DNA from: Myxococcales bacterium
GTDB taxonomy: Bacteria > Myxococcota_A > Polyangia > Polyangiales > Polyangiaceae
Assembly (NCBI GenBank): GCA_016191785.1
Contig: JACPVJ010000144.1
Span: 1 to 64,000, forward strand
Direction of reading: 5' to 3'
Length of the DNA stretch: 64,000 nt
In this document: positions 1-64,000 of the stretch, piece by piece
Layout of the letters: each line of letters begins with the position of its first letter
How positions within the stretch are numbered: position 1 is the stretch's first letter
The notes under the pieces: model-generated
Told to the model about the DNA's origin: nothing
What the model saw: only the letters and a program-made list of their open reading frames with translations
Database searches by the model: none
Translations under genes and position numbers: made by a program

Positions 1-60
1 AGGCCGCGCCGCCGCCGCCCGAAGCCGCGCCGCCGCCGCCCGAGCCCGCGCCGCCGCCCG
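1..60. repeat. GC-only imperfect tandem repeat coding Gly/Ala linker
   Basis: Roughly 20-24 base units of gccgcgccgccgccgcccg recur from the left edge. They encode (on the minus strand) the Gly/Ser/Ala-rich linker of the lipoprotein fragment. Likely length-variable by slippage. Confidence 0.5.
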
Positions 61-178
61 CCCCGGCTCCGCCCGCCCCGGCGCCCGAATCGGAGTCGCC
101 GAACGAGACGTCGTCGTAGCCCAGCACGCTGCTACACCCGGTGAGCAGCACCCAGACAGCAACGATGCACCCACGCAT
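1..178 (-). CDS. Gly/Ala-rich lipoprotein, N-terminal fragment
   Basis: Partial gene; its 3' part lies beyond the left edge. The first 21 residues form a short signal peptide (MRGCIVAVWVLLTGC) ending in a lipobox LLTGC, so the mature protein should be a lipid-anchored lipoprotein. After about 15 ordinary residues (including YDDVSFGDSDSG) it runs into a Gly/Ala/Ser-rich low-complexity stretch encoded by near-identical GC-only units at 1-60. Such flexible linkers after a lipobox are frequent in myxobacterial surface proteins, and several others occur in this window. The function cannot be told from this fragment. The start is the only ATG that places the hydrophobic segment correctly. Confidence 0.6.
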   Translation of the reverse strand, partial: MRGCIVAVWVLLTGCSSVLGYDDVSFGDSDSGAGAGGAGAGGGAGSGGGGAASGGGGAA

Positions 179-233
179 GACCCGCAGGAATATGAGCCAG
201 CCGGCCGACGAGCACAAGCCGCGGCCGCAAGGC

Positions 234-1670
234 TCACGGGATGCCGAGCTTGCGCAACCGGTCGTACAGCTTGTGGCGCGAGATCCCGAGGGACATGGCG
301 GCGCGCACCTTGTTCCCGTTGAAGTGCCCCAGGGTGGTGCGAATCAACTGGATCTCGGCCTCGGCCAGGCTCGGCAAGTCGCTGGCGTTGGCATCACGCG
401 CCGTTCGCGGCTCGACCCCGCGCGTCAAGAGCGGCGGCAGGTCCCCGACCTCGATCAGGCCGCCCTCGCCGGTGGTGACGGCGTGCTCGATGGCGTTGCG
501 CAGCTCGCGCACGTTCCCCGGCCACGGCGCAGCGAGCAGGACGCCGAGCGCCGCCTGGGACACGCCCCAAATGCAACCGCAGCGGCGGTGGCAGAAGGTG
601 GCGAGGAAGTGCTCGACCAACGGCTCGATGTCGTCCGTTCGGTCGCGGAGGGGGCCGAGCGGGATCGTCGAGCTGCGGAATTTGGCGAGCAGGTCGGGGC
701 GCAACTCGCCCCGAGCGAGCACGCCGTCCATGTCGCGACTGGTGGACGCGACCACTCGCACGTCGACCGGGACGTCCTCGGTGCCGGCCACGGGCCGCAC
801 GCGGCGGTCGTCGAGCACCCGCACGAGCTGAGCCTGCACCTCGGGCGACAGCGCGGTGACCTCGCGGAGGAACAGCGTCCCGCCCTCGGCGGCGCGAAAC
901 AGGCCCGGGTAGTCCGCGGCGACCGAGCCACGGCTGTGACCGAAGAGCTCGCTCTGTGCCAGGTTCGTCGGCAAGGCTGGACAGTTGACCGGCACGAACG
1001 CCGCGCGGTCCTCGCCGGCGAGATCGTGAATCAGCCTCGCCAGCGTCTCTTTGCCGACCCCGTCTTCGCCGGTGATGAGCACGTCGCGCCGGCTCTTGGC
1101 GGAGAGCTCGGCCGCCTCGCGAGCGGCCTGGAGCGCCGCGCTGCGACCGACCAGCCCCGCGCGAACCCGCGCGGCCTCGGCGGCGTCACGGCGCAGCGGG
1201 ACCAGTGGCTGCGCGCAGCGCCCCCGCTCTGGGTCGACGTGATCGCGGTAGACGCGGACGTAGGCACGCGCGCGCAGCGCGGCCAGGCTGCTCAGCGCCT
1301 TCAGCGTATCGGGGCTGATGCCGTCGCCGAGCACCCGCTCCGCCGCGGCCGTTCCGCAGGCAGAGATCGCCAAGAGCTGGGACAGTGGCACGCCGCGCCG
1401 GGCCAGACACGTCGCCGTCGCCTGCAGGGCCGCGTCCACCCGCCCTCGCGAGCCGACCACCTCGGGATCGCTCAAGCGATCGAGCTCGCTCTCGAAGGCA
1501 CCGTCGAAGTCCTTTGGCTCGATCTCCAGCGCGTCGCCGAGCTCGGCGGCGCACACGCCGCGCCAGACTTCGAGATACTCACCCCTCCGGGCAACCAGAG
1601 GAGAAAGGCCTGCAAGCTCTCCGGGGCTCATCCTGCGCCCCAGCGTGCCGCGCACGCCCCCGCAGCGCAC
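234..1670 (-). CDS. NtrC-like AAA+ / Fis-type HTH regulator with degenerate sigma-54 motifs
   Basis: 478 residues. An N-terminal helical sensor-like region (about 15-145) precedes an AAA+ domain (about 172-395) and a Fis-type helix-turn-helix at the C-terminus (about 433-478, GNKVRAAMSLGISRHKLYDRL). The AAA+ part is clearly of the NtrC family: Walker A GEDGVGKE (201-208), ELFGH (241-245), PWPGNVRELRN (383-392). Two hallmark elements are changed. The GAFTGA loop that contacts sigma-54 reads GSVAAD (248-253), and Walker B reads GGTLFLREV, with Arg where the catalytic Asp should be. It therefore probably does not activate sigma-54 polymerase in the usual ATP-driven way. More likely it acts as a DNA-binding regulator or repressor. 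No phospho-acceptor receiver domain is visible. It is on the same strand as and downstream of the nir genes, but 2 kb away, so a link to them is only a guess. Met14 is an alternative start. Confidence 0.85.
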   Translation of the reverse strand: MRCGGVRGTLGRRMSPGELAGLSPLVARRGEYLEVWRGVCAAELGDALEIEPKDFDGAFESELDRLSDPEVVGSRGRVDAALQATATCLARRGVPLSQLLAISACGTAAAERVLGDGISPDTLKALSSLAALRARAYVRVYRDHVDPERGRCAQPLVPLRRDAAEAARVRAGLVGRSAALQAAREAAELSAKSRRDVLITGEDGVGKETLARLIHDLAGEDRAAFVPVNCPALPTNLAQSELFGHSRGSVAADYPGLFRAAEGGTLFLREVTALSPEVQAQLVRVLDDRRVRPVAGTEDVPVDVRVVASTSRDMDGVLARGELRPDLLAKFRSSTIPLGPLRDRTDDIEPLVEHFLATFCHRRCGCIWGVSQAALGVLLAAPWPGNVRELRNAIEHAVTTGEGGLIEVGDLPPLLTRGVEPRTARDANASDLPSLAEAEIQLIRTTLGHFNGNKVRAAMSLGISRHKLYDRLRKLGIP

Positions 1671-1741
1671 TGATGATTGTCATGATCGGGCACACTTCTC
1701 AGGAATTTTACGGTCCTGACGCCCAGATCGTCCCGCCCCGC

Positions 1742-3289
1742 TCATCTCCGGCCGACCCGCAGCGGTCGAACGGCGATGTTGTCGTGCTCGTCGGTCTCGG
1801 CCACGGCGTCCCCGTCGTCCATCGCCATCAAGAGGTAGCGATACCCCCGGGCGGCGCTGGTCGGGACCTTGGTCGAAAGGACGTGCTCGCCGGGCTCCGC
1901 GCCCTTGGCGAGCTTGTCGTAGCGGTACTCCCCGAGCCGCTCGTCCTTGGAGTCGAGGCGGGGGTCGGCCGAGAAGTAGAAAGCCACCTTGAATGGGCCG
2001 CTCGCGTCCGCGCCGGTGTTGCGCATCGCGAACCGGATCTCGAGGGGGTCGCCGGGCTCGGCGGCAGACTTGTCCAGGAAGAAGTGGCGATCGGTGAGGT
2101 CCACCCTGCGAACCGCGAAGGGAACGGCCTTGAGGTTGTTCCGCTCCTTGAGCTCGCCGTTCTTGTCATCGACGTCCACGATCACACCGACCCAGTAGCT
2201 CCCGCTGGGAAGGTCCGGCACGGTGAGCTCTTGGAACAGCGTGCCGCTGGTGGTTTGCGCGCCCAGGCTCTCGATCTCGAAGGTGTCCGCCAGCTTGTCG
2301 CTCGCGTCGATCTTGGCGTCCTTGGACAGATAGGCCCCCACCTTGAACGGCAGCGCGGAGGTCTTGCCCTCGTTCTGGACGCGGTACGAGAGCACCACCT
2401 TCGCGCCCGGGGGCGCCGCGTCGTGGCTCGAGGCCAGCTGCCCCGGAACCAAGTCCGGCGAGCGGAACACCCAGTATCCGGCCGATTCGGCGTTGTCGGT
2501 CTCCTTCGACTCGCCGACCACGTCGTCGATGTCGGCGACCACTCCCAGCTCGACGTGCTGCCCGCGGATCGGGCAACGGGTGTCCACGTCGACCTTGCGG
2601 CTCACGGTGATCTGTCCGCCCGCCGGGACGGCCTCGACCCTCCACGAGCTCAGGATCAGGTCGCTCTTGCTCATCTCGGCGTCATCCGAGCAGTACACCC
2701 CGACCTTGAAGGGCCCGTGGGCGGCATACCCGCTGTCGTTCTTGACAATCGCCGTGAGCTCGACGCTGCGCGCCGCCGGGCCCCGATCGGGTCGAGTCTT
2801 CACCGCTTCGACTCGCAGGTTCGGCTTGTAGCCGGGGTCGATCTCGATCGGCACCGCCTTGAAGTTGTTGTCCTCCGAGGTCTCGAGCACGGTGCCCCAC
2901 GCGTCGGCGAACGCGTACACGCTTCCGGGGCGACACTTCTCGCACGGTGGCAGTGCGACGCGGGCCGAGAACGTCGCCGATTTGCCGGCGGCGATGCCCT
3001 TGTCGACCAAGAGCGCCCCGATGCGGGTCACATTGCCGCGCTTCGGCACGACCACGCCGTCGCTGTGATAGATGGCGACACGGAACGGGCCGGCAGCCTG
3101 GGTGCCGTGGTTCTCGACCGCGAAGTCGACGCGCACGACGCTGTCGGGGGCCGCCTTGTCGTGGCTGAGCGATAGCGCCCCGATGGTCAGATCGGGGCGA
3201 GCCTCTTGGGCTTCGGCTCGCGGTGCGAGCGCGAGGGGCGAGAGGGCCGTGAGCATCCAAAGACCGACCAACGACTTGGACCGTGCCAT
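1742..3289 (-). CDS. Secreted protein with four CARDB-type repeats
   Basis: 515 residues. The N-terminus has a Sec signal peptide (hydrophobic LWMLTALSPLALA, cleavage near AEAQ). The rest is about four copies of a roughly 115-residue beta-sandwich repeat of the CARDB family (cell adhesion related domain of bacteria). Each copy carries the pattern PDL...V.N.G...AGPF.V..Y.S......D and ends with a Val-Asp-Asp/Glu-Asn phrase such as VDDKNGELKERNNLKAVP. CARDB domains are extracellular immunoglobulin-like folds, often Ca-binding or adhesive. No catalytic domain is visible. It follows nirDL with a 118-base gap that contains no obvious terminator, so it could be read through from the nir operon, but the function does not suggest a link. 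Confidence 0.8.
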   Translation of the reverse strand: MARSKSLVGLWMLTALSPLALAPRAEAQEARPDLTIGALSLSHDKAAPDSVVRVDFAVENHGTQAAGPFRVAIYHSDGVVVPKRGNVTRIGALLVDKGIAAGKSATFSARVALPPCEKCRPGSVYAFADAWGTVLETSEDNNFKAVPIEIDPGYKPNLRVEAVKTRPDRGPAARSVELTAIVKNDSGYAAHGPFKVGVYCSDDAEMSKSDLILSSWRVEAVPAGGQITVSRKVDVDTRCPIRGQHVELGVVADIDDVVGESKETDNAESAGYWVFRSPDLVPGQLASSHDAAPPGAKVVLSYRVQNEGKTSALPFKVGAYLSKDAKIDASDKLADTFEIESLGAQTTSGTLFQELTVPDLPSGSYWVGVIVDVDDKNGELKERNNLKAVPFAVRRVDLTDRHFFLDKSAAEPGDPLEIRFAMRNTGADASGPFKVAFYFSADPRLDSKDERLGEYRYDKLAKGAEPGEHVLSTKVPTSAARGYRYLLMAMDDGDAVAETDEHDNIAVRPLRVGRR

Positions 3290-3406
3290 GCCCGGAGTGA
3301 CGCAACCCGTGTGCCATCCCCCATCCGCCAGACGGGGAGCCGGTCGGCGGCGTAGGGCGCGGCAACGCTTGCGCCGCTCACGCCGCCGCCAGTGAGTTTT
3401 GCGCCC

Positions 3407-4453
3407 TCAGCTGGCGCGCGCAACGGTGCTGTCGGCCCACCACGCGTCCAGCTCGGGCAAGAAGTAGCGAAGGCGGCACTTCTTGTACTCCCGCGAGCTG
3501 AACAGGATCAGATAGTCCGAGATCCCGAGGCGCGTCGCGAGCCCGGCAGCGATCTCGCGGCAGGCCTCGTCGCTCGGCCCGTGCAGCATGCTGTACAGCG
3601 TGTACGGAAAGCCGGGGATGGAGTTGCGCGCGTAGCAGTGGCTCACCTCGGGCGCTGCCGCGAGCAGGGGCCCGAGGCGCGGCAGCTCGTCACTGGGAGC
3701 GCGCCACACCACCATGCCGTTGCCGCGAACGCCGAGCTGGCGGTGGTGGAAGGTCCCGACGTAGCGTCGCATCGCGTTGCCCAGGTGGCCCCTGCCGAAC
3801 TCGAGCAGCGCTTCTTCGGTCACACCGGCCCGCGCAGCGAGGCTGCCGAACGGGCGGGCGGTGAGGGGCAGCGGCGTCTGGATCGCACGAAACAGCGACG
3901 CTTCACGCTGGCTGGCCACGAAGGCCACCGGCGCGTCGAGGGGGACGACCGACGTGGTGCTGGTCTTCGACAGAAGGTCGAAGTTGACTCCGACCTTGAA
4001 GGTGTGGGTCCGCCTCAGCGGAAAGAACTCGGGCACGCCGGCGCGCGCCGCGAGCACGGACAGCGTGCGCTCGAGGCCCATCTCGCTGGGAACGGCGAGG
4101 GTGAACCACAGGTTGTACTCGTGATTGCGCAGATAGTTGTGCGTCACGGTGGGGTGCGCGTTGACGATCGCCGCCACTTCGTCCAGCCGCTCGGCGGGCA
4201 CCCGCCCTGCGACCAACGCGCTGTCGTAGCCGAGGGCGCTGCCCTCGAGAATGGCCGAGATCTCCCGGAGCTTGCCCTCGGATTGCCAGCGGCAGAGCTG
4301 CTCGAGCACGGCCTCTTCGCTCAAGCCGAGCGCATCGCCCAGCGCGGAGAACGGCCGACTCACGAAAGGGACGTTCGATTGAATCGCATGAGCGAGCGCG
4401 TTCTGCTGCTCCGGTGAGAGACCGTGGGCAGACTGCTGAGTGGATTGCATCAT
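3407..4453 (-). CDS. nirDL: Siroheme decarboxylase, NirD/NirL (AhbA/AhbB) fusion
   Basis: 348 residues. It consists of two tandem copies of the AsnC/Lrp-like siroheme decarboxylase fold. The first (about 10-165) has PFSALGDALGLSEEAVL and the core NHEYNLWFTLAVPS. The second (about 190-340) has RPFGSLAARAGVTEEALL and the diverged counterpart GNGMVVWRAPSD, and ends with YKKCRLRYFLPE. The family converts siroheme to 12,18-didecarboxysiroheme, an early step in heme d1 synthesis. NirD and NirL are separate proteins in many denitrifiers and fused in some. The start MMQST overlaps the nirF stop by one base (TGATG), showing translational coupling. No other siroheme decarboxylase gene is in the window, so one fused chain probably supplies both subunits. 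A transcription-factor annotation (Lrp family) would be the usual mis-call. Confidence 0.85.
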   Translation of the reverse strand: MMQSTQQSAHGLSPEQQNALAHAIQSNVPFVSRPFSALGDALGLSEEAVLEQLCRWQSEGKLREISAILEGSALGYDSALVAGRVPAERLDEVAAIVNAHPTVTHNYLRNHEYNLWFTLAVPSEMGLERTLSVLAARAGVPEFFPLRRTHTFKVGVNFDLLSKTSTTSVVPLDAPVAFVASQREASLFRAIQTPLPLTARPFGSLAARAGVTEEALLEFGRGHLGNAMRRYVGTFHHRQLGVRGNGMVVWRAPSDELPRLGPLLAAAPEVSHCYARNSIPGFPYTLYSMLHGPSDEACREIAAGLATRLGISDYLILFSSREYKKCRLRYFLPELDAWWADSTVARAS

Positions 4454-5712
4454 CACAGACCGATCCTGAATGCGCGCCAGGCGCCGAAGACGCCAGACGG
4501 GGAGTTGACCGTTTCCTGATCGACGACGGCGTAGGTCGTCGCGTCGACCAGCGCGAGCCGATTGGCCTTGTTGGCGCTGACCAGCACGTGGCTGCCGCGT
4601 GGGGTGAAGTCCAGGTGGTAGATCCGCCCTCCGACCTCGATGCTCTTCTTTACCTCGAGGGTCACGGCATCGATGACCTCGATGAACGCGTCGTGGGGCT
4701 CGCCCGAAAAGCTCACCCAGACCTCGCGGCCGGTGGGTGCAGCCACGGAATAGACGGGGTGCCCCCGCACGGGCACGCTCTTCTTGAACGCCCACGTGGC
4801 CCGGTCGAGCACGACCATTCGCGGCTCGCCCACCAGCGGGACGAACACGCTGTCCCCCGCGACGGCCCAGGACGCCATGTGCGGCAGCTTCACCGGCGCA
4901 CCCTTGTCGAACTTCTTCTTGGGATCGCGCAGGCTGATCTCTTTGACGCCCAGGCTCGGACTCTCGAGGTCGAGTACCGAGACGTGCTCGCTGCCCATGT
5001 GACCCACCACGTACCAGCGCCCGTCTGGGGTGATCATCGCGTCGTAGGGCTCGTCGGTGCTGGTCTTCACCCGGCGCTCGACCTTCGGCTCGGCGCCACT
5101 CGCGTCGATGACCCAGATCTCTGCGCCCTCGATCAGCACGCACACGAAGCGATTGCCCGGCGCGTCCACCACCCCGGTGGCCCGCGACGTGGTCTTCTGA
5201 CCGTTCTTCTCGATCTCGGCCGGTAGGCGCGCCACAACCGACAAGGACTGCGCGTCGAGGAGCGTGATGCCGCCGGGTTGGTACTCGGCCGTCGCCAGGT
5301 AGCGCCCGTCCTGGCTGATGGCGATGTCGATGCTGTTCTTGGAGACCTCGACGTCGCCCGAGCGCTGGAGACTGGCCAGATCAATCCGGCTGAGCTTGCC
5401 GCTGCGGGTCGCGACGTAACCCCAGCGCAGATCGGGCGAGAACGCCATGGTCGCGTGGCGCATGTTGCCGAGCCCGGTGATGCGCGACGGCTGATACGTC
5501 CTGCTCGCGAGATCATAGACGCCGAGGCTCTCGGTCTCGCGCTCGACCACGAACACTCGCGAGCCCACGCCTCCGGGCGGCGGGCTCGGCGCCGCTGCGA
5601 GGGATGCTGCGGCGGCCGGCTCGGCCGAAGCGCTCACGGGCGGAGCCGGCGCAGGGCTCGGCGCCTGACACGCCGCCGCGAGCACAACGAGCGCGCAGAG
5701 GCCCGTCCTCAT
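4453..5712 (-). CDS. nirF: Heme d1 biosynthesis protein NirF, lipoprotein
   Basis: 419 residues. The start ATG overlaps the nirJ stop by four bases (ATGA). The N-terminus has a lipoprotein signal (LCALVVLAAAC), then a Pro/Ala-rich linker to about residue 50, then a seven- or eight-bladed beta-propeller related to the cytochrome d1 domain of NirS, with no heme c motif. Recognisable blades include SPDLRWGYVATRSGKL, DGRYLATAEYQPGG, PDGRWYVVGHMGSEHVSV and PRGSHVLVSANKANRL. NirF proteins bind the d1 precursor in the periplasm and take part in a late step of heme d1 maturation. Their lipid anchoring is known in some denitrifiers and fits the lipobox here. Distinguished from NirN by the missing cytochrome c domain. 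Confidence 0.88.
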   Translation of the reverse strand: MRTGLCALVVLAAACQAPSPAPAPPVSASAEPAAAASLAAAPSPPPGGVGSRVFVVERETESLGVYDLASRTYQPSRITGLGNMRHATMAFSPDLRWGYVATRSGKLSRIDLASLQRSGDVEVSKNSIDIAISQDGRYLATAEYQPGGITLLDAQSLSVVARLPAEIEKNGQKTTSRATGVVDAPGNRFVCVLIEGAEIWVIDASGAEPKVERRVKTSTDEPYDAMITPDGRWYVVGHMGSEHVSVLDLESPSLGVKEISLRDPKKKFDKGAPVKLPHMASWAVAGDSVFVPLVGEPRMVVLDRATWAFKKSVPVRGHPVYSVAAPTGREVWVSFSGEPHDAFIEVIDAVTLEVKKSIEVGGRIYHLDFTPRGSHVLVSANKANRLALVDATTYAVVDQETVNSPSGVFGAWRAFRIGL

Positions 5713-6890
5713 GCGGTCCTCGCCTGGGGCACGGCGATCTCGACGTCGGTCATCACGCAGGCCGGATCGGGCGCCCACACGTCGCGGTGGAGAGAGAGAG
5801 CGCGCTCGCGGTGCGAGCCGCGGCAATGCGCGATGAACCGGCAGCTGCCGCAGCGCCCCGTCAGGTGCCGCTCGCGCTCGGCCAGCTGGGCCCGCAGCGG
5901 GTGCGCCAGGATCTCGGAAAGCGGCTGCTCGCGCACGTTGCCGAGCACCGCCGCTTTCCAGAACTGATCGGGGTGGACGTTTCCGGTGTGGTCGATGTTC
6001 ACGATCTTCTCGCCTGCCGAGTTGCCACGCCGGAGGAGCAAGAGGCGTTCCACCCGAGCCGCCGCCTCACCGTCGAACCGGCGAGCAGTGAAAGCAAGCA
6101 GCGCGGGCCCGTCCGAATCGTTTCCCCCGGTGACGATGTCGGGCCCTGTCCCGGTCTCGAGCTGGACGAGGGCACGCTCGAACAGCCGCTCGAGCGCGGC
6201 ACGCGACTCGTCGGGTCGGAGGTCGTCCTGCCCCATGCGGAAGGCTCGCCCCGAGTACAAGAGGTGCGAGACGTAGAAGCGATCGACCCCGATCTCGGTC
6301 GCGTGGCAGAGGAGCGGCTCGAGCTCGCCTTGGTTGATCTTCGAGAGCGTGATGCGCAGACCGGTCTTGATGCCGGCCCGCTTGGCGGCGACGATGCCGG
6401 CAGTGGCGCGCGCGAAACCACCCGAAAGTCCGCGGTAACGATCGTTGAAGTCGCGCATGCCGTCGATGCTGATGCCCACGTAGGCGACGCCAGCCTGCTT
6501 CAGTCGGGCGGCGACGGCGTCGTCGATGAACACCCCGTTGCTCGACAGCTGGGGGACCATCCCGAGCCCCCTGGCCCGGGTGATCAGCTCGAACAGGTCC
6601 TTGCGCAAGAGCGGCTCGCCGCCGCTGAAGATCACCAGCTTGGTGCCGGCGGCTGCCAGCTCGCCCAGCAGGGAGAGCCCTTCCGCCGGGCTCAGATCGT
6701 GGGCCGACGGCTCGCGGGCGGCCGAAGCGTAGCAGTGAGGGCACGTCAGGTTGCAGTGCCCAACGACGTTCCAGACCACGACGGGCACCCCGCGGGTGGG
6801 CGCCGCGTAGCGATCGGGGGACCGCTGCTCGAGCGCCGCCGACGAGGCGGGCTCGCGCGCGACGCGGAGGAGGTCGCTGACCATCAGCAT
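5709..6890 (-). CDS. nirJ: Heme d1 biosynthesis radical SAM protein NirJ
   Basis: 393 residues. Radical SAM core with the 4Fe-4S motif CNLTCPHC (Cys46, 50, 53), the GGEPLL SAM-binding motif, and a C-terminal SPASM-like cysteine cluster (CGSCRFIAHCRGSH...DPAC) for an auxiliary cluster. NirJ removes the two propionates of didecarboxysiroheme and installs the oxo groups of heme d1. The start is uncertain. ATG 6890 gives an N-terminus MLMVSDLLRVAREP that resembles other NirJ proteins. A TTG at 6992 would add 34 residues but would make the hairpin at 6946-6984 coding. No strong Shine-Dalgarno is visible for either. It sits directly after nirS and is coupled to nirF. Confidence 0.85.
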   Translation of the reverse strand: MLMVSDLLRVAREPASSAALEQRSPDRYAAPTRGVPVVVWNVVGHCNLTCPHCYASAAREPSAHDLSPAEGLSLLGELAAAGTKLVIFSGGEPLLRKDLFELITRARGLGMVPQLSSNGVFIDDAVAARLKQAGVAYVGISIDGMRDFNDRYRGLSGGFARATAGIVAAKRAGIKTGLRITLSKINQGELEPLLCHATEIGVDRFYVSHLLYSGRAFRMGQDDLRPDESRAALERLFERALVQLETGTGPDIVTGGNDSDGPALLAFTARRFDGEAAARVERLLLLRRGNSAGEKIVNIDHTGNVHPDQFWKAAVLGNVREQPLSEILAHPLRAQLAERERHLTGRCGSCRFIAHCRGSHRERALSLHRDVWAPDPACVMTDVEIAVPQARTA

Positions 6891-6945
6891 GGTGTCGTCG
6901 TGGGGTTCAAGATGCGTGCCGAGAGCGGAGTCTGGGGCTTCAAAT

Positions 6946-6984
6946 GACGACGGGGCCAGCCGTTTGCTGACCCCGTTCGTCGTC
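6946..6984 (-). terminator. Intercistronic hairpin between nirS and nirJ
   Basis: On the minus strand a stem of GACGA + CGGGG + CAGC pairs with GCTG + CCCCG + TCGTC, with a short bulge and a five-base loop, followed by CATTTG. It lies 17 bases past the nirS stop and before the nirJ ATG. The weak U-run suggests a partial terminator or mRNA-stabilising structure that would make nirS transcript more abundant than the biosynthesis genes. Confidence 0.45.
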
Positions 6985-7000
6985 TCATGCAAGCGCGCCG

Positions 7001-8971
7001 TCAGTACACGTCATGCGCGGTGTTGTAGACGTTGAACTTGCCGGTGGGGGTCACCATCCAGTCCTCTTCGATGCGCTTGACCTCTTTCAGGTCCTTGTCG
7101 TTGTAGATGATCATCGCGCCCTTCTTGTCCCAACCGGACACCCAGACCTCCGAGCCGTCCTTGTTGAACTCGAAGTGCACGGTGCGGCCCCGATCGAACG
7201 GGGTCCAGCACTTCTCGAGCTTCGCTTCCTTCTTGCTGTAGACGCAGATCTGACGGGTCTCTTCCGCCTTGTTGGCCAGCGGCGAGTCCATCCACACCCA
7301 CTGGCTCTTGGGGTGCGTCTTGACGAACAAGCTGCCGGGCCCGCCGACCTTGAGCTCGCGCACGACCTTCCAGGCGTGCTCGGGCTTCCCTGCAGGATCG
7401 GCGCCGTACACCACGAACTTCGGCTCGCCGAGGTGGGTGGTCGCGTTGACCCAGCCGAATTGCGGGTCTTTCCAGTTCGCCCCGCGGCCAGGGTGGGGCT
7501 TGATCCCGGTCTCGAACTTGGTGACGAACTTCTTCTCTTTGACGTCGACCACCACCATCTCGTTCTTCATGTTGGCGGCCATCATCACGTAGCGCTTCGA
7601 CCAGTCCCAGCCGCCATCGTGCAAGAAGCGCTGGGCGTTGAACTTTTCGACCATCGGATAGTCGGGTTTGCTGTAGTCGATCAGCGCGATGATGCCCGCC
7701 TCTTTCAGGTTCATGACCCAGAGCGGGTCGTGGTGGCTGGCCACGATGGCAGCGACCCGGTTCTCTTTCAGGTCCTCGCCATCGATCGCCTTCATCATCA
7801 CGCTCTGCACCGTCTTCGGCTCGAGCGAGAGGCCGTCGAAGACCACGTATTGCGGCGGCCAGTAGCAGCCCTCGATGACCAGCTTGTCCTCCCAGCCCTT
7901 GGCCTTGCTGCCGTCGACGCTGCGCGCGTCGAAGCAGCCCTGCACCTGAGCCACCAGCGTCGGCGTCTCGGGCCAGAGGTCGATCAGGCTGACGCGCCCG
8001 TCACGGCCCACCGCGTAGAAGTAACGACCGGTCGACGACGAGCGCAGGATGTGGACCGCGTAGCCCGTCTCGATGATCGCCAGCTTCTCCTTGGTGTCGC
8101 CGTCGATGATGGCGACCTGGCCCGCGTCACGGAGGATCACTCCGAAGAAGTTCTCCCACTTGCGCTTGGTCTCTGGCTTCTTCACCCGCTGGTCCACCGG
8201 CACCAAGACCTTGTGGCTGGCCTTGATCTTCTCGAGGGGCATCTGGGGCGGCTCGGGCGGCGTCATCTGGACGTAGTTGGCCATCAGAGTCATTTCGTCG
8301 TCGCTCAAGACGCCGATCTTGCCCCACGGCGGCATGCCGCCCGGCAGGCCGTTCATGAGCGTGTTCTTGATGACCGTGGTCCCGAGCTTCTTGGTGCGCT
8401 CGGGCTGGATGTTCGGGCCCGTGGCGCCGGCGCGCAGTGTGCCGTGACAGCCGGCGCAGCGCTGGAAGTAGATGCCCTTGGCCTTCTCGAAGTCGGCCCC
8501 GGTCAGCTCTTTGACCGCCTCTTGTTTCTCTTGGACGCCCCCCGCGGCGCTGGCCGCGTCGATGTAGGCGACCACCTGCTCGATTTGGTCGTCCTTCAGG
8601 TTCAGCGGCGGCATCTGCGCCTTGTACTTGGCGAGCAGCTCTTTGCCGACCGGGTCGTCCTTGGTCATGGCGATCGGATCTTTGATGAACTTGACGACCC
8701 AGTCCTTCTGGCGCCGCTTGCTCAGGTCCTTCAGATCGGGACCGGTGCGGTCCCCGGCGCCGATGCTGTGGCACGCCTGGCACTGGCCATCGTAGATGGT
8801 CTTGCCGGCGGCCGCGGCCCCGCTGAGCGCGGGTCCGCCCGCGGTCGGCGTGGCGCTGCCGCTGGGCGTCGCCGAAGGTTGAGCGCCCCCCTCGGGTTTC
8901 TTGTCGCAGGCGACGAGCCCTGCTGCCAGAGCAGCCACTGCCACGAAGCCAAACACTGATCGTTCTCGCAT
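7001..8971 (-). CDS. nirS: Cytochrome cd1 nitrite reductase NirS with extra N-terminal cytochrome c domain, lipoprotein
   Basis: 656 residues. It reduces nitrite to nitric oxide in the periplasm. The N-terminus has a lipoprotein signal ending GLVAC (Cys22) and a Ser/Thr/Pro/Gly linker. There are then two cytochrome c modules: CQACH (64-68) with a candidate Met ligand at AQMPPL (Met120), and CAGCH (172-176) with GGMPPWGK. The remainder, from about residue 245, is the eight-bladed d1-heme propeller, recognisable by GYAVHILRSSSTGRYFY, GCYWPPQYVVFDG, VASHHDPLWV and KPHPGRGANW, and by the typical C-terminal end FNVYNTAHDVY. Classical NirS has only the second cytochrome c module, so the first looks like a fused NirC/NirM-type electron donor. 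Start ATG 8971 is preceded by GAGGGGAGATCAAG; an open frame reaching 9439 upstream has no signal peptide and is rejected. First gene of the nirS-nirJ-nirF-nirDL operon. Confidence 0.93.
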   Translation of the reverse strand: MRERSVFGFVAVAALAAGLVACDKKPEGGAQPSATPSGSATPTAGGPALSGAAAAGKTIYDGQCQACHSIGAGDRTGPDLKDLSKRRQKDWVVKFIKDPIAMTKDDPVGKELLAKYKAQMPPLNLKDDQIEQVVAYIDAASAAGGVQEKQEAVKELTGADFEKAKGIYFQRCAGCHGTLRAGATGPNIQPERTKKLGTTVIKNTLMNGLPGGMPPWGKIGVLSDDEMTLMANYVQMTPPEPPQMPLEKIKASHKVLVPVDQRVKKPETKRKWENFFGVILRDAGQVAIIDGDTKEKLAIIETGYAVHILRSSSTGRYFYAVGRDGRVSLIDLWPETPTLVAQVQGCFDARSVDGSKAKGWEDKLVIEGCYWPPQYVVFDGLSLEPKTVQSVMMKAIDGEDLKENRVAAIVASHHDPLWVMNLKEAGIIALIDYSKPDYPMVEKFNAQRFLHDGGWDWSKRYVMMAANMKNEMVVVDVKEKKFVTKFETGIKPHPGRGANWKDPQFGWVNATTHLGEPKFVVYGADPAGKPEHAWKVVRELKVGGPGSLFVKTHPKSQWVWMDSPLANKAEETRQICVYSKKEAKLEKCWTPFDRGRTVHFEFNKDGSEVWVSGWDKKGAMIIYNDKDLKEVKRIEEDWMVTPTGKFNVYNTAHDVY

Positions 8972-9018
8972 CTTGATCTCCCTCGGCGCACGCGCCGTCT
9001 GGACTCGGAGTGCCTCAC

Positions 9019-9064
9019 CCATAGAGCAAGACTCGGTCCGAGACCGATGACGGACGTCAGTCTC
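9019..9064 (-). promoter_or_regulatory. Candidate FNR/CRP-family operator and promoter of nirS
   Basis: TGAC-GGAC-GTCA at 9048-9059 is a perfect dyad with the four-base spacer of FNR-family sites, set inside an outer GAGAC...GTCTC dyad (9040-9064). A weak -10-like stretch (minus-strand TCTATG, about 9020-9025) lies about 31 bases downstream, the distance expected for a class II activator site. The outer TT/AA of a consensus FNR box is missing, so this is only a candidate. Confidence 0.35.
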
Positions 9065-9265
9065 AGCGGACGTTCTGGTCGATTGAAAGCGTGCAGAAAA
9101 CGCGGCGTTTCCAATTCGCGAATTCCTTGCGCGCACTCGGGCGCGCCGCGCTTGGTTTTCGCGAAAGCGCGATCCCACGACGTGGAGTCGAGGGTCGGCC
9201 CGAGCGGCGCGCGGCGCGGCGCTGGGCGTGCTCGCTCGAGCGCGTGACGTACGCAGGCGAAATGC

Positions 9266-9292
9266 AAAAGGCCCGCGGGTGTACCGCGGGCC
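9266..9292 (-). terminator. Rho-independent terminator of the eight-cysteine protein gene
   Basis: Perfect nine-base-pair stem GGCCCGCGG / CCGCGGGCC (9270-9278 and 9284-9292) with a five-base loop, followed on the minus strand by TTTTGC. It is 28 bases past the stop of the upstream gene and insulates nirS. Confidence 0.85.
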
Positions 9293-9320
9293 CTTCGCTC
9301 TCGAGAGGTCCAGATTCGGT

Positions 9321-10250
9321 TCAGGGATTGGCCAGGCAGGCCTTGAGCTCGGGCGTCGACGTCCAGCCGCACTTTCCGTCGGCCTGCGCCTCGCACTTGC
9401 CCACCTGCTTGTAGCAGGCGTACTCGGGCTTCCACTCACACGTGGACATCATGTCCTGGTCGGCGCAGATCTGACCCGAGCAGCCCGTCGCGAAGCACGG
9501 GTTCGGCTTCTGGGCGACGATCTTGGTGTAGAACTGGGACGCGCTCAGGCCGTTCATCTGCCCCGCGGGCCCGGTGACCTGCTCGAGGCTCGCCGCGACG
9601 ATCAGGCCGCTGCCCGACAGCTCTTGCCAACCCTTGTCCAGCTGGTCTTGGGTCGCGCCGCTGGGCGTCAAGTCGACGCCGGCGTAGGTCTTCGCGCTCA
9701 GCGTGCTGTTCAGCTTCGACGCTTCGAGCACCGGGCAGGGGAACGTGATGCACTGGATGCCGCTGCTCTCTGCGCGATAGAATGTGCCGGTGGGCGCGTT
9801 GGAGGTGGCAGCCCGCCAGCCCTCGGTGGCCTTGAACACGCCCCACTGCGAGCCGTTGATCTTCTTGCTACCGATCGTACCGCGGAGCACGACCTGCCCG
9901 CTGCGCGCCTCGGCGTCCACGACGCTCTCGTGCTCGTCCGACAGCCCGAGCTTGCTGAAGTCGAGATCGGCGACGTAGCACTCCTCGGCGTAGTGGCCGT
10001 CACGACACTTGGTCGCGGTGCGGTTCACGCGCTTGACCCAGGTGCCCCCGCACATCGGGTACATGCACTTCCGATAGTCCGGTCGCGCCGAATAGAAGGT
10101 GAAGTTCTCGCTCGACAGCTCGTCGGCCTTGCCGTCACCGGCCTCGCCCTCTTCGCTCGGCAGGCCGGCGTCGGGGGCCGTCTCGGCGGCACAGGCGGGC
10201 ATCACGAACACAGCGGCCAGGGCCGCAACCGAAAAAATCTTGGTTTTCAT
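9321..10250 (-). CDS. Secreted protein with DUF6748-like region and C-terminal eight-cysteine cluster
   Basis: 309 residues. ATG 10250 is preceded by an excellent GGAGGAATCGTG ribosome site. The signal peptide has a lipobox-like end (AALAAVFVMPAC), so it is probably a lipoprotein. The first mature half contains the phrase CMYPMCGGTWVKRVNR, which I associate with the DUF6748 family of myxobacteria (recalled, not searched). The last 60 residues carry exactly eight cysteines (CFATGCSGQIC...CEW...CY...C...CGW...C), matching the small disulphide-rich eight-cysteine-cluster domains of secreted bacterial proteins. No enzyme motif. A strong intrinsic terminator follows, so it is monocistronic. Confidence 0.75.
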   Translation of the reverse strand: MKTKIFSVAALAAVFVMPACAAETAPDAGLPSEEGEAGDGKADELSSENFTFYSARPDYRKCMYPMCGGTWVKRVNRTATKCRDGHYAEECYVADLDFSKLGLSDEHESVVDAEARSGQVVLRGTIGSKKINGSQWGVFKATEGWRAATSNAPTGTFYRAESSGIQCITFPCPVLEASKLNSTLSAKTYAGVDLTPSGATQDQLDKGWQELSGSGLIVAASLEQVTGPAGQMNGLSASQFYTKIVAQKPNPCFATGCSGQICADQDMMSTCEWKPEYACYKQVGKCEAQADGKCGWTSTPELKACLANP

Positions 10251-10304
10251 CACGATTCCTCCAGAAACTCGCTCCCCCATTGGGAGTAGGAAGCCGTAAG
10301 CAAA

Positions 10305-10339
10305 GGTGCGCAGGCGTCCTACCAAAGCGCACCCTGGTA
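10305..10339. promoter_or_regulatory. Overlapping inverted repeats in the divergent promoter region
   Basis: GGTGCGC (10305-10311) pairs with GCGCACC (10327-10333), and TACCA (10320-10324) pairs with TGGTA (10335-10339). Both lie between the divergent genes starting at 10250 and 10407, a plausible operator position. Unproven. Confidence 0.3.
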
Positions 10340-10406
10340 CGCAAGGGGGTCTGGATCCCTTCCCGGCGTTGCTGCGCCGCCGGTTCAAGACGATGGTCGC
10401 GCCCCA

Positions 10407-11183
10407 ATGTCACTCGCCGGCAAGACCGCCGTGATCACCGGGGGCGGGCGCGGGATCGGCGCCGCCGTCGCCGGGGCCCTCGCGGCCGAGGGCGCACGTG
10501 TGCTCTTGGCGGCGCGCTCGCTGGGGCAGGTCGAGGCGGCTGCCCGTGAGCTGGGGCAGCGGGGGTTCGAGGCGCACGCAGCGGCCTGCGACGTGACGCT
10601 CGAGTCGAGCGTGCGCGAGCTGGAAGCGTCTGCGCGCTCGCTCTTGGGTCAGGTCGACATCTTGGTGAACAACGCCGGCACCGCGAGCTCGGCGCCGATC
10701 GAATCCACCACGCTCGACGAGTGGAACCGCATCATGGCGGTGAACGCCACGGGCCCCTTCTTGTGCACCCGCGCGTTCATCGGAGGCATGGCAGAGCGCG
10801 GCTGGGGCCGCGTGGTCAACGTCGCCTCGGTGACCTCGCGGGTCGGCTCGCGGTACATCGCGGCTTACACCGCATCGAAGCACGCCGTGCTCGGCTTCAC
10901 TCGGGTGGCAGCTGCCGAGTACGCGCGGGCCGGAATCAGCGTGAACGCGGTCTGCCCCGGCTACGTGGACACCGAGATGACCACCGAGTCGGTGGAGCGC
11001 GTCATGCAGAGGACCGGGCTCGACCGCGAGCGCGCGCTCGCGGCCATCCTCGAGACGGTGAACCAGAAGCGACTGATTTCAGTGGACGAGGTGGCGTTCG
11101 TGGTGGCCTCGCTGTGCGCGGTGCACGCGGGTGGCATCAACGGACAGGCCATCGTGATCGACGGCGGAGGACTGCTTTCATGA
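10407..11183 (+). CDS. Short-chain dehydrogenase/reductase (SDR)
   Basis: 258 residues, full-length classical SDR. It has the NAD(P)-binding GGGRGIG motif (about 12-18), NNAG, the catalytic Ser in VASVTS and the YxxxK motif YTASKH. The C-terminal part, ending GQAIVIDGGG, is typical. It oxidises or reduces a hydroxyl/keto group, probably of an acyl-CoA or related acid given its neighbours. First gene of an operon with RidA, enoyl-CoA hydratase and acyl-CoA dehydrogenase genes. Its stop overlaps the next start by four bases. Sequence alone does not fix the substrate; 3-hydroxyacyl-CoA dehydrogenase or FabG-like are both possible. Confidence 0.85.
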   Translation: MSLAGKTAVITGGGRGIGAAVAGALAAEGARVLLAARSLGQVEAAARELGQRGFEAHAAACDVTLESSVRELEASARSLLGQVDILVNNAGTASSAPIESTTLDEWNRIMAVNATGPFLCTRAFIGGMAERGWGRVVNVASVTSRVGSRYIAAYTASKHAVLGFTRVAAAEYARAGISVNAVCPGYVDTEMTTESVERVMQRTGLDRERALAAILETVNQKRLISVDEVAFVVASLCAVHAGGINGQAIVIDGGGLLS

Positions 11184-11584
11184 GCCATGTGACGATCAAC
11201 CCAGAGAGCCTCGGAGCCCCGAAGGGCTACTCCAACGGCATGCTGACCCCGGCGGGCGGCCGAGTCTTGTTCGTCGCCGGACAGGTCGCGTGGAACGAGA
11301 AGCAACAGGTGGTGAGCGAGGACTTCGCCGAGCAATTCGGCCAGGCGCTGCGCAACGTGGTGACCGTGGTCAGGGCGGCGGGTGGCGCCCCCGAGCACGT
11401 GGGCCGGATGACGATCTTCGTCACCAGCAAAGACGAGTACACGGCGGCCGCCAAGCAGGTCGGCGCCGAGTACCGCGAATCGATGGGACGGCACTTTCCG
11501 GCGATGACGCTGGTCGAGATCAAGGCGTTGCTCGAAGAGGGCGCCAAGGTCGAGATCGAAGCGACCGCCGTCCTACCGGCGTGA
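11180..11584 (+). CDS. RidA/YjgF family protein
   Basis: 134 residues, the usual RidA length. Typical phrases are PKGYSNGML, VAGQVAWNE, NVVTVVRAAGG and IFVTSKDEY. Archetypal RidA deaminates reactive enamine/imine intermediates. It uses an Arg near the position here occupied by GRMTIFV, and I do not see the canonical RVNVYV-like Arg context, so this could be one of the Rid subfamilies with another role in a catabolic pathway. Translationally coupled to the SDR gene (ATGA overlap) and 16 bases before the enoyl-CoA hydratase gene. Confidence 0.85.
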   Translation: MSHVTINPESLGAPKGYSNGMLTPAGGRVLFVAGQVAWNEKQQVVSEDFAEQFGQALRNVVTVVRAAGGAPEHVGRMTIFVTSKDEYTAAAKQVGAEYRESMGRHFPAMTLVEIKALLEEGAKVEIEATAVLPA

Positions 11585-11600
11585 ACGAGGGAGGCGATCC

Positions 11601-12401
11601 ATGGCCATCGACCCGAAGAGCTTCCTCTACCAGCTGGACACTGAGACCCACGTCGCCACGCTCACGCTGAATCGGCCCTCACGCCTCAACGCGCTCACCT
11701 TCGAGGTCTACACCGAGCTCGGTGAGACGTTCCGCGCGCTCGATACCGAACCGGGAGTACGAGCCATCGTGATCACCGGGAGCGGAAAGGGCTTCTGCTC
11801 GGGCGGGGACGTCGAGGACATCATCGGGCAGCTGTTTTCCCGAGACCAGCAGGGCCTGCTCGAGTTCACACGGCTGACCGGGGCGCTGGTGGTCGCCATG
11901 CGTCGCTGCCGGCGGCCGATCGTCGCGGCGCTCAACGGCACGGTCGCCGGGGCGGGCGCGGTGATCGCCACCGCCGCGGACTTGCGCATCGCAGCCGACA
12001 ACGCCCGCATCGCCTATTTGTTCACCAAGGTCGGGCTGAGCGGCGCGGACATGGGGATGTGCTGGCTCTTGCCCCGGGTGATCGGGTTCGGACGCGCCAC
12101 GGAGCTGTTGATGAGCGGGGACTTCATCAACGCCGACGAGGCGCTGCGCATCGGGCTCTACAACCGTGTCGTACCCGCCGACGGACTACAGCTAGAAGCC
12201 CATGCCTTCGCCGCGCGCCTCGCGCGGGGTCCGGGCTACGGGCTCGAGGTCACCAAGGCCCTGCTCAATCGCGAGGCGTCGATGGACCTGTGGGCGTCGG
12301 TGGATCTCGAGGCCGAAGCGCAGGCCGCATGCATGATGCACCCCGACTTCAGGGAAGCTTACGAGGCCTTCCGCGCAAAGCGCACGCCGAGCTTCCGGTG
12401 A
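11601..12401 (+). CDS. Enoyl-CoA hydratase/isomerase family protein
   Basis: 266 residues, crotonase fold. The oxyanion-hole segments are visible as GSGKGFCSGGDVEDI (about 54-68) and GTVAGAGAVIATAADLRIA (about 113-131). Next comes AYLFTKVGLSGADMGMCWLLPRVIG, where classical hydratases place the second catalytic Glu; here the position is Ser/Gly/Ala-like, so the reaction may be isomerase- or hydrolase-like rather than plain hydration. Preceded by GAGGGAGGCGATCC. Its stop overlaps the acyl-CoA dehydrogenase start by four bases (GTGA). Confidence 0.87.
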   Translation: MAIDPKSFLYQLDTETHVATLTLNRPSRLNALTFEVYTELGETFRALDTEPGVRAIVITGSGKGFCSGGDVEDIIGQLFSRDQQGLLEFTRLTGALVVAMRRCRRPIVAALNGTVAGAGAVIATAADLRIAADNARIAYLFTKVGLSGADMGMCWLLPRVIGFGRATELLMSGDFINADEALRIGLYNRVVPADGLQLEAHAFAARLARGPGYGLEVTKALLNREASMDLWASVDLEAEAQAACMMHPDFREAYEAFRAKRTPSFR

Positions 12402-13564
12402 ACGAGATGCTCGACCCAAGCGCCGTCGGCGCGTTCTTGGAGCCGCGACACCACCCGCTCGCGGCTTCGGTGACCGAGCTCGTTCGGCGCGAGGTGGCGC
12501 CGCTGCCCGTGGCCCACGACGACGCCACGGCACGGAGGCAGGCGCGGGCGCTGCTCGCCGTCCTGGGCGGCGCACGCCTGGCCGCCCACGCCCACCCGCT
12601 CGACCTGAGAGCGTGCTGCCTGATCCGCGAAGCCCTGGCGTGGGAGTCGCCGCTGGCCGACGAGGTGTTCGCGCTGCAGTGCTTGGGCTCGACGCCGATC
12701 GCGCTGGCGGGCTCCGCCGACCTGGTGGCCACGGTCGTGCCGAAGGTCGTGAGTGGGGAGCTCATGGCCGCCTTCGCCATGACCGAGCCCGACGCCGGCA
12801 GCGACGTCGCCTCGCTCAGCACGCGAGCGCGACGCGACGGAGACGACTACGTGCTCGACGGCAAGAAGACGCTGATCTCCAACGCGGGGCTCGCCGACTT
12901 CTACACCGTGTTCGCCAAGACGGACCCCGAGGCCGGGCACCGAGGGATCTCGTGCTTCGTGGTGGAGGCCGCCACGCCGGGCCTTCGCTTCGAGCGGGCG
13001 CTCGAGCTCTCGGCGCCCCACCCGCTGGGCGATCTGGCCTTCGAGGGGTGTCGGGTCCCGGCGACTCGGCGCCTGGGCGCAGAAGGCGACGGCTTCCGAC
13101 TCGGCATGGCCACACTCGACGCGCTGCGCACCACGGTGGCGGCCGCGGCGTGCGGCATGGCGGCGCGCGCGATGGCCGAAGCCCTGGACCACGTCGAGCG
13201 CCGGCACCAGTTCGGTGGGCCGCTCGCGAGGCTCGAGCTGGTTCAGCACAAGCTCGCGGCCATGGCCATGGAGCTCGCGGCGGCCCGGCTCCTGGTCTAT
13301 CGAGCCGCAGCCGCGCGGGACGCAGGTGCGCCGCGGGTCTCGCTCGAATGCGCGATGGCCAAGGCCTACGCGACGGAAGCCGCCCAGCGGATCATCGATA
13401 CGGCCGTTCAGCTCTGCGGAGGCCGCGGGGTGCTGCGCGACAGCAAGGTCGACCAGCTCTACCGCGCGATCCGCCCGCTTCGCATCTACGAGGGGACCAC
13501 CGACATCCAGCACATCGTCATCGCGCGGGCGCTGCTCAAAGCCCGGCAGAAGCCCGCGGTCTAA
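12398..13564 (+). CDS. Acyl-CoA dehydrogenase family protein
   Basis: 388 residues, complete FAD-dependent acyl-CoA dehydrogenase. It has the alpha-helical N-domain, the middle-domain motif AFAMTEPDAGSDVASL, and the C-terminal IRPLRIYEGTTDIQHIVIA, where Glu of YEGT is the usual catalytic base. It introduces an alpha-beta double bond into an acyl-CoA, feeding the hydratase encoded just upstream. GTG 12398 is chosen for the GTGA overlap; ATG 12407, three codons later, is the alternative. The set lacks a CoA ligase and thiolase, so it handles part of a pathway only. Confidence 0.9.
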   Translation: MNEMLDPSAVGAFLEPRHHPLAASVTELVRREVAPLPVAHDDATARRQARALLAVLGGARLAAHAHPLDLRACCLIREALAWESPLADEVFALQCLGSTPIALAGSADLVATVVPKVVSGELMAAFAMTEPDAGSDVASLSTRARRDGDDYVLDGKKTLISNAGLADFYTVFAKTDPEAGHRGISCFVVEAATPGLRFERALELSAPHPLGDLAFEGCRVPATRRLGAEGDGFRLGMATLDALRTTVAAAACGMAARAMAEALDHVERRHQFGGPLARLELVQHKLAAMAMELAAARLLVYRAAAARDAGAPRVSLECAMAKAYATEAAQRIIDTAVQLCGGRGVLRDSKVDQLYRAIRPLRIYEGTTDIQHIVIARALLKARQKPAV

Positions 13565-13567
13565 TAC

Positions 13568-15736
13568 TTGGGAACCGAAGTGCGGCGCTGCTACTCTGAC
13601 CCTTCGTTGTCGCGCGGATCGGAGACCCGGCACTCACCCTCCCTGACCGCGTGGTCGGGCGCGGGGCTCAGGGCGGGTCTGATGGTCGGCGCGGTGGCCG
13701 GCGCCGTCGCGCTGGTCGCCGGCGCGGTCGGCTCCCACGGCGCGCGGGCGTCGACCGTCTGCGCGCTGGTCGCCGCCGCCGCCAGCGCGGCGGGGGTGGG
13801 GCTCGGGGCATTTCTGGTGGCTGCCGTCACCCATCCGCTGCTCGGCCATCGCGCGGGGCGGGTCGTGGCCATCGCCCTGCAGGCGATGCTCGTCGCGGCC
13901 TTCTTCGGGACCCACGTTACCAGCAGCGTGCTGCGGGCGCTTTCCGGCTCGTATCTGACGCTCGGCGCGATCGAGTTCTTTCTTGCCGGTGGCCCACACC
14001 TGCTCTCGACCATCGTGGTGGAGTACGGGCGATGGGTCGCCCTGCTCGCGCTCGCGATCAGCGCCGTGGCATTCGGGGTCGTTCGTCACGCCCGGCAGGC
14101 GCTCGCGAGCCCGCGCCCCGGAAGGCTGCTCCGTCTCGCCACATTGGCCGGCGTCGCGACCGCTGGGCTCCTGCCGGCGACCCTGATGCCGAACCTCTCG
14201 CTCGCGAGCCCCGAAGCGGCGTTCGCCGAGTCGATGTCCCCGGAAGAGCCCGCGGTCGTCGAGGCCCCGGTGCATCCGACCGCCGGTTCCCCGAGCGAGA
14301 AGCCGCGACCCGAGCCCCCGAACGGTGCCCCGCTCACCGAAGGTCGCGCGTGGGCCGAAGCCGCCCAGCGATTGCCCCAGCGGCGCACGAACGTCCTGCT
14401 CTTGACCCTGGAGTCGATCTCGATTCGGCACCTCGGCTACATGGGGTACGAGCGCCCCACGACGCCGAATCTGGACCGCATCGCGCGGCGCAGCGTGCGC
14501 GCACGCCGCGCCTGGAGCACGGCCACGCACTCGAACTACGCCCAGATGGCCGTGCTGTCGTCGCTGTTCCCCAGGCGTACGACCGGGCTCGACGTGTACA
14601 AACGCTTGGACTACCCCCGGGTGCTCTTGCACGACGTGTTCCACACGCTGGGCCATCAGACCGCGACCATCTCGAGCCAGGACGAGAACTGGCAGGGGAT
14701 GATCAAGTTCGAGACCACGGAGACGCCGACCTTCTTCCGCCACTCGCGCAACTACACCGGCACCCTGCAGAACATCGGCAGCGAGCTGGTCGTCCTCGAC
14801 CACGTCACGGTGGACTTGGCTGCGGACTGGATCCAGAAGCGCGGCGAGAGGCCCTGGTCGCTGTATGTGAACTTCCAGGCCACCCACTTCCCATACAAGT
14901 TGCAGGCGGGGATTCCGACCCCGTTCCAACCGACGGCGCTCACGCCGGGGAGCTTCAACTACCTGAGCTACCCCGAGTCGGATCGCCAGGCCGTGATCAA
15001 TCGCTACGACAACGCCCTGCGCTACGTCGACGAGCAGATTGGGAAGCTGGAGCAGGCGCTGGCCCGCGCCGGAAAGCTCGATGACACGATCTGGGTGATC
15101 ACCGCCGACCACGGCGAGGCGTTCCACGATCACCACGAGGTGACGCACGGCAAGACGCTGTACGACACCGAGGCGCGAGTCCCGCTCTTGATCCATTGGC
15201 CGAACGGGCTCAAACCCGCTGACCTGCAGGAGCCGGTCAGCCACCTCGACATCTTGCCGACCCTCTTGGATTTGCTCGAGGTGCCGCCGCACCCCGCGTT
15301 CCAGGGCAAGAGCATGCTCGCGGCCGACGCATCCCCCGAGCCGACGGGGGTGTACATGAACATCCAGGGGCTCAAGAGCGCCGAGGCGCTGGTCTGCTTC
15401 CCGTGGAAGCTGATCGTCAACCGCAGCGACAAGACGACCGAGCTCTTCCAACTGGAAGAGGACCCAGGCGAGCTCCACGACCGATCCGCCCGCGACGCCC
15501 TGGTGACGGAGGCACTGAAGACGACGCTGTCGTCGCAGATCGGCGCGCAGCTCGCGTACCACCGGAAAGACAGCCCCGCGCTGGCCGAACGCTTCGCCCC
15601 GCGGCTGCTCACTTGTCCCGCCTTGCCGGGGGTCGTTCGCGCTTCGGCGCCCACGAGCCCGAAGCCCGATGACGTCGCTGCGGGAGCAGATCCCCGACCG
15701 GTGCGCCGCCCCGAGCCCACCGAGCGCAAGAACTAA
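13568..15736 (+). CDS. Membrane-anchored sulfatase/phosphoglycerol-transferase-like protein (LtaS topology)
   Basis: 722 residues. About four or five membrane segments occupy the first 200 residues, followed by a Pro-rich linker (to about 270) and an alkaline-phosphatase superfamily domain of the sulfatase type. That domain includes LLLTLESISIRHLGYMGYERPTTPNLD, the nucleophile region STATHSNYAQ, and the metal-binding VITADHGEAFHDHHEVTHG. There is no CxPxR formylglycine signature and the first metal ligand is Glu instead of Asp, so it resembles LtaS/EptA-like transferases or hydrolases using Thr/Ser rather than a true sulfatase. The active domain should face the periplasm. The start is uncertain: TTG 13568 follows the previous stop by three bases, and ATG 13681 would still keep most membrane helices. 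It abuts the convergent gene at 15737. Confidence 0.78.
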   Translation: MGTEVRRCYSDPSLSRGSETRHSPSLTAWSGAGLRAGLMVGAVAGAVALVAGAVGSHGARASTVCALVAAAASAAGVGLGAFLVAAVTHPLLGHRAGRVVAIALQAMLVAAFFGTHVTSSVLRALSGSYLTLGAIEFFLAGGPHLLSTIVVEYGRWVALLALAISAVAFGVVRHARQALASPRPGRLLRLATLAGVATAGLLPATLMPNLSLASPEAAFAESMSPEEPAVVEAPVHPTAGSPSEKPRPEPPNGAPLTEGRAWAEAAQRLPQRRTNVLLLTLESISIRHLGYMGYERPTTPNLDRIARRSVRARRAWSTATHSNYAQMAVLSSLFPRRTTGLDVYKRLDYPRVLLHDVFHTLGHQTATISSQDENWQGMIKFETTETPTFFRHSRNYTGTLQNIGSELVVLDHVTVDLAADWIQKRGERPWSLYVNFQATHFPYKLQAGIPTPFQPTALTPGSFNYLSYPESDRQAVINRYDNALRYVDEQIGKLEQALARAGKLDDTIWVITADHGEAFHDHHEVTHGKTLYDTEARVPLLIHWPNGLKPADLQEPVSHLDILPTLLDLLEVPPHPAFQGKSMLAADASPEPTGVYMNIQGLKSAEALVCFPWKLIVNRSDKTTELFQLEEDPGELHDRSARDALVTEALKTTLSSQIGAQLAYHRKDSPALAERFAPRLLTCPALPGVVRASAPTSPKPDDVAAGADPRPVRRPEPTERKN

Positions 15737-16594
15737 TTAGCGTGAGCTGGGCGGAAGCTCGAGGAACTGCACGAGCTCTTCGAGGTGCGCCAAGTGCTCG
15801 CCTTTGACGGCAACGAAGCCCGTGGCCTCGAGCAGCTCGGTGGCCGCGCGGCGCACCACCGAGTGGCCATCACCGGTGAGCGCCTCGGTAATCTCGCGGG
15901 CCACGTCTTCGGGCAGGTGCACCGAAGCCGCGAGGACGTCCGAGGGGATGGGACCTGCGCACTTGATGACGTTGACGGGCGTCTTCCCCCAGCCGGCATT
16001 GCGGATGCGACCGGCGTCGTCGAAGTGCGCGTAGGTCGCCCCCACGTCGGCCCGGCCCTCCCGAACCGCCGCGACCACCGCGTCGTGCGTTCCGTAGAAG
16101 GTCTCGGACACGAACAGCTCGGCGGGGTCGAGTTCGGCCGCCCGCAGCGACGCCCGGATCACCAGGTACCCAGCCGAGCTCATCGGGTCCACCCAGGCCA
16201 CGCGCGCCCCCGCGAGCTGGGAGACGTCGCGAAGGGGTGACGTCTCGTTGCTGAAGAGCGCCGTCCAGTACCACGCCGAGCCGGATCGGATCGGCGCAGC
16301 CAGCGCCACCGCGCTCCCGCGCGCGATGGCTCGAACGGCGATCATCGGTGGCAGCCAGGCGAAGTGGATGTCGCCCCAGTGCAGGCCCGCGAGCAGGTCG
16401 GTGTACGAGTTCACCGCGTGGGGAACGACAGGAAACTCGAGCGCGACGCTCAGGGCATCGCAGAGCGTGCCGAGCCGCCCCTGGGTGGGGCCCGCAGCCC
16501 GCACGGTGGGTCGCACCGTGACCCGCCCCGCGTCGGACAGCGTGGTCCCCAGGCGAATCTCCGAGGGGCCGTCGGCAGGCGTACGCGAGGTCAT
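15737..16594 (-). CDS. PhnD-like periplasmic-binding-fold protein without signal peptide
   Basis: 285 residues. The fold signature of phosphate/phosphite/phosphonate-type binding proteins is visible: YTDLLAGLHWGDIHFAWLPPM, ARVAWVDPMSSAGYLVIRASL, ETFYGTHDAVVAAVREGRADVGATYAHFDD. Typical PhnD/PtxB proteins are exported, but this one starts MTSRTPADGPSEIRLG with no hydrophobic leader, and no ABC permease or ATPase gene is next to it. It may be a cytoplasmic sensor domain. The start at 16594 has 51 bases between it and the divergent gene at 16646. Its stop abuts the previous gene's stop. Confidence 0.75.
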   Translation of the reverse strand: MTSRTPADGPSEIRLGTTLSDAGRVTVRPTVRAAGPTQGRLGTLCDALSVALEFPVVPHAVNSYTDLLAGLHWGDIHFAWLPPMIAVRAIARGSAVALAAPIRSGSAWYWTALFSNETSPLRDVSQLAGARVAWVDPMSSAGYLVIRASLRAAELDPAELFVSETFYGTHDAVVAAVREGRADVGATYAHFDDAGRIRNAGWGKTPVNVIKCAGPIPSDVLAASVHLPEDVAREITEALTGDGHSVVRRAATELLEATGFVAVKGEHLAHLEELVQFLELPPSSR

Positions 16595-16645
16595 GGACGT
16601 CAGGGGTAGAGTAGCGGAAATTGTGGGCCTATTCTAAAGGCAGCG

Positions 16646-18088
16646 ATGTGGCACCCGAAGAGCGCCTCGAGGCACGCCCTCTTGCCTGCCGAATGGCCGA
16701 GCCGTGACCGGGCAGCACATGCCCGCTGGTTCAGCCCGATTCGGGTCGGGCGGCTGAACCTCGAGCGGCGCACGTGGATCCCCGCCATGGTCCCTTGGCG
16801 CGCGAGCGACGACGGTCTCGTGACGGCGGACGTGCTCGACTGGTACGCGCGCTTCGCCCGAGGCCGCCCCGGCGCGCTGGTGGTCGAGGCCACCGGCATC
16901 CGCGACGTGCCGAGCGGCCCGCTGCTTCGCATCGGCCACGATCGGTTCGTTCCGGGGCTCCGCGAGCTGGTGGACACGGTCCGACGCGCCTCGGATGGGC
17001 AGACCCGCGTGTTCATCCAGCTGATCGACTTTCTGGCGATCCGGAAGCGACCCGAGCCGGGGCGCTATCTGCGGCAGTTTCTCCAGATCACCGACCGCCA
17101 TCGCGAACGGCTGGCGCCTCGCGCCGCGACCGACCCCGAGGTCCGGGACGTGCTCTGCCAGCTCTCCCACGACGAGCTCGAGCTCGTCCTCGAGCCACGC
17201 GAGCTCGAGGCGATGGACTTCGGCGCGCGCGAGCGAGTCACCGACGTCCACCTGCCCCACGTGCGGGATCTGCCCCTCACCCTACCGGGGCTCTTCGCCG
17301 ATGCAGCGGCCCGGGCCGAGGCGGCCGGCTTCGACGGGGCCGAGCTGCACTGCACCCACGCCTACACCCTGGCGTCCTTCCTCTCGGCCTTGAACGACCG
17401 CGCCGACGGCTACGGACGAACCCTCGAGGGACGTCTGCGGGTGCCGCTGGCGGTCCTCGAAGCGGTGCGCGCCCGCGCGGGTAGCGCCTTCGTCGTGGGC
17501 TGCCGCTCGAGCACGGAGGAGTGCATCGCCGGGGGAACTACCCTCGACGAGTCGACCCAGATCGCCACTCGGCTCGCTCGGGCCGGGCTGGACTTCTTGT
17601 CACTGTCCCGCGGCGGAAAATTCGAGGACGCGAAGCAACCGAGCATCGGCTCTGCCGCGTACCCCTACACCGGACCGAGCGGATGGGAGTGCATGCCGAC
17701 CACCCTTGCCGACGCAGCCGGCCCCTTCGGCCGAAACGTGGCGGCGGGAGCGCGGATCCGCCGCGCGCTCCGGGCAGCGGGCTGCGAGACCCCGGTGGTG
17801 ATCTGCGGTGGGATCGCGACCTTCGCCCAGGCCGAGGGCATCCTCGAGCGCGGCGAGGCGGATGTCGTGGGCTCGGCGCGCCAGAGCCTCGCGGATCCCG
17901 ACTGGTTCGAAAAGGTCCGCCTCGGCGCCGGCGACGGCGTCCGGCGCTGCGCGTTCACCAACTACTGCGAGGGGCTGGACCAGAAGCACAAGCAGGTGAC
18001 CTGCAAACTGTGGGATCGATTGGAGCTCGACCGGCCCGACGTCAAGCGCACCCGCGACGGACGTCGGCGGCTGGTCGCGCCGTACTGA
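16646..18088 (+). CDS. Old-yellow-enzyme family FMN oxidoreductase
   Basis: 480 residues. TIM-barrel NADH:flavin oxidoreductase. It has WFSPIRVGRLNLERRTWIPAM at the N-terminal strand, the family phrase FDGAELHCTHAYTLASFLSALNDRADGYGRTLEGR (shared with OYE proteins as GAELH.AHGYLLSQFLSP.N.R.D.YGGSLENR), and PVVICGGI and ADVVGSARQSLADPDW for the phosphate-binding end. The C-terminus adds CAFTNYCEG...VTC, three cysteines resembling the start of the Fe-S region of 2,4-dienoyl-CoA reductase-type enzymes but with no second flavin domain. Substrate unknown. It begins a plus-strand group with DUF362 and HAD genes. Confidence 0.82.
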   Translation: MWHPKSASRHALLPAEWPSRDRAAHARWFSPIRVGRLNLERRTWIPAMVPWRASDDGLVTADVLDWYARFARGRPGALVVEATGIRDVPSGPLLRIGHDRFVPGLRELVDTVRRASDGQTRVFIQLIDFLAIRKRPEPGRYLRQFLQITDRHRERLAPRAATDPEVRDVLCQLSHDELELVLEPRELEAMDFGARERVTDVHLPHVRDLPLTLPGLFADAAARAEAAGFDGAELHCTHAYTLASFLSALNDRADGYGRTLEGRLRVPLAVLEAVRARAGSAFVVGCRSSTEECIAGGTTLDESTQIATRLARAGLDFLSLSRGGKFEDAKQPSIGSAAYPYTGPSGWECMPTTLADAAGPFGRNVAAGARIRRALRAAGCETPVVICGGIATFAQAEGILERGEADVVGSARQSLADPDWFEKVRLGAGDGVRRCAFTNYCEGLDQKHKQVTCKLWDRLELDRPDVKRTRDGRRRLVAPY

Positions 18089-18118
18089 GCCGCCCGCGCG
18101 GCGTGCTATCGTCCGCGC

Positions 18119-19636
18119 ATGCGCCCCAGCACTCGCCCGAAGGTCATCCTGCGCCACTGCGACAGCTACGACCCCGAACGCATCCGCCGCATCGTGCGCG
18201 ACGGCATGGCAGAGCTGGGCCTCAGACCTCGCGGACGCACGCTGCTCAAGCCCAACCTGGTGGCGTCGGGTCCACTGTTCGAGCACGCATTCACACGACC
18301 CGAGTTCACCGAGGGCGTGCTGATGGCCCTTCGTGACCGGGACGAGGGCCAGATGACCGAGCTTCGCGTGGGTGAGCGCTGCGGCATCACCGTCCCGTCA
18401 CGCTTCGCTTTCGAGGGCGCAGGGTACCCGGCGATGCTCGATCGAGTGGGCGTGAAGCCCTGCTACTTCGAGGAAGAGCAGCAGGTCGAGATCCGCTACG
18501 ACCACCCCGAGCGGCTGCGGGACTACGTGTTCACGCCGGAGGCCGTCGCGCTCACGGACTTCTTCGTCAACTGCCCCAAGTTCAAGGCCCACCCCTGGAC
18601 CACCGTCACCTTCTCGATCAAAGCGTACATCGGCATCCAGGACGACCGGCACCGGCTGATCGACCACGACCACCGGCTGAACGAGAAGATCGCCGACCTT
18701 CAGCACATCGTGCAGCCCGAGCTGATCTGCATCGACGCCATCACGGCAGGCGAGGGCCGCATGCTCACGCCGATCCCCCGAGACCTGAACCTGATCGTGA
18801 TCGGGAACAACCAGGTCGCCTTCGATTCGGTGTGTTGCGCGATCATCGGCGTCGATCCCAAGACCGTGGACCACATCCGGATCACCAGCGAGCGCGGGTT
18901 CGGTTCGATGGACCTCGATTCCATCGAGATCAGCGGCGACGTGACCCTGGACGAGGCTCGGAAGCGGGCCGAGGGCTTCAAGGTGGGTCTGATCCGCGTC
19001 GAGAAGTACTTCGAGGGAACCCACATCACGGCCTATGCGGGCCCGCCCCCCGAGCCCGAGCACACCCAGTATTGTTGGGGCGGCTGCCCCGGGGCGATCG
19101 AGGAAGCGATCGAGATCCTGCGCTTGTACGACGCAGAGTGCGACCAAAAGATGCCGCGGATGCACGTCGTGTTTGGCGCGTACGACGGCCCGATTGACGC
19201 GAGGCCGGGCGAGAAAGTGGTCTTCATCGGGGACTGCGCGACCTTCGACGGCGAGGTCGCCGGAAAGCCGGTCCAGATCCGCAGCAAGTACCGAGATCGC
19301 GCCCTCAAAGACCCGCACGTCGCCAAGCACGACGACATCTACGTCAAGATGGCCAAGGTCACTCGAAAGCTCGCTTCGGCGAGCGAGGACCAGGTCGTTC
19401 GCTTCGAAGGTTGCCCGGTCAGCGTGGCAGAGCAGGCCCTCGCGCTGGTGCGCCTGGGCGGCCTGAAGAACCCGTATCTGAGCGCGGACAACGCGCTCGC
19501 TTTCACCAAGAACTACCTGATGTGGCGCTCGACGGCGATGGCGAAGCGATTGACCGGCACGCCCTACCAGCGCCCCGGTGTCAGCGCCCGAGGCGAGGCG
19601 CGACCCGAGCTCGCCGCGGGTGAGCCCGCCGAGTGA
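18119..19636 (+). CDS. DUF362 domain protein
   Basis: 505 residues, longer than the usual DUF362 core (about 200-350). The DUF362 part has LLKPNLVASGP, FFVNCPKFKAHPWTTVTFSIKAYIGIQDDRHR, and the later LICIDAITAGEGRM / QVAFDSVCCAIIGVD. The C-terminal 170 residues (YCWGGCPGAIEEAIEIL, GEKVVFIGDCATFDGEVAGKPVQ, RFEGCPVSV) form a separate cysteine-containing domain that looks like a metal-cluster or redox module. DUF362 proteins are often ferredoxin-like or act with iron-sulphur partners, but no classical CxxCxxC motif is seen here. ATG 18119 lies 30 bases after the OYE stop, and its stop overlaps the next start (ATGA). Confidence 0.78.
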   Translation: MRPSTRPKVILRHCDSYDPERIRRIVRDGMAELGLRPRGRTLLKPNLVASGPLFEHAFTRPEFTEGVLMALRDRDEGQMTELRVGERCGITVPSRFAFEGAGYPAMLDRVGVKPCYFEEEQQVEIRYDHPERLRDYVFTPEAVALTDFFVNCPKFKAHPWTTVTFSIKAYIGIQDDRHRLIDHDHRLNEKIADLQHIVQPELICIDAITAGEGRMLTPIPRDLNLIVIGNNQVAFDSVCCAIIGVDPKTVDHIRITSERGFGSMDLDSIEISGDVTLDEARKRAEGFKVGLIRVEKYFEGTHITAYAGPPPEPEHTQYCWGGCPGAIEEAIEILRLYDAECDQKMPRMHVVFGAYDGPIDARPGEKVVFIGDCATFDGEVAGKPVQIRSKYRDRALKDPHVAKHDDIYVKMAKVTRKLASASEDQVVRFEGCPVSVAEQALALVRLGGLKNPYLSADNALAFTKNYLMWRSTAMAKRLTGTPYQRPGVSARGEARPELAAGEPAE

Positions 19637-20289
19637 TGCAGCCTCCCACTCACGTCATCTTCGACCTGGACGGTGTGCTGCTCGACACCGAACCGCTGTA
19701 CACCCAGGCGACCCAGGCCGTGGTCGACGAGTTCGGTGTGGCGTTCGACTGGAAGGTGAAGGCGGGCATGATCGGGCGCAGCGACGCCGAGGGGGCACGG
19801 CACCTGGTCGAGTCCCTCGGCATCCCGCTCACTCCCGACGAGTACCTGCGGCGGCGCGGTCCCATCTTGGACCGCCTGTTCGAGGCCACCGCAGAGATGA
19901 CCGGCGCCCGCGCGCTGGTGGCTCGGCTGAAGGCCCGGGGGATCCCGCTGGGCGTCGCCACCAGCAGCACCCACCATCAGTACCGAGCCAAGACGGCGCA
20001 CCATGGCTGGTTCAGCGCGTTCGACGCCGTCGTGTGCGGCGACGATCCACGGGTGGCGGCGCCCAAGCCGGCGCCGGACATCTTCCTGGTGACGGCCGGC
20101 GCGCTCGGCGCCGACCCTGCCCGGTGCGTCGTGTTCGAGGATTCGCTCTCGGGGGTGGCCGCAGCGCGGGCCGCGGGCATGCGGGTCGCGGCCTTGCCGG
20201 ACGCGGCGATGGAAGCCAGCGCATTCGCCCACGCCGACTGGGTGCTCGGCGCCCTGACCGACGTCTCGCTCGACGCCCTGGGTTTCTGA
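19633..20289 (+). CDS. HAD superfamily phosphatase (beta-phosphoglucomutase-like subfamily)
   Basis: 218 residues. Haloacid dehalogenase fold with a helical cap. Motif I is FDLDGVLLDTEP (catalytic Asp12 and Asp14), motif II the Thr/Ser in GVATSS, then Lys in APKPAPDIF, and motif IV FEDSLSGVAAARAAGM. These features fit sugar-phosphate phosphatases and beta-phosphoglucomutase relatives. The start is translationally coupled to the DUF362 gene. Substrate unknown. Confidence 0.88.
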   Translation: MMQPPTHVIFDLDGVLLDTEPLYTQATQAVVDEFGVAFDWKVKAGMIGRSDAEGARHLVESLGIPLTPDEYLRRRGPILDRLFEATAEMTGARALVARLKARGIPLGVATSSTHHQYRAKTAHHGWFSAFDAVVCGDDPRVAAPKPAPDIFLVTAGALGADPARCVVFEDSLSGVAAARAAGMRVAALPDAAMEASAFAHADWVLGALTDVSLDALGF

Positions 20290-20318
20290 CTCGACGCGCG
20301 CCGACGGGGCGGAGCGAC

Positions 20319-21053
20319 TCAGGCGTTGCGCGGCGGGGGCTCGCTCGGCGTCAGGTGCGGCCGGTCCCAGCGCACGCCGAGCACACCCAGCGCAGACAGT
20401 CGCACGACACGCGACAGCGCCATGCAGAAATAGGCGCGGTGCGCGCCCTCGGTCGTCAGCGGAACGATGCGACGCGCGTCGCCGATGGCCCGGAGCTCTT
20501 CGTTGAACGCGTCGACCACGTCGTCCACGGACCGCACGTTGGTCTCACCGGCTGGAAAGGTGACCGAGCTCGCCCCGAGCAGGTGGGCCAGCTCCGCCTC
20601 GAAGGCGCAGGTCTCTTGCTCGCCGTGGTGATCGAGGAACAGATCGGCGGCGCGCCGGCGGTCACCCACGAACGAGTCGCGGTAGTAGGCCGAGAGCACG
20701 GTCACCAGCTCGGCGGGAGCCGCTCCCGGGATCCCCAGGTCGGCCGCGAGCTTCTTTCGCTCCCACTCGTCGAGCTCGAGGGCGATGCCTTCGGCCTGCA
20801 GCCGACGGATCGCTTCGGCCAGGGTGGTCGCCGGGCGCGTCGAGGCCGGCTGGCCCGCGGCCTCGACCAACACGGCGCGCAGGGCGCCGCCCCGGCCGGC
20901 GCTCAGCACCACGCAGACCGACTGGCCCTCGAGGGGCTCCTCGACGCACGCGGTCACGTCGAACAGCACCTCTCGCCCGTCCTCGAGCTCGAGGGTGCCG
21001 AAGCCGTTCTCTTCTTTGAACGAGCTGATCAGTGCAGAGTGCTGCGTTTCCAT
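20319..21053 (-). CDS. Protein with N-terminal cold-shock-like domain and unknown C-terminal domain
   Basis: 244 residues. The first 65 residues read like a cold-shock/S1 beta-barrel (SSFKEENGFGTLELEDGREVLFDVTACVE..LEGQSVCVVL), an RNA/DNA-binding fold. Residues about 75-225 contain a predicted helical region with ELDEWERKKLAADLGIPG and VLSAYYRDSFVGDRRRAADLFLDHHG, then a Glu-rich helix AFEAELAHLLGASSV. I do not recognise the C-terminal family. No catalytic motif is evident. It is flanked by a convergent HAD gene and a strong hairpin upstream (21102-21126). A nucleic-acid-binding regulator is possible. Confidence 0.6.
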   Translation of the reverse strand: METQHSALISSFKEENGFGTLELEDGREVLFDVTACVEEPLEGQSVCVVLSAGRGGALRAVLVEAAGQPASTRPATTLAEAIRRLQAEGIALELDEWERKKLAADLGIPGAAPAELVTVLSAYYRDSFVGDRRRAADLFLDHHGEQETCAFEAELAHLLGASSVTFPAGETNVRSVDDVVDAFNEELRAIGDARRIVPLTTEGAHRAYFCMALSRVVRLSALGVLGVRWDRPHLTPSEPPPRNA

Positions 21054-21101
21054 TGGCCGACTCCCCGCGAACGCCCCGATGTACGTCCATGTACGAGGGT
21101 C

Positions 21102-21126
21102 GGCCCGGGAAGCTTCCCCGGGGCCC
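21102..21126 (-). terminator. GC-rich hairpin after the DUF2254 gene
   Basis: A palindrome GGGAAGCTTCCC (21107-21118) is extended by GGCCC / GGGGCC arms with a bulge. It sits just after the stop of the minus-strand DUF2254 gene (21130). No U-run follows on the minus strand, so termination strength is doubtful. Confidence 0.4.
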
Positions 21127-21129
21127 TTT

Positions 21130-22728
21130 CTAGGCCTGGGGCGGCGGCTGCCCCTCCGGTGCGGCCACGTCGAGCCAACCGAAGAACTCCGCCATCTTGG
21201 AGCGCTGGCGGGGGGGCATGTACTCGAAGTTCCGGCCGCGATCGATGATCTCCCAGAAGTCCTTGGTGGTCACGCGCTCGAGCTCGGTCCGGATCGCGAG
21301 CAGGCGATCGGCCGGCTCGCTGGCCATGTCGTCGGCGATCGTGCGCGCCTTCTGGTCGTCGCCGTGCATCAGGTAGTAGGCGGCCAGCTTCACCTGCGCC
21401 TTGCGCACACCGCGCAGCCCTCGCTCTTGGCTGCGGACCGCCAGCGGTCGATCGAGCTCGAGGAACAAGCCCACCATGTCTTGCTCGATGGGCGACTCGA
21501 GCTCGTGCGCGTACTGGCAGAGCGTGGACACGTCGTAGGCAATCGTCTCGGTGACGAAGGTGAGCTTCATGTCGAAGCTCACGTGACCGTAGTACTGCAT
21601 GTGCTTGACGCCTTCGAGGGCGGCCTTCACGTGCCCCAGTCGCAGCATCGACTCGACCAGCAGGCGGTACTGGTTCAACACGTTGTACGCCGTGCGGACG
21701 TCGCGCGCGTTGAGCGTCGCTCTCAGGTACGAGTTCATGTAGCGAAAGACCAACTTGACGAGCTCGTCGTCCTTCGCCGCGGCCGCGCCTTCCCCGACGT
21801 AGCGCGTGTCGATGGCGATGAGGTAGCAGATGTCGCGCATCGCCCCCAGCGCCTCGTTGTAGATCCCGAGGTACTGCCGCATGACCTTCCACTCGACCCA
21901 GGTCCGGCGCTGCTCGAGATCGTGCAGACTCTCGGGATCCATCGCCACGAAGTCCGGGTTGGCTCGGATCGAGTTGCCGACGTTGAACCAGATGTCGCTC
22001 GCCGCACCCTTGGTCTTCAGGTAGTCGAGCGTGAAGTCCTTGAGCGCGTCGACCGCCCCGCTGGCGATGATCTTGTCCTTCCCCGAGATGGAGTTGCTGG
22101 TGATGTCGGTCAGCTCTTCCATCGAGCCCAGGGTGCGCGCCTGGGCCTCGGCGCTCGCGGCGCCGTCGACCAGCGAGGCCCCGCGGTGTGCCACGCTGAC
22201 GGCCTCGCGCCGGATGCGAGCGATGATGTTGTTCGGCTCGAGGAACCAGAACACGTACCCGAAATACGGCGCCATCAGCACCAAGCCGCCGGTGGTGGCC
22301 AGCATCATCGCCACGAGCGTGATCCGGGGCACGTACCCCTGCTGCAATGCCACCGAGAGCCAGACGCCGCAGACGCAACAGATCACGTAGTAAGCGGCGA
22401 CCGTGACGTTGACCCGGTCGCGCAAGAACATGCGGGCGACGCCCGTGTAGCGCTCGGCCGAGAGCTGCACGACGATGCTGACGACGGTGATGACGATGCC
22501 GAACACCGCGGCCGTCATGCCGGCCAGGGAGCTGACCGCATCCGTGATGTGCTCGGCATCGAAGCTGAGGTAGCGATCGACGGGGCCACCGCCCTGGCGC
22601 GGCGCCCGGAAGAAATCGATGCTGTAGAACACCCAGAACAGCGCGAGCGCCGACGACGCCAGGAGGGTGATCGGGATCAACCACTGGCGCCGAAAGCTGG
22701 GCGTGCTGGCGTCGTCGCGGGGCGGCAT
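21130..22728 (-). CDS. DUF2254 membrane protein
   Basis: 532 residues. About four membrane helices are visible in the first 185 residues, including LIPITLLASSALALFWVFY, AAVFGIVITVVSIVVQL, VTVAAYYVICCVCGVWL and LVLMAPYFGYVFWFL. A soluble C-terminal region follows (from about 190) with DGAASAEAQ, YLKTKGAASDIWFNVGNSI and IAIDTRYVGEG, then helical repeats. This matches the DUF2254 family of predicted inner-membrane proteins of unknown function. The gene is monocistronic between two hairpins. Alternative starts further upstream are not supported. Confidence 0.8.
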   Translation of the reverse strand: MPPRDDASTPSFRRQWLIPITLLASSALALFWVFYSIDFFRAPRQGGGPVDRYLSFDAEHITDAVSSLAGMTAAVFGIVITVVSIVVQLSAERYTGVARMFLRDRVNVTVAAYYVICCVCGVWLSVALQQGYVPRITLVAMMLATTGGLVLMAPYFGYVFWFLEPNNIIARIRREAVSVAHRGASLVDGAASAEAQARTLGSMEELTDITSNSISGKDKIIASGAVDALKDFTLDYLKTKGAASDIWFNVGNSIRANPDFVAMDPESLHDLEQRRTWVEWKVMRQYLGIYNEALGAMRDICYLIAIDTRYVGEGAAAAKDDELVKLVFRYMNSYLRATLNARDVRTAYNVLNQYRLLVESMLRLGHVKAALEGVKHMQYYGHVSFDMKLTFVTETIAYDVSTLCQYAHELESPIEQDMVGLFLELDRPLAVRSQERGLRGVRKAQVKLAAYYLMHGDDQKARTIADDMASEPADRLLAIRTELERVTTKDFWEIIDRGRNFEYMPPRQRSKMAEFFGWLDVAAPEGQPPPQA

Positions 22729-22778
22729 CGGCGGCCGCCCAGTCTACCTGGCTCAAGCCGAGTTCGGGAGTGGCACGC

Positions 22779-22799
22779 GCCCGGGGCAGCTCCCCGGGC
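22779..22799 (-). terminator. Perfect GC hairpin after the LAS-peptidase gene
   Basis: GCCCGGGG (22779-22786) pairs with CCCCGGGC (22792-22799), loop CAGCT. It lies 24 bases past the stop of the upstream minus-strand gene. No U-tract. Confidence 0.4.
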
Positions 22800-22822
22800 T
22801 CAGCCCGCCGAAACCCGGGCGA

Positions 22823-24352
22823 TCACAGGCCGCCGAGCGGCTTGTCGAACTGGAAGAGCGGCTCGCCCTCGGTGACCAGGGCGTGACCGGGCACGTTCAC
22901 CAGTGACATCAGCGAGCTGTCGCTCGAGATCTGGCCGGACACCAAGGACCGATCGAACGGGGCGATCGGCGACAGCGTGTTCGGGTTCACGGCGAGCTTG
23001 CCGGTGATCGACAGATGCATGTGGTGGTGGTGGAACTGGTACCACCCCATACCGGTGTTGGTGGTCTCGAACGCCAGCTTGGACTTCACCGCCGTGCAGG
23101 ACTTCTGCGGTAGCCAGCCGGTGGAGCAGAGCGCCGGCATCGCGCTCTCGACCAGCGGCCCGACCTGGCCGTCGACGCCGATCACCCGGACGAGCTCACT
23201 CGACATCATCGCGCCGAGGTAGAGCGTGGTGCGCCACAGGTCGAGCTTGTCGGGCGCCGAAACGCAGTGGTACTGGTCCTTGCCGCCAGACGTGTGCTCG
23301 CAGACGGGGCGGAGCTTGTTGTCGGGCGTGCCGGCCTGGAAGTACGCCATGTCGATGTCGTGACCGTTGACGTGCGTCCCGGCGGGGTGGCCGGGCTGAC
23401 CGACCGAGGTCCCGGGGATCGCGCCGTTGGACTCGCTCATGTCACCCAGGCCGATGAGCCCACCGTTCCCGGTGGTCCAGCTCTTTGCCTTGCAGTCGAC
23501 GTAGGCGGCCGCGTACTTCACGAGCATCTGCGTGTCTCGACGCAGGTAGCTCCGGTACTGGTTCGACGAAGTCTCGCCGTTGATCGGGTAGTCCTCGTAA
23601 CCCGGACCGAGATCGGGCTCAAACGGCAAGAGCTCGCTGCAATAGGCCAGCGTGCCGGTGCAATCGCGCTGCGGAAGCTTGCCGGTGCAGTCGGGGCCGG
23701 GGCCGGGGCCGGGGCCATTGCCGTCTGGAACGCACTTGCCCGAAGGCGTGTCGCACTTCAGCCCGGACGGGCAGCTGCCGGCGGTGCAGGGCTTGGGCTC
23801 GCAATTCAACGTCTTCGGATTGCAGACCTCGGTCGATTCGCACTCCGAGTTGTCCTTGCAACCAGGCACGCAGGCGCCGGCCGAGGGCTCGCACGCATAC
23901 GCGCTCGCGCACTGGCTGGTGTCGGTGCACGTCTGGAGGCAGAAGGTCTTGCCGCTGGTCATCTTGAAGCAATCGCTTCCATTCGGGCACGAGCCGGGTT
24001 GGCAGTTGGCGATCGCGCAGTAGCCGTTCGGCCAGCCCTGGTCGGCGGTGATGCACACCGCGCCCGCTCCCGTGCAGTCGCCGTCCTTCGCACACGGCGC
24101 ACCGATGTTCCCCTGGGTCGGGCCTCCGCCCGCGCCGCCACCGCCGCCCGTCGCCCCCGCGCCGGCCGCGCCGCCGACGTTGCCGCCGCCGACACCGCCG
24201 CCCATACCGCCGAAGTTGCCGCCACCGCCGCCCACCGCGCCGCTGCCGCCCGTGGCCTGGTTGCCTCCGCCGCCCCCACCCGAGGAACAGGCCGCGACGA
24301 CGGCCGTGATGAAGACCGCTGATACACCGAGAGAGATCTTGTTTTTCTTCAT
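22823..24352 (-). CDS. LAS-type metallopeptidase lipoprotein with Cys-rich linker
   Basis: 509 residues. The signal peptide ends in a lipobox (ITAVVAAC), then a Gly-rich linker to about residue 70, then a Cys-rich part (about 70-230) with repeating C.xG.C.NGS / GACVPGC patterns. The C-terminal part looks like the M15/M74 (LAS) zinc peptidase fold: a His/Asp pair in THVNGHDIDMAYFQ and a His-rich QFHHHHMHLSITG for the third zinc ligand. Such enzymes cut peptidoglycan cross-links (murein endopeptidase MepA type) or related amide bonds. ATG 24352 (MKKNKISLG) is preceded by GGTGGGCGCC; an in-frame ATG upstream lacks a ribosome site. I cannot tell whether catalytic activity is preserved. Confidence 0.7.
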   Translation of the reverse strand: MKKNKISLGVSAVFITAVVAACSSGGGGGGNQATGGSGAVGGGGGNFGGMGGGVGGGNVGGAAGAGATGGGGGAGGGPTQGNIGAPCAKDGDCTGAGAVCITADQGWPNGYCAIANCQPGSCPNGSDCFKMTSGKTFCLQTCTDTSQCASAYACEPSAGACVPGCKDNSECESTEVCNPKTLNCEPKPCTAGSCPSGLKCDTPSGKCVPDGNGPGPGPGPDCTGKLPQRDCTGTLAYCSELLPFEPDLGPGYEDYPINGETSSNQYRSYLRRDTQMLVKYAAAYVDCKAKSWTTGNGGLIGLGDMSESNGAIPGTSVGQPGHPAGTHVNGHDIDMAYFQAGTPDNKLRPVCEHTSGGKDQYHCVSAPDKLDLWRTTLYLGAMMSSELVRVIGVDGQVGPLVESAMPALCSTGWLPQKSCTAVKSKLAFETTNTGMGWYQFHHHHMHLSITGKLAVNPNTLSPIAPFDRSLVSGQISSDSSLMSLVNVPGHALVTEGEPLFQFDKPLGGL

Positions 24353-24518
24353 GGCGCCCACCATGTGGTCAATGGGGCGAGCGAATGACACAATGTGGGC
24401 AGGGCTGCAAGCGCGTGTGCGGGGCATCGGCTCAAGTCGCGGGACTCGCGCGCAAATGCCCGGGGTTGGCGGCGCGTGCGGCCATCCGAGTCGTAGGCCG
24501 CGCGCGCGAGGCGGCGCG

Positions 24519-25016
24519 TCAGACCAGCGGCTCGAAGTCCCGATCGAGCACGGTCTTGCGGCCGTCACGTGCCGCGTTGCGGATCGCTTCGTTGCACAGC
24601 TTGCGCAAGTGCTCCGAGAGCACACCGGTCACCGAATCCGAGGTGTTCATTCCGGACCGCGCCCGAACGTACGCCTTGACCTTGGACACGACCACCAGCA
24701 CTTCCTTCGGCAGGTCGTCGCCCTCGCCGCTGCTGACGATCCGCCGGCGGGGAACCTCGTCCAGCTCTGCCGGAGCGTCGCCCTCGCGTTCCTCCGCTTC
24801 GCGCAGCTTCTGCCACTCGGCGGCGGTCGGAGCCTTGCGTTCTTCCGCCCACGCGTCACGGTGCCTGGCCTCCGGCACGTGAGCGTCCCAGCACGGCACC
24901 GAGCAGAAATAGAGCCCCGTGCGCTTGCGGTTGCAGGTCGAGACGCTGCACACCCAGTACTTCTGCTCGTAGTCGAGGGGGCGTTTGCAGGTCGAGCAGA
25001 TCTTCCACTGTGCCAT
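24519..25016 (-). CDS. Zinc-finger plus histone-fold protein
   Basis: 165 residues. Residues 1-55 contain ordered Cys/His ligands: C7-C10, C23-C28, C38-C42, then H46 and H52, a treble-clef-like zinc module. Residues 60-100 are a charged linker. Residues 103-165 match a histone fold: helix 1 about 103-121, helix 2 about 126-150 (SVTGVLSEHLRKLCNEAIRN), loop with GRKTV and a short helix 3 (DRDFEPL). The histone signature R-x-T-x4-D is present as R153, T155, D160. This is much more like archaeal histones and the histone-fold proteins reported from bacteria than like HU or H-NS. It probably binds DNA, with the zinc module in protein contact or targeting. It lies 17 bases after the DUF4388 gene in one operon with a Ser/Thr kinase. 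Whether it forms nucleosome-like particles is unknown. Confidence 0.72.
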   Translation of the reverse strand: MAQWKICSTCKRPLDYEQKYWVCSVSTCNRKRTGLYFCSVPCWDAHVPEARHRDAWAEERKAPTAAEWQKLREAEEREGDAPAELDEVPRRRIVSSGEGDDLPKEVLVVVSKVKAYVRARSGMNTSDSVTGVLSEHLRKLCNEAIRNAARDGRKTVLDRDFEPLV

Positions 25017-25033
25017 GTGACGAGCTCCGGGGA

Positions 25034-28000
25034 TCAGGTTTTCTTGGGTCCACGCGTCGAGCTCCGCGCGGGCCTCGACGTGGCGCGCGGCGCCGCTTCG
25101 ATGGGTGCGATGCAGCGGGTGACCATCAGCAAGTAGACCACACGACGGATGACGTCGGGGTCGTGACCGGCCTCGACCAACTCGGGAAGAGATGCTTGGG
25201 TCATCCCGATGGCGTCGGCCACCGTCGCCTCCGCCACGTCGAGCTCGAACGCTTCGAGATCGGACTCGGGGTGAAGGTGCAGGGCGTTCCCGGCCAGCCG
25301 GGTCAGCACGCGGTCCATCTGGGCCTCTTCGGGGTGCGCTCGCAGCCCGAGGGTGAGCGTCGCGAGTGGCGACGCCATTCCGGGGATGTTCCCCCAGATC
25401 GCTTCCAGCAGGTCGAGCCCGTTGTAAAACGAGTATTTCGTCCCCTGGGGCAGGCCGAACAGGTAGATCAGGCGCTCTTCCAGCTGCTGGTTGCGAACCT
25501 CCGCGATCTGGTCGGCAGTGACCAAGCCGAACTCGATCAGCTCGGTCTCGAGGGTGGCCTCGTGGCTGGGCGGCTGCGAGATGGGCTCGCCCTCGAGCTG
25601 AGATTGCTCGAGCAAGCCGTGCGCAACCAGCGTGGCGCCAAGCGGTGCCACCTTGCGCCCGGTGTGGAGCTTGGTGGGAATGCCCTCCTGGAAATACCCA
25701 GCGTGCTCCACCGGGGAGTCTTCTTTGCGCTCGACGGGCTCGGTGAAGATCAGCGTGCCGCTGAGCGAACGATCCAAGAGGTAGAGCAAGATGTGGGAAA
25801 ACGGGGTTCGCTCGAAGGAGCCGCTGGCGCTCGGGGCGTGGATCTGATCGATGCCGCCACCGGCCTCGCGCTCGTTGGGCGGGAGCGTCTTGGGCGCGCG
25901 ACGCCACTGGATCGACGGAGCCGACGGCTCGACCTCGGAGATCTCGAGGGGGTCTTGCGCGTCTTCTCCGGGCGCCGGGTTGCCTTGAGGCGGCGCGACC
26001 GCGGCAGAGGTGCGTCGAACCACCGACGGGCCGCTGGCCGGTGGCGGCGGCGCTCGCAACGCCCCGCTCTTGCTGGGCGTGTCGTCGATGCCCGGAGGCG
26101 CGACGGACTTGCGCGGCGGGCCGACCGACGGCGGAGCGCCCGCCGCGCGCCGCAGCACGGCAGACGGCGACGACGACGACGACGGCATCGAGGGTGTCGA
26201 CGGTGTCGACGGGTACGACTGTGACGTCAGCTCGACGCTCCGCATCTCGGCGCTCTTGTGCTCGGCGCTGCGCAGGTCGGACGAGTCGTGGATCACGGTG
26301 GCGTCTTCCGAGCTCGGCAAGCGCAGCGCGCGCGGCGGCGCCACCGGCATCACCCCGGGGCTGACCGGTCGACCCGCCCGGGCCGGAGCGGCGCGCACCG
26401 GTTCGGGAGGCGCAGCGACCGGCGGCGGCGCCTCCGCCGGCGGCGCCGCGGGAAGCTCTTGAACCGAGTCCGGCTCGAGCTCTTCGAGCACTTCCGTGAC
26501 GGACTCGGGCGCGAGCGCGATGGGTTCGGGCTCTGCTTCCGGCGCGAGCGCGATGGGTTCGGGCTCCGCCTCGGGCTCCGGTGCGAGATCGCCGAACACG
26601 TCGGGCAGCTCGGGCTCCCAGGGCAGCGCGGTCCGGTCCACCTCCTGCGGCTCGGGCGGTGCGCTCGGGATCACATCGACGGCAACACCGCTCGCGGCCG
26701 CGGGTGGCACGGTCGGCACCGCGTTCAGCGCTTCGTCGTAGCTGTCGGGTGGCTCGGAAGGCGGGCGCTGGGGGGCGGGCGCCGGCGCCGGCGTTGCCGC
26801 CAGCACCTTGGCTTGGGCCTCCGCCAGCGCGGCGTCGGCGTCGATCACGCCCACGACCTGGCGCGCAGGGTCGTTCACCAGATCGAGGGCGACCCGCGCT
26901 TTGAGCAGCTGCCCCGCCGCGTCGTACACCAATCGGACGGTGGGGTTCACGTAGTCCGCGGGTTCGGCCGGCGTCTTGGTCACCACCCCCCGCTCGCCGG
27001 TGTTGAGCTGCACGGCAGTGCCCCGCGGGAAGATTCCGAGCGCGCCCACCAAGAGGGCGAGCATCGCGCGCTCGGTCGCGTCCTTCGCCTCGGCGCGCAT
27101 GCGCTCGATGGCCTCGTCCGGCGTCGGCGTGGTGCTCGCGGCCAAGTCGGGCTCGAGCAACTCGTTGAAGCGGTTCGCCGTCGCGACGATGCGCGGAGCC
27201 ACCATCGCTCGCCGCGCGCCGCCGTACAGCGGGCCGAAGCGGTCCGCCTGACGCATCCAGTGGGATTCGTAGCCGATCACCGTGCGGATCATCGACGCCG
27301 GCCGCAGCTGCCCGAGGGCCGTCAGCACCAGCGCGGTAGCGGCGGGCAGTCGCTGCTCGGCGTCCTCCGTCATTCGCATCACCACCACGTCGTTGCCGCG
27401 GCCGACGATCCCCGTGACCAGGGGGTGCGCCACGTCGAAGAACAGCGCGCTCATGGCGATGCGCGCCAGCACTCCGAGGTCGGTGGTGAGCTGACGCGCC
27501 ATCGTCACCGCCAGAATGCTGCGGTTCACCGCGCGCCCAGCGGCGTCGTGGTTCAAGTTTCGCATGGCGGTGATGCCGAGGAACGCAGGAGCGTCGCCCT
27601 CGGAGAGCATCACCAGGCGCTGGGCCAGGCGTTTGGCGTGGTGCGGCAGCTGATAGCGCCCGTTGGTCAGATTCTCGAAGATGCGGCGCATGACCACCAC
27701 GCTGGTGGCGTAGGTCCGCACGACCTGCTCTTCGATGCTCAGGTCTTCTTCGTCGTCCATCCGCGCCGGCGGCACGTAACGCAGGCGAATGCGTGGCGAC
27801 GGCTCGATGACGCCGTTCTCGGCGCGGGCGTCCTTCTGCTGGAACAGGCGAGCCAGCGAGGTCAGATCGGAGCGGTTGGCGTCGGTCTCGATCATCACCT
27901 CCGACACGCCCAACCGGCGGATCATCGTCCCGAGCTCGAGCGCGTTTTCGTACTCGCCACGGGACGCCTTGAGCAAGTGCCCCGCCACGAACACGGTGTT

Positions 28001-28255
28001 CTTCGCGAAGAGCAGCGTCAGGGCCTCGCCGGTCGCGGCGCCGAAGCCGCGGAGCGCCTCGACCGTCTGGTCGATTTGCTGCAGCACCGCCATGTTGTCG
28101 ATGGCGTGCAGCTGCACGATCTTGAGCAGGCGAAAGATCTGCAGCGCCAGCGCGGCGCCCAGCTCGCGTTGCTGGTGCGCCTGGGCCAGCTCGGCAACGT
28201 TCCTGAGATACGCGTTCTGCTGACCGTCGTCCGCGTTCTGGAGCTCGATGCTCAT
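25034..28255 (-). CDS. Large DUF4388 protein with HD-like N-terminal region
   Basis: 1073 residues. ATG 28255 overlaps the upstream kinase stop by four bases (ATGA). Residues 1-450 are helical, with a stretch LFFDVAHPLV near 275 and SHWMRQADRFGPLYGG near 335 reminiscent of HD/HD-GYP-type proteins. The canonical HD and GYP residues are not all evident. Residues about 470-820 are a low-complexity region very rich in Pro, Glu, Ala and Ser. The C-terminal 280 residues begin with a DUF4388 domain (SFERTPFSHILLYLLDRSLSGTLIFTE), a fold typical of myxobacterial and deltaproteobacterial signalling and gliding proteins. It is placed between the kinase and the histone-fold gene and so may be a phosphorylation target or adaptor. 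Role unknown. Confidence 0.75.
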   Translation of the reverse strand: MSIELQNADDGQQNAYLRNVAELAQAHQQRELGAALALQIFRLLKIVQLHAIDNMAVLQQIDQTVEALRGFGAATGEALTLLFAKNTVFVAGHLLKASRGEYENALELGTMIRRLGVSEVMIETDANRSDLTSLARLFQQKDARAENGVIEPSPRIRLRYVPPARMDDEEDLSIEEQVVRTYATSVVVMRRIFENLTNGRYQLPHHAKRLAQRLVMLSEGDAPAFLGITAMRNLNHDAAGRAVNRSILAVTMARQLTTDLGVLARIAMSALFFDVAHPLVTGIVGRGNDVVVMRMTEDAEQRLPAATALVLTALGQLRPASMIRTVIGYESHWMRQADRFGPLYGGARRAMVAPRIVATANRFNELLEPDLAASTTPTPDEAIERMRAEAKDATERAMLALLVGALGIFPRGTAVQLNTGERGVVTKTPAEPADYVNPTVRLVYDAAGQLLKARVALDLVNDPARQVVGVIDADAALAEAQAKVLAATPAPAPAPQRPPSEPPDSYDEALNAVPTVPPAAASGVAVDVIPSAPPEPQEVDRTALPWEPELPDVFGDLAPEPEAEPEPIALAPEAEPEPIALAPESVTEVLEELEPDSVQELPAAPPAEAPPPVAAPPEPVRAAPARAGRPVSPGVMPVAPPRALRLPSSEDATVIHDSSDLRSAEHKSAEMRSVELTSQSYPSTPSTPSMPSSSSSPSAVLRRAAGAPPSVGPPRKSVAPPGIDDTPSKSGALRAPPPPASGPSVVRRTSAAVAPPQGNPAPGEDAQDPLEISEVEPSAPSIQWRRAPKTLPPNEREAGGGIDQIHAPSASGSFERTPFSHILLYLLDRSLSGTLIFTEPVERKEDSPVEHAGYFQEGIPTKLHTGRKVAPLGATLVAHGLLEQSQLEGEPISQPPSHEATLETELIEFGLVTADQIAEVRNQQLEERLIYLFGLPQGTKYSFYNGLDLLEAIWGNIPGMASPLATLTLGLRAHPEEAQMDRVLTRLAGNALHLHPESDLEAFELDVAEATVADAIGMTQASLPELVEAGHDPDVIRRVVYLLMVTRCIAPIEAAPRATSRPARSSTRGPKKT

Positions 28256-30993
28256 CGCCCCCTCAGTCGCGCCCGGAGCTGCGTGGCGGCCTGGAGCGCG
28301 CCGTTCTTCACCGCGGCCGAGTTGCCCCACTTGCCGGCCGCTTGGTCGAACACGTCCAGAACGTCCTTCGAGGTGGAGACGCGCGCGAGGAAGGTCATGG
28401 CCAAGATGCGCGTGTCGTCAACGTCCTCGCGCGTGAACATTCCGGCCTTCGACACCAGATCTTTCAAGACCGCCTCGCCGCGACCGGGCGACAGCTCGAA
28501 CAAGGTCTCGAAGAACAGCTGGCGCTCGTCGACGGCCAGCTTGTGGAAGGCCTGACTCTGGATGTGGAGCGCGAGCGGCGGACCGGCCTCTTTGACCTTG
28601 TAACGAACCAGCGTGCGAAGCGCCGCCATCCGCACCGCCTGATCGGGGTCGGTCATCAACTTGCCGAGCTCGTCGCGCAGGCCATCCATGTTGGCCGCGG
28701 CCCGCATGGCGACGGCTTCGACGCGGATCTCGGCGTGCGGGCTGGACTCGGCCTTGCGCAGCGCGACCGATGCGGCCTCGGTCTTCAGGCGGCCGAGCAG
28801 CGCCAAGATCACCTTGCCGCGGGCCAAGTCGGGATCGTCGAGCAGCTCCGCGATGCGGTCTTCGTGACCCGGCGCGTTCCGCTCCAGGTAGCGAAGGAGT
28901 GCGTTGCGGATGTCCTCGATGTCGGCGCGTGCCATCGCCCCGAGCACCGTGTCGAAGGCTTCGACGCCCACGTCCTCGAGCAGCACGGCCAGGTACGGGG
29001 CAGTGCGCGCGATCTTCGGCCACTCGCTCTCGGGGAGCTTTCGCGTGAGCTCTTTCAGCACCAGGGCCATGGTCTCGGTGTCGAACACGCTCCGGACCAG
29101 CTCGCGACGAATCTCGACGCCCCCGCGCACCGTGACGCTCTCGGCCACGGCCACCACCATGCGAAGCGCGAACTCCAGCGTCTGGCTCGCTGCGTTTTCG
29201 TGCAGGGCTCCGCTCAGGGGCACGGCCGCCAGCGGCAGGTTCCCGAAGGTCACCGCGTCGTTGGCCGCGTCGGCCAAGACGTCGACGAAGCGGGCTTCCC
29301 ACTCGTGCTCTGGCATGTCCATCGCGGCGGAAATCGCCGCCCGCGAGCGGTCGTCGAGCGAGAGCGCGTGGGAGGCGCGCACGGCGCGCAGCGCGACCTG
29401 CCGCGCAGCGATCGCGGCGGCTTTCTCTTCCAGATCCATGCCCTCGTCACCGTCGGCACCCTCACCGCGGCGCCGGTTCATCTCGGCCAAGATGCGGTGA
29501 CCTTCCTCGAGCAGCCGTTCGTACTGCCGAGCCGCTTCGTCAGAGGCGTTCAGCGCGAGAAACGACATGACGACGACGTAGCGGATGTGGTCGAAGCCGC
29601 GCTCCCAGAACGCGGTCGCCATGTCGTCTTCGGGCGAGAAATCCCGATACGGGTCCTTGCGGATCAGCTCGAGCCAGGCCCGAAGCTCGTCGGCGGTCAA
29701 CCCCGGCAGGAAGCTGAACCGCCGGAACCCGCTGGCGAACAGGTTGTAAGGGATCTCGTCGAACGGATGGAGGGGCTCCCACAGCACCACCCCACGCTTG
29801 GTGAACGAGTGTGGCTTCACGTCGAACACGAAGTCCTCGGGGTGCCGGTGGGTCACCTGCGAGAGCACCTCGGCCGTGGACGCGATCTGCTGGGTCGTGA
29901 CGGGGTGCTCCCAGGTGTACTGGCGCACGGCGGTCAGCGCGCGCTCGATGTGACGAAAAGCCTCTTGCAGCTCGGTGACCAGCTGCTGCTCTTCGACGGT
30001 GAGCGGCTCTTCCCTGCCCGCCGCTTCTTCTTCTTGCTCGGCGAGGGCGGCCAGCTGGTTGGCGACGGCAGCCTTCTTCTCTGGCTCGGGTTCGACCACC
30101 CCGGCTGCGCCCTGCACCACGGAGAGGACCCGGGCGATCTCGTCCCGCATCTCCTGGGCACTCTGGAAGCGGTTGCGGGGGTCCCACTGCAGCGCGCGGT
30201 CCACCAGCGCCACGACGTCGGGTGGGAGGTCCGACTTGGCCCGTGCGACGCTGGGCGCCGGCCTCGTCGCAGCGAGCACGAAGGCCTCTTGGTGTGAACG
30301 CCCCTCGTGCAGGCGCTTGCCGCTCAGCATCGCGTGGAGCACGGCACCGATCGAGAACAGGTCGGTTCGCGCGTCGATCCGGTCGTTCGAGCCGAGCGCC
30401 TGCTCGGGGGCCATGTACGCGGGGGTGCCGAGCGCAGTGCCCGCCAACGTCGGGTCGACGCCCGCCTCGCGGAGCCGAGCCACGCCGAAGTCGAGCACTT
30501 TGACGTAGCCCGAGTCCGTGACGAAGATGTTCGCGGGCTTGAGGTCGCGGTGAACGATGTTCATGCCGTGACAGACCGCGAGGAAGTCCAGTACGCGATC
30601 GATGATCTCGAGCGCGTACTCGACGGGCAGCGCGCGGTTGTGCCGCTTCCAGAGCTTGTCGAGGGTGACGCCCTCGAGCAGCTCCATCACGAAGTACGGG
30701 TCGCCTTCGTCGCTCTGACCCTCGTCGTAGATCTCGACGCGACCCGAGTGGTCGACGGCCTGGGTGAGCTTGGCCTCGCGGATGAAGCGCTGACGAACGC
30801 CGTCGTTCGTCGAAAACTCGCTGTGGAGCACCTTGATGGCGACGGCCGTCCCGGCTTCGTCGTGGCTCAGGTAGACGGCCGCCATGCCGCCGAGCCCGAT
30901 CAACTTCTCGATCGGCCACTTGCCCGCAACGACTTGCCCGATGCGCTGCTTGGCGAGGCTCAGCTCGTCCTGAACTGGCTGCTCTGCGGCCAT
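28252..30993 (-). CDS. Ser/Thr protein kinase with long HEAT-like C-terminal region
   Basis: 913 residues. N-terminal Hanks-type kinase (about 20-290): GLGGMAAVY glycine loop, VAIKVL (catalytic Lys), HRDLKPANI, LDFGVARL and GTPAYMAPEQ. All catalytic residues are present. There is no membrane helix. After a charged linker (about 300-360), residues about 370-560 form an unknown helical domain, and the last 340 residues look like HEAT-type repeats (PHAEIRVEAVAMRAAANM, DPDQAVRMAALRTLVRY). First gene of an operon with the DUF4388 gene (ATGA overlap) and the histone-fold gene. It should phosphorylate cytoplasmic partners; the obvious candidates are its operon mates. Confidence 0.88.
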   Translation of the reverse strand: MAAEQPVQDELSLAKQRIGQVVAGKWPIEKLIGLGGMAAVYLSHDEAGTAVAIKVLHSEFSTNDGVRQRFIREAKLTQAVDHSGRVEIYDEGQSDEGDPYFVMELLEGVTLDKLWKRHNRALPVEYALEIIDRVLDFLAVCHGMNIVHRDLKPANIFVTDSGYVKVLDFGVARLREAGVDPTLAGTALGTPAYMAPEQALGSNDRIDARTDLFSIGAVLHAMLSGKRLHEGRSHQEAFVLAATRPAPSVARAKSDLPPDVVALVDRALQWDPRNRFQSAQEMRDEIARVLSVVQGAAGVVEPEPEKKAAVANQLAALAEQEEEAAGREEPLTVEEQQLVTELQEAFRHIERALTAVRQYTWEHPVTTQQIASTAEVLSQVTHRHPEDFVFDVKPHSFTKRGVVLWEPLHPFDEIPYNLFASGFRRFSFLPGLTADELRAWLELIRKDPYRDFSPEDDMATAFWERGFDHIRYVVVMSFLALNASDEAARQYERLLEEGHRILAEMNRRRGEGADGDEGMDLEEKAAAIAARQVALRAVRASHALSLDDRSRAAISAAMDMPEHEWEARFVDVLADAANDAVTFGNLPLAAVPLSGALHENAASQTLEFALRMVVAVAESVTVRGGVEIRRELVRSVFDTETMALVLKELTRKLPESEWPKIARTAPYLAVLLEDVGVEAFDTVLGAMARADIEDIRNALLRYLERNAPGHEDRIAELLDDPDLARGKVILALLGRLKTEAASVALRKAESSPHAEIRVEAVAMRAAANMDGLRDELGKLMTDPDQAVRMAALRTLVRYKVKEAGPPLALHIQSQAFHKLAVDERQLFFETLFELSPGRGEAVLKDLVSKAGMFTREDVDDTRILAMTFLARVSTSKDVLDVFDQAAGKWGNSAAVKNGALQAATQLRARLRGR

Positions 30994-31098
30994 GGGGATG
31001 CCCGACCGGGACGAGTCATCATAGAAGCGTGGGTGAGCGAGGCAAGCGCAGGAGCCCGGATTCCCTTCAGGTTTTGCCCGCCCCGGCGGAACGTGCGT

Positions 31099-32883
31099 TC
31101 AGCGGCGGGGGCGCCGCGACCGGCCGGCTCGGCGGAAGGGCAGCGCAATTGCGGCAAAAAGCAGGAACAACGCGCTGATCCGCAGGCGCCGGGGTCGCCT
31201 GGGGACCGAGCAGTCCCCGCCGCTCGACCCCGACCCCGAGCTGCAGCTCTCGCCGCCGCCGCTGTCCCCCCCGGAGCAAGTGTCGCCCTCCGCCCCCGCA
31301 GAAGAGTCCCCGCTGCACGTGTCCCCGTCGCCGTTCGAGGTGGAGTCGCCTCCGCACGTGTCGCCCTCGTCCCCCGCGCCCGTCGAGTCGCCCCCGCAAG
31401 TGTCCCCGTCGTCCGAGCTCGAGTCGCCGCTGCAGCTGTCGCCGTCGCCCGAGCCCGTGCCGCCCCCGCTGCCGCACGACTCGACGATCTGGACTCCGCA
31501 GTCGACGTCGACGGCGGGGTCCGCAGGCTCGGGATCGTAGTACCCGGTGCTGGCGCCGTAGCCGCCGTAGCCGCCATCACCCCCGTAGCCCGCGCCACCC
31601 GTGGTGCCCCCCGAGGCACCGCCGTTCCCGCTCGAGCAGCCGCTCGTGTTCTGCGAGTCCGCCGTCACCAGGACCGAAACCGCGGGGCCGTCCCCCACGC
31701 CGAAGGAAGCAACGACCGGAGACTTTACCCCCGCGACGGTGACGTGGCGCGTGATCCGCACCTGGTCGGCGCGCATGCCCGCGAGAGCGAACGCGATGTC
31801 GTCCGCCCCGCCGCAGGCGAGGGCCATCGCCGCGATCTCGCCCGGGCCCGGCTGGTCGTTGCACGCGGAAGCCCCGGGCGCATCGGGCACCGTGACCAAC
31901 GCGCCCGCGGCGCACGCCCGCGACAGGCGCGCGCCGGTTTTGCCCGCAGCGATCGCATCCCAAATCGGAGCCACACAGAAGTCGGCGCTGGAGACCCCGA
32001 CCGTCTCCTTCTTGGCCTTCTCGAAATAGGTCTTCACGCCGGGCGACAGCGCCCCGGCACCCGAGGGCAAGACCGTCCAGCCGAAGAGCGGCGTCGAACC
32101 GCTGGCCTCGATCACTGCGAGCCCGCCCTGCTTGGCGAGGAGCGCGGTGCGCCGATCCGCCAGGTAGCTGCTGGTGCCGCTCAGCACTTGCCACTCGATG
32201 CCCAGATCGCCGGCAGCCGTCTCGATCAGACCCGCGGGCACGCTCGCGCGCCCCTCGGCGACGGTGAACACCGTCACGTCGGGCGCGGCGTCGGTCGCCA
32301 GGAGCCCGACGCCGAGCGCCGCGGTCGAGGGCTGCTGGACGCGCAACGGCTTCGAGAAACCCGCGTCTTGGGTCAGGTCGTAGACGACGGCGACGAAGCG
32401 CGCACCACCCGCCTGGCTCAGCAGCGCGGTGTCTTCGGCACCGAACGCGACGCCTTGCTGGATGGCGAACGAGCTCAGTTGCGCGATGTCGTCGAGGACC
32501 GCGACGCTGCTCGGGTCGAGCCCGCTCTGGGGGGCGAGGCTGGTGTTCTCGAGGGACCCCTCGTGGGTGGCGCCGCACGCCAGCACGGGCTTGGGCGGCC
32601 GGATGCGCGGCGCGGTGACGCCGTCGATGGCAGCGAAGAACGCATCGAGAGACGGGTCCACGCGCGTGCCCGCGGCGACCGGCAGAACCATCACGACGCG
32701 CCCCGGCCCGCCCTCGAGGCCCAGCGAGAGCCACTGGGTGCTCCCCGTGGGCGGCTCTGCGCGCACCACGCGCGCGGAGCTGACGAACACCGTCGAATCC
32801 TGGGCGGTGAGGACTCGGCCCGCCGCCACGGCCGGGCCAGGGGCCGAGAGCAAAGCCAGCGCGAGCAAGACCCGACGGAGCAT
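31099..32883 (-). CDS. DUF2330-like secreted protein with Cys/Asp/Ser repeat and MYXO-CTERM-like tail
   Basis: 594 residues. The signal peptide (MLRRVLLALALLSAPGPAVAA) is followed by a globular region (about 30-420). A phrase there, GRVVMVLPVAAGTRVDPSLDAFF...VTAPRI, resembles DUF2330 proteins. Residues about 425-555 are low complexity, with repeated GDTCGGDST-type units. The end, CSVPRRPRRLRI then a hydrophobic segment (SALFLLFAAIALPF) then RRAGRSRRPRR, has the Cys-membrane-Arg order of a MYXO-CTERM-type surface sorting signal, though it is not a perfect match. Start 32883 is chosen for the signal peptide; a longer open frame upstream has none. Confidence 0.7.
   Translation of the reverse strand: MLRRVLLALALLSAPGPAVAAGRVLTAQDSTVFVSSARVVRAEPPTGSTQWLSLGLEGGPGRVVMVLPVAAGTRVDPSLDAFFAAIDGVTAPRIRPPKPVLACGATHEGSLENTSLAPQSGLDPSSVAVLDDIAQLSSFAIQQGVAFGAEDTALLSQAGGARFVAVVYDLTQDAGFSKPLRVQQPSTAALGVGLLATDAAPDVTVFTVAEGRASVPAGLIETAAGDLGIEWQVLSGTSSYLADRRTALLAKQGGLAVIEASGSTPLFGWTVLPSGAGALSPGVKTYFEKAKKETVGVSSADFCVAPIWDAIAAGKTGARLSRACAAGALVTVPDAPGASACNDQPGPGEIAAMALACGGADDIAFALAGMRADQVRITRHVTVAGVKSPVVASFGVGDGPAVSVLVTADSQNTSGCSSGNGGASGGTTGGAGYGGDGGYGGYGASTGYYDPEPADPAVDVDCGVQIVESCGSGGGTGSGDGDSCSGDSSSDDGDTCGGDSTGAGDEGDTCGGDSTSNGDGDTCSGDSSAGAEGDTCSGGDSGGGESCSSGSGSSGGDCSVPRRPRRLRISALFLLFAAIALPFRRAGRSRRPRR
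31220..31470. repeat. Cys-Asp-Ser-Gly coding low-complexity repeats
   Basis: Imperfect units of about 27-45 bases encode the repeated D-x-C-x-G-D-S pattern in the linker of the DUF2330-like protein. Each unit contains one Cys, spaced about 10-18 residues apart. Confidence 0.55.
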
Positions 32884-32996
32884 CCGACCCGGCCCTGCAG
32901 CAACGACCGTGCCCGAGTGGATTTCCCGGGCGACCTGCTCCGGCGACGCCGCAGGCGTGAACGCCGGTTCGGAGTCCGGGCTGTGCCGATGCTGCG

Positions 32997-33689
32997 TCAC
33001 TTGGGCGCGCACGAGGCGTATCCGGGCGGAAGGGCCGAGTCGGGCACGCATGCCGTGCCCGAGGCGCAGGGCTTGCCGCCGGGGTGGCACACCTCGCGGC
33101 GCGTCGCGCCGACGCGGTCGCTGACGCACGTGGAGCGGCACTCGACCACGTCCCAGGTCGGGCTGATCAGGCCCTTTTCGGCGCAACAGATCTTGCCCGT
33201 CGGGCAGTCTTCCGGACCGTCGCACGCGATCTCGGTCTTGTCGCAACCGATGCCGCTGCACTTGCAGGGGTTCGCGAGCTTCTCGTTCGAGCAGAAGAGC
33301 GGGACGTTCTCGCCCTTGCAACACGTGTCGCCCGCACTGAACGCGCACGTCGAGCCGCCGCACGGGCCGGTTCCGACCCCCACCGGCGCGCCCCCCGTCC
33401 CGCCCACCGACCCGCCGCCCCCGGTCGGTGACCCGCCGAGGCCGCCGGTGCCGCCTGCGCCGCCAGAGGACGTGCCGCCGCTTCCACCCAGACCCCCGCT
33501 CGATGTGCCGCCCGACGCGACGCTCCCGGTGCCTCCAGACGCCGAGCCGCTGCTGCCCCCCACGGTCGTCCCCGCGACGCCGGCGCCGCCGCCGGTCCCC
33601 TGTCCGTAGAGGCCTTTTTCCTCCGAACCGCCGCAGGCGAACAGCACGAGGCCCGTCGCCCAGACCGCCCTCGGACCCATCGCCGCCAT
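32997..33689 (-). CDS. Gly/Ser-rich Cys-containing lipoprotein
   Basis: 230 residues. Lipobox at GLVLFAC. Residues about 25-110 form a Gly/Ser/Thr linker. The rest has about 17 cysteines in a repeating pattern (CAFSAGDTCCKGE, CKCSGIGCDKTEIACDGPEDC, KICCAEKG, CVSDRVGATRREVCHPG), suggestive of a disulphide-rich secreted module (similar to Dickkopf/EB-type plaques in myxobacterial proteins). Unknown function. MGPRAVW, three codons downstream, is an equally possible start. Confidence 0.6.
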   Translation of the reverse strand: MAAMGPRAVWATGLVLFACGGSEEKGLYGQGTGGGAGVAGTTVGGSSGSASGGTGSVASGGTSSGGLGGSGGTSSGGAGGTGGLGGSPTGGGGSVGGTGGAPVGVGTGPCGGSTCAFSAGDTCCKGENVPLFCSNEKLANPCKCSGIGCDKTEIACDGPEDCPTGKICCAEKGLISPTWDVVECRSTCVSDRVGATRREVCHPGGKPCASGTACVPDSALPPGYASCAPK

Positions 33690-33751
33690 CGCCCTCGAAT
33701 CCTGGCGCGAAGCGGCGCCAGAAGCAACCGGCGGAGGCGTAGACTCTGCCG

Positions 33752-34627
33752 GTGGACTACGTCGGTCGGATCTATCGCCCGCCCAGCGAGAGCACGAGCC
33801 TCTTGCTCCAGGTGACGGTGGGGTGCAGCCACAATCGCTGCACGTTTTGCGACATGTACCGCGACAAGCCGTTCCGCGCGAAGCCGCGCGAACAGGTGGA
33901 GCGCGACTTGCTCGAAGCCCGCGCGCTCGGTCCCAAGTTCAGCCGGGTATTCTTGTGCGATGGCGACGCTTTGATTCTCTCCACCACCCGCCTGCTCGAG
34001 GTCCTGGCGCAGGTTCGCCGAGAGCTGCCCTGGGTCGAGCGCGTGGGCACCTACGGTGACACCCGCAGCGTCGGGAAGAAGAGCGTGGCCGAGCTCTCCG
34101 AGCTGGCCGACGCTGGGCTCGGCATCGTGTATCACGGCGTCGAGAGCGGCAACGACCAGGTGCTCGCCTTCATCGAGAAGGGCGGCACGCGGCAACACTG
34201 CGTCGAGACCGCCGCCAAGCTACGGGAAGCCGGCATCGTGCACTCGGTGATCGTGCTCCTCGGCATCGGTGGCACGCGCTGGTCCGAGGTCCACGCGCGC
34301 GACACCGCCAGCGTGCTCACCGCCATGGACCCTCCGTACGTGGGTGCGCTCACCACCACGGTCGTCCCCGGAACGCCGCTGGCCGCCGCAGAAGCACGGG
34401 GCGACTTCGAGCTCCCCTCGAAGTTCGGCCTCGTGCGCGAGCTTCACACCTTGGTCGAAGGCTCCGAGCTCTCGGCCTGCCGCTTCTCTTCGAATCATGC
34501 CAGCAACTACCTGCCGGTGCGCGCCGAGCTGCCGCGGGACAAGCCCGAGCTCTTGCGCATCTTGTCGGCGATCATCGCGGAAGGCGACGAAGGCCGACTC
34601 AAGCCCGAGTGGATGCGCGGCCTGTGA
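33752..34627 (+). CDS. B12-independent radical SAM protein
   Basis: 291 residues. GTG start; a GGAGG run sits 13 bases upstream. Radical SAM motif CSHNRCTFC (residues about 25-33, CxxxxCxxC spacing with four residues between the first and second Cys, an atypical variant of CxxxCxxC). Also present are GDALIL and a GIVYHGVESGNDQVL stretch typical of Elp3/HemN-like sub-families. No SPASM or B12 domain. It is convergent with the exported methyltransferase gene. Function unknown. Confidence 0.75.
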   Translation: MDYVGRIYRPPSESTSLLLQVTVGCSHNRCTFCDMYRDKPFRAKPREQVERDLLEARALGPKFSRVFLCDGDALILSTTRLLEVLAQVRRELPWVERVGTYGDTRSVGKKSVAELSELADAGLGIVYHGVESGNDQVLAFIEKGGTRQHCVETAAKLREAGIVHSVIVLLGIGGTRWSEVHARDTASVLTAMDPPYVGALTTTVVPGTPLAAAEARGDFELPSKFGLVRELHTLVEGSELSACRFSSNHASNYLPVRAELPRDKPELLRILSAIIAEGDEGRLKPEWMRGL

Positions 34628-34633
34628 CGGGAC

Positions 34634-35431
34634 TCAGCACTTCTCTGCGAAGGTCAGCATGTACTGGTAGGGCAGCCCGTCGAAGGACTTGCAGCGCGAA
34701 TAGCCCGCCCCCTTCATCTCGGTCTCGACCACGTCGGGGGCGAGCTTGTGGTCGTCGGGCGGCCCGACGGGCAGCTTGCCCTTCTTGAAGTCGACGATCA
34801 CCACGCGCCCGCCCAGAGAGAGCCGCGCGCGCACGCGCTTGAAGTACTCCGTGCGCTCGCCGATGTGGTGATACGTGTCCACCACCAGCACCACGTTCAC
34901 GCCCAGCGGCAGCTTGGGGTCGGACGTGCTGCCCAGGATGGGCTCGACGTTGGCGGTGCCTTCGCGCTCGGCGCGTTTCTTCATGTGCTCGACCAGCGTC
35001 GGCTCGACGTCGATGGCGAGCACCCTGCCCTGCGGCACGGCGCGGGCCAGCCGCGAGGCGAAGTAGCCGGTGCCCGCCCCGAGGTCGGCGACCACGTCGC
35101 GGGGGCCGAGGGCGAGCTCGGCGAGCACCGCCCCGGGCTTCTGCCAGGCATCGCGCCCCGGATCGTCGAAGACCTTCGACCACCTCTCTGCGTCGTCGAA
35201 GCGGTGGTCGGCGGTCGGCGCCTGGTGCCCCGGACTGGCGCCGTGACCGTGACCGTGACCGTGGCCGTGACCGTGACCGTGACCGTGACCGTGGCCGTGA
35301 CTGGCGTGCCCCGATGGCGCGGGCGCCGAGGGCGCAGACGCTTCGCTCCGCCCCGCCGGCAGCGGGGGCGCAGGTGGCCCACAGTGGACCGCAGCCAGAG
35401 CGAGGAGCACGACCGGAACACGACTCGACAT
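34634..35431 (-). CDS. Class I SAM-methyltransferase-like protein with export signal and His-Gly tract
   Basis: 265 residues. The start MSSRVPVVLLALAAVHC has a lipobox-like end (AAVHC), suggesting export. It then has a linker containing a ten-unit His-Gly tract, and from about residue 75 a Rossmann methyltransferase core: VVADLGAGTGYFASRLA (motif I), VLAIDVE, ILGSTSDPKLP and VVLVVDTYHH. The (GH)n tract can bind metal ions. SAM is not normally found outside the cytoplasm, so either the signal is not used or the protein lacks methyltransferase activity. A GTG 24 bases upstream is an alternative start. Located 27 bases after the kinase-cNMP gene stop. Confidence 0.7.
   Translation of the reverse strand: MSSRVPVVLLALAAVHCGPPAPPLPAGRSEASAPSAPAPSGHASHGHGHGHGHGHGHGHGHGHGASPGHQAPTADHRFDDAERWSKVFDDPGRDAWQKPGAVLAELALGPRDVVADLGAGTGYFASRLARAVPQGRVLAIDVEPTLVEHMKKRAEREGTANVEPILGSTSDPKLPLGVNVVLVVDTYHHIGERTEYFKRVRARLSLGGRVVIVDFKKGKLPVGPPDDHKLAPDVVETEMKGAGYSRCKSFDGLPYQYMLTFAEKC
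35241..35300. repeat. Ten tandem hexamers (ccgtga/ccgtgg) encoding Gly-His
   Basis: Three ccgtga units, one ccgtgg, four ccgtga, one ccgtgg and one ccgtga run head to tail. On the minus strand they encode ten Gly-His pairs. Repeat number is likely variable between strains. Confidence 0.9.
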
Positions 35432-35458
35432 GGCAGCGTCGATAGCACGGGCCACGGG

Positions 35459-36879
<1,421 letters not shown>

Positions 36880-36883
<4 letters not shown>

Positions 36884-37866
36884 CGGACGACCCCCAGGTG
36901 GCGGTCCAAGAACGCATACGTGTGCGCCCAGCAGCGGCGGGCGCTGGGGGTGAACACCAACGCGTGGAACGCGTGCAGCTCTCCCGGGTAGTATCGTGCC
37001 TCGCACTCGACGCCCATCGCGTCGAGCGCCGTCGACAGGCGCTGGGTGTCGTCGATCAGAGGGTCCGCCGTGCCGCACGGCGCGAAGAACGCGGGCAGCG
37101 GCCGGGCGGGGGCGACGCCACGCTCGAGCACCACCAGCGGATCGGCGAGCTCGAGGTGCTCGGGATCGTGCCGAGCCGGATCGCCGAGGTACGACTCGCG
37201 GACCTCGGTCAAGCGGTCGTGGATGAACCCGCTCATGTGAGGCCAGCGCCGCTTGAAGCGCTGCACGTCGCTGACGTGATAGATGCCGCAGGCGGCGACC
37301 ACTGCCTTCGGTGCGACGCCGCGATCGAACACCCGCGCGGCCCAAGGCTCCGGCCGTCGGTAGCTGGTGATCAGCGCGAGCGAGGTGACCAGATTGGCGC
37401 CGGCGCTCTCGCCGGCGAAGGCCAACCGGCCGAGATCGCCGCCGTAGCGCTCGGCGTTCGCCAGCACCCACTCCAGGGCGGCTGCGACGTCCTCGACCGC
37501 CGCCGGGAAGGGATGCCTGGGAGCCAGGCGGTAGCTCACGTTGAACACCAGATACCCGCGGCGCGCGAAGGCGAGGCCCATCACCCAATGGGTGTCCTTG
37601 CTCAGAATGCGAAACCCGCCGCCGTGGACGTAGAGCACCACCGGCACCCGATCGAGCTCGCCCCGGGTCAGCCCGCGAGGGCGATAGATGTCCAGCCGGT
37701 GCTCCGGGAGGCCGCTCTCGTCGTAAGCCACGTCACGGATCACCTCGACGTCGTGTCGCTCGGGCCGGGCGTGCGGGTGCATTCGGCCCAGGCGCGAGAG
37801 CCCGCGGAAGAAGTTGTCGACCAACAGCGAGCCGGCGTGGCGACGGAGGCGACGGTGGAGTGGCAC
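36880..37866 (-). CDS. Alpha/beta-hydrolase (HSL/BD-FAE-type esterase)
   Basis: 328 residues. Oxyanion-hole motif YVHGGGF, nucleophile GESAGAN (Ser about 187), Asp in PCGTADPLIDD and His in GELHAFHAL. This is the arrangement of hormone-sensitive-lipase family esterases, which hydrolyse short acyl or carbamate esters. The N-terminal arginine-rich segment is not a signal peptide. It forms a two-gene unit with the downstream kinase (GTGA overlap). Confidence 0.87.
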
Positions 37867-37908
37867 GGGCCGGAGTCTGCAACAGTGGGGGCGCGCGATC
37901 CAGGGGCG

Positions 37909-38382
37909 TCAGCCCGCGGACACTCGGGACCACACCGCGCTCTGGTCGCCAGCGTAACAGACGTCCCCTTCGTGAACGAACCTGAAGTCGTAGCGCACGA
38001 AATGCCGCGTCCGGCCGCGTCGCACCTTGGTGGCGGTACACGTGCACTCGATGGGCGCGCCTGGGGGCACCAGCTTGCGGAACGTCGCGGCGTGGATGTG
38101 CGTGCCGTAGCCAATCCAACCCTCGCGGTGACGGAGACCGAGCAGGTAGTAGGCGTGGACGAACCCGAGCATTCCGGTGGCGTGGATCATCGCCGCACCG
38201 GCCACGTGGCGCGGATGGCGGTCGGGGTGAGCGCGCTGGTCCACCATGAAGGGGATCGGCCGGTCGGTGGGCATGCGGCACACCACTCGGCTTTGCTCGG
38301 CGTCGACGGCGATCAGCTCGTCGAACATCAGCACCGACGGGTCGTAGGGCAGATCGGCCAGAAACTCGGGTTCGAAGGGCAT
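37909..38382 (-). CDS. Hotdog-fold (FabZ/FabA-like) dehydratase or thioesterase
   Basis: 157 residues. Features of a hotdog protein related to 3-hydroxyacyl-ACP dehydratases: MFDELIAVD, FMVDQRAHPDRHPRHVAGAAMIHATGMLG around the central helix, CTCTATKVRRGRTRHFVRYDFRF. The catalytic His is probably one of those in HPDRHPRHV, but the spacing differs from FabZ. Lipid- or polyketide-related. The start is coupled to the yjbQ stop by ATGA and preceded by GGGGGAGTG. Confidence 0.72.
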   Translation of the reverse strand: MPFEPEFLADLPYDPSVLMFDELIAVDAEQSRVVCRMPTDRPIPFMVDQRAHPDRHPRHVAGAAMIHATGMLGFVHAYYLLGLRHREGWIGYGTHIHAATFRKLVPPGAPIECTCTATKVRRGRTRHFVRYDFRFVHEGDVCYAGDQSAVWSRVSAG

Positions 38383-38798
38383 CACTCCCCCGCCACGTGA
38401 ACCAACAGCCGTCGCTGATGCGGCTGGCTGCGATGCTCCCACAGGTACAGCGCCTGCCAGGTGCCCAGGGCCAGGCGGCCGCGCGCGACCGGGATCGACT
38501 CGGAGGTCTTGGTGACGGCAGAGCGGGCGTGCGCGGGCATGTCATCGGCACCCTCGGCATCATGTCGCCAGCGGCGAGACTCGGGCGCGAGCTCGCCCAG
38601 CCACTCACCGAGATCGACGAGCACGTCGCGATCGGCGTTCTCTTGGATCACCAGGCTGGCCGAGGTGTGCTGGACGAAGACCGTGCAAAGCCCCGTGCCG
38701 ATGTGGCTCTTGTCGACCGCGGCCTGCACGGCCAAGGTCACGTCAGAGAGGCCGCGCCCCGCGGTCCGAACCTCGATCGTCTCCTGATGTACCGCCAC
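38382..38798 (-). CDS. yjbQ: YjbQ/UPF0047 family (secondary thiamine-phosphate synthase-like)
   Basis: 138 residues, the normal length. Conserved signature FVQHTSASLVIQENADRDVLVDL and the end WQALYLWEHRSQPHQRRLLVHV. The family is known as the YjbQ enzyme, with weak thiamine-phosphate synthase activity, and is widespread. GTG start chosen because it yields the family's N-terminus and no in-frame ATG is closer. It is divergent from yihY with a 45-base gap. Confidence 0.85.
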   Translation of the reverse strand: MAVHQETIEVRTAGRGLSDVTLAVQAAVDKSHIGTGLCTVFVQHTSASLVIQENADRDVLVDLGEWLGELAPESRRWRHDAEGADDMPAHARSAVTKTSESIPVARGRLALGTWQALYLWEHRSQPHQRRLLVHVAGE

Positions 38799-38843
38799 GG
38801 TCGGGTCGTATGCGATGATTGCTGCCCGGGCAAGCCCGGACGC

Positions 38844-39788
38844 ATGACCAGCCTGAACCAGAAAACGGAAGCGCTGGTGAGCCGCGTCGAACAGGCGATC
38901 GTGGACTTCATGGACCAAGGCCCGGCTCGGCGCGGGCTCTACTCGCTGTGGAAGGGCATGGCGCGCCACAACGCCGGGCGCGTGGCCAGCGCCATGGCGT
39001 TCAACCTGTTCCTGGCGGCGATCCCCATGCTGGCGCTGGCGGGTTGGCTCGCGGCCCACCTCTTGGGTCAGAGCCGTGACGCGCTCGACGTGATGTCGCT
39101 GTACGTGAACCTGACCCCGCTCGAGGTCCACGAGATCGTTCAACGTAACTTCAAGCGCTTCTCCGGCGGAGCCGTGGCGCCCTTCGCCGTGGTCGGCTCG
39201 CTGTGGCTGGCCTCGAACGCGTTCCACATGCTGATGAGCGTCTTCGAGCGCGCGGTGAGGGCCAAGCGCCGCGTCTGGTGGAAGAAGCGGCTGATCTCCC
39301 TGGCCTGCGTGCTGGTCGCCAACCTGATCTTCGCGGCCACCACCGTGCTGGCCGTCGCCGTCGCGGGCGGTCCGACGAAGCTCATGGGCTTCATGCGCAC
39401 CGGGGAAGAGCTGGTCGGTCCCCTCGAGCGAGTGGTGAGCATCGTCGTGGCGCTGCTCGGCGTCACCGCGGCCCTGGCCCTCTTCTTCCGCGTGGCCGTC
39501 CATCGACCGGGTCTGAATCGCCGGATCTGGCCCGGCGCGCTGGCCACCGTCGCGATTGGCGGGCTGGCCTCGAGCACCTTCGGTTTCTACGCCCGCAGCA
39601 TCCAGAGCTTCGCGGTCTTCTACGGGAGCTTGGCAGCCGTCGCGATCGCGCTCGCCTGGCTCTGGATCTGGTGCGCGGCGCTCTTGCTCGGAGCCGAGTT
39701 GAACGCCCAGCTCGAAGGCAGTGATCGCGTCGCACCGCCCAGCACGGTGCGGATGGCGATGCGCCCGAAACGCATCACCGAGGTCTGA
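38844..39788 (+). CDS. YihY/virulence factor BrkB family membrane protein
   Basis: 314 residues. Six or so membrane helices, among them AMAFNLFLAAIPMLALAGWL, FAVVGSLWLASNAFHMLM, ACVLVANLIFAATTVLAVAVA and VVSIVVALLGVTAALALFF. The family phrase YYGSLAAVAIALAWLWIWCAALLLGAELN appears as FYGSLAAVAIALAWLWI near the C-terminus. YihY/BrkB proteins are inner-membrane proteins, possibly involved in transport or tRNA processing; their role is not settled. An ATG start with no obvious ribosome site. Confidence 0.88.
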   Translation: MTSLNQKTEALVSRVEQAIVDFMDQGPARRGLYSLWKGMARHNAGRVASAMAFNLFLAAIPMLALAGWLAAHLLGQSRDALDVMSLYVNLTPLEVHEIVQRNFKRFSGGAVAPFAVVGSLWLASNAFHMLMSVFERAVRAKRRVWWKKRLISLACVLVANLIFAATTVLAVAVAGGPTKLMGFMRTGEELVGPLERVVSIVVALLGVTAALALFFRVAVHRPGLNRRIWPGALATVAIGGLASSTFGFYARSIQSFAVFYGSLAAVAIALAWLWIWCAALLLGAELNAQLEGSDRVAPPSTVRMAMRPKRITEV

Positions 39789-39808
39789 CCGGGCGACGCC
39801 AGCGTGGG

Positions 39809-40738
39809 TCAGCCGCCATCGCCGTACCCGCCGAGCCCGCACACGCCGAAGCCGTCGGGCAGCCCCGCGACGACCAGGCACTTGCCCGTTCCGCAGTCCG
39901 GGGTGGCTGTGGTCGTCGAGCACAGCTTGAAGCAGGTGCTGGTGGTCTTCGAGCAGACGAAGCCGGCGGCGCAGGGGCACTTGTCACCACTGCGACCGTT
40001 GCCCGGCACCACGCAGCTGGTGGTGCCGTCGTCCTTGACCAGGGCGCAGGCGGTTCCCGGCTTGCACTTGCACTGCTTGTTGGGGGGGCACGGGTAAGGC
40101 TCGTCGAGGCTGCAGTCGTCGGCGGGCACGCACACCGGCACGGCGAGGGGCGGCTGCCCCGACCCGACCGCGAGCGGGCGCACTGCGCAGAACGTCGCCG
40201 CGCCACAGCTGGTGGCCGCTTCGCAGCAATACGGGCGACAGACCCCGGTCGTGCCCTCGGTCACGCAGGCCAGCCCGGGCGCGCAGTCGGCGGCGCCCGC
40301 GCAGGGCGCACCGGCTTGGCCTGCGCCCGCTGGCTGGCACGCGCTGACCGGGTTTCCCGACACGAGGGTGACGCCGCAGCCTTGCTTCGGTTCGGGCGGA
40401 GTCGCGCCATCAGGGTCGGCGTCGGCCGATGCGTCCGGCGACGCGCTGGCATCGGTCGGATCGCACTCGACCGGATTCGGGTCGTCCGGCAAGCAACCGC
40501 TGCCGCAGAGCGCGTTGGTCGTCGGCGGCTGGCCGTCCACGGCGGCATCCGGCGTCGGTACGTCTGCCACGATCTGATCGCGCCCGGCGTCCTCCGGGTT
40601 GCAGGCGGGGCCGATGCACCCGCCACCGCCGCCCGCCGCCTCTTGGGAATCGACCGACGAGCAGCTCGCACCAGAGAGGGCAGCGAACACGCCGAACAGC
40701 GAGACCAGAAGCACGGACTTGGCGAGGGGGACCATCAA
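39809..40738 (-). CDS. Cys-rich lipoprotein
   Basis: 309 residues. Signal with lipobox LSGASC. The mature protein is Asp/Ala/Pro-rich to about residue 120, then contains many cysteines in repeating motifs (GAPCAGAADCAPGLACV, GVCRPYCCEAATSC, GDKCPCAAGFVCSKTTSTC). These repeats are common in myxobacterial extracellular proteins of unknown function. Tail ends with GFGVCGLGGYGDGG. MMVPL offers two adjacent ATG starts. Confidence 0.65.
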   Translation of the reverse strand: MMVPLAKSVLLVSLFGVFAALSGASCSSVDSQEAAGGGGGCIGPACNPEDAGRDQIVADVPTPDAAVDGQPPTTNALCGSGCLPDDPNPVECDPTDASASPDASADADPDGATPPEPKQGCGVTLVSGNPVSACQPAGAGQAGAPCAGAADCAPGLACVTEGTTGVCRPYCCEAATSCGAATFCAVRPLAVGSGQPPLAVPVCVPADDCSLDEPYPCPPNKQCKCKPGTACALVKDDGTTSCVVPGNGRSGDKCPCAAGFVCSKTTSTCFKLCSTTTATPDCGTGKCLVVAGLPDGFGVCGLGGYGDGG

Positions 40739-40903
40739 GAGAAGCCAGAGGGAATGTAGCAGGGCTCGAGGGCGCGCGCCGCGTCCCAGGCGAAAGCCAC
40801 TCGCCCGCGCCGCCCTTCGTCGGGCGGTGCCGCCGGTGCGGGGAGCGCACCCGCACCCGTCACCCCCTGACAGAAATGTCAGGGTGCGCCCGGGCGAGCC
40901 GGG

Positions 40904-42994
40904 TCACTTCAGCGCGACGTTGCGCACTACGAAGTTGTTGGCCTTGTCGTAGACGCGCACGCTCAAGAGGGCGGGGCCGGCCGGAGCGAAGCTCGAGACA
41001 TCGGCATCGAACTCTTCGCTCTGCTCGTCGTAGATGCCGTCCTTGGGCTCGAAGGGGTACCAGTCGTCCGACCCGGCTACGCTCACCTCGATGCGTTGAA
41101 TCGGGCCGACCCCGTCGATGGCGCGACCCTGCACGCGCTTGCCGGCGACGGTCAGGCCCTCGACCCGGGGCGGCGTGTTGTCGACCAACACGATGCCGCT
41201 CTCGAGGGTGTGCTTGCGGACGCGCGCCGGCGGGTTCGACAGCTCGTCGCTGGCCGTGACCCGAATGCGGTACTCGCCCTCGGGCAAGGTGGCGGTCTCC
41301 CACGAGTAGCTCTCGGCCGTCAGCTTCTCGCCGGGCTTCAGCAAGTCGTACCAGGTGGTGGCACCGACCAGGCGGTACTGCACGCGGTAGCGCAGCTTGT
41401 CCTTGTCCGGGTTGTCGACCCTCCAAGTCAGGTTGAGCTTGCTGCTGGCGCTGCCGTCCACCGGACCGCCGGACTGGGGCACGCTGTCGCCGCTGCCGCC
41501 GGACGACTTCGGCCCCGCGTCGACGCCGGTGATCACGGCGCGGAGATTGTCGGTGACGAATGGAATGGTCAGCTCCGAGAGCACCGCGCTCGCGTCCTTG
41601 TTCCAGCGCGCGCGAACCTGGAAGAAGCGCGCCGTCGGTGCGTCGACCGGGCCGGGAGCAGCCATGCCCTTGCCCCACGCGCTCCAGGTGTCGTCGGGCT
41701 CTTTGCTGTTGCCGCTGCGGGTCGAGAGCTCGAGGGTGCCGCTCGACACCCAGGTCATGCGCCCCCACTTGGCGCGGATGCCGGCGTCGAGCACCTTGCT
41801 GGTCCAGACGCTGTCGGTGCCGCCGACGCCACGTACGGGGTGCACCGCCGCCGGGTCGCTGACCGCGACGAACTTGTTCTTTCCGGTGAGCGATAGCGCG
41901 CCGACCTGGCGCTCTTCGGTGTCGGCCATCAGGACCGAGTTGTGCGCGTCGTCCACGGTGTAGACGCGGCCCTCGACGCCGGTGCCGACGTACGGTTTGC
42001 CGTCGTCACCGACGGTCAAGCTGGTGAAGTGCTCTTCTTTGTCGTCGAGCAGCACGTCCGGCGTGCCGTCGGCCTCGAACTGGACGAGCGTGCCCTTGCC
42101 GCGGGTCTTGGGCGGCTTCGAGGTCGGGCCGGCGGCGTCCGGGCCCATGCGACCCGAGCGCGTCGGCGCGTACGAGCCGGACTGGATTTCGTTGGCGATG
42201 GCGTAGACCACGCCCTTGGCGGTGATGCTGATCGCCCGGACCTCGGTGCGGCCGAAGTCGTGCATCACGCTGCCGCGACCCGGTCCGGTGATCTTGTACA
42301 GCTTGGCCTTCTCGCTGGCGCCGGCGTACACCGTGCCGTCGGGGGCCACGGCCACGCTCATCAGGTGCTGCTCGGCGGCGTCGAAGTACACCTGCGCTGT
42401 GCCGTTTCGATCGATGCGATAGAGCTTGCCCTCGGGCCCGGTGGCCGCGAACACGCTGTTCGATTTCTTGTCGAAGGCCACCGACCAGACATGCTCGACG
42501 CCCTTGATGCTGACCAGATCGGTGACCTTGCCGCGGTCGAGCTTCATCACCTTGCCGTCGGGCAGGGTGCCCATCACCACCGTGCCGCCCCAAGCTTCGA
42601 CCAGCGAGGTGATCACCAGGGCCTTGGTCTCGGCCACGGTGCTGACCTTGCCGTCTTTGAGGCGCAAGAGCTTGCCCTCGTTGCCGGTGCCGAGCAGAAC
42701 GGCGCCGTCCTTCTCGGGTAGCGCAGCCCAGATCGCAGAGGCCTCGTTCACGGCGCTCGAGCCGAGGGAGAGCCCCGCGCGAACCTTGCCGCTGGCGTCC
42801 ACGGCCACGCCCTTGAGATCGCCACCTTTGAAGTCCTCGCCCTTGTCGAGCTGGAAGGTGCGAGTCCCGACCGCTTGGGCGTCGGGCGCCCCGAGCAGCG
42901 CGCCGAAGCCGACCGAGAGCAGGGTCAGGCGAAGCAAGGTGTTCTTTGAAGAAGGAGTCCTGTGAGAAGCCACGATCGAGCCTTTACCTTCCAT
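40904..42994 (-). CDS. Secreted beta-propeller protein
   Basis: 696 residues. Signal peptide with cleavage near AQA (residue about 41). Residues about 50-420 form a seven-bladed propeller of WD40/NHL-like type, for example LLGTGNEGKLLRLKDG, VVMGTLPDGKVMKLDRG, VFAATGPEGKLYRIDRNG, VYAGASEKAKLYKITG. Residues about 430-510 form a beta-sandwich, and 510-696 include a fibronectin-type region with NLTWRVDNPDKDKLRYRVQY and YRIRVTASDELSNPP. No enzyme motif. The gene follows the S55 peptidase gene by 25 bases on the same strand, so the two probably function together. Confidence 0.75.
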   Translation of the reverse strand: MEGKGSIVASHRTPSSKNTLLRLTLLSVGFGALLGAPDAQAVGTRTFQLDKGEDFKGGDLKGVAVDASGKVRAGLSLGSSAVNEASAIWAALPEKDGAVLLGTGNEGKLLRLKDGKVSTVAETKALVITSLVEAWGGTVVMGTLPDGKVMKLDRGKVTDLVSIKGVEHVWSVAFDKKSNSVFAATGPEGKLYRIDRNGTAQVYFDAAEQHLMSVAVAPDGTVYAGASEKAKLYKITGPGRGSVMHDFGRTEVRAISITAKGVVYAIANEIQSGSYAPTRSGRMGPDAAGPTSKPPKTRGKGTLVQFEADGTPDVLLDDKEEHFTSLTVGDDGKPYVGTGVEGRVYTVDDAHNSVLMADTEERQVGALSLTGKNKFVAVSDPAAVHPVRGVGGTDSVWTSKVLDAGIRAKWGRMTWVSSGTLELSTRSGNSKEPDDTWSAWGKGMAAPGPVDAPTARFFQVRARWNKDASAVLSELTIPFVTDNLRAVITGVDAGPKSSGGSGDSVPQSGGPVDGSASSKLNLTWRVDNPDKDKLRYRVQYRLVGATTWYDLLKPGEKLTAESYSWETATLPEGEYRIRVTASDELSNPPARVRKHTLESGIVLVDNTPPRVEGLTVAGKRVQGRAIDGVGPIQRIEVSVAGSDDWYPFEPKDGIYDEQSEEFDADVSSFAPAGPALLSVRVYDKANNFVVRNVALK

Positions 42995-43019
42995 CGTTTC
43001 GAAGTCTTTGTCGGGGGAG

Positions 43020-44894
43020 TCAGCGCAAGATGGGTTTGACGACGACGTCCACCTGGTCCTGGCCGACCATGAATTCGCCGAGCGGAATGACGGTGCGGGT
43101 GGTGGCGCGGAACGAGTCCGGCGCCACGGAAGCAGTGGTGGGCCGGATCGCGTCCATCGCGCCCGGCGGCAGGTGCTTGGCGACCCGCCCCTTGTACGAC
43201 ACGGCGCCGTCCTGGTCTTGGTACGCGACCACGATGCTCTTCACGGGGAAGAGCGGATTTTGCAGGTTCGCCACCAGCTCGGACACGTTCTCGGGATCGG
43301 CGAGCTCGCGCCGCTCGAGGTAACCGGGCCCGATGCTGAGGGACACCGTGCGGCCGCCGAGGTGCTTCGGCAGAGGCACGCTGACTATCTTGGTCAGGGT
43401 CTTGCCCGTGTACGGCACGAGCGTGAGCCGGATGCGCGCGCTCTCGCCGGCGTCGACCTCGGGGTCGAGCAACTCTGCGCCGCGCAGCCGGAGGATCTCT
43501 CGGGCGTACTTGAGCTCGATCTCCATCTCGGCGCCCTCGAGAATGACCGGCTCCCACGCGTTGTTGAGCAAGCTGCCGACGGCGCGCGACAGGTTCGAGC
43601 GAATGAACTCGTTCGGGTCGGGCGTGCCCCCGATGCTCACGCCGAAGTCCTCGAGCACGATCGTGCCGTGCCCTTTGACCTTCAGCTTGCTCTTGGCCGT
43701 CCAGCTCACGTCTTGCTTCTCGTTGCCGGTGGCCTGCAACGCGCTGCCGAGGGCGATGGCCAAGAAGGCCGGCGTCATGAACTTCTCGTGGGCGACCTCG
43801 AAGCTCCAGCTCTGATCGGGCGCGCCGGGAATGCCCTTGATCCGCATCTTCACCGGGATGACCGGCGCCTTGGCCGAGTGGGAGACCACGATGCTGGCCT
43901 GGCGGTCGGCGACCAGCGCGCCCACCGGGCGGACCGGCATGCCGATCTTGAACGAGCGCATGTCGCTGGCCAAAAACCAGAGCACCCGCCCCACGGCGGT
44001 GGGCAGCGCGGTGACGCCTGATTCCATCATCGGGTGACCGAAGGCGACCAGCTTGTCGCCCTCGACGCGCGTCACCGTGCCCAGGCCCTGCGCGCTCATC
44101 TCGCCGCGGATCAGCTGCACGCCGATGGCCCCGCCGTCTTCGTAGCGCGTGGGAGCGTCTTTCTCGATGTCGCCCGAGCCCCCCGCCTGAAGCGGCTCGA
44201 GCCCCAGGGGCGAGAGCAATTCCTTCGCGAGCTCGACCGCGCCGGCCGTCATACCGCCGATCATCAGCGGAGTGGACACCGGGGTCGCCGTGCCCGAACC
44301 GCCCATGCTCTTTTGCTGGCGCTTCGCCAGCTGCTTGGCGTGGGCGCCCACGTCGTACCCCGAGAGGTCGCCGGCGAAACGATTCTGGGAGGACGAACGC
44401 GCCGCGTGCTTCTGCTTCTTGTCGCCCGCCCGCGGCAAGACCGAGAGGGGCCAGCCGTCGATGCTCTTGGGCAGCGGGCGCTCCATCTCGTCGATCATGT
44501 TGCGGATCGGGGTGACGCCGGCGACCGGCTCTTTGCCGAACGTCCAGCCGTAGGCGTATGCGCCGATCATCTTGCCGCTCAGGTAGATGGGGCTGCCGCT
44601 CATGCCGGCGACGACCTTGACGATCTCGAGCCGGGGGTGCTTCGTCTTGACCAAGATCAGCTCTTGGCGCGGGCGGAAGTTCTTGAGCACGTCGATCACC
44701 TCGACGTCGAACTTCTCGGGCTTGGTGCCCTCGAACACGGTCAGGCCGTAGCCCTTCATGCCGGGCTTGATGTCCTTGACGGGCATCACGTCGGCGCGGG
44801 TGGCGGTGCCTTCGGCTTGGGCGCTGCCGAGCAGCGGCAGGGGGGCCAAGAGCCCGAGCGCGGCGGCTGAAGCGAGTAAGGTGGTGAAACGCAC
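43020..44894 (-). CDS. SpoIVB-type S55 serine peptidase domain protein
   Basis: 624 residues. Signal peptide (LLASAAALGLLAPLPLLGSAQA). Residues about 30-300 contain the S55 fold: DIKPGMKGYGLTVFEGTKPEKFDVEVIDVL and GMSGSPIYLSGKMIGAYAYG, with the catalytic Ser in GMSGSP (97-102). SpoIVB of Bacillus is a serine protease that signals across a membrane. The second half (about 300-624) contains beta-rich domains of unknown identity (LEPLQAGGSGDIEKDAPTRY, GTLILEDFGVSIGG-like). Myxobacteria carry such proteins widely without sporulation links. It is probably periplasmic or extracellular. Confidence 0.8.
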   Translation of the reverse strand: MRFTTLLASAAALGLLAPLPLLGSAQAEGTATRADVMPVKDIKPGMKGYGLTVFEGTKPEKFDVEVIDVLKNFRPRQELILVKTKHPRLEIVKVVAGMSGSPIYLSGKMIGAYAYGWTFGKEPVAGVTPIRNMIDEMERPLPKSIDGWPLSVLPRAGDKKQKHAARSSSQNRFAGDLSGYDVGAHAKQLAKRQQKSMGGSGTATPVSTPLMIGGMTAGAVELAKELLSPLGLEPLQAGGSGDIEKDAPTRYEDGGAIGVQLIRGEMSAQGLGTVTRVEGDKLVAFGHPMMESGVTALPTAVGRVLWFLASDMRSFKIGMPVRPVGALVADRQASIVVSHSAKAPVIPVKMRIKGIPGAPDQSWSFEVAHEKFMTPAFLAIALGSALQATGNEKQDVSWTAKSKLKVKGHGTIVLEDFGVSIGGTPDPNEFIRSNLSRAVGSLLNNAWEPVILEGAEMEIELKYAREILRLRGAELLDPEVDAGESARIRLTLVPYTGKTLTKIVSVPLPKHLGGRTVSLSIGPGYLERRELADPENVSELVANLQNPLFPVKSIVVAYQDQDGAVSYKGRVAKHLPPGAMDAIRPTTASVAPDSFRATTRTVIPLGEFMVGQDQVDVVVKPILR

Positions 44895-45020
44895 GGTGGC
44901 GCAGTCTAGCAGGGGTCCGGCCGGTGGTTTCGAAAAGACGAAGGCCCCTCAAACCCCCTGAAACCGGCTGCCTCTACCTTGGACGTGCCGGACGGCGTGG
45001 GCGGACGGGAGGAGGTGAGT

Positions 45021-45269
45021 ATGCTGCGGCGCGTGGACAGAGTGGTCCTCGGCGCGCTCGTGGTTTCCTTCGCCGGCTGGGTGACGGCCCACGTCGCCTT
45101 GGCCTTTGGCCTGGCGCTCGGGCGGCCGCGATGGCGGGGACCGGTCGCGTTCTTGGTCCCACCGCTCGCTCCCTATTGGGGGATGGAGGCAGGCATGAAA
45201 CGCCGCGCGGGGATCTGGGTCACGGCCCTGGTGGTCTACGCGCTCGCAAGGATCGTGGCGGGGCTCTGA
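45021..45269 (+). CDS. Small inner-membrane protein
   Basis: 82 residues. An excellent GGGAGGAGGTGAG lies immediately before ATG 45021. Two or three hydrophobic stretches (VVLGALVVSFAGWVTAHVALAFGLALG, VTALVVYALARIVAGL) with a PPLAPYWGMEAGMKRRAG loop suggest a small membrane protein. It ends in TGATG shared with the PilZ gene start, so the two are translationally coupled. No family recognised. Confidence 0.65.
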   Translation: MLRRVDRVVLGALVVSFAGWVTAHVALAFGLALGRPRWRGPVAFLVPPLAPYWGMEAGMKRRAGIWVTALVVYALARIVAGL

Positions 45270-45853
45270 TGGAGAAGGTCGTCGCCGACTTCGTGTCGTT
45301 CGTCCGCCAGCGCGCCATGCCGGAGCCGTTCGTGGTCGCCTTCGAGCAGATCGCACGCCAGTTCTTGGCGGCCTTCCCGAAGGTTCCGCCCGAGCACTTC
45401 GGCCCCGAAGAGGTCGAAGCGTTCTTGAAGCGGGCGGCCGCGCGGGGCGCCAGCGAGCAGCAGCTGAAGAACGCTCGCACCGCCACCGAGGCGCTCGTCT
45501 GGTACTTGAAGCATCGCAGCCGCCCCTCGCTGCAGCCGCCGCCGGCCGCCACCGCGACGCGCGCGGAAGAGCGCGTGTCGTTCATCCGCGACGTCGAGGT
45601 CACCGACCTCGGCAGCTGTCGCAGCTCGGATCTGAGCTCGCGCGGCATCTTCATCGAGACCTTGGCGTCGCTCAACGTCGGCAACGAGCTCGAGCTCTGC
45701 TTCCGACTCGAGCACGACGACCCACCCATCTCGGTGCGCGCCCGGGTGGTCTATGCCCACCCGATGGGCGCCGGGCTCGCGTTCCGCGAAGTGCCGCCGC
45801 ACGTGCAGGCCCGCATCGAGCGCTACTTGGCGATGACCCGCGGCGTGGGTTGA
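45269..45853 (+). CDS. PilZ-domain protein with N-terminal helical domain
   Basis: 194 residues. N-terminal domain (1-85) is helical, with phrases like VEAFLKRAAARGASEQQLKNARTATEALVWYL that resemble a SAM-like fold. Residues about 100-190 are a PilZ domain (VEVTDLGSCRSSDLSSRGIFIET, VRARVVYAHPMGAGLAFREV). The classical c-di-GMP motifs RxxxR and D/NxSxxG are only partly seen (DLSSRG in place of D/NxSxxG), so c-di-GMP binding is uncertain. It is coupled to the small membrane protein gene and may act at the membrane. Confidence 0.72.
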   Translation: MEKVVADFVSFVRQRAMPEPFVVAFEQIARQFLAAFPKVPPEHFGPEEVEAFLKRAAARGASEQQLKNARTATEALVWYLKHRSRPSLQPPPAATATRAEERVSFIRDVEVTDLGSCRSSDLSSRGIFIETLASLNVGNELELCFRLEHDDPPISVRARVVYAHPMGAGLAFREVPPHVQARIERYLAMTRGVG

Positions 45854-45892
45854 GACTTGCCGCCCGAGGGCGACAGGGCCATAGCGGCACGC

Positions 45893-46645
45893 ATGTGGAA
45901 GTGGATCGGGTCGGGAGGCACAGCGCTGGTCGCGAGCCTGGTTTGTGGCACTGCGCTCGCGCAAGCGACGCCGCCGAAGCCCAAGAGCTTCGAGTCGTCC
46001 GCGGGCGTGAAGCTCTTGGCGGGTGGCAACGTCTGGAGCACGCCCGGCGACGTGCAGCCCCCCGGCTACGACGGCCTCGGGTTCTCGGACAGCGGCGGCG
46101 GTTTCGGCTGGGGCGGCGCCGCGTACTACGAGGCGCGCTTCGTCGGTCATCTGGGGCTCGAAGTGGACCTGGGCTACGACAGCTCGGTGCTCCAGCGCGA
46201 GGTGACCTACAACGCGACGGTGAAGGTGCAAGAGAAGGTGACGATGAGCGGGCTCCGCACGGGCCTCTTGTTCAAGGGGATCTTGCCGACGCCCTTCGGG
46301 CGGCTCTGGCTCGGGCTCGGCCCCGAGCTCTCGACGGGCTCGAGCGTCAGCGCCAAGAACGAGATCACCCGAAACAAGCAGTACGTGTCGAACCCCGATC
46401 AGGTCGAGGGCCTGATCAGCGCCAAGAGCAAGAGCTCGACCCTGCTGACGCTGGCCTTCGGCATGGCGATCCACCTGGGGGAGAGCCTGGAGATCCCGGT
46501 GGACCTTCGGGCCGCGAAGAACCTGTCCCAAGAGAGCGACTGGAACGACCGCGTGAAGGTCGACGCCGTCACCGGCGAGTACGAGGTCACCGCCCAGAGC
46601 TCCTGGGACTTCCGCCTGGCCACGGGGCTCGGGTACCGGTTCTGA
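45893..46645 (+). CDS. Outer-membrane beta-barrel-like protein
   Basis: 250 residues. Signal peptide to about residue 24 (ALVASLVCGTALAQ). The rest alternates hydrophobic and polar residues with many aromatic ends (AAYYEARFVGHLGLEVDLGY, LLFKGILPTPFGRLWLGLGPEL), and the C-terminus is WDFRLATGLGYRF, ending in Phe as in outer-membrane barrels. It probably forms a small porin-like barrel. ATG 45893 is chosen; an earlier ATG (45857) gives a longer leader. Convergent with the DUF2961 gene. Confidence 0.7.
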   Translation: MWKWIGSGGTALVASLVCGTALAQATPPKPKSFESSAGVKLLAGGNVWSTPGDVQPPGYDGLGFSDSGGGFGWGGAAYYEARFVGHLGLEVDLGYDSSVLQREVTYNATVKVQEKVTMSGLRTGLLFKGILPTPFGRLWLGLGPELSTGSSVSAKNEITRNKQYVSNPDQVEGLISAKSKSSTLLTLAFGMAIHLGESLEIPVDLRAAKNLSQESDWNDRVKVDAVTGEYEVTAQSSWDFRLATGLGYRF

Positions 46646-46652
46646 CCCGGGC

Positions 46653-48224
46653 TCACCGGTACACGTAGGCGACGGAGCGATAGCGATCGAGCACCGTGGG
46701 CGCCGCGGCGCCGACCTCCAGCTCGAGCTCGAGCCCGTGCTCGAAGTCGACGACGTCGTTCTGTACGTGCCACCGGCAGCCGGCGACCCGACCCACGGGC
46801 CCCTGCGACGAGATCCCCCAGGCTGCGGCGAACGGCGAGGCGAAGGCGCCGCCGATGAAGTAGAACGCCGAGTCCAGGTAGTCCTCGGTCCCCGTTCCGT
46901 CCGATCGCACCCCGTCGAGCGTGAAGCGCTCGTCGCCTTCGAGGAAGTTGAAGGGGTCGGTGGAGGTCGCGTCGGCTCGGCCGCTGAGCACCAGGCAGAC
47001 CCCCGCGAGGCGACCCGCACCCTGGACCGTGGCTATGGGGTGCCTGGCGGCTGCGGACTTCGTCTCGTTCACTTCCACGTGAAGGGTGCGAAAGCCGCCG
47101 GGCGGGACGCCCGCCGCACCGAACAGGGTGAGGGTGAGCGCGGTGCTCGAGGTGCCGCGGTTCTCGAGTGACCAAACGCTGCTTGCCGCGAAGGGAATGG
47201 GCAGGCGCAGCTCGAGGCCCGGGCCGAGCGGCAAGGTGCGCCCCGGCGGGGCCTGGGCGCTCGCTGCAAACAGATCGAGCAGCGGCAGCGAGGCCGTCGT
47301 CTTGCCGTCGGTGACGAGCTCGAGCCAGACGTCGGTGAGGTCCGCCGCCGGTTCGACGAGCACGGTGGCGATCGTGGCTGGGCCGTCCAGGTCAGCCACC
47401 CCCTTGGTCTGTCCCGGGGCGAGCGTGACGGTCGCCGGGGGGCCGAGCGGCGGAGCCGGGGCGCTGTGGCTCGTGCGCTCTATCGCGAGATCGCGCGCGG
47501 GCAGGCGAAAGCGGCTCGGCTCGCGCGGCTGGTCCGTGAGCAGCACTTCGGTCTGGTGGTAGTAGAGGTCGAACGGGCCGAGGCCGTCGAGAGCGACCAG
47601 CAGCTTCTTGCCGAAGACCACCGGGTAGCGCCAGGCGACGCGGTCCTTGGCGGCGAGCCCGAAGGGCGGCGCGAACACCTCGCCCGCCGAGCCGTCCACC
47701 ACGGCCGCGAGCGGCACCTGCACGCGCGGCGTCGGATCGTCGTCGACGTACACGCGCAGCATCTCGTCGTCGAACGAGAAGTGGGGCAGCGAGAAGGCCG
47801 TCATCCAGAGTCGGCTGAGCTCGCCGGCGCCCTCGAAGCGCGAGAGCACCACGCCCCGCACGTAGGGCTCGGGGCAGGTGGGCAGGTCGTAGACGGGGGG
47901 CACGACCTGCTCCGTCGCGACCGCTGCGTCGGCGCTCTTGCACACGAAGTTGTTCATGTCGCGGTTGTCCGTGCCGACCGGCGTCAGGGTCGGGGGGCCG
48001 CCACCCGGGCGTTGCCCGCTGGTCTGGCGCGCGCGCTTGGTCGCTGACGGCTCGGCCAAGCTCGACAGGCCCGAGAAGCGCGCGAGCGCGGCATCGTCGG
48101 CGAGCTCGGCGGGGACGATCGTCTGCCGCGGATCGACCGGTGCTCGCGACTCCGTCGCGTCGGGGGACGAGCAGCCCGAGAGCAGTCCGATGAGCACGAG
48201 CAAGGGGCGGGACACCCGCCTCAC
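46653..48224 (-). CDS. DUF2961 (GH172-type) lipoprotein
   Basis: 523 residues. Lipobox at LLSGC. The DUF2961 signature is visible near the end as GTGTEDYLDSAFYFIGG (family form GTGTEDYF.SGWYF). The domain is now classed as glycoside hydrolase family 172 (arabinofuranan/fructan related); a catalytic Glu is expected in the GTEDY region. Residues about 60-220 contain a beta-sandwich with RLWMTAFSLPHF and VYVDDDPTPR. It may degrade or modify a surface or prey polysaccharide. Confidence 0.72.
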   Translation of the reverse strand: MRRVSRPLLVLIGLLSGCSSPDATESRAPVDPRQTIVPAELADDAALARFSGLSSLAEPSATKRARQTSGQRPGGGPPTLTPVGTDNRDMNNFVCKSADAAVATEQVVPPVYDLPTCPEPYVRGVVLSRFEGAGELSRLWMTAFSLPHFSFDDEMLRVYVDDDPTPRVQVPLAAVVDGSAGEVFAPPFGLAAKDRVAWRYPVVFGKKLLVALDGLGPFDLYYHQTEVLLTDQPREPSRFRLPARDLAIERTSHSAPAPPLGPPATVTLAPGQTKGVADLDGPATIATVLVEPAADLTDVWLELVTDGKTTASLPLLDLFAASAQAPPGRTLPLGPGLELRLPIPFAASSVWSLENRGTSSTALTLTLFGAAGVPPGGFRTLHVEVNETKSAAARHPIATVQGAGRLAGVCLVLSGRADATSTDPFNFLEGDERFTLDGVRSDGTGTEDYLDSAFYFIGGAFASPFAAAWGISSQGPVGRVAGCRWHVQNDVVDFEHGLELELEVGAAAPTVLDRYRSVAYVYR

Positions 48225-48291
48225 ACGATACGCCCGCGACGGAAGAACGTCGACTCGGTGGGACTTCTCGGGTTGACCGGCGTTCGGGCGG

Positions 48292-48732
48292 TCAGAGAAA
48301 ACCCGCCTCGCGCGCCGCGCGGAGGGTCTCGACGCTACTCTGCGCCAGCCGCTCGGCGTGCAGCTCGCACACGCTCGCGACGCTGTCGTGGATCGACACG
48401 ACGGAAGACAGCCGGGAAGCGACCAGCGCAGCGCGAATGACGGTGCGCATCAGCGAGACCACCACGCCCTCGCCCACCAGCGTGACGTGCACGTGATCGC
48501 AATGCCGGCGGATCTCGCCGACCACCTCTCTCATCCGCGAGCGCAGCTCTTTTTCCGGGGGCCCGGCGGCGTTCGAGAGCACGGCGCAGAAGACCAGGGG
48601 CTCGCCGACGCGAGCGCGGGCCCGGGCCAGCTCGCCCAGCATGGCCTGGGCGTCCGCCCACCCCGGCGGCACGAGCCAGTGCACGAAGAACACTCGCCCG
48701 ACGGCGCCCGCTTTGAAGCTCTGCTCACTCAT
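48292..48732 (-). CDS. Small alpha/beta protein, unknown function
   Basis: 146 residues. Pattern VFFVHWLVPPGWADAQAMLGEL, then VVGEIRRHCDHVHVTLVGEGVVVSLMRTVIRAALVASRL. The alternation of strands and helices resembles the STAS/SpoIIAA-like fold found in paralogous families of Polyangia. No signal peptide or membrane segment. Unknown partner. Confidence 0.6.
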   Translation of the reverse strand: MSEQSFKAGAVGRVFFVHWLVPPGWADAQAMLGELARARARVGEPLVFCAVLSNAAGPPEKELRSRMREVVGEIRRHCDHVHVTLVGEGVVVSLMRTVIRAALVASRLSSVVSIHDSVASVCELHAERLAQSSVETLRAAREAGFL

Positions 48733-48778
48733 CGTCCCCGGCCAAGCCGGTGGCGCGAACCTATCATGGCCTCCGCCG

Positions 48779-49471
48779 CTACTTGCGCACGGCTTTGATC
48801 GGCGTGAGGGGGTTCACGCGCTCGAAGGCCTCGGTCAAGAACCGGTCGCGAAGCTTGCGCGCGGCCTCGGGCTGGTCCCGCCACGGCACCGCCACGGCGA
48901 AGATCAGGCAAGCGTCGGGGTAGGCCGGGTACGCGGCCCACGCGGCGGAGAACTCGCGACGCGAGAAGGCGACGTCGGCGTAGCCGTCGACGAAGTGGAT
49001 GCTGAGGGGCTGGTCTCGCCACTTGCTGTTGCGCTCACCGATCGCCTCGAGCTTCGGTCCGAACGCCTTCGACTGGGCGCGCGCCCAGCTCTCGAAGCGA
49101 CGGATGCAGCTGCGACTGTCGACCGCGGCCCCGGGCTCGGCGTCGTGCACGAACGCGAGCGCGAGCACGTGGTGCTCGTCGCCGTAGCGGAACCCCAGGA
49201 AGTGCTCGACACCGAAGTAGCGCACGCGCTTCCACTTGGACGCGTCGGGCAGCGGCACCAAGAGCTGGTTGTCCTTGTCGTTCCGCTCGCCCCACGGCTC
49301 GTGCACCTGTCGGTCCAGGGCGGCAAAGTGCGGGTCGTGGGCATTGCCCCCGGGCTCGGCGACGGTGACCGTCTCTGCCTTCGGCGGGGTGCCCGGCGGC
49401 TGCGGGGGCACTCCACTCGAGCCGCACGCGGCAGAGAGCATCACTCCGAGGGGCAAGAGCGGGCGGAGCAT
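48779..49471 (-). CDS. Lipoprotein of unknown function
   Basis: 230 residues. Lipobox at GVMLSAAC. After a Pro/Glu-rich linker, a globular region follows with YFGVEHFLGFRYGDEHHVLALAF, CIRRFESWARAQ and FVDGYADVAFSRREFSAAW. No family recognised. ATG 49471 gives the shortest complete signal peptide; a longer start upstream (to 49498) is less likely. Confidence 0.65.
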   Translation of the reverse strand: MLRPLLPLGVMLSAACGSSGVPPQPPGTPPKAETVTVAEPGGNAHDPHFAALDRQVHEPWGERNDKDNQLLVPLPDASKWKRVRYFGVEHFLGFRYGDEHHVLALAFVHDAEPGAAVDSRSCIRRFESWARAQSKAFGPKLEAIGERNSKWRDQPLSIHFVDGYADVAFSRREFSAAWAAYPAYPDACLIFAVAVPWRDQPEAARKLRDRFLTEAFERVNPLTPIKAVRK

Positions 49472-49556
49472 GACGGTTGGACGGACCACCTGCCCCAAAT
49501 GATGGACTGGGCCCGGGCGGGCGCCAACCCGGGGCTCGGCCCCGCGTGGATCGCGC

Positions 49557-50618
49557 TCAGACCTCGAAGCTCTTGAGCCGGATCGCTGCCGGGTCGGCCA
49601 CGCCCAGCCCCAGCTCGCCGGCGGTCCGGATGTAGCGCGGCTCGCGCTTGCTGTCCTTCAGGCTCTTCAGGCCCTTGTCCTTGCGCAGCTGATCGACCAG
49701 CTGCCAGCCCACCGTGTCCATCGCCACCGGGTCGGTGGCGACGAGTACCGCACCGTACGGCAGGCGCGTCTTCGGATCCTTGTCGAGCGGGCCCTTGTCG
49801 TACATCACCTTGAACGCATCGGCGATGTGCAGGCGCACGCGACTGGTGACGATCGGGTGGTTGTAGAGCATGGCGATCTGCGGGCTCGCCAGGTGAGCGT
49901 GGTGGTCTTCCGGGTTGTTGATGGTGCCGTGGGTGATGTTCTTGAGCGCGCCGGTGTAGCCGCAGATCGAGTGATCTTTGACCTGCGTCATATCGATCAC
50001 CGCCGTCGCCTCGAGCAGCTGCCGACAGTACTTGGTGCCCACGCCCTGGTAGACCTTGAGCTCGCTCATCGGGTGGTCGTTGTTGTTGTGAGTGCCCGAC
50101 CTCACGCCCGGCGGCAGCTTGAAGTTCTTGACGTTCACCCGGCAGCCCGAGAGGTAAGAGGGGTACTGCTCGAAGACCATGATCTTGTCGGCGGGCACGC
50201 CGAGGGCCATCACCGCCTCGACCACCGGCAAGATCAGCTCGAAGTTCACCGCCATGGTGGCGCCCTTCTGACCGGCGATGCCGTTGGGCTTGATGGCGAC
50301 CACATCGTCTTTGCTGATGAACCGCTTCATCGCCTCGACCAGGTTCGACGCGCCGGTCAGCTCCATCATCGCCTTCTCGAGCAGGCGCTTGGCCACGTCG
50401 GCCTTGGGCCAGAGCAGGTTCGCCTGCAGCGTCGACTCCGCGCCGCCCCTGGCCGCCACCTTCACGACTCGACCGGGCGCGTCCATCGGCAAGAACCCGC
50501 CGGGACGCGTCGCGATCAGCGGCGGCGCCGCGGCTTGGGCCTGGACGTCACCGTCGAGGGTCACAGCACCAGCGAGAGCAGAGGCGCCCGCGAGGAGCGC
50601 ACGGCGGGTCAGGCTCAT
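49557..50618 (-). CDS. Exported DUF362 protein with Tat signal
   Basis: 353 residues. The N-terminus MSLTRRALLAGASALAG has the twin-arginine motif TRRALL followed by a hydrophobic stretch, so folded export by Tat. DUF362 core: DVVAIKPNGIAG, AVIDMTQVKDHSICGYTGALKNITHGTINNP, HIADAFKVMYDKGP and LVATDPVAMDTVGWQLVD. Tat export suggests a cofactor, possibly an Fe-S or metal cluster, but no CxxC cluster motif is seen. Its start overlaps the upstream gene's stop (ATGA). Confidence 0.8.
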   Translation of the reverse strand: MSLTRRALLAGASALAGAVTLDGDVQAQAAAPPLIATRPGGFLPMDAPGRVVKVAARGGAESTLQANLLWPKADVAKRLLEKAMMELTGASNLVEAMKRFISKDDVVAIKPNGIAGQKGATMAVNFELILPVVEAVMALGVPADKIMVFEQYPSYLSGCRVNVKNFKLPPGVRSGTHNNNDHPMSELKVYQGVGTKYCRQLLEATAVIDMTQVKDHSICGYTGALKNITHGTINNPEDHHAHLASPQIAMLYNHPIVTSRVRLHIADAFKVMYDKGPLDKDPKTRLPYGAVLVATDPVAMDTVGWQLVDQLRKDKGLKSLKDSKREPRYIRTAGELGLGVADPAAIRLKSFEV

Positions 50619-52099
50619 GCCTCTCCGCTATCACGCGGGCTTTCCTCGGGCAAACTGGCGGTCTCCGGCGTGTCGCCCCTTTCGACGGGCGTCTCGGACG
50701 CGGGCTCATCAGGTGGGCCCGCGGCGCGGAACACCAGCAGCCCTGCGGCCACGGCGATCAGCGAGAGCGCGCCCCACCCCCAGAGGACACGCCGGCGGTC
50801 GTCGGGGAACCGCGAAGCGATCTGCACGATGCCATCGCTGAAATCGCCACGCGGCGCCAGGGCCTCGTGCTGATCGCGGCGCTCTGCGACGCGCGTGCAG
50901 GGCTCGCCCTCCGGGAGCCGCGGGCCGTCGTACACCCCCCGGTAGACGTCGTCGGCGCTCGGCAGGTTGCCGTCGTGGTCGAGGCCGGTCTCGCACACCG
51001 GCCACGCGTCGACCAGCGACGAGCGGTAACGAGCCTGCTCGTAGGTGCGAGGGACCGCGTAGGCCAGCACCGCCAGGGCCGCGAGCAGAAAGACGGCGCG
51101 CGCTCCGTAGGGCGACGACGCCATCAGTTGGCGCAGGATCAGCGCGGTCCCGAGCGCACCGGCGGCGAACCAGAGCGCAACGGTCGGAGCTTGCGTCCCA
51201 GTCGCGCCGCGCACCGCCGCCGACAGCGCGCCCACCGAGGTCGAGGTCAGGAGCGCGTCCCAGGCGGGGAAGAGCGCGATCATGGCGAACACCAGGAGGG
51301 CCGCCGCGTTCCGGCTTCCGGTCCCCGCCCCCGTCGCTCGGGGAGGCCGGTGGTCGGGCTCGGACACTTCGGGCTCGGGCGCCTCGAGCTCGGCCGGCGG
51401 CGCCGACTCGACCGGCGCGCCGGCCGCCGCGCTGCGCACCCGCCGGGCCAGATCGACGAGCAAGAGGGCGAGCGCGATCTGGACCGCCAAGAGCGCGGTC
51501 CGGAGGGCCGTCGGCTGGGGACCGGTCGCCGACGTGAGCAGTCGATGCAGAGGAAACGCGGTGTCGATCAGAACGAAAGCGAAGCTCGCGCCGACCTCGG
51601 CGGGCGGCAGGCGGGCGCCGAGCGCAGCGGCCATGCGTGTGAGCGTCAGCCCCAGCGCGAAGAGGCCCGCGGCTCGCGCGACCGCCGCGAGAACCCACAG
51701 CTCGCGCGTCGAGATCGCCTCCGAGCTGCGGGCTCCCATGCCCAAGAGCAGCACCGAGCTGGCGAGGCCGACCAGGACGAACGAGAACATGGCCACCACC
51801 GCCGGGGTCACCGCCCGGGTGGAAGGCGGCACGCGCGTCACCCGCGCCAGGGCCACCACCAGCACCAGCGACACCAGCACGTAGAACAGCTGGTAGCCCG
51901 CGGACACGATCGTCATCACGACCAGCGCGGCCGGATCTTTGGCTGCAATCGCCGGGGCGATCTGCATGTTCTGCAGCTGCACCCCCACGCTCGCAAAGGT
52001 CAGGACCAGCCAGGCACCGATCAGCCACGAGAGGCCCGAGCGCACCGCCGACCAGCTCGCGGTGCGCTCGAGCTCTCGCCGTCCGCGCGCAGTGACCAT
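50615..52099 (-). CDS. Multi-pass membrane protein, unknown family
   Basis: 494 residues. About eight to ten hydrophobic helices (for example FYVLVSLVLVVALARV, FSFVLVGLASSVLLLGMG, LLAVQIALALLLVDLARRV, LLAALAVLAYAVP) with a Pro/Glu-rich cytoplasmic loop near the middle and a soluble C-terminal stretch. It has no recognisable transporter or enzyme signature. It precedes the Tat-DUF362 gene by a four-base overlap, so the pair probably forms a functional membrane unit. Confidence 0.65.
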   Translation of the reverse strand: MVTARGRRELERTASWSAVRSGLSWLIGAWLVLTFASVGVQLQNMQIAPAIAAKDPAALVVMTIVSAGYQLFYVLVSLVLVVALARVTRVPPSTRAVTPAVVAMFSFVLVGLASSVLLLGMGARSSEAISTRELWVLAAVARAAGLFALGLTLTRMAAALGARLPPAEVGASFAFVLIDTAFPLHRLLTSATGPQPTALRTALLAVQIALALLLVDLARRVRSAAAGAPVESAPPAELEAPEPEVSEPDHRPPRATGAGTGSRNAAALLVFAMIALFPAWDALLTSTSVGALSAAVRGATGTQAPTVALWFAAGALGTALILRQLMASSPYGARAVFLLAALAVLAYAVPRTYEQARYRSSLVDAWPVCETGLDHDGNLPSADDVYRGVYDGPRLPEGEPCTRVAERRDQHEALAPRGDFSDGIVQIASRFPDDRRRVLWGWGALSLIAVAAGLLVFRAAGPPDEPASETPVERGDTPETASLPEESPRDSGEA

Positions 52100-52272
52100 G
52101 ACGCTGGCATCATGGCCGAGGTCCGGTGGCGATCGCCATGGCGAAGCGTGGGTTCGCCAGCCCGCGCGGCCGGGCACGAGGGCGTTTTCCCCTGCTCTTG
52201 CCCTGGCACGGCCTTCGCAAACCTCGCGCTCGAGGCCACGGCAGGTCGCCGGAGCCATGGAGGAGACGGAAC

Positions 52273-52509
52273 ATGCAAGACGGAAAACTGAAGGTCGCTT
52301 ACGTCATCACTCAACGCAACGGGAAGAACCACTGGACGCGCATCGGCGTCGGGTTCGTGAACCGTGACGGGTCGATCAACATCAAGCTCGAGGCCGTGCC
52401 CGTCTCGGGCGAGCTCCAGATCCGGGATCAGGTCCCGCGCGAGAGCAACCTCACGCTGCTCGGGCGCGACAGCACCAAGAACGGCCAGGCCGTAGCCGAG
52501 CTGGGGTGA
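52273..52509 (+). CDS. Small conserved-looking protein
   Basis: 78 residues. AGGAGACGGAAC ribosome site eight bases ahead of ATG. The pattern KVAYVITQRNGKNHWTRIGVGFVNRDGSINIKLEAVP is a beta-barrel-like small protein with a short charged end. I do not recognise the family. Its stop overlaps the next gene start (GTGA). Confidence 0.6.
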   Translation: MQDGKLKVAYVITQRNGKNHWTRIGVGFVNRDGSINIKLEAVPVSGELQIRDQVPRESNLTLLGRDSTKNGQAVAELG

Positions 52510-53039
52510 CGGTCATGGCGACCCCGGAACACGAGACAGCTGCCAGCGCCCGGAGCCCCTGGTTCCCCGTGGCGCTGAAGGTCGCCGGCATCGCGGCGCT
52601 CATGACCGGGCTCGCTGGCATCGGCGCGGCGTCGATGATCCTGGGCGACGGCGGCGTGGCCGTTGCCCGGGGTGCCGCTCCGAGCGCGGCCAGCGCCGAA
52701 CCCGAGCCCGAACCGCCGACTCCGGCGCGCGTCGCAGCCGATCGGGCGCGAGCCCCGAGCGCGGCCGTGACCGCCGACGGCAAGGTGATCTTGAACCTGG
52801 CGGAGGCGGACGACCTCCGTCGCCTCCCCGGGGTCGGCAAGCGTCGCGCCGAGGCGATCATCGAGCTGCGCGGGCGGCTCAAGCGCTTCCGGCGGGTGTC
52901 GGACCTCTTGCGCGTCCGCGGTCTGGGCGTGCGCGCGCTCCGGCGCATCACTCCGCTGGTGGTGCTCGACCCGCCGCCGAACGGGGTGGACGCGGGCGCG
53001 GACGCGGGCGGCGGCGCCGACGCCGGCGGTGGACGGTAG
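52506..53039 (+). CDS. ComEA-like helix-hairpin-helix protein with one membrane segment
   Basis: 177 residues. One hydrophobic segment near the N-terminus (VALKVAGIAALMTGLAGIGAASMIL) with no cleavage site, so it is membrane-anchored. A Pro/Ala linker (about 55-90) precedes a helix-hairpin-helix domain: LNLAEADDLRRLPGVGKRRAEAIIELRG and VSDLLRVRGLGVRALRRITPL. That is the double HhH typical of the ComEA DNA receptor family, although a short Gly/Asp tail ends the protein. Suggests DNA binding at the cell surface, for uptake or another role. GTG 52506 or ATG 52515 are the possible starts. Confidence 0.78.
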   Translation: MTVMATPEHETAASARSPWFPVALKVAGIAALMTGLAGIGAASMILGDGGVAVARGAAPSAASAEPEPEPPTPARVAADRARAPSAAVTADGKVILNLAEADDLRRLPGVGKRRAEAIIELRGRLKRFRRVSDLLRVRGLGVRALRRITPLVVLDPPPNGVDAGADAGGGADAGGGR

Positions 53040-53293
53040 TCCCCATCTGGAATAGAGAGCCGAAAATCCCCACCCGGCGCCGACACCGCTTCGATCGCCC
53101 GATTGCGCTCGCCGCGATCGGTGTCGGTGCCTGCGCCGGCCAACCCGCCCCCGCCGAGGGGCCCGATCCGGCGCGGGCGGGGCCGGGCGCGCCGCCCCCT
53201 CTGCCGGCGGTCGACGCCGGCCCACCGCCCGCTACCGATGGCGGGGGCGGCGCCGCGGGCGACGCGGCGGCCAGCACACGCTGCCCGTCCGAC

Positions 53294-53968
53294 ATGCTGC
53301 ACGTCGCCCGCGACTTCTGCACCAAGGTCGATCGGCAGTGTCTGAAGAGCGAGTACGACAAGGCGAACCACATCACCATCTGCCACCGGTTCAAGCCCGG
53401 CAGCACCCAGTGCGTCGGCCCGCGCTCGGCCCTCGACTTCTGCATCGATCGCTACGAGTACCCGAACGAGAAAGGGGCGCACCCGCCGGTGATGGTCAGC
53501 TTCTACGACGCGAGTGGCCTGTGCGCGGCGAAGGGCAAGCGCCTCTGTTACGAGAGCGAGTGGACGGCGGCGTGCGAAGGCCCCGAACAGCTGCCCTTCC
53601 CCTACGGCTGGGAGCGCTCGGCCGAGAAGTGCAATTTCGACAACGCCTGGGTCGACCCGAGCTTGAAGAAGATATACTCCGACGATCCGAGCGTGCGCGA
53701 TGCCGAGCTCGCTCGGCTCGATCGCAGCGTGCCGAGCGGTGAGAAGGCGGGCTGCGTCAGCGGCGACGGCGTGCACGACCTGACCGGCAACGTGGACGAG
53801 TGGGTGCTGGCCGATCGAGACCGCCCCGAGGAGAAGGGTCGCTTCACCGCCTTGAAGGGCGGCGCGTGGGGACACGTCCGCAACGCCTGTCGACCGGTGA
53901 CGACCAGTCACGAGCCCGAGTTCACGTACTACTTCGTCAGCTTTCGCTGCTGCCGCGATCCAGGGTGA
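53294..53968 (+). CDS. Sulfatase-modifying-factor (SUMF1/FGE-like) domain lipoprotein
   Basis: At least 224 residues. FGE-type C-type-lectin-like fold: [83 protein letters not shown]. Many cysteines and an exported context point to disulphide bonds rather than formylglycine-generating activity; the usual copper-binding active-site Cys pair is not obvious. Upstream in the same frame (53066-53293) lies a plausible lipoprotein signal (RPIALAAIGVGAC), but it has no ATG, GTG or TTG start before 53294. So 53294 is given as the safe start and the true gene may be longer. Its 3' end overlaps the convergent hisG end by 32 bases. Confidence 0.72.
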   Translation: MLHVARDFCTKVDRQCLKSEYDKANHITICHRFKPGSTQCVGPRSALDFCIDRYEYPNEKGAHPPVMVSFYDASGLCAAKGKRLCYESEWTAACEGPEQLPFPYGWERSAEKCNFDNAWVDPSLKKIYSDDPSVRDAELARLDRSVPSGEKAGCVSGDGVHDLTGNVDEWVLADRDRPEEKGRFTALKGGAWGHVRNACRPVTTSHEPEFTYYFVSFRCCRDPG

Positions 53969-54577
53969 CCGCCGCGCCGAGCGCCCGGAGCAGCGGCTCG
54001 ATCGCCGCGCGCCGCAGCTTGAACTGCGCGCGATTGGCGACCAGCAGGCTGGAGACTTCGGCGACGACCTCGCGCTCTTCCAGGTCGTTCTCGACCAGCG
54101 TCGTCCCGGTCTCGACCAGATCGACGATCAGGTGAGCGAGGCCCACCAGCGGCGCGAGCTCGACCGACCCCTGCACGTAGATGATCTCGGCCTGGACCCC
54201 CGCCTTTGCGAAATGCGCCGCCGCGGTGTGCGCATACTTGGTGGCCACCCGCGGCACGGCAGGTATCTCGGCGCCCCGGGGCGCGGCGACCACCATGCGA
54301 CAGCGGCCGATGCCGAGATCGAGCGGCTGGTAGAGGTCGTAGCGGCGCTCGAACAGAACGTCGCGCCCGCTCACCCCCAGGTCGGCCGCGCCGAACTCGA
54401 CATAGGTGGGCACGTCGTCCGGTTTGAGCAACAAGAACCTGAGTGAGCCGTCGGCGCTATCTCGCACCAGCCGGCGGTCGTCCGCCAAGATGCACGAGGC
54501 GTCGATCGACGCACGAGCGAACAGCGCCGCCAGCTGCTTGGTGACGCGACCCTTGGGGATCGCGACGGTGAGCGGTC

Positions 54578-54581
<4 letters not shown>
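53937..54581 (-). CDS. hisG: ATP phosphoribosyltransferase, short form
   Basis: 214 residues. First enzyme of histidine biosynthesis; it joins ATP and PRPP. Signature [27 protein letters not shown], and [13 protein letters not shown] for the PRPP site. The length is that of the short HisG(S), which needs the HisZ regulatory subunit; no hisZ is in the window. GTG start overlaps the murA stop by four bases, so the two are one operon. Its end overlaps the opposite SUMF-like gene. Confidence 0.92.
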
Positions 54582-55846
<1,265 letters not shown>

Positions 55847-55943
55847 GACTGCGTCGTCGCCTACGCTCGGCACGCCGAAAGGGCAAGGAAAAAGCCCGCG
55901 GGTCAGTCGCCCGAATCCGCGCTACGCTCGGTCGCCGCTGGCC

Positions 55944-58295
55944 ATGAGCCAAGACGAACCGCGCGACCTCGACTCCACCATGGGCATGACGCCCTGGTCG
56001 ACGCCATCCGCGTCCGGCGAGCACGTGATCTTGAGCGGGCGCTACGAGATCCGCGGGCTGCTCGGCTCGGGCGGCATGGGCAGCGTGTACCGCGCGTTCG
56101 ATCGGGAGCTCGAAGAGCTGGTCGCGCTCAAGACGCTGCGCTCGGACGCCGTGTCTTCGCCGCGCACGCTCGAGCGTTTTCGTCGCGAGGTGAAGCTGGC
56201 ACGGCGGGTCACGCACCCCAACGTCGCCCGAACCTTCGACATCGGCGAGGACGGCAGCGAGAAGTTTCTCACGATGGAGTACGTGGAGGGCGAGTCCCTG
56301 GCGGCGCTGCTCGCCCGCGAGGGGCGACTGCCGCCCGCGCGAGCCACCAGCATCGCCCTCGCGGTGTGCGCGGGGCTCGCTGCAGCCCACGGCGCCGGCG
56401 TCGTGCACCGGGACCTGAAGCCAGAGAACGTACTGATCGAGACGTCGGGGCGGGTGGTGATCACCGACTTCGGCATCGCTTGCGCGCGGGTCGATGCAGC
56501 CGACAGCCGCGCCACTGCTGGCGCGGTGGTGGGCACGCCCGCCTACATGGCCCCCGAGCAGGTCGAGGCGCAGCCGGACATCGACGCCCGCGCCGACATC
56601 TACGCTCTCGGGATCTTGCTCTACGAAATGCTCACCGGCGCGATGCCGTTCACGGGAACCTCGCCCTATGCCATCGCTTCCGCGCGGCTCACGCTGGACG
56701 CGCCGGATCCGCGTCACGTTCGCGCTGACCTGCCCGACGCCCTCTGCCGCGTGGTGATGCGGTGCATGGCGCGGCACCGCCACGAACGCTATGCCAAGGT
56801 CGAGCTGGTCTCGGCAGACCTCAGCGCCGGCGCCCCCACGCAGTACGACGAGCTGCACGTCTCGCGTCCCTCGGGGGCGTGGCGGCCCCCGAACCCCGCG
56901 GCCGCCACGAGGCCCGGCGACAAGACCGTGGCGGTGCTGCCGTTCCGAAACGCCGGACCGCCCGAGGACGAGTACCTGGCCGACGGCCTGACCGAAGATC
57001 TGATCGACACCCTCAGCATGTCGCCGGGGCTCAAGGTGCGCCCGCGATCCAGCGTGCTCGGCCTGGTCGGCAAGGACCCACGCGAGGTCGGCGGCGCCCT
57101 CGGCGTACAGGTGGTGGTCGACGGCTCGGTGCGGCGCGCGGGCGGCGCGCTCCGGATCTCGACGCGGCTGATCGGTGTTTCCGACGGTTTTCAGCTCTGG
57201 GCGAAGCGCTTCGATCGTCCCGCAGCCGACGCGCTGGTGATCAGCGACGAGGCGGCCCACGCCATCGCCGCGGCGCTCGGCGTGGACCCCGCCGCGCGAC
57301 TACGCGAAGCGCCCAGCGACGCCAGCGCCGTGGACCTCTACCTGCGCGGCAAGCACGAGCTGCGGCGGATCTGGCGCGAGCCGGTACGGCGCGCGGTCGA
57401 GCTGTTCGAGCAGGCGCATCGCCGGGCGCCCGGGGACGCGACCCTGCTCGGCGCGTACGCCCGGGCCCGGGCACGGCTCTGGTACTACGACGGCGGCGCG
57501 GCCGAAGCGCGCGAGGCGCGTGAGCTGGCCGAACGCGCGCTGACCCTGGCGCCGGACCGAGGCGAGAGCTGGCTCGCGCTGGCCTCGGTCCGGTGGGTCG
57601 AGCAAGACGTCGCCGCCGCGGCGCAGCTCTTGGCGCAAGCGCTCCGTCGCTCGCCGCAGCTGGCGGAAGCCCACGAGCTGTGGGCCGAGGTCGCCCTCGA
57701 GGCCCACGACCCCGCCGAGGCGCTGGCGCGCTACCGCGTCGCGCTGGCGCTCGATCCCGATCTGCGCTGTCGCTATCACATGGCGCGGCTCCACGCTTAC
57801 GCCGGGCGCTGGGGCGAGGTCGACGCGCTCGAGAGCGTTCCCGCCGAAGACGAGCAGACCCGGACGTTGCAGGTCGCGTCCCGCGTGAGGCTCGCGCTCT
57901 GGAGCCCCGACGCCAAGCAGCGCATCGGGGACATCACCCCGCCCGAGTCGGCCGAGGACTTGCTTCCTGTGCAGTACGCACGGGCAGGCCTCTCGGTGAT
58001 CGCCACGGGCACCGTGTCGAGCGAGGTCCGCGCGTTCATGGACGCTCAGTTCGCTCAGCGCGACCAAGCGCCGCGCCTCGCGACGTTCAAGCACATGCTG
58101 GCCACCGAGTTGAACGCCTTCGTGGGCGACCCGCCGGCCGCGCTGCGCCAGCTCGAGTCGGCGGTGAGCGCGGGGCTCACGGACCAGAACTGGGTCGAGC
58201 GCTGCCCGGTCCTCGGACCCTTGGCCAAGCGGGCCGAATTCGAGCGCCTTTCGGCCGTGGTCCGCGAACGGGCCGAGCGAGTGCGCGCTGCCTGA
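55944..58295 (+). CDS. Ser/Thr protein kinase with TolB-like and TPR C-terminal region
   Basis: 783 residues. Kinase domain about 35-290: GSGGMGSVYRAFD, VALKTL, HRDLKPENV, TDFGIA and GTPAYMAPEQ; all residues intact. After it, about 325-450 is the TolB-like / FlgO-type domain (KTVAVLPFRNAGPPEDEYLADGLTEDL, VVVDGSVRRAGGALRISTRL). From about 460 there are TPR-like repeats (AVELFEQAHRRAPGDATLLGAYARARARL, ELAERALTLAPDRGESWLALASV). No membrane helix. It is divergent from murA with 97 bases between. Common architecture in actinomycete and myxobacterial signalling kinases. Confidence 0.88.
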   Translation: MSQDEPRDLDSTMGMTPWSTPSASGEHVILSGRYEIRGLLGSGGMGSVYRAFDRELEELVALKTLRSDAVSSPRTLERFRREVKLARRVTHPNVARTFDIGEDGSEKFLTMEYVEGESLAALLAREGRLPPARATSIALAVCAGLAAAHGAGVVHRDLKPENVLIETSGRVVITDFGIACARVDAADSRATAGAVVGTPAYMAPEQVEAQPDIDARADIYALGILLYEMLTGAMPFTGTSPYAIASARLTLDAPDPRHVRADLPDALCRVVMRCMARHRHERYAKVELVSADLSAGAPTQYDELHVSRPSGAWRPPNPAAATRPGDKTVAVLPFRNAGPPEDEYLADGLTEDLIDTLSMSPGLKVRPRSSVLGLVGKDPREVGGALGVQVVVDGSVRRAGGALRISTRLIGVSDGFQLWAKRFDRPAADALVISDEAAHAIAAALGVDPAARLREAPSDASAVDLYLRGKHELRRIWREPVRRAVELFEQAHRRAPGDATLLGAYARARARLWYYDGGAAEAREARELAERALTLAPDRGESWLALASVRWVEQDVAAAAQLLAQALRRSPQLAEAHELWAEVALEAHDPAEALARYRVALALDPDLRCRYHMARLHAYAGRWGEVDALESVPAEDEQTRTLQVASRVRLALWSPDAKQRIGDITPPESAEDLLPVQYARAGLSVIATGTVSSEVRAFMDAQFAQRDQAPRLATFKHMLATELNAFVGDPPAALRQLESAVSAGLTDQNWVERCPVLGPLAKRAEFERLSAVVRERAERVRAA

Positions 58296-58306
58296 TTTTT
58301 TCTTTC

Positions 58307-58323
58307 GGCCTCCGGCGGAGGCC
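58307..58323. other. Leader hairpin before the TSP3 outer-membrane protein gene
   Basis: GGCCTCC-GGC-GGAGGCC, preceded by a T-rich run (58295-58305). The T-run is on the wrong side for a plus-strand terminator, so it is more likely an mRNA leader structure. Confidence 0.4.
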
Positions 58324-58342
58324 GAGACTAGTCTTGCCGACC

Positions 58343-60481
58343 ATGCGAACGAGCCAGAGGCTCGCCCTCCTCACGAGTGTTCTGGTCATCGGGGGCGCGG
58401 CGGCCGCCGAGCCCCAACCGTCGATCGACCTCAGAAACTTCCACCCCCCCGCCGACCCGGGAGGGTCGCTCTACCTCGAACCCAGCTCGACGCCCGCGGC
58501 GGGCGACTGGAACGTCGGCGCCTGGCTGTCGTACACGAACCGCAGCGTTTGGCTCGAGGACGCCTCGGGTTCGCGGGTCGCGGTGCCCCTCGAGAACCAA
58601 CTCTCGCTCGACTACGTGGCGGCGGTCGGCGTGCTCGATCGCCTGGCCCTCAGTCTGACCTTGCCGACGGTGCTCTATCAGAACGGCGACGACGTCAGCT
58701 CCGAGCTGGGTGACGGGCGCCTGCCCCAGACCGCGCTCGGCGATGCCGCGTTCGGGCTCAAGGCCACGCTGGTGCCGACCAGCAGCTTGGGTGGGTTCGG
58801 GTTGGCGGCGCTGGCGCGCGTCACCGCGCCGACGGGCGACAGTCGCGCGTTCGTGTCGGACGGCGCCGTGACCGGAGAGCTTCGTTTGCTCGCCGAGCTC
58901 AAGTTGATCGCGATGACGGTGCAAGCGTCGGGCGGCGCCAAGGTCCGCGGCGAGCAGCGCACGTTCGTCGGAGAAGACTTCGGGCACGATCTGCCCTGGG
59001 GCGTGGCCGTCGGCCTGCGCCCCCAAGCGCTGGGCATCGACAAAGACGGGCGCTGGACCTGGACCGCGGAGGCGCGAGGCCAGGTGGCGATGTCACCGAA
59101 GTTCGGCAGCGGCCCCGCGTCACCGGCGCTGGCGGGGCTCTCGGCACGCTACGCCCTCGGGGACGTGTCGTTGATCGGCGGCGGAGAGCTGCCGCTGAAC
59201 CAGGCGGTCGGCAGCCCCCGGGTCCGAGCAGTCTTGGGAGTGTCGTGGGCGCCGCGCTTCTACGACGAAGACGGCGACGGCGTGGCCGACGAGCGTGACG
59301 AGTGCCCGGAGCTCGCCGAGGACAAAGACGGCTTCGACGATCGCGACGGGTGCCCCGACTTCGACAACGACGACGACGGCGTGCCCGACGAGGAAGACAA
59401 GTGCCCGGTCGAGCGCGAAGACGAGGACGAGTTCCAGGACGACGACGGCTGTCCCGACCCGGACAACGACAACGACGGCGTGCTCGACCCCGAGGACGCC
59501 TGTCCGAACGAGGCGGGCAAGGCCGGGGGCAGCAAGCGCGGCCCGGGCTGTCCGTCGAAGGACGCGGACGGCGACGGCGTGGACGACAATCTCGACAAGT
59601 GTCCCGACGAGGCCGAAGACAAAGACGGCTTCGCCGACGACGACGGCTGTGCCGATCCGGACAACGACCGGGACGGAGTGCTGGACGAGGAAGACACCTG
59701 CCCGACGGTCAAGGGTGAGCCGCGGTCCGATCCCAAGCTGAACGGCTGCCCGAGCCCGGACAAGGACGGCGACACCTACGACGATGCCGCGGACAAGTGC
59801 CCGGATCAGGCCGAGGACTTCGACGGGGTGGACGACGAAGACGGCTGCCCCGACGACGACGCGGCGAAGGCCGCAAAGCCGCTCTTGACGCTGAAGCCCA
59901 GCGGCGACCGCCAGTCAATCACCTGGCGCGTCGCTCCCAAGCTCACGGGCAAGGCCGACGCCGTCGACATCGATCCGAAGACGCTGCCGAGCATTCGCGC
60001 CCTGGCCAGCGAGCTGAACAAGAACCCGACCTGGGTCGCGCTGGTCGGCTTCCGCGCCGGCGGCGCGACCCCCGCCGCCGAGCAAGACGCGCTCAACAAG
60101 TCCTTCGCGCTCGTCAACTCGCTGCGCTCGCTCACCCACCGCGACGACGTGGCCGAGAGCATCGGTTGGAGCGCGGTCAAAGCCGAGCCCGGCGCCAACG
60201 CGAACGGCTTCGGCGTGCTGATCTTGGGTGCCGGCGCGAGCGGCAAGCTCGAGCTCGCTCCACCAGCCCGCAAGATGCAGCCGCTGGTGCCGCCGAAGGG
60301 TCCGGGCACCGCGCCCGCGCCCAAGACCGCGCCCGCGCCCAAGACCGCGCCCGCGCCCAAGACCGCGCCCGCGCCCAAGACCGCGCCCGCGCCCAAGACC
60401 GCGCCCGCACCCAAGACCGCGCCCGCACCCAAGGGCCCGGCCCCGGCGCCCAAACCCCCCGCGCCGAAGAAAGCCCCGTGA
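58343..60481 (+). CDS. Outer-membrane protein with thrombospondin type 3 repeats and TAPAPK tail
   Basis: 712 residues. Signal peptide to about residue 21. Residues about 25-310 are rich in beta-strands like an outer-membrane barrel. Residues about 312-505 contain Asp-rich calcium-binding repeats (DEDGDGVADERDECPE, DRDGCPDFDNDDDGVPDEEDKCP) of the TSP type 3 family. A domain (about 510-620, ITWRVAPKLTGKADAVDIDPK) precedes seven exact copies of TAPAPK and a Pro/Lys-rich end. The layout resembles OmpA-linked TSP3 proteins, but no clear peptidoglycan-binding OmpA motif is seen. Confidence 0.82.
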   Translation: MRTSQRLALLTSVLVIGGAAAAEPQPSIDLRNFHPPADPGGSLYLEPSSTPAAGDWNVGAWLSYTNRSVWLEDASGSRVAVPLENQLSLDYVAAVGVLDRLALSLTLPTVLYQNGDDVSSELGDGRLPQTALGDAAFGLKATLVPTSSLGGFGLAALARVTAPTGDSRAFVSDGAVTGELRLLAELKLIAMTVQASGGAKVRGEQRTFVGEDFGHDLPWGVAVGLRPQALGIDKDGRWTWTAEARGQVAMSPKFGSGPASPALAGLSARYALGDVSLIGGGELPLNQAVGSPRVRAVLGVSWAPRFYDEDGDGVADERDECPELAEDKDGFDDRDGCPDFDNDDDGVPDEEDKCPVEREDEDEFQDDDGCPDPDNDNDGVLDPEDACPNEAGKAGGSKRGPGCPSKDADGDGVDDNLDKCPDEAEDKDGFADDDGCADPDNDRDGVLDEEDTCPTVKGEPRSDPKLNGCPSPDKDGDTYDDAADKCPDQAEDFDGVDDEDGCPDDDAAKAAKPLLTLKPSGDRQSITWRVAPKLTGKADAVDIDPKTLPSIRALASELNKNPTWVALVGFRAGGATPAAEQDALNKSFALVNSLRSLTHRDDVAESIGWSAVKAEPGANANGFGVLILGAGASGKLELAPPARKMQPLVPPKGPGTAPAPKTAPAPKTAPAPKTAPAPKTAPAPKTAPAPKTAPAPKGPAPAPKPPAPKKAP
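59263..59860. repeat. Asp-rich thrombospondin type 3 repeat coding region
   Basis: Repeats of about 60-70 bases encode D-x-D-x-D-G-x2-D-x4-C-P modules. Seven to eight are visible. Confidence 0.8.
60308..60433. repeat. Seven tandem 18-base repeats encoding TAPAPK
   Basis: Near-identical units of ACCGCGCCCGCGCCCAAG, with only third-position changes in the last two. A likely site of copy-number variation. Confidence 0.95.
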
Positions 60482-62571
60482 AGCTCCGGCTCGCCAGAGC
60501 GCTGGTCGCCGCCGCCGTGCTCGCCGGCGCGACGTCGGTTGCCGCCGCGCCACCGAAGACCGTCCCGGTGCGTCGACCCGTGTCGCGACGCCCGCCGCCG
60601 AAGGTCCCGCGGCCCGCGGCCACTGTCCAGAGCGCGCCCACCGGGCTCAAGGCGCGGCTCGGTGTCGCGCGCGCGTCGCGCGCGCTCAAGTCGAGCGACG
60701 TCGCCGAGCGCGTGCGCGGTTTCGAGCGGCTCGGCGCGGTCGGCACCGCCGCGGCCTCCGAGCTCCTCGAGAAGAGCCTCGAGCCGGGTGGCGCCGCCAA
60801 GGGCGTCGAAGACCGGCTGACGGTGGTCCGTGCCCTGGCTCGGCGGGCTGCCGAGCCGGGCCCGCGCCAGGCTCTGGCGCGAGCGATGGCCAGCGCCACC
60901 TCGGGGCGCGCCGACGACGCCGGTGAGACTCTGGTCCGGGACACGGCCGCGCTGGCGCTCGCGCGCTCGGGTCACCGAGACGCCCTCGAGATCCTCGGCA
61001 AGGCGTTGCGACAAGAAGGCCCCGTCGCCGCCTCGGCGGCGCGCGCCATCGTGGCCCACCCGCCACGCACCCTGGAACCGATCACCTCGGCGCGCGGAGC
61101 CCCGACCCGGACGCTGGTCGAAGCCCTCGAAGCCCTGGGCGACCAGCGCGCTTTCAGCACGCTGCGCAGCTGGGTCAAACACGGCTCGTCCGAGCTCAAA
61201 GGGCGATCGGCGATCGCGCTGACGCGCCTCGGCGACTACGAGACGGTGGAGCTCGCGCGACTGTGGCTCGCCAAGCACAAGAAGGACACATCGCTGGTCG
61301 TCGCGGCGACCCAGATCTTGGTGATCGCCCGCGCGCCGGAGGCCGGCCGAGCCCTGGGCGCGCTGCTCGAGAACCCCGAGGCCGCGGACGCCGGCCTCGA
61401 GCTGCTCGCGACGGCGCGCTCGGCAGAGCTTCTGCCCGTCCTCGAGAAGCGCCTCGCGAAGGCCGACGAGAGCAGCGCCCCGAGCTTGCTCGGGGTGATC
61501 GGAAGGCTCGGCACGCCGGCGGCAGCCACGGTGTTGTCGAAGCACCTGGCCACGCCGCGCCGCTCGAGCGCGGCGGCGTACGCCCTCGCGACCTGCCCCG
61601 CCGCCGAAGCGCGAGACGCGCTGGCACGCGCCCTCGCGGTCCCGGGAACGCGACGGCACGCGGCCCGGGCGGCCGTGATCCGCGAGGCCCTGCTCGGCGA
61701 TCGCGTGCCCGACCTCGACGCCACGCTGCGCGCCCTGATCGTCTCGGACGACGCCGCCGATCGGGCCGCCGGCGCGTGGGGCATCGCCACGCGGGACCCT
61801 GGCCATGCCCGCACGCTGCTCGGGCGCGCCGATCCCGTCGTGGTGCGCGCCGCCGCCCGTGCGGTCCACGACGATCGCACCGCGGTGGTGGCCGCCGAGC
61901 GGCTGGCGACGGAGAAAGACCCGCTGACCCGGACCGCCCTGTCGGTGAGCCTGTCGCGCGAATCGAGCGCCGCCCACGTGCCGACGGCGGTCCTGATCGA
62001 GCTCGTCGAGTCCGGCGGCGCGGCGTCCGCGGTGGCGGCGAAGGCCCTCGCGGCGCGCGACACCCCGGCCGAGCGCCCCCAGATCGAGCGGCTCTCGAAG
62101 AGTGGGGACCCGCTGATCCGCGCGCACATCGCCCTGGGCCTGGCCGACAGCCGCGATCCTTCGGCCGTCGGTCTGATGCGCGAGATGTACCGCTTCGAGC
62201 AGAACGCGGACGTGAGACACGCCCTCGTCACCGCGCTCAGCACGCGGAGCGACCGCTCGCGACTGGACACGCTGAAGCTCGCCGCCGACCTGGACGGCGA
62301 CGAACGCGTGCAGAGCGCGGCGCGCCTCGCCGTCGCCGGAGCTCGACTCTCGGCTCTCCCCCGGGGGCGCGCAACGCTGTGGCTCACGCTGACCGAGAGC
62401 GGAGGCTCGGCCAAGCATCCGCCCCAAGCCCGGGTGGGCACGCCGAGCGGCGTCGCGCTACCAGTGGTGGCAGATCCGGACGGCCAGGTGCTGGTGACCG
62501 GGCTACCCGAAGGGCCGCTCTCGCTCCGACTTGCCGCCGACGCCCTCGAGCGCCAGGCTGAGCCGCGTTAG
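60478..62571 (+). CDS. Exported HEAT-like repeat protein
   Basis: 697 residues. GTG 60478 overlaps the previous stop (GTGA); the encoded N-terminus has a signal peptide (LVAAAVLAGATSVAAA). Residues about 50-600 are helical repeats of HEAT/PBS-lyase type, with alternating patterns such as DPLTRTALSVSLSRES and DPLIRAHIALGLADSRDPSAVGLMREMYR. The last 90 residues carry a beta-rich end (ATLWLTLTESGGSA, VLVTGLPEGPLSLRLAADAL). Function unknown; it may be a periplasmic scaffold for the TSP3 protein encoded just upstream. Confidence 0.75.
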   Translation: MKLRLARALVAAAVLAGATSVAAAPPKTVPVRRPVSRRPPPKVPRPAATVQSAPTGLKARLGVARASRALKSSDVAERVRGFERLGAVGTAAASELLEKSLEPGGAAKGVEDRLTVVRALARRAAEPGPRQALARAMASATSGRADDAGETLVRDTAALALARSGHRDALEILGKALRQEGPVAASAARAIVAHPPRTLEPITSARGAPTRTLVEALEALGDQRAFSTLRSWVKHGSSELKGRSAIALTRLGDYETVELARLWLAKHKKDTSLVVAATQILVIARAPEAGRALGALLENPEAADAGLELLATARSAELLPVLEKRLAKADESSAPSLLGVIGRLGTPAAATVLSKHLATPRRSSAAAYALATCPAAEARDALARALAVPGTRRHAARAAVIREALLGDRVPDLDATLRALIVSDDAADRAAGAWGIATRDPGHARTLLGRADPVVVRAAARAVHDDRTAVVAAERLATEKDPLTRTALSVSLSRESSAAHVPTAVLIELVESGGAASAVAAKALAARDTPAERPQIERLSKSGDPLIRAHIALGLADSRDPSAVGLMREMYRFEQNADVRHALVTALSTRSDRSRLDTLKLAADLDGDERVQSAARLAVAGARLSALPRGRATLWLTLTESGGSAKHPPQARVGTPSGVALPVVADPDGQVLVTGLPEGPLSLRLAADALERQAEPR

Positions 62572-62584
62572 GAGATTTGGCCGC

Positions 62585-62854
62585 ATGAGTCCCGAACCCA
62601 AGAAGCGACGCGGCGCGAGCGCCGACGGCGTCGAACCCTCCTTCGAGGTGTCGCTGGCGCGGCTCGGCGAAATCGTCGAACAGCTCGAGTCGGGGGAGCT
62701 GGCCCTCGAGCGTTCCCTGGAGCTGTTCGAGGAAGGCGTGCGCCTGGCTCGCACTTCGCAGGCGCGCCTCGAGCACGCCGAGCGCCGGGTCGAAGAGCTG
62801 CTCTCGGTGGACGATCAGGGGAACCCTGTGGTGCAAGAGCGCCCGACGGAGTGA
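62585..62854 (+). CDS. xseB: Exodeoxyribonuclease VII small subunit
   Basis: 89 residues. Family pattern SFEVSLARLGEIVEQLESGELALERSLELFEEGVRLAR and a short C-terminal helix with LEHAERRVEELL. Works with XseA to degrade single-stranded DNA. Its large partner xseA is not in the window. An 8-base gap to the next gene suggests an operon. Confidence 0.9.
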   Translation: MSPEPKKRRGASADGVEPSFEVSLARLGEIVEQLESGELALERSLELFEEGVRLARTSQARLEHAERRVEELLSVDDQGNPVVQERPTE

Positions 62855-62861
62855 GGCAAGC

Positions 62862-63614
62862 GTGCCGCCCTCTGCCCCACGCGTCGTCGAGAGCGCCTCG
62901 GCCGTTCTGATCGGCAACGAGCTGTTGAGCGGCAAGGTGCACGAGTCCAACCTGCTGCACCTGGCCAGCACGCTCCGCGGGCTGGGCATCGCGCTGCGCC
63001 GGGTGGTGATGATCCCGGACGAGCTGGAGGTGATCGCCCGGGAAGTCGCGGCCGAGAGCGGCGCCCACGACGTGGTCTTCACCAGCGGCGGCGTGGGCCC
63101 CACCCACGACGACATCACGATCGAGGGCGTCGCGCGGGCCTTCGGGGTCGAAGCACGGGTCGACGAGTCGCTGGCCGGCATGCTGCGCGCGGCCTACGGA
63201 CAGCGATGCACCGAGCACCACTTGCGCATGGCGCTGGTGCCCGACGGCGCCGAGCTCGCCACGACCGGCGACGACAAATGGCCCGTGGTGGTGATGCAGA
63301 ACGTGTGGGTCCTCCCCGGAGTGCCCCAGATCTTCCGGATGAAGCTGTGCGTGGTGCGGGCGTGGTTGAAGGGCCCGGCCGCGTTCCACTCGCGCGCGGT
63401 CGCGACCCGGCTCGACGAGGGCAAGCTCAAGCCGCTGCTCGATCAGGTGGTCGAGGCCCACCCCGACGTCGACGTCGGCTCGTATCCCAAATGGTTCGAC
63501 GCCGCCTACAAGACCAAGATCACCTTCGATTCACGCGACGCACGCGCGGTGGACGCCGCCCTCGGCGCCTTCGTGGCGCTGCTCGACCCCGGGGACGTGG
63601 CGAGCGTCGACTGA
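62862..63614 (+). CDS. CinA-type molybdopterin-binding-like domain protein
   Basis: 250 residues. The MoCF-binding fold of CinA: AVLIGNELLSGKVHESNLLHLASTLRGLG, VVFTSGGVGPTHDDITIEGVARAFG, NVWVLPGVPQIFRMKL. It matches the N-terminal half of CinA only; the nicotinamide-nucleotide amidohydrolase C-terminal domain is absent, as in some short family members. GTG start. Function of this form is not settled; it may be a nucleotide pyrophosphatase (FAD or ADP-ribose type). Confidence 0.8.
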   Translation: MPPSAPRVVESASAVLIGNELLSGKVHESNLLHLASTLRGLGIALRRVVMIPDELEVIAREVAAESGAHDVVFTSGGVGPTHDDITIEGVARAFGVEARVDESLAGMLRAAYGQRCTEHHLRMALVPDGAELATTGDDKWPVVVMQNVWVLPGVPQIFRMKLCVVRAWLKGPAAFHSRAVATRLDEGKLKPLLDQVVEAHPDVDVGSYPKWFDAAYKTKITFDSRDARAVDAALGAFVALLDPGDVASVD

Positions 63615-63748
63615 TCGCCGGCGGTTCGCCACCCGGATTGCTGCGCGCAGCTCCGCGCGATCCGGCGAAGGCCCCTGGCGACGCCCGGGGCGCCCCCGCA
63701 TTGTCTCGTGACTTTCGCCTGGCACGCCACGTGCTCCCCGCACGCGAC

Positions 63749-64000
63749 ATGCACCCCGCCATCGACCTGTCATTTCCGGCTCGGGCTCCCGCCGATCGCG
63801 GCGACGTCGAGCTGGTATCGCTGCTGCTCGGCCCGGGGAAGGTCGAAGGGGCGCTCACCCTCGCCGCGCGGCTGCTCGAGCGTGCGGGCAGCGTGGACCG
63901 CCTGGCCGGCATGTCGGCCCACGAGATCGCGGCCCTAGCCAAGGTCGGCACCGATCGGGCGACGCGCGTGGTCGCCGCCATCGAGCTCGGGCGGCGTGTT
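63749..64000 (+). CDS. radC: RadC-like (UPF0758) protein, N-terminal part
   Basis: 84 residues before the window ends. The phrase DVELVSLLLGPGK and AALAKVGTDRATRVVAAIELGRRV matches the N-terminal helix-hairpin-helix domain of RadC/UPF0758; the JAB/MPN peptidase-like domain would lie beyond the edge. ATG 63749 chosen; an in-frame GTG upstream could add a few residues. Historically called DNA repair protein RadC, though the repair role is not well supported. Confidence 0.75.
   Translation, partial: MHPAIDLSFPARAPADRGDVELVSLLLGPGKVEGALTLAARLLERAGSVDRLAGMSAHEIAALAKVGTDRATRVVAAIELGRRV

What the first reader, a model, noticed from the sequence alone, without database searches (positions are those of the whole stretch)
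24519..25016. Bacterial protein joining a zinc finger to a histone fold
The C-terminal 60 residues carry helix 1, helix 2, the R-x-T-x4-D motif (R153/T155/D160) and a short helix 3, as in archaeal histones and recently described bacterial histones. The N-terminal 55 residues show a regular set of six Cys and two His ligands. Histones are rare in bacteria, and this one is in an operon with a Ser/Thr kinase. I recall that surveys of prokaryotic histones mention a zinc-finger-bearing class, so novelty of the class itself is unclear; the kinase context seems less explored.
Basis: partly seen in the sequence, partly recalled or inferred. Interest (0 to 1): 0.85.

Follow-up and report, generated by a model that had tools for sequence, protein, structure and literature searches.

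The report
Myxobacterial zinc-finger (ZZ) histone
This myxobacterial gene encodes a small protein made of a zinc finger joined to a DNA-bending type of histone, a kind already described in 2024 as 'ZZ histones'; the neighbouring kinase turns out to be a local accident of gene order, while relatives show that the same finger also exists as a protein of its own without any histone.

Summary
The minus-strand ORF 24519-25016 (165 aa) has six Cys and two His at invariant spacing, a disordered linker and an alpha3-type histone fold with R153-x-T155-x4-D160. It is a ZZ histone, a published class (PMC11390915, 2024; reference protein D0LYE7 of Haliangium). Its profile finds the Bdellovibrio histone HBb at E 2e-17, and 8 of HBb's 10 main DNA-contact residues are identical. 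In this phylum it is common: 146 of 379 sampled genomes match. It is the only histone detected in this genome. The kinase link is weak: the kinase/DUF4388-like gene pair precedes the histone in this genome and four family relatives only, and has two copies without a histone in this same genome. Beyond the finding: (1) the finger also exists as a stand-alone protein of about 65-73 aa forming its own deep clade, and 23 of 193 genomes of the class have finger but no detectable histone; (2) two relatives carry the finger plus two tandem histone folds; (3) the linker holds a conserved RR-[ILVM]-[IVLAP] motif (49 of 71 against 1.9 in shuffles). Most likely a dimeric DNA bender that tethers a protein-binding finger to DNA.

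The parts
24519..25016 (-). ZZ histone gene, 165 aa
24828..25016 (-). Zinc finger (residues 1-63): C7-x2-C10, C38-x3-C42 and C23-x4-C28, H46-x5-H52; ZZ-like cross-brace by analogy
   Evidence: finger model mean pLDDT 90; nearest folds ZZ domains of p62, RSC, Ada2/SAGA, HERC2, p300, weak scores
24714..24827 (-). Disordered linker (residues 64-101) with the conserved motif R90-R91-R92-I93-V94-S95
   Evidence: pLDDT under 50 for 81-99; motif statistics
24522..24713 (-). Alpha3-type histone fold (residues 102-165): helix 104-121, helix 127-150, short helix 156-164; R153/T155/D160
25034..28255 (-). Upstream gene, 1073 aa, weak C-terminal DUF4388 match below the curated cut-off; co-directional, 17 nt from the histone start; neighbour, not part of the system in most relatives
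   Evidence: linked to the histone only in close relatives
28252..30993 (-). Ser/Thr protein kinase with HEAT-like repeats, 913 aa; ATGA overlap with the next gene; neighbour, not part of the system in most relatives

Best explanation
It is a ZZ histone. Two copies pair through their histone folds and bind the DNA backbone at the minor groove without sequence specificity, bending it as HBb does (inferred from conserved contact residues). The N-terminal zinc finger, held on a flexible acidic linker that carries one short basic-hydrophobic motif, binds another protein or peptide rather than DNA (inferred from its resemblance to ZZ and MYND-type treble clefs), so the protein acts as a DNA-tethered adaptor rather than a bulk packaging protein. 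The finger does not read the tail of another histone here, because no other histone is detected in this genome. The kinase upstream is not a required partner.
For: Sequence and profile matches to HBb (8cmp, 8fvx) at E 7e-10 and 2e-17; HBb is the top Foldseek hit, probability 1.00, 47% identity, although E is only 0.04. Of the ten HBb DNA-contact residues listed in PMC11317129, S9, K10, K12, N22, S24, K52, T53 and R57 are identical here and K16 is Arg; only T8 (Val110) is lost. S111, K114, T125, S126, R153, T155, R159 and D160 are invariant in 15 relatives. Two relatives encode two tandem histone folds in one chain (L090, L094), as expected if the fold works as a pair. The finger's closest folds are ZZ domains. 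Stand-alone fingers exist in genomes without detected histones, so the finger has a job of its own. No second histone is detected in this genome.
Against: No dimer could be modelled here; the histone part of the monomer model is of moderate confidence (pLDDT 60-80). I found no paper reporting DNA binding, bending or zinc binding for any ZZ histone. Fold scores for the finger are weak (best Foldseek E 0.08, Z 3-4) and the lists include MYND, LIM and ribosomal treble clefs. [quoted passage not shown] The genome is 95% complete, so a second histone could be missed.
Confidence: 0.62

Rival explanations
1. The histone is a substrate or effector of the operon's Ser/Thr kinase: the kinase phosphorylates it (for example in the linker, R-R-R-I-V-S95, which fits a basophilic R-x-x-S site) and so switches DNA binding.
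For: Conserved gene order kinase, middle gene, histone in five genomes of two genera, with an ATGA overlap and a 17 nt gap in the window. Several relatives have Ser or Thr after RR[IV]V.
Against: The kinase/middle pair is not near the histone in the other loci examined. It has two paralogous copies in this genome with no histone beside them, and G112 has pair and histone on different contigs. The genome has at least 150 kinase domains, so a kinase nearby is not informative. The linker Ser is replaced by R, P, A or G in many relatives.
Confidence: 0.12
2. A chromosome-packaging histone used in bulk, like HBb, with the finger only adding stability.
For: Only histone detected in the genome; DNA-contact residues conserved.
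Against: Patchy presence: 9 of the 29 listed genomes of the family match. PMC11390915 reports low expression and abundance of the Bdellovibrio ZZ histone. A purely stabilising finger would not explain invariant ligands in stand-alone finger proteins.
Confidence: 0.15
3. The histone fold has been recruited to a role without DNA (protein dimerisation only).
For: Histone folds can lose DNA binding (DUF1931 class, PMC11390915); the linker is acidic (charge about -6.6).
Against: The residues kept invariant are the HBb DNA-contact residues and the domain is basic (pI 9.7).
Confidence: 0.08

Closest known systems
ZZ histones (alpha3 histone family, Nat Commun 2024, PMC11390915; D0LYE7 of Haliangium ochraceum)
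   Same: N-terminal eight-ligand zinc finger, linker, C-terminal bacterial-dimer-like histone fold; the ligand order and seven of eight ligand offsets given for D0LYE7 match
   Different: Here it sits at the end of a multi-gene transcription unit, whereas the paper says alpha3 histone genes are generally single-gene; the sixth Cys is at C-x3-C in all 73 relatives, while the paper's legend lists C51 and C53 (C-x1-C), possibly a misprint
HBb / Bd0055 bacterial dimer histone (8cmp, 8fvx, 9ezz, 9f0e)
   Same: Histone domain, 47% identity, RD clamp and DNA-contact residues
   Different: HBb has no zinc finger or linker
Eukaryotic ZZ domains (p62, HERC2, p300, Ada2, RSC)
   Same: Size, ligand order and weak structural similarity
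   Different: No Pfam ZZ match; spacing differs; MYND-type and other treble clefs score similarly

Membership tests
ZZ histone | C-terminal alpha3-type histone fold close to bacterial dimer histones | tested here: met
   HBb E 2e-17 with profile; Foldseek top hits HBb; short third helix and R-x-T-x4-D
ZZ histone | N-terminal finger with a C4 and a C2H2 site in cross-brace order | tested here: met
   C7 C10 / C23 C28 / C38 C42 / H46 H52 invariant; order matches D0LYE7. Pairing of ligands into sites is by analogy
ZZ histone | Finger fold similar to eukaryotic ZZ domains | tested here: inconclusive
   ZZ domains dominate the lists but Z is 3-4 and other treble clefs are tied; no Pfam ZZ match
ZZ histone | Binds two zinc ions | not testable with these tools
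   Ligands conserved only
Bacterial dimer histone | Dimer that binds and bends DNA | not testable with these tools
   8 of 10 HBb contact residues identical; tandem-fold relatives argue for pairing
Archaeal/NF-Y histone (Pfam PF00808) | Match above the curated cut-off | tested here: not met
   14.1 bits against a cut-off of 21.4
Kinase-linked regulatory operon | Conserved linkage of the kinase and the histone | tested here: not met
   Five genomes of one family only; pair found without histone

The most novel reading that the evidence does not exclude
The finger is an independent bacterial adaptor domain, not named in Pfam or NCBIfam, that exists alone (its own deep clade of proteins of about 65-73 aa), fused to one histone fold, and fused to two tandem histone folds. 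ZZ histones would then be one way of putting this adaptor on DNA, through a linker with a conserved RR-hydrophobic motif, and the finger's partner, not another histone, is the key to the function of the whole class.
Probability: 0.4. Interest if true: 0.5.

Novelty: new member of a known kind. Interest (0 to 1): 0.33.

Why it matters
I found no reported function for ZZ histones. The comparison here narrows the question. It removes the kinase, and the 'reader of another histone's tail' idea, as general explanations. It offers stand-alone fingers and tandem-fold versions as natural controls, and points to a conserved linker motif that can be mutated. That makes the role of the finger directly testable in culturable myxobacteria.

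Tried and rejected
Pfam, NCBIfam, PHROGs and PADLOC give no named family above cut-off for the protein; the QH-AmDH gamma match (17.7 bits, cut-off 25) lies largely in the Cys-rich stretch and is rejected as compositional. PADLOC matches of the kinase are to Ser/Thr kinase domains in general and give no support for a defence system. No match in plasmids or phages, so no sign of mobility in those collections. An unbiased search for recurring neighbours within 6.5 kb across 70 loci found no convincing one outside close relatives. MYND, zf-HIT and LIM assignments for the finger were considered from the CS-x3-C-x3-H pattern; structure lists mix some of them with ZZ, so ZZ is kept as the published name, not as proved. 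A class-wide search for the middle gene failed and was replaced by searching the kinase tail and reading eight of its loci.

Full report
What is there. The ORF is on the minus strand at 24519-25016 and encodes 165 residues. It has a start ATG with a Shine-Dalgarno-like CGGAG upstream and shows protein-level constraint against its closest relative (46 synonymous, 15 non-synonymous codon changes; only 2 amino-acid changes in the 63-residue finger). The window is from a myxobacterium: near relatives are labelled Polyangiaceae or Myxococcales. The genome held has 8.3 Mb in 216 contigs and is 95% complete.

Anatomy. Residues 1-63 hold C7, C10, C23, C28, C38, C42, H46 and H52, invariant in 15 relatives and with identical spacing in 73 of 73 full-length relatives. 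Residues 64-101 are an acidic linker, disordered in its larger part by the model. Residues 102-165 form helix 104-121, helix 127-150 and a short helix 156-164. R153, T155 and D160 are invariant.

Identity. By sequence the histone part finds HBb of Bdellovibrio (8cmp, 8fvx) at E 7e-10 alone and 2e-17 as a profile, then the Leptospira histone (9qt0) and, weakly, archaeal histones. HBb is also the top Foldseek hit, with probability 1.00 but E only 0.04. Aligning to HBb with the residue list of PMC11317129, eight of ten main DNA-contact residues are identical. The finger alone was modelled at mean pLDDT 90; its best matches are ZZ domains (p62, RSC, SAGA Ada2, HERC2, BIG, p300/CBP) with low scores and with MYND, LIM and ribosomal treble clefs close by. 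This architecture is the published ZZ histone class (PMC11390915). Pfam PF00808 does not reach its cut-off, so such genes are easily missed by that model.

Distribution. A profile of the family matches 146 of 379 sampled genomes of the phylum; some of these matches are to the finger or the histone part alone. Within the window's own family it is patchy: 9 of the 29 listed genomes. In this genome it is the only histone detected by a profile of the family's histone domain, by PF00808 or by DUF1931. There is no match in plasmid or phage records.

The kinase. The gene lies third in a co-directional run: Ser/Thr kinase with HEAT-like repeats (28252-30993), a 1073-residue protein with a weak DUF4388 match (25034-28255), then the histone. 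The run is conserved in four other genomes, two of the same genus and two of another genus of the family (L049, L050, L053, L054). It is absent at the other loci examined, and no other neighbour recurs widely across them. The kinase/middle pair itself is an older module: in this genome it has two further copies (L109, L116), and it occurs in other genomes, in each case read without the histone beside it. With at least 150 kinase domains in the genome, a kinase nearby carries little information. I therefore reject a general kinase-histone link; a lineage-specific one is not excluded.

Beyond the finding. (a) Some genomes have the finger as a complete small protein (65-73 aa where the start is clear) with the same spacing. 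In 193 genomes of the class, 90 have the finger, 87 the histone domain, and 23 the finger without any histone match; eight genomes with a finger-only match were searched again and one of them had a histone elsewhere. A tree of 100 fingers splits into a stand-alone clade (22 rows, support 100/100) and a fused clade in which three stand-alone fingers of one family (L124-L126) are nested, which looks like loss of the histone part (few columns, so inner forks are weak). (b) L090 and L094 carry the finger followed by two histone folds. (c) The linker, otherwise variable in sequence and length, holds RR-[ILVM]-[IVLAP] in 49 of 71 relatives against 1.9 (sd 1.4) in shuffled linkers; the motif was chosen after looking at the linkers and the rows are related, so this shows conservation, not independent gain. 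None of the three is discussed in the main-text passages of PMC11390915 that I read; its supplements were not available to me.

Mechanism. Shown: architecture, conservation, lack of a conserved partner gene, lack of a detected second histone. Inferred: pairing of histone folds, minor-groove backbone binding and bending as in HBb, and a protein-binding role for the finger. The reported low abundance of the Bdellovibrio ZZ histone (PMC11390915) fits an adaptor or regulator better than bulk packaging.

Noticed in passing
L124-L128, L163-L182: Stand-alone small zinc-finger proteins (65-73 aa in most) with the same eight-ligand spacing as the ZZ histone finger, in genomes with and without histones; three tested have no Pfam or NCBIfam name.
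   Followed up: partly
L090 and L094: ZZ finger followed by two tandem histone folds in one chain (249 and 237 aa), in two different families.
   Followed up: partly
window 24714-24827 (linker) and relatives: Short conserved motif RR-[ILVM]-[IVLAP] in the disordered linker, 49 of 71 relatives.
   Followed up: partly
window 25034-30993; L109; L116: A kinase plus DUF4388-like gene pair present in three diverged copies in this genome; function unknown.
   Followed up: partly
PMC11390915, Fig. 4 legend: The legend lists C51 and C53 for the C4 site; all 73 relatives here have C-x3-C at that place, so C53 may be a misprint for C55. D0LYE7 itself was not read.
   Followed up: no

What the first reader, a model, noticed from the sequence alone, without database searches (positions are those of the whole stretch)
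24519..30993. Operon linking a Ser/Thr kinase, a DUF4388 signalling protein and a histone-fold protein
The three genes are co-directional; the first two overlap by four bases and the third follows by 17. This suggests a pathway in which kinase signalling alters a chromatin-like protein, something not commonly reported in bacteria. The DUF4388 protein has a long Pro/Glu-rich stretch that could be a phosphorylation platform.
Basis: inference. Interest (0 to 1): 0.7.

Follow-up and report, generated by a model that had tools for sequence, protein, structure and literature searches.

The report
Kinase/pseudo-HD-GYP pair beside ZZ histone
Three adjacent myxobacterial genes (a signalling kinase, a dead-enzyme scaffold protein and a small zinc-finger histone) really do form a tight operon, but the first two are an old partnership found mostly without the histone, the histone is a known type found mostly without them, and the link holds only in two related genera whose whole chromosome region is collinear.

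Summary
On the minus strand a Ser/Thr kinase (30993-28252), a DUF4388 protein (28255-25034) and a histone-fold protein (25016-24519) are packed with an ATGA overlap and a 17-nt gap. The histone belongs to a published family, the ZZ histones (Schwab 2024). The DUF4388 protein is better described as a degenerate HD-GYP protein (fold Z 21 to Bd1817; active-site motifs lost) with a disordered linker and a weak DUF4388/PATAN domain. Kinase and pseudo-HD-GYP are the real conserved unit: linked in 37 of 41 genomes that hold the kinase's C-terminal half, with an NTGA overlap at 16 of 20 loci read. The histone is attached in only 5 genomes (two genera), although 137 of 377 Myxococcota genomes have a ZZ histone. 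Most of the window is collinear with the second genus, so the shared gene order is no specific evidence. A histone-less duplicate of the pair sits inside the histone-bearing clade. Kinase control of the histone is possible but unsupported; a faint excess of kinases beside ZZ genes elsewhere is not significant after collapsing relatives.

The parts
28252..30993 (-). Ser/Thr protein kinase, N-terminal Hanks-type domain (residues ~18-290) with intact catalytic motifs, C-terminal conserved region with HEAT repeats
   Evidence: Pfam Pkinase E 3.9e-41, HEAT_2 2.4e-6; VAIK, HRDLKPANIF, DFG, APE motifs present; C-terminal half found in 41 of 377 Myxococcota genomes
28252..28255 (-). ATGA stop/start overlap between kinase and DUF4388 gene
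   Evidence: sequence; NTGA overlap at 16 of 20 homologous loci
25034..28255 (-). pseudo-HD-GYP / DUF4388 protein, 1073 aa
   Evidence: predicted residues 165-407 have the HD-GYP fold (3tmb Z 21.2); DUF4388-like 811-948; linker ~491-805 disordered
25017..25033 (-). 17-nt gap with Shine-Dalgarno-like GGAG before the histone ATG
   Evidence: sequence
24519..25016 (-). ZZ histone, 165 aa: N-terminal ZZ-type zinc finger (C7, C10, C23, C28, C38, C42, H46, H52), acidic linker, C-terminal histone fold (~104-165)
   Evidence: alignment A1 with invariant Cys/His; HBb profile match E 4.9e-17; predicted structure and fold match
31099..33363 (-). ORF upstream of the kinase; syntenic in all five genomes, no Pfam family
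22823..24364 (-). Cys-rich protein with lipoprotein-like N-terminus downstream of the histone (probable ATG 24364, 154 nt after the histone stop); syntenic in the same genomes
21130..22728 (-). DUF2254 predicted membrane protein; syntenic in the same genomes
   Evidence: Pfam DUF2254 E 2.5e-9

Best explanation
The locus is a composite. Its core is an old, translationally coupled signalling pair: a Hanks-type Ser/Thr kinase with a HEAT-repeat C-terminus and a probably catalytically dead HD-GYP protein that ends in a DUF4388/PATAN-like domain. The two are probably made together and bind each other, the second acting as receptor, scaffold or output adaptor (inferred). In the ancestor of two related genera a free-standing ZZ histone gene came to lie directly behind the pair, so the histone is now probably co-transcribed with it (inferred from spacing and strand). 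The histone most likely keeps the job it has where it stands alone, a small DNA-binding dimer with a zinc-finger interaction module, and is a co-expressed neighbour, not an essential part of the kinase pathway. Shown: gene order, domain content, predicted fold, distribution, synteny. Inferred: complex formation, co-transcription, DNA binding, independence of function.
For: Pair: kinase C-terminal half in 41 and HD part in 93 of 377 Myxococcota genomes; by their coordinates adjacent in 37 of the 41; NTGA overlap at 16 of 20 loci; variable genes downstream. Histone: ZZ in 137 of 377 genomes; behind the pair in only 5 (G000, G001, G002, G022, G272). In the family, 28 of 108 genomes have ZZ, 59 the HD part, 12 both, 5 linked; unlinked in the closest outgroups G413 and G008. 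A duplicate pair without histone (G000:C108) branches inside the histone-bearing clade, support 95/92. Most window genes from 10.4 to 63.6 kb are collinear with G022:C3 171-235 kb. HD fold Z 21.2; HD dyad lost, F273-D274.
Against: The histone stayed 9-45 nt behind the pair across proteins diverged to about 60% identity, which selection for co-expression would explain. Kinase genes lie immediately beside ZZ genes at 5 of 112 other loci, all within 700 bp: p 0.004 taken naively, 0.07 after collapsing related loci to three events.
Confidence: 0.72

Rival explanations
1. One reading: the kinase, with the pseudo-HD-GYP protein as scaffold, phosphorylates the ZZ histone and so changes its DNA binding and gene expression.
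For: Tight three-gene operon in five genomes. Precedent for kinase control of a bacterial chromatin protein: PknB phosphorylates Lsr2. Five of 112 other ZZ loci have a kinase as near neighbour. Catalytic motifs intact.
Against: Pair and histone occur apart in most genomes; general synteny explains the shared order; histone-less paralogous pair kept; kinase enrichment not significant after collapsing relatives; the neighbouring kinases are alike mostly in the kinase domain only.
Confidence: 0.13
2. Expression coupling only: the histone was captured for its transcription timing or dosage (for example a developmental promoter shared with the kinase pair), is needed under the same conditions, but is not a substrate.
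For: Same strand, 9-45 nt gaps kept in five genomes with a Shine-Dalgarno-like site in the window; no terminator-like or promoter-like site on the minus strand between the genes.
Against: No expression data; GC-rich myxobacterial promoters are not covered by the scan; the neutral reading fits as well.
Confidence: 0.15

Closest known systems
ZZ histones (alpha3 histones; Schwab et al. 2024, PMC11390915; D0LYE7 of Haliangium ochraceum)
   Same: N-terminal zinc finger with C4 and C2H2 ligands at the published spacing (one printed residue differs), C-terminal bacterial-dimer-like histone fold, RxTxxxxD motif
   Different: Sits in a multi-gene operon; alpha3 histones are described as generally single-gene
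HBb histone of Bdellovibrio bacteriovorus (8cmp, 9f0e)
   Same: Histone fold, about 40% identity over the domain
   Different: HBb chains in the PDB are 66 residues or shorter and hold the histone domain only, no zinc finger
HD-GYP proteins (Bd1817, 3tmb)
   Same: Predicted fold of residues 165-407, Z 21.2, rmsd 3.1 over 220 residues
   Different: HD dyad and GYP motif absent; fused to a long disordered linker and a DUF4388-like domain; paired with a kinase gene
PknB-Lsr2 of Mycobacterium tuberculosis (PMC6906086)
   Different: Lsr2 is H-NS-like, not a histone; the interaction there is demonstrated, here it is not

Membership tests
ZZ histone | two zinc sites, C4 and C2H2, in an N-terminal ZZ domain | tested here: met
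   C7, C10, C23, C28, C38, C42, H46, H52 invariant in 21 homologues; constant offset of 13 from the D0LYE7 ligands quoted except one residue (printed C53, C55 expected). Zinc binding itself not tested
ZZ histone | bacterial-dimer-like C-terminal histone fold with RxTxxxxD | tested here: met
   HBb profile hit E 4.9e-17; fold Z 7.4, rmsd 1.8 over 59 residues; RKTVLDRD with R153, T155, D160 invariant
ZZ histone | zinc and DNA binding | not testable with these tools
   needs purified protein
HD-GYP | HD-GYP fold | tested here: met
   3tmb Z 21.2; Foldseek E 6e-4 for 3tm8, on a predicted model
HD-GYP | HD metal-binding dyad and GYP motif | tested here: not met
   F273-D274 where HD is expected, no GYP in the alignment; HD kept in some homologues such as L137, L139. 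Judged from the sequence alignment, not from a superposed metal site
DUF4388 / PATAN | Pfam PF14332 above its curated cut-off | tested here: inconclusive
   18.3 bits against 25 for the window protein; 10 of 20 homologues match, best E 2.6e-6
Hanks-type Ser/Thr kinase | Pkinase domain with catalytic Lys, HRD and DFG motifs | tested here: met
   E 3.9e-41; motifs at 51, 148, 168, 189
kinase-histone signalling pathway | histone phosphorylated by the operon kinase | not testable with these tools
   no biochemical or phosphoproteomic data
kinase-histone signalling pathway | linkage kept beyond general synteny | tested here: not met
   5 linked genomes, all in two genera that are collinear here

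The most novel reading that the evidence does not exclude
A dedicated Ser/Thr kinase with a dead HD-GYP partner controls a zinc-finger histone by phosphorylation, which would be kinase control of a true histone-fold protein in bacteria, with ZZ histones more generally wired to neighbouring kinases.
Probability: 0.1. Interest if true: 0.7.

Novelty: new member of a known kind. Interest (0 to 1): 0.27.

Why it matters
It gives a controlled reading of an attractive operon. The conserved unit is the kinase/pseudo-HD-GYP pair, which I did not find described in the paper library and which some myxobacteria carry in several copies. The histone linkage is lineage-specific and should not be cited as evidence of kinase-controlled bacterial chromatin without biochemistry. 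If the histone were a substrate, one purified kinase and one 165-residue protein would test it.

Tried and rejected
Gene-order conservation as proof of a pathway: rejected, because most of the window is collinear with G022. ZZ-histone neighbours elsewhere as guilt by association: mostly unrelated (short-chain dehydrogenase, enoyl-CoA hydratase, thiolase, DUF188, three HDOD). Kinase enrichment beside ZZ genes: 5 of 112 loci, not significant after collapsing relatives. A c-di-GMP-binding (MshE-type) motif in the DUF4388 region: E 0.0067, 16 bits against a cut-off of 38, not pursued. PADLOC hits of the kinase (PD-T4-6 and others) reflect the generic kinase domain; no defence system inferred. No PF00808 histone above cut-off in the six genomes searched; that model also barely sees the ZZ histone, so other histones are not excluded. 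The C-terminal part of the DUF4388 protein has no solved relative by sequence. A literature search for a kinase/HEAT/HD-GYP module in myxobacteria returned nothing.

Full report
Observation. The three genes are present as described, on the minus strand. The kinase stop and the next start share ATGA at 28252-28255, and 17 nt separate the second stop from the histone ATG. The kinase carries all catalytic motifs and C-terminal HEAT repeats.

The histone. The 165-residue protein is a ZZ histone as defined by Schwab et al. 2024 (PMC11390915). Its eight zinc ligands are invariant in 21 homologues. The C-terminal domain matches the solved Bdellovibrio histone HBb by profile (E 4.9e-17) and by predicted fold (Z 7.4, rmsd 1.8 over 59 residues). 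The same paper says that alpha3 histones are generally encoded as single-gene operons and that the ZZ histone of B. bacteriovorus is little expressed.

The middle protein. AlphaFold with 20 homologues gives confident N- and C-terminal domains and a disordered linker of about 300 residues. Residues 165-407 have the HD-GYP fold, closest to Bd1817 (Z 21.2, rmsd 3.1, 220 residues; next family members at Z 13). In the alignment the HD dyad reads F273-D274 and no GYP motif is seen; some homologues keep HD. The C-terminal domain is DUF4388-like, below the Pfam cut-off here but matched in 10 of 20 homologues. Kinase C-terminal half and HD-protein N-terminus show a weak profile similarity (P 3.5e-4, probability 37%), a lead only.

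The conserved unit. In 377 Myxococcota genomes the HD part is found in 93 and the kinase C-terminal half in 41. Comparing the coordinates of the two lists by eye, the two are adjacent in 37 of the 41 (the exceptions are G079 and G298 on different contigs, and G154 and G190 without an HD match). At 20 loci read in full, 16 have an NTGA overlap. Genes downstream differ from locus to locus. The window genome has three such pairs (C126, C108, C50).

The histone link. ZZ histones occur in 137 of the 377 genomes, but follow the pair in only five: three of the window's genus and two of another genus in the family, with gaps of 9 to 45 nt. In the family-wide search of 108 genomes, 28 have ZZ, 59 the HD part, 12 both and 5 linked. 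In the closest outgroups with both, G413 and G008, they are apart. On the kinase tree the histone-less paralogue C108 falls inside the histone-bearing clade (95/92), so the pair was duplicated without the histone or the copy has lost it, and it persists.

The synteny control. Most predicted window genes between 10.4 and 63.6 kb have their best match in G022:C3 in one inverted, collinear run from 235 to 171 kb, with scattered genes lacking a match. The shared order of the three genes in the two genera is therefore expected from general synteny. Neighbours with no evident connection (a DUF2254 membrane protein, a Cys-rich protein, an unassigned ORF) are equally conserved.

Among 112 other ZZ loci, five have a kinase within 700 bp. 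Two are orthologous kinases in one genus and two others are similar to each other, leaving about three events; the excess is then not significant (p about 0.07, and the 700-bp limit was chosen after seeing the data).

Conclusion. Real operon-like cluster, known histone family, conserved kinase/pseudo-HD-GYP pair, lineage-specific combination. The kinase-to-chromatin pathway is a testable guess. Precedent for such control exists with the unrelated Lsr2 (PMC6906086).

Noticed in passing
L134, L135 and 18 other loci: A kinase with HEAT C-terminus and a degenerate HD-GYP protein form a translationally coupled pair across several Myxococcota families, sometimes in several copies per genome; I found no description of it.
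   Followed up: partly
L036, L155, L156, L208, L212: Ser/Thr kinase genes lie within 700 bp of the ZZ histone at these loci, in different orientations; the excess is not significant after collapsing relatives.
   Followed up: partly
window:25034-28255 (minus strand), residues 871-924: Weak match to a c-di-GMP-binding MshE-type motif (E 0.0067) inside the DUF4388-like region, below cut-off.
   Followed up: no
L154:7097-8131, L157:8275-9255, L185:8292-9443: Genes of one HDOD cluster lie one or two genes from the ZZ histone in three genomes; chance not excluded.
   Followed up: no
window:35459-37588 and 55689-58295: Two further Ser/Thr kinase genes lie in the window; the first seems by eye to carry a cyclic-nucleotide-binding-like region after the kinase domain.
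   Followed up: no
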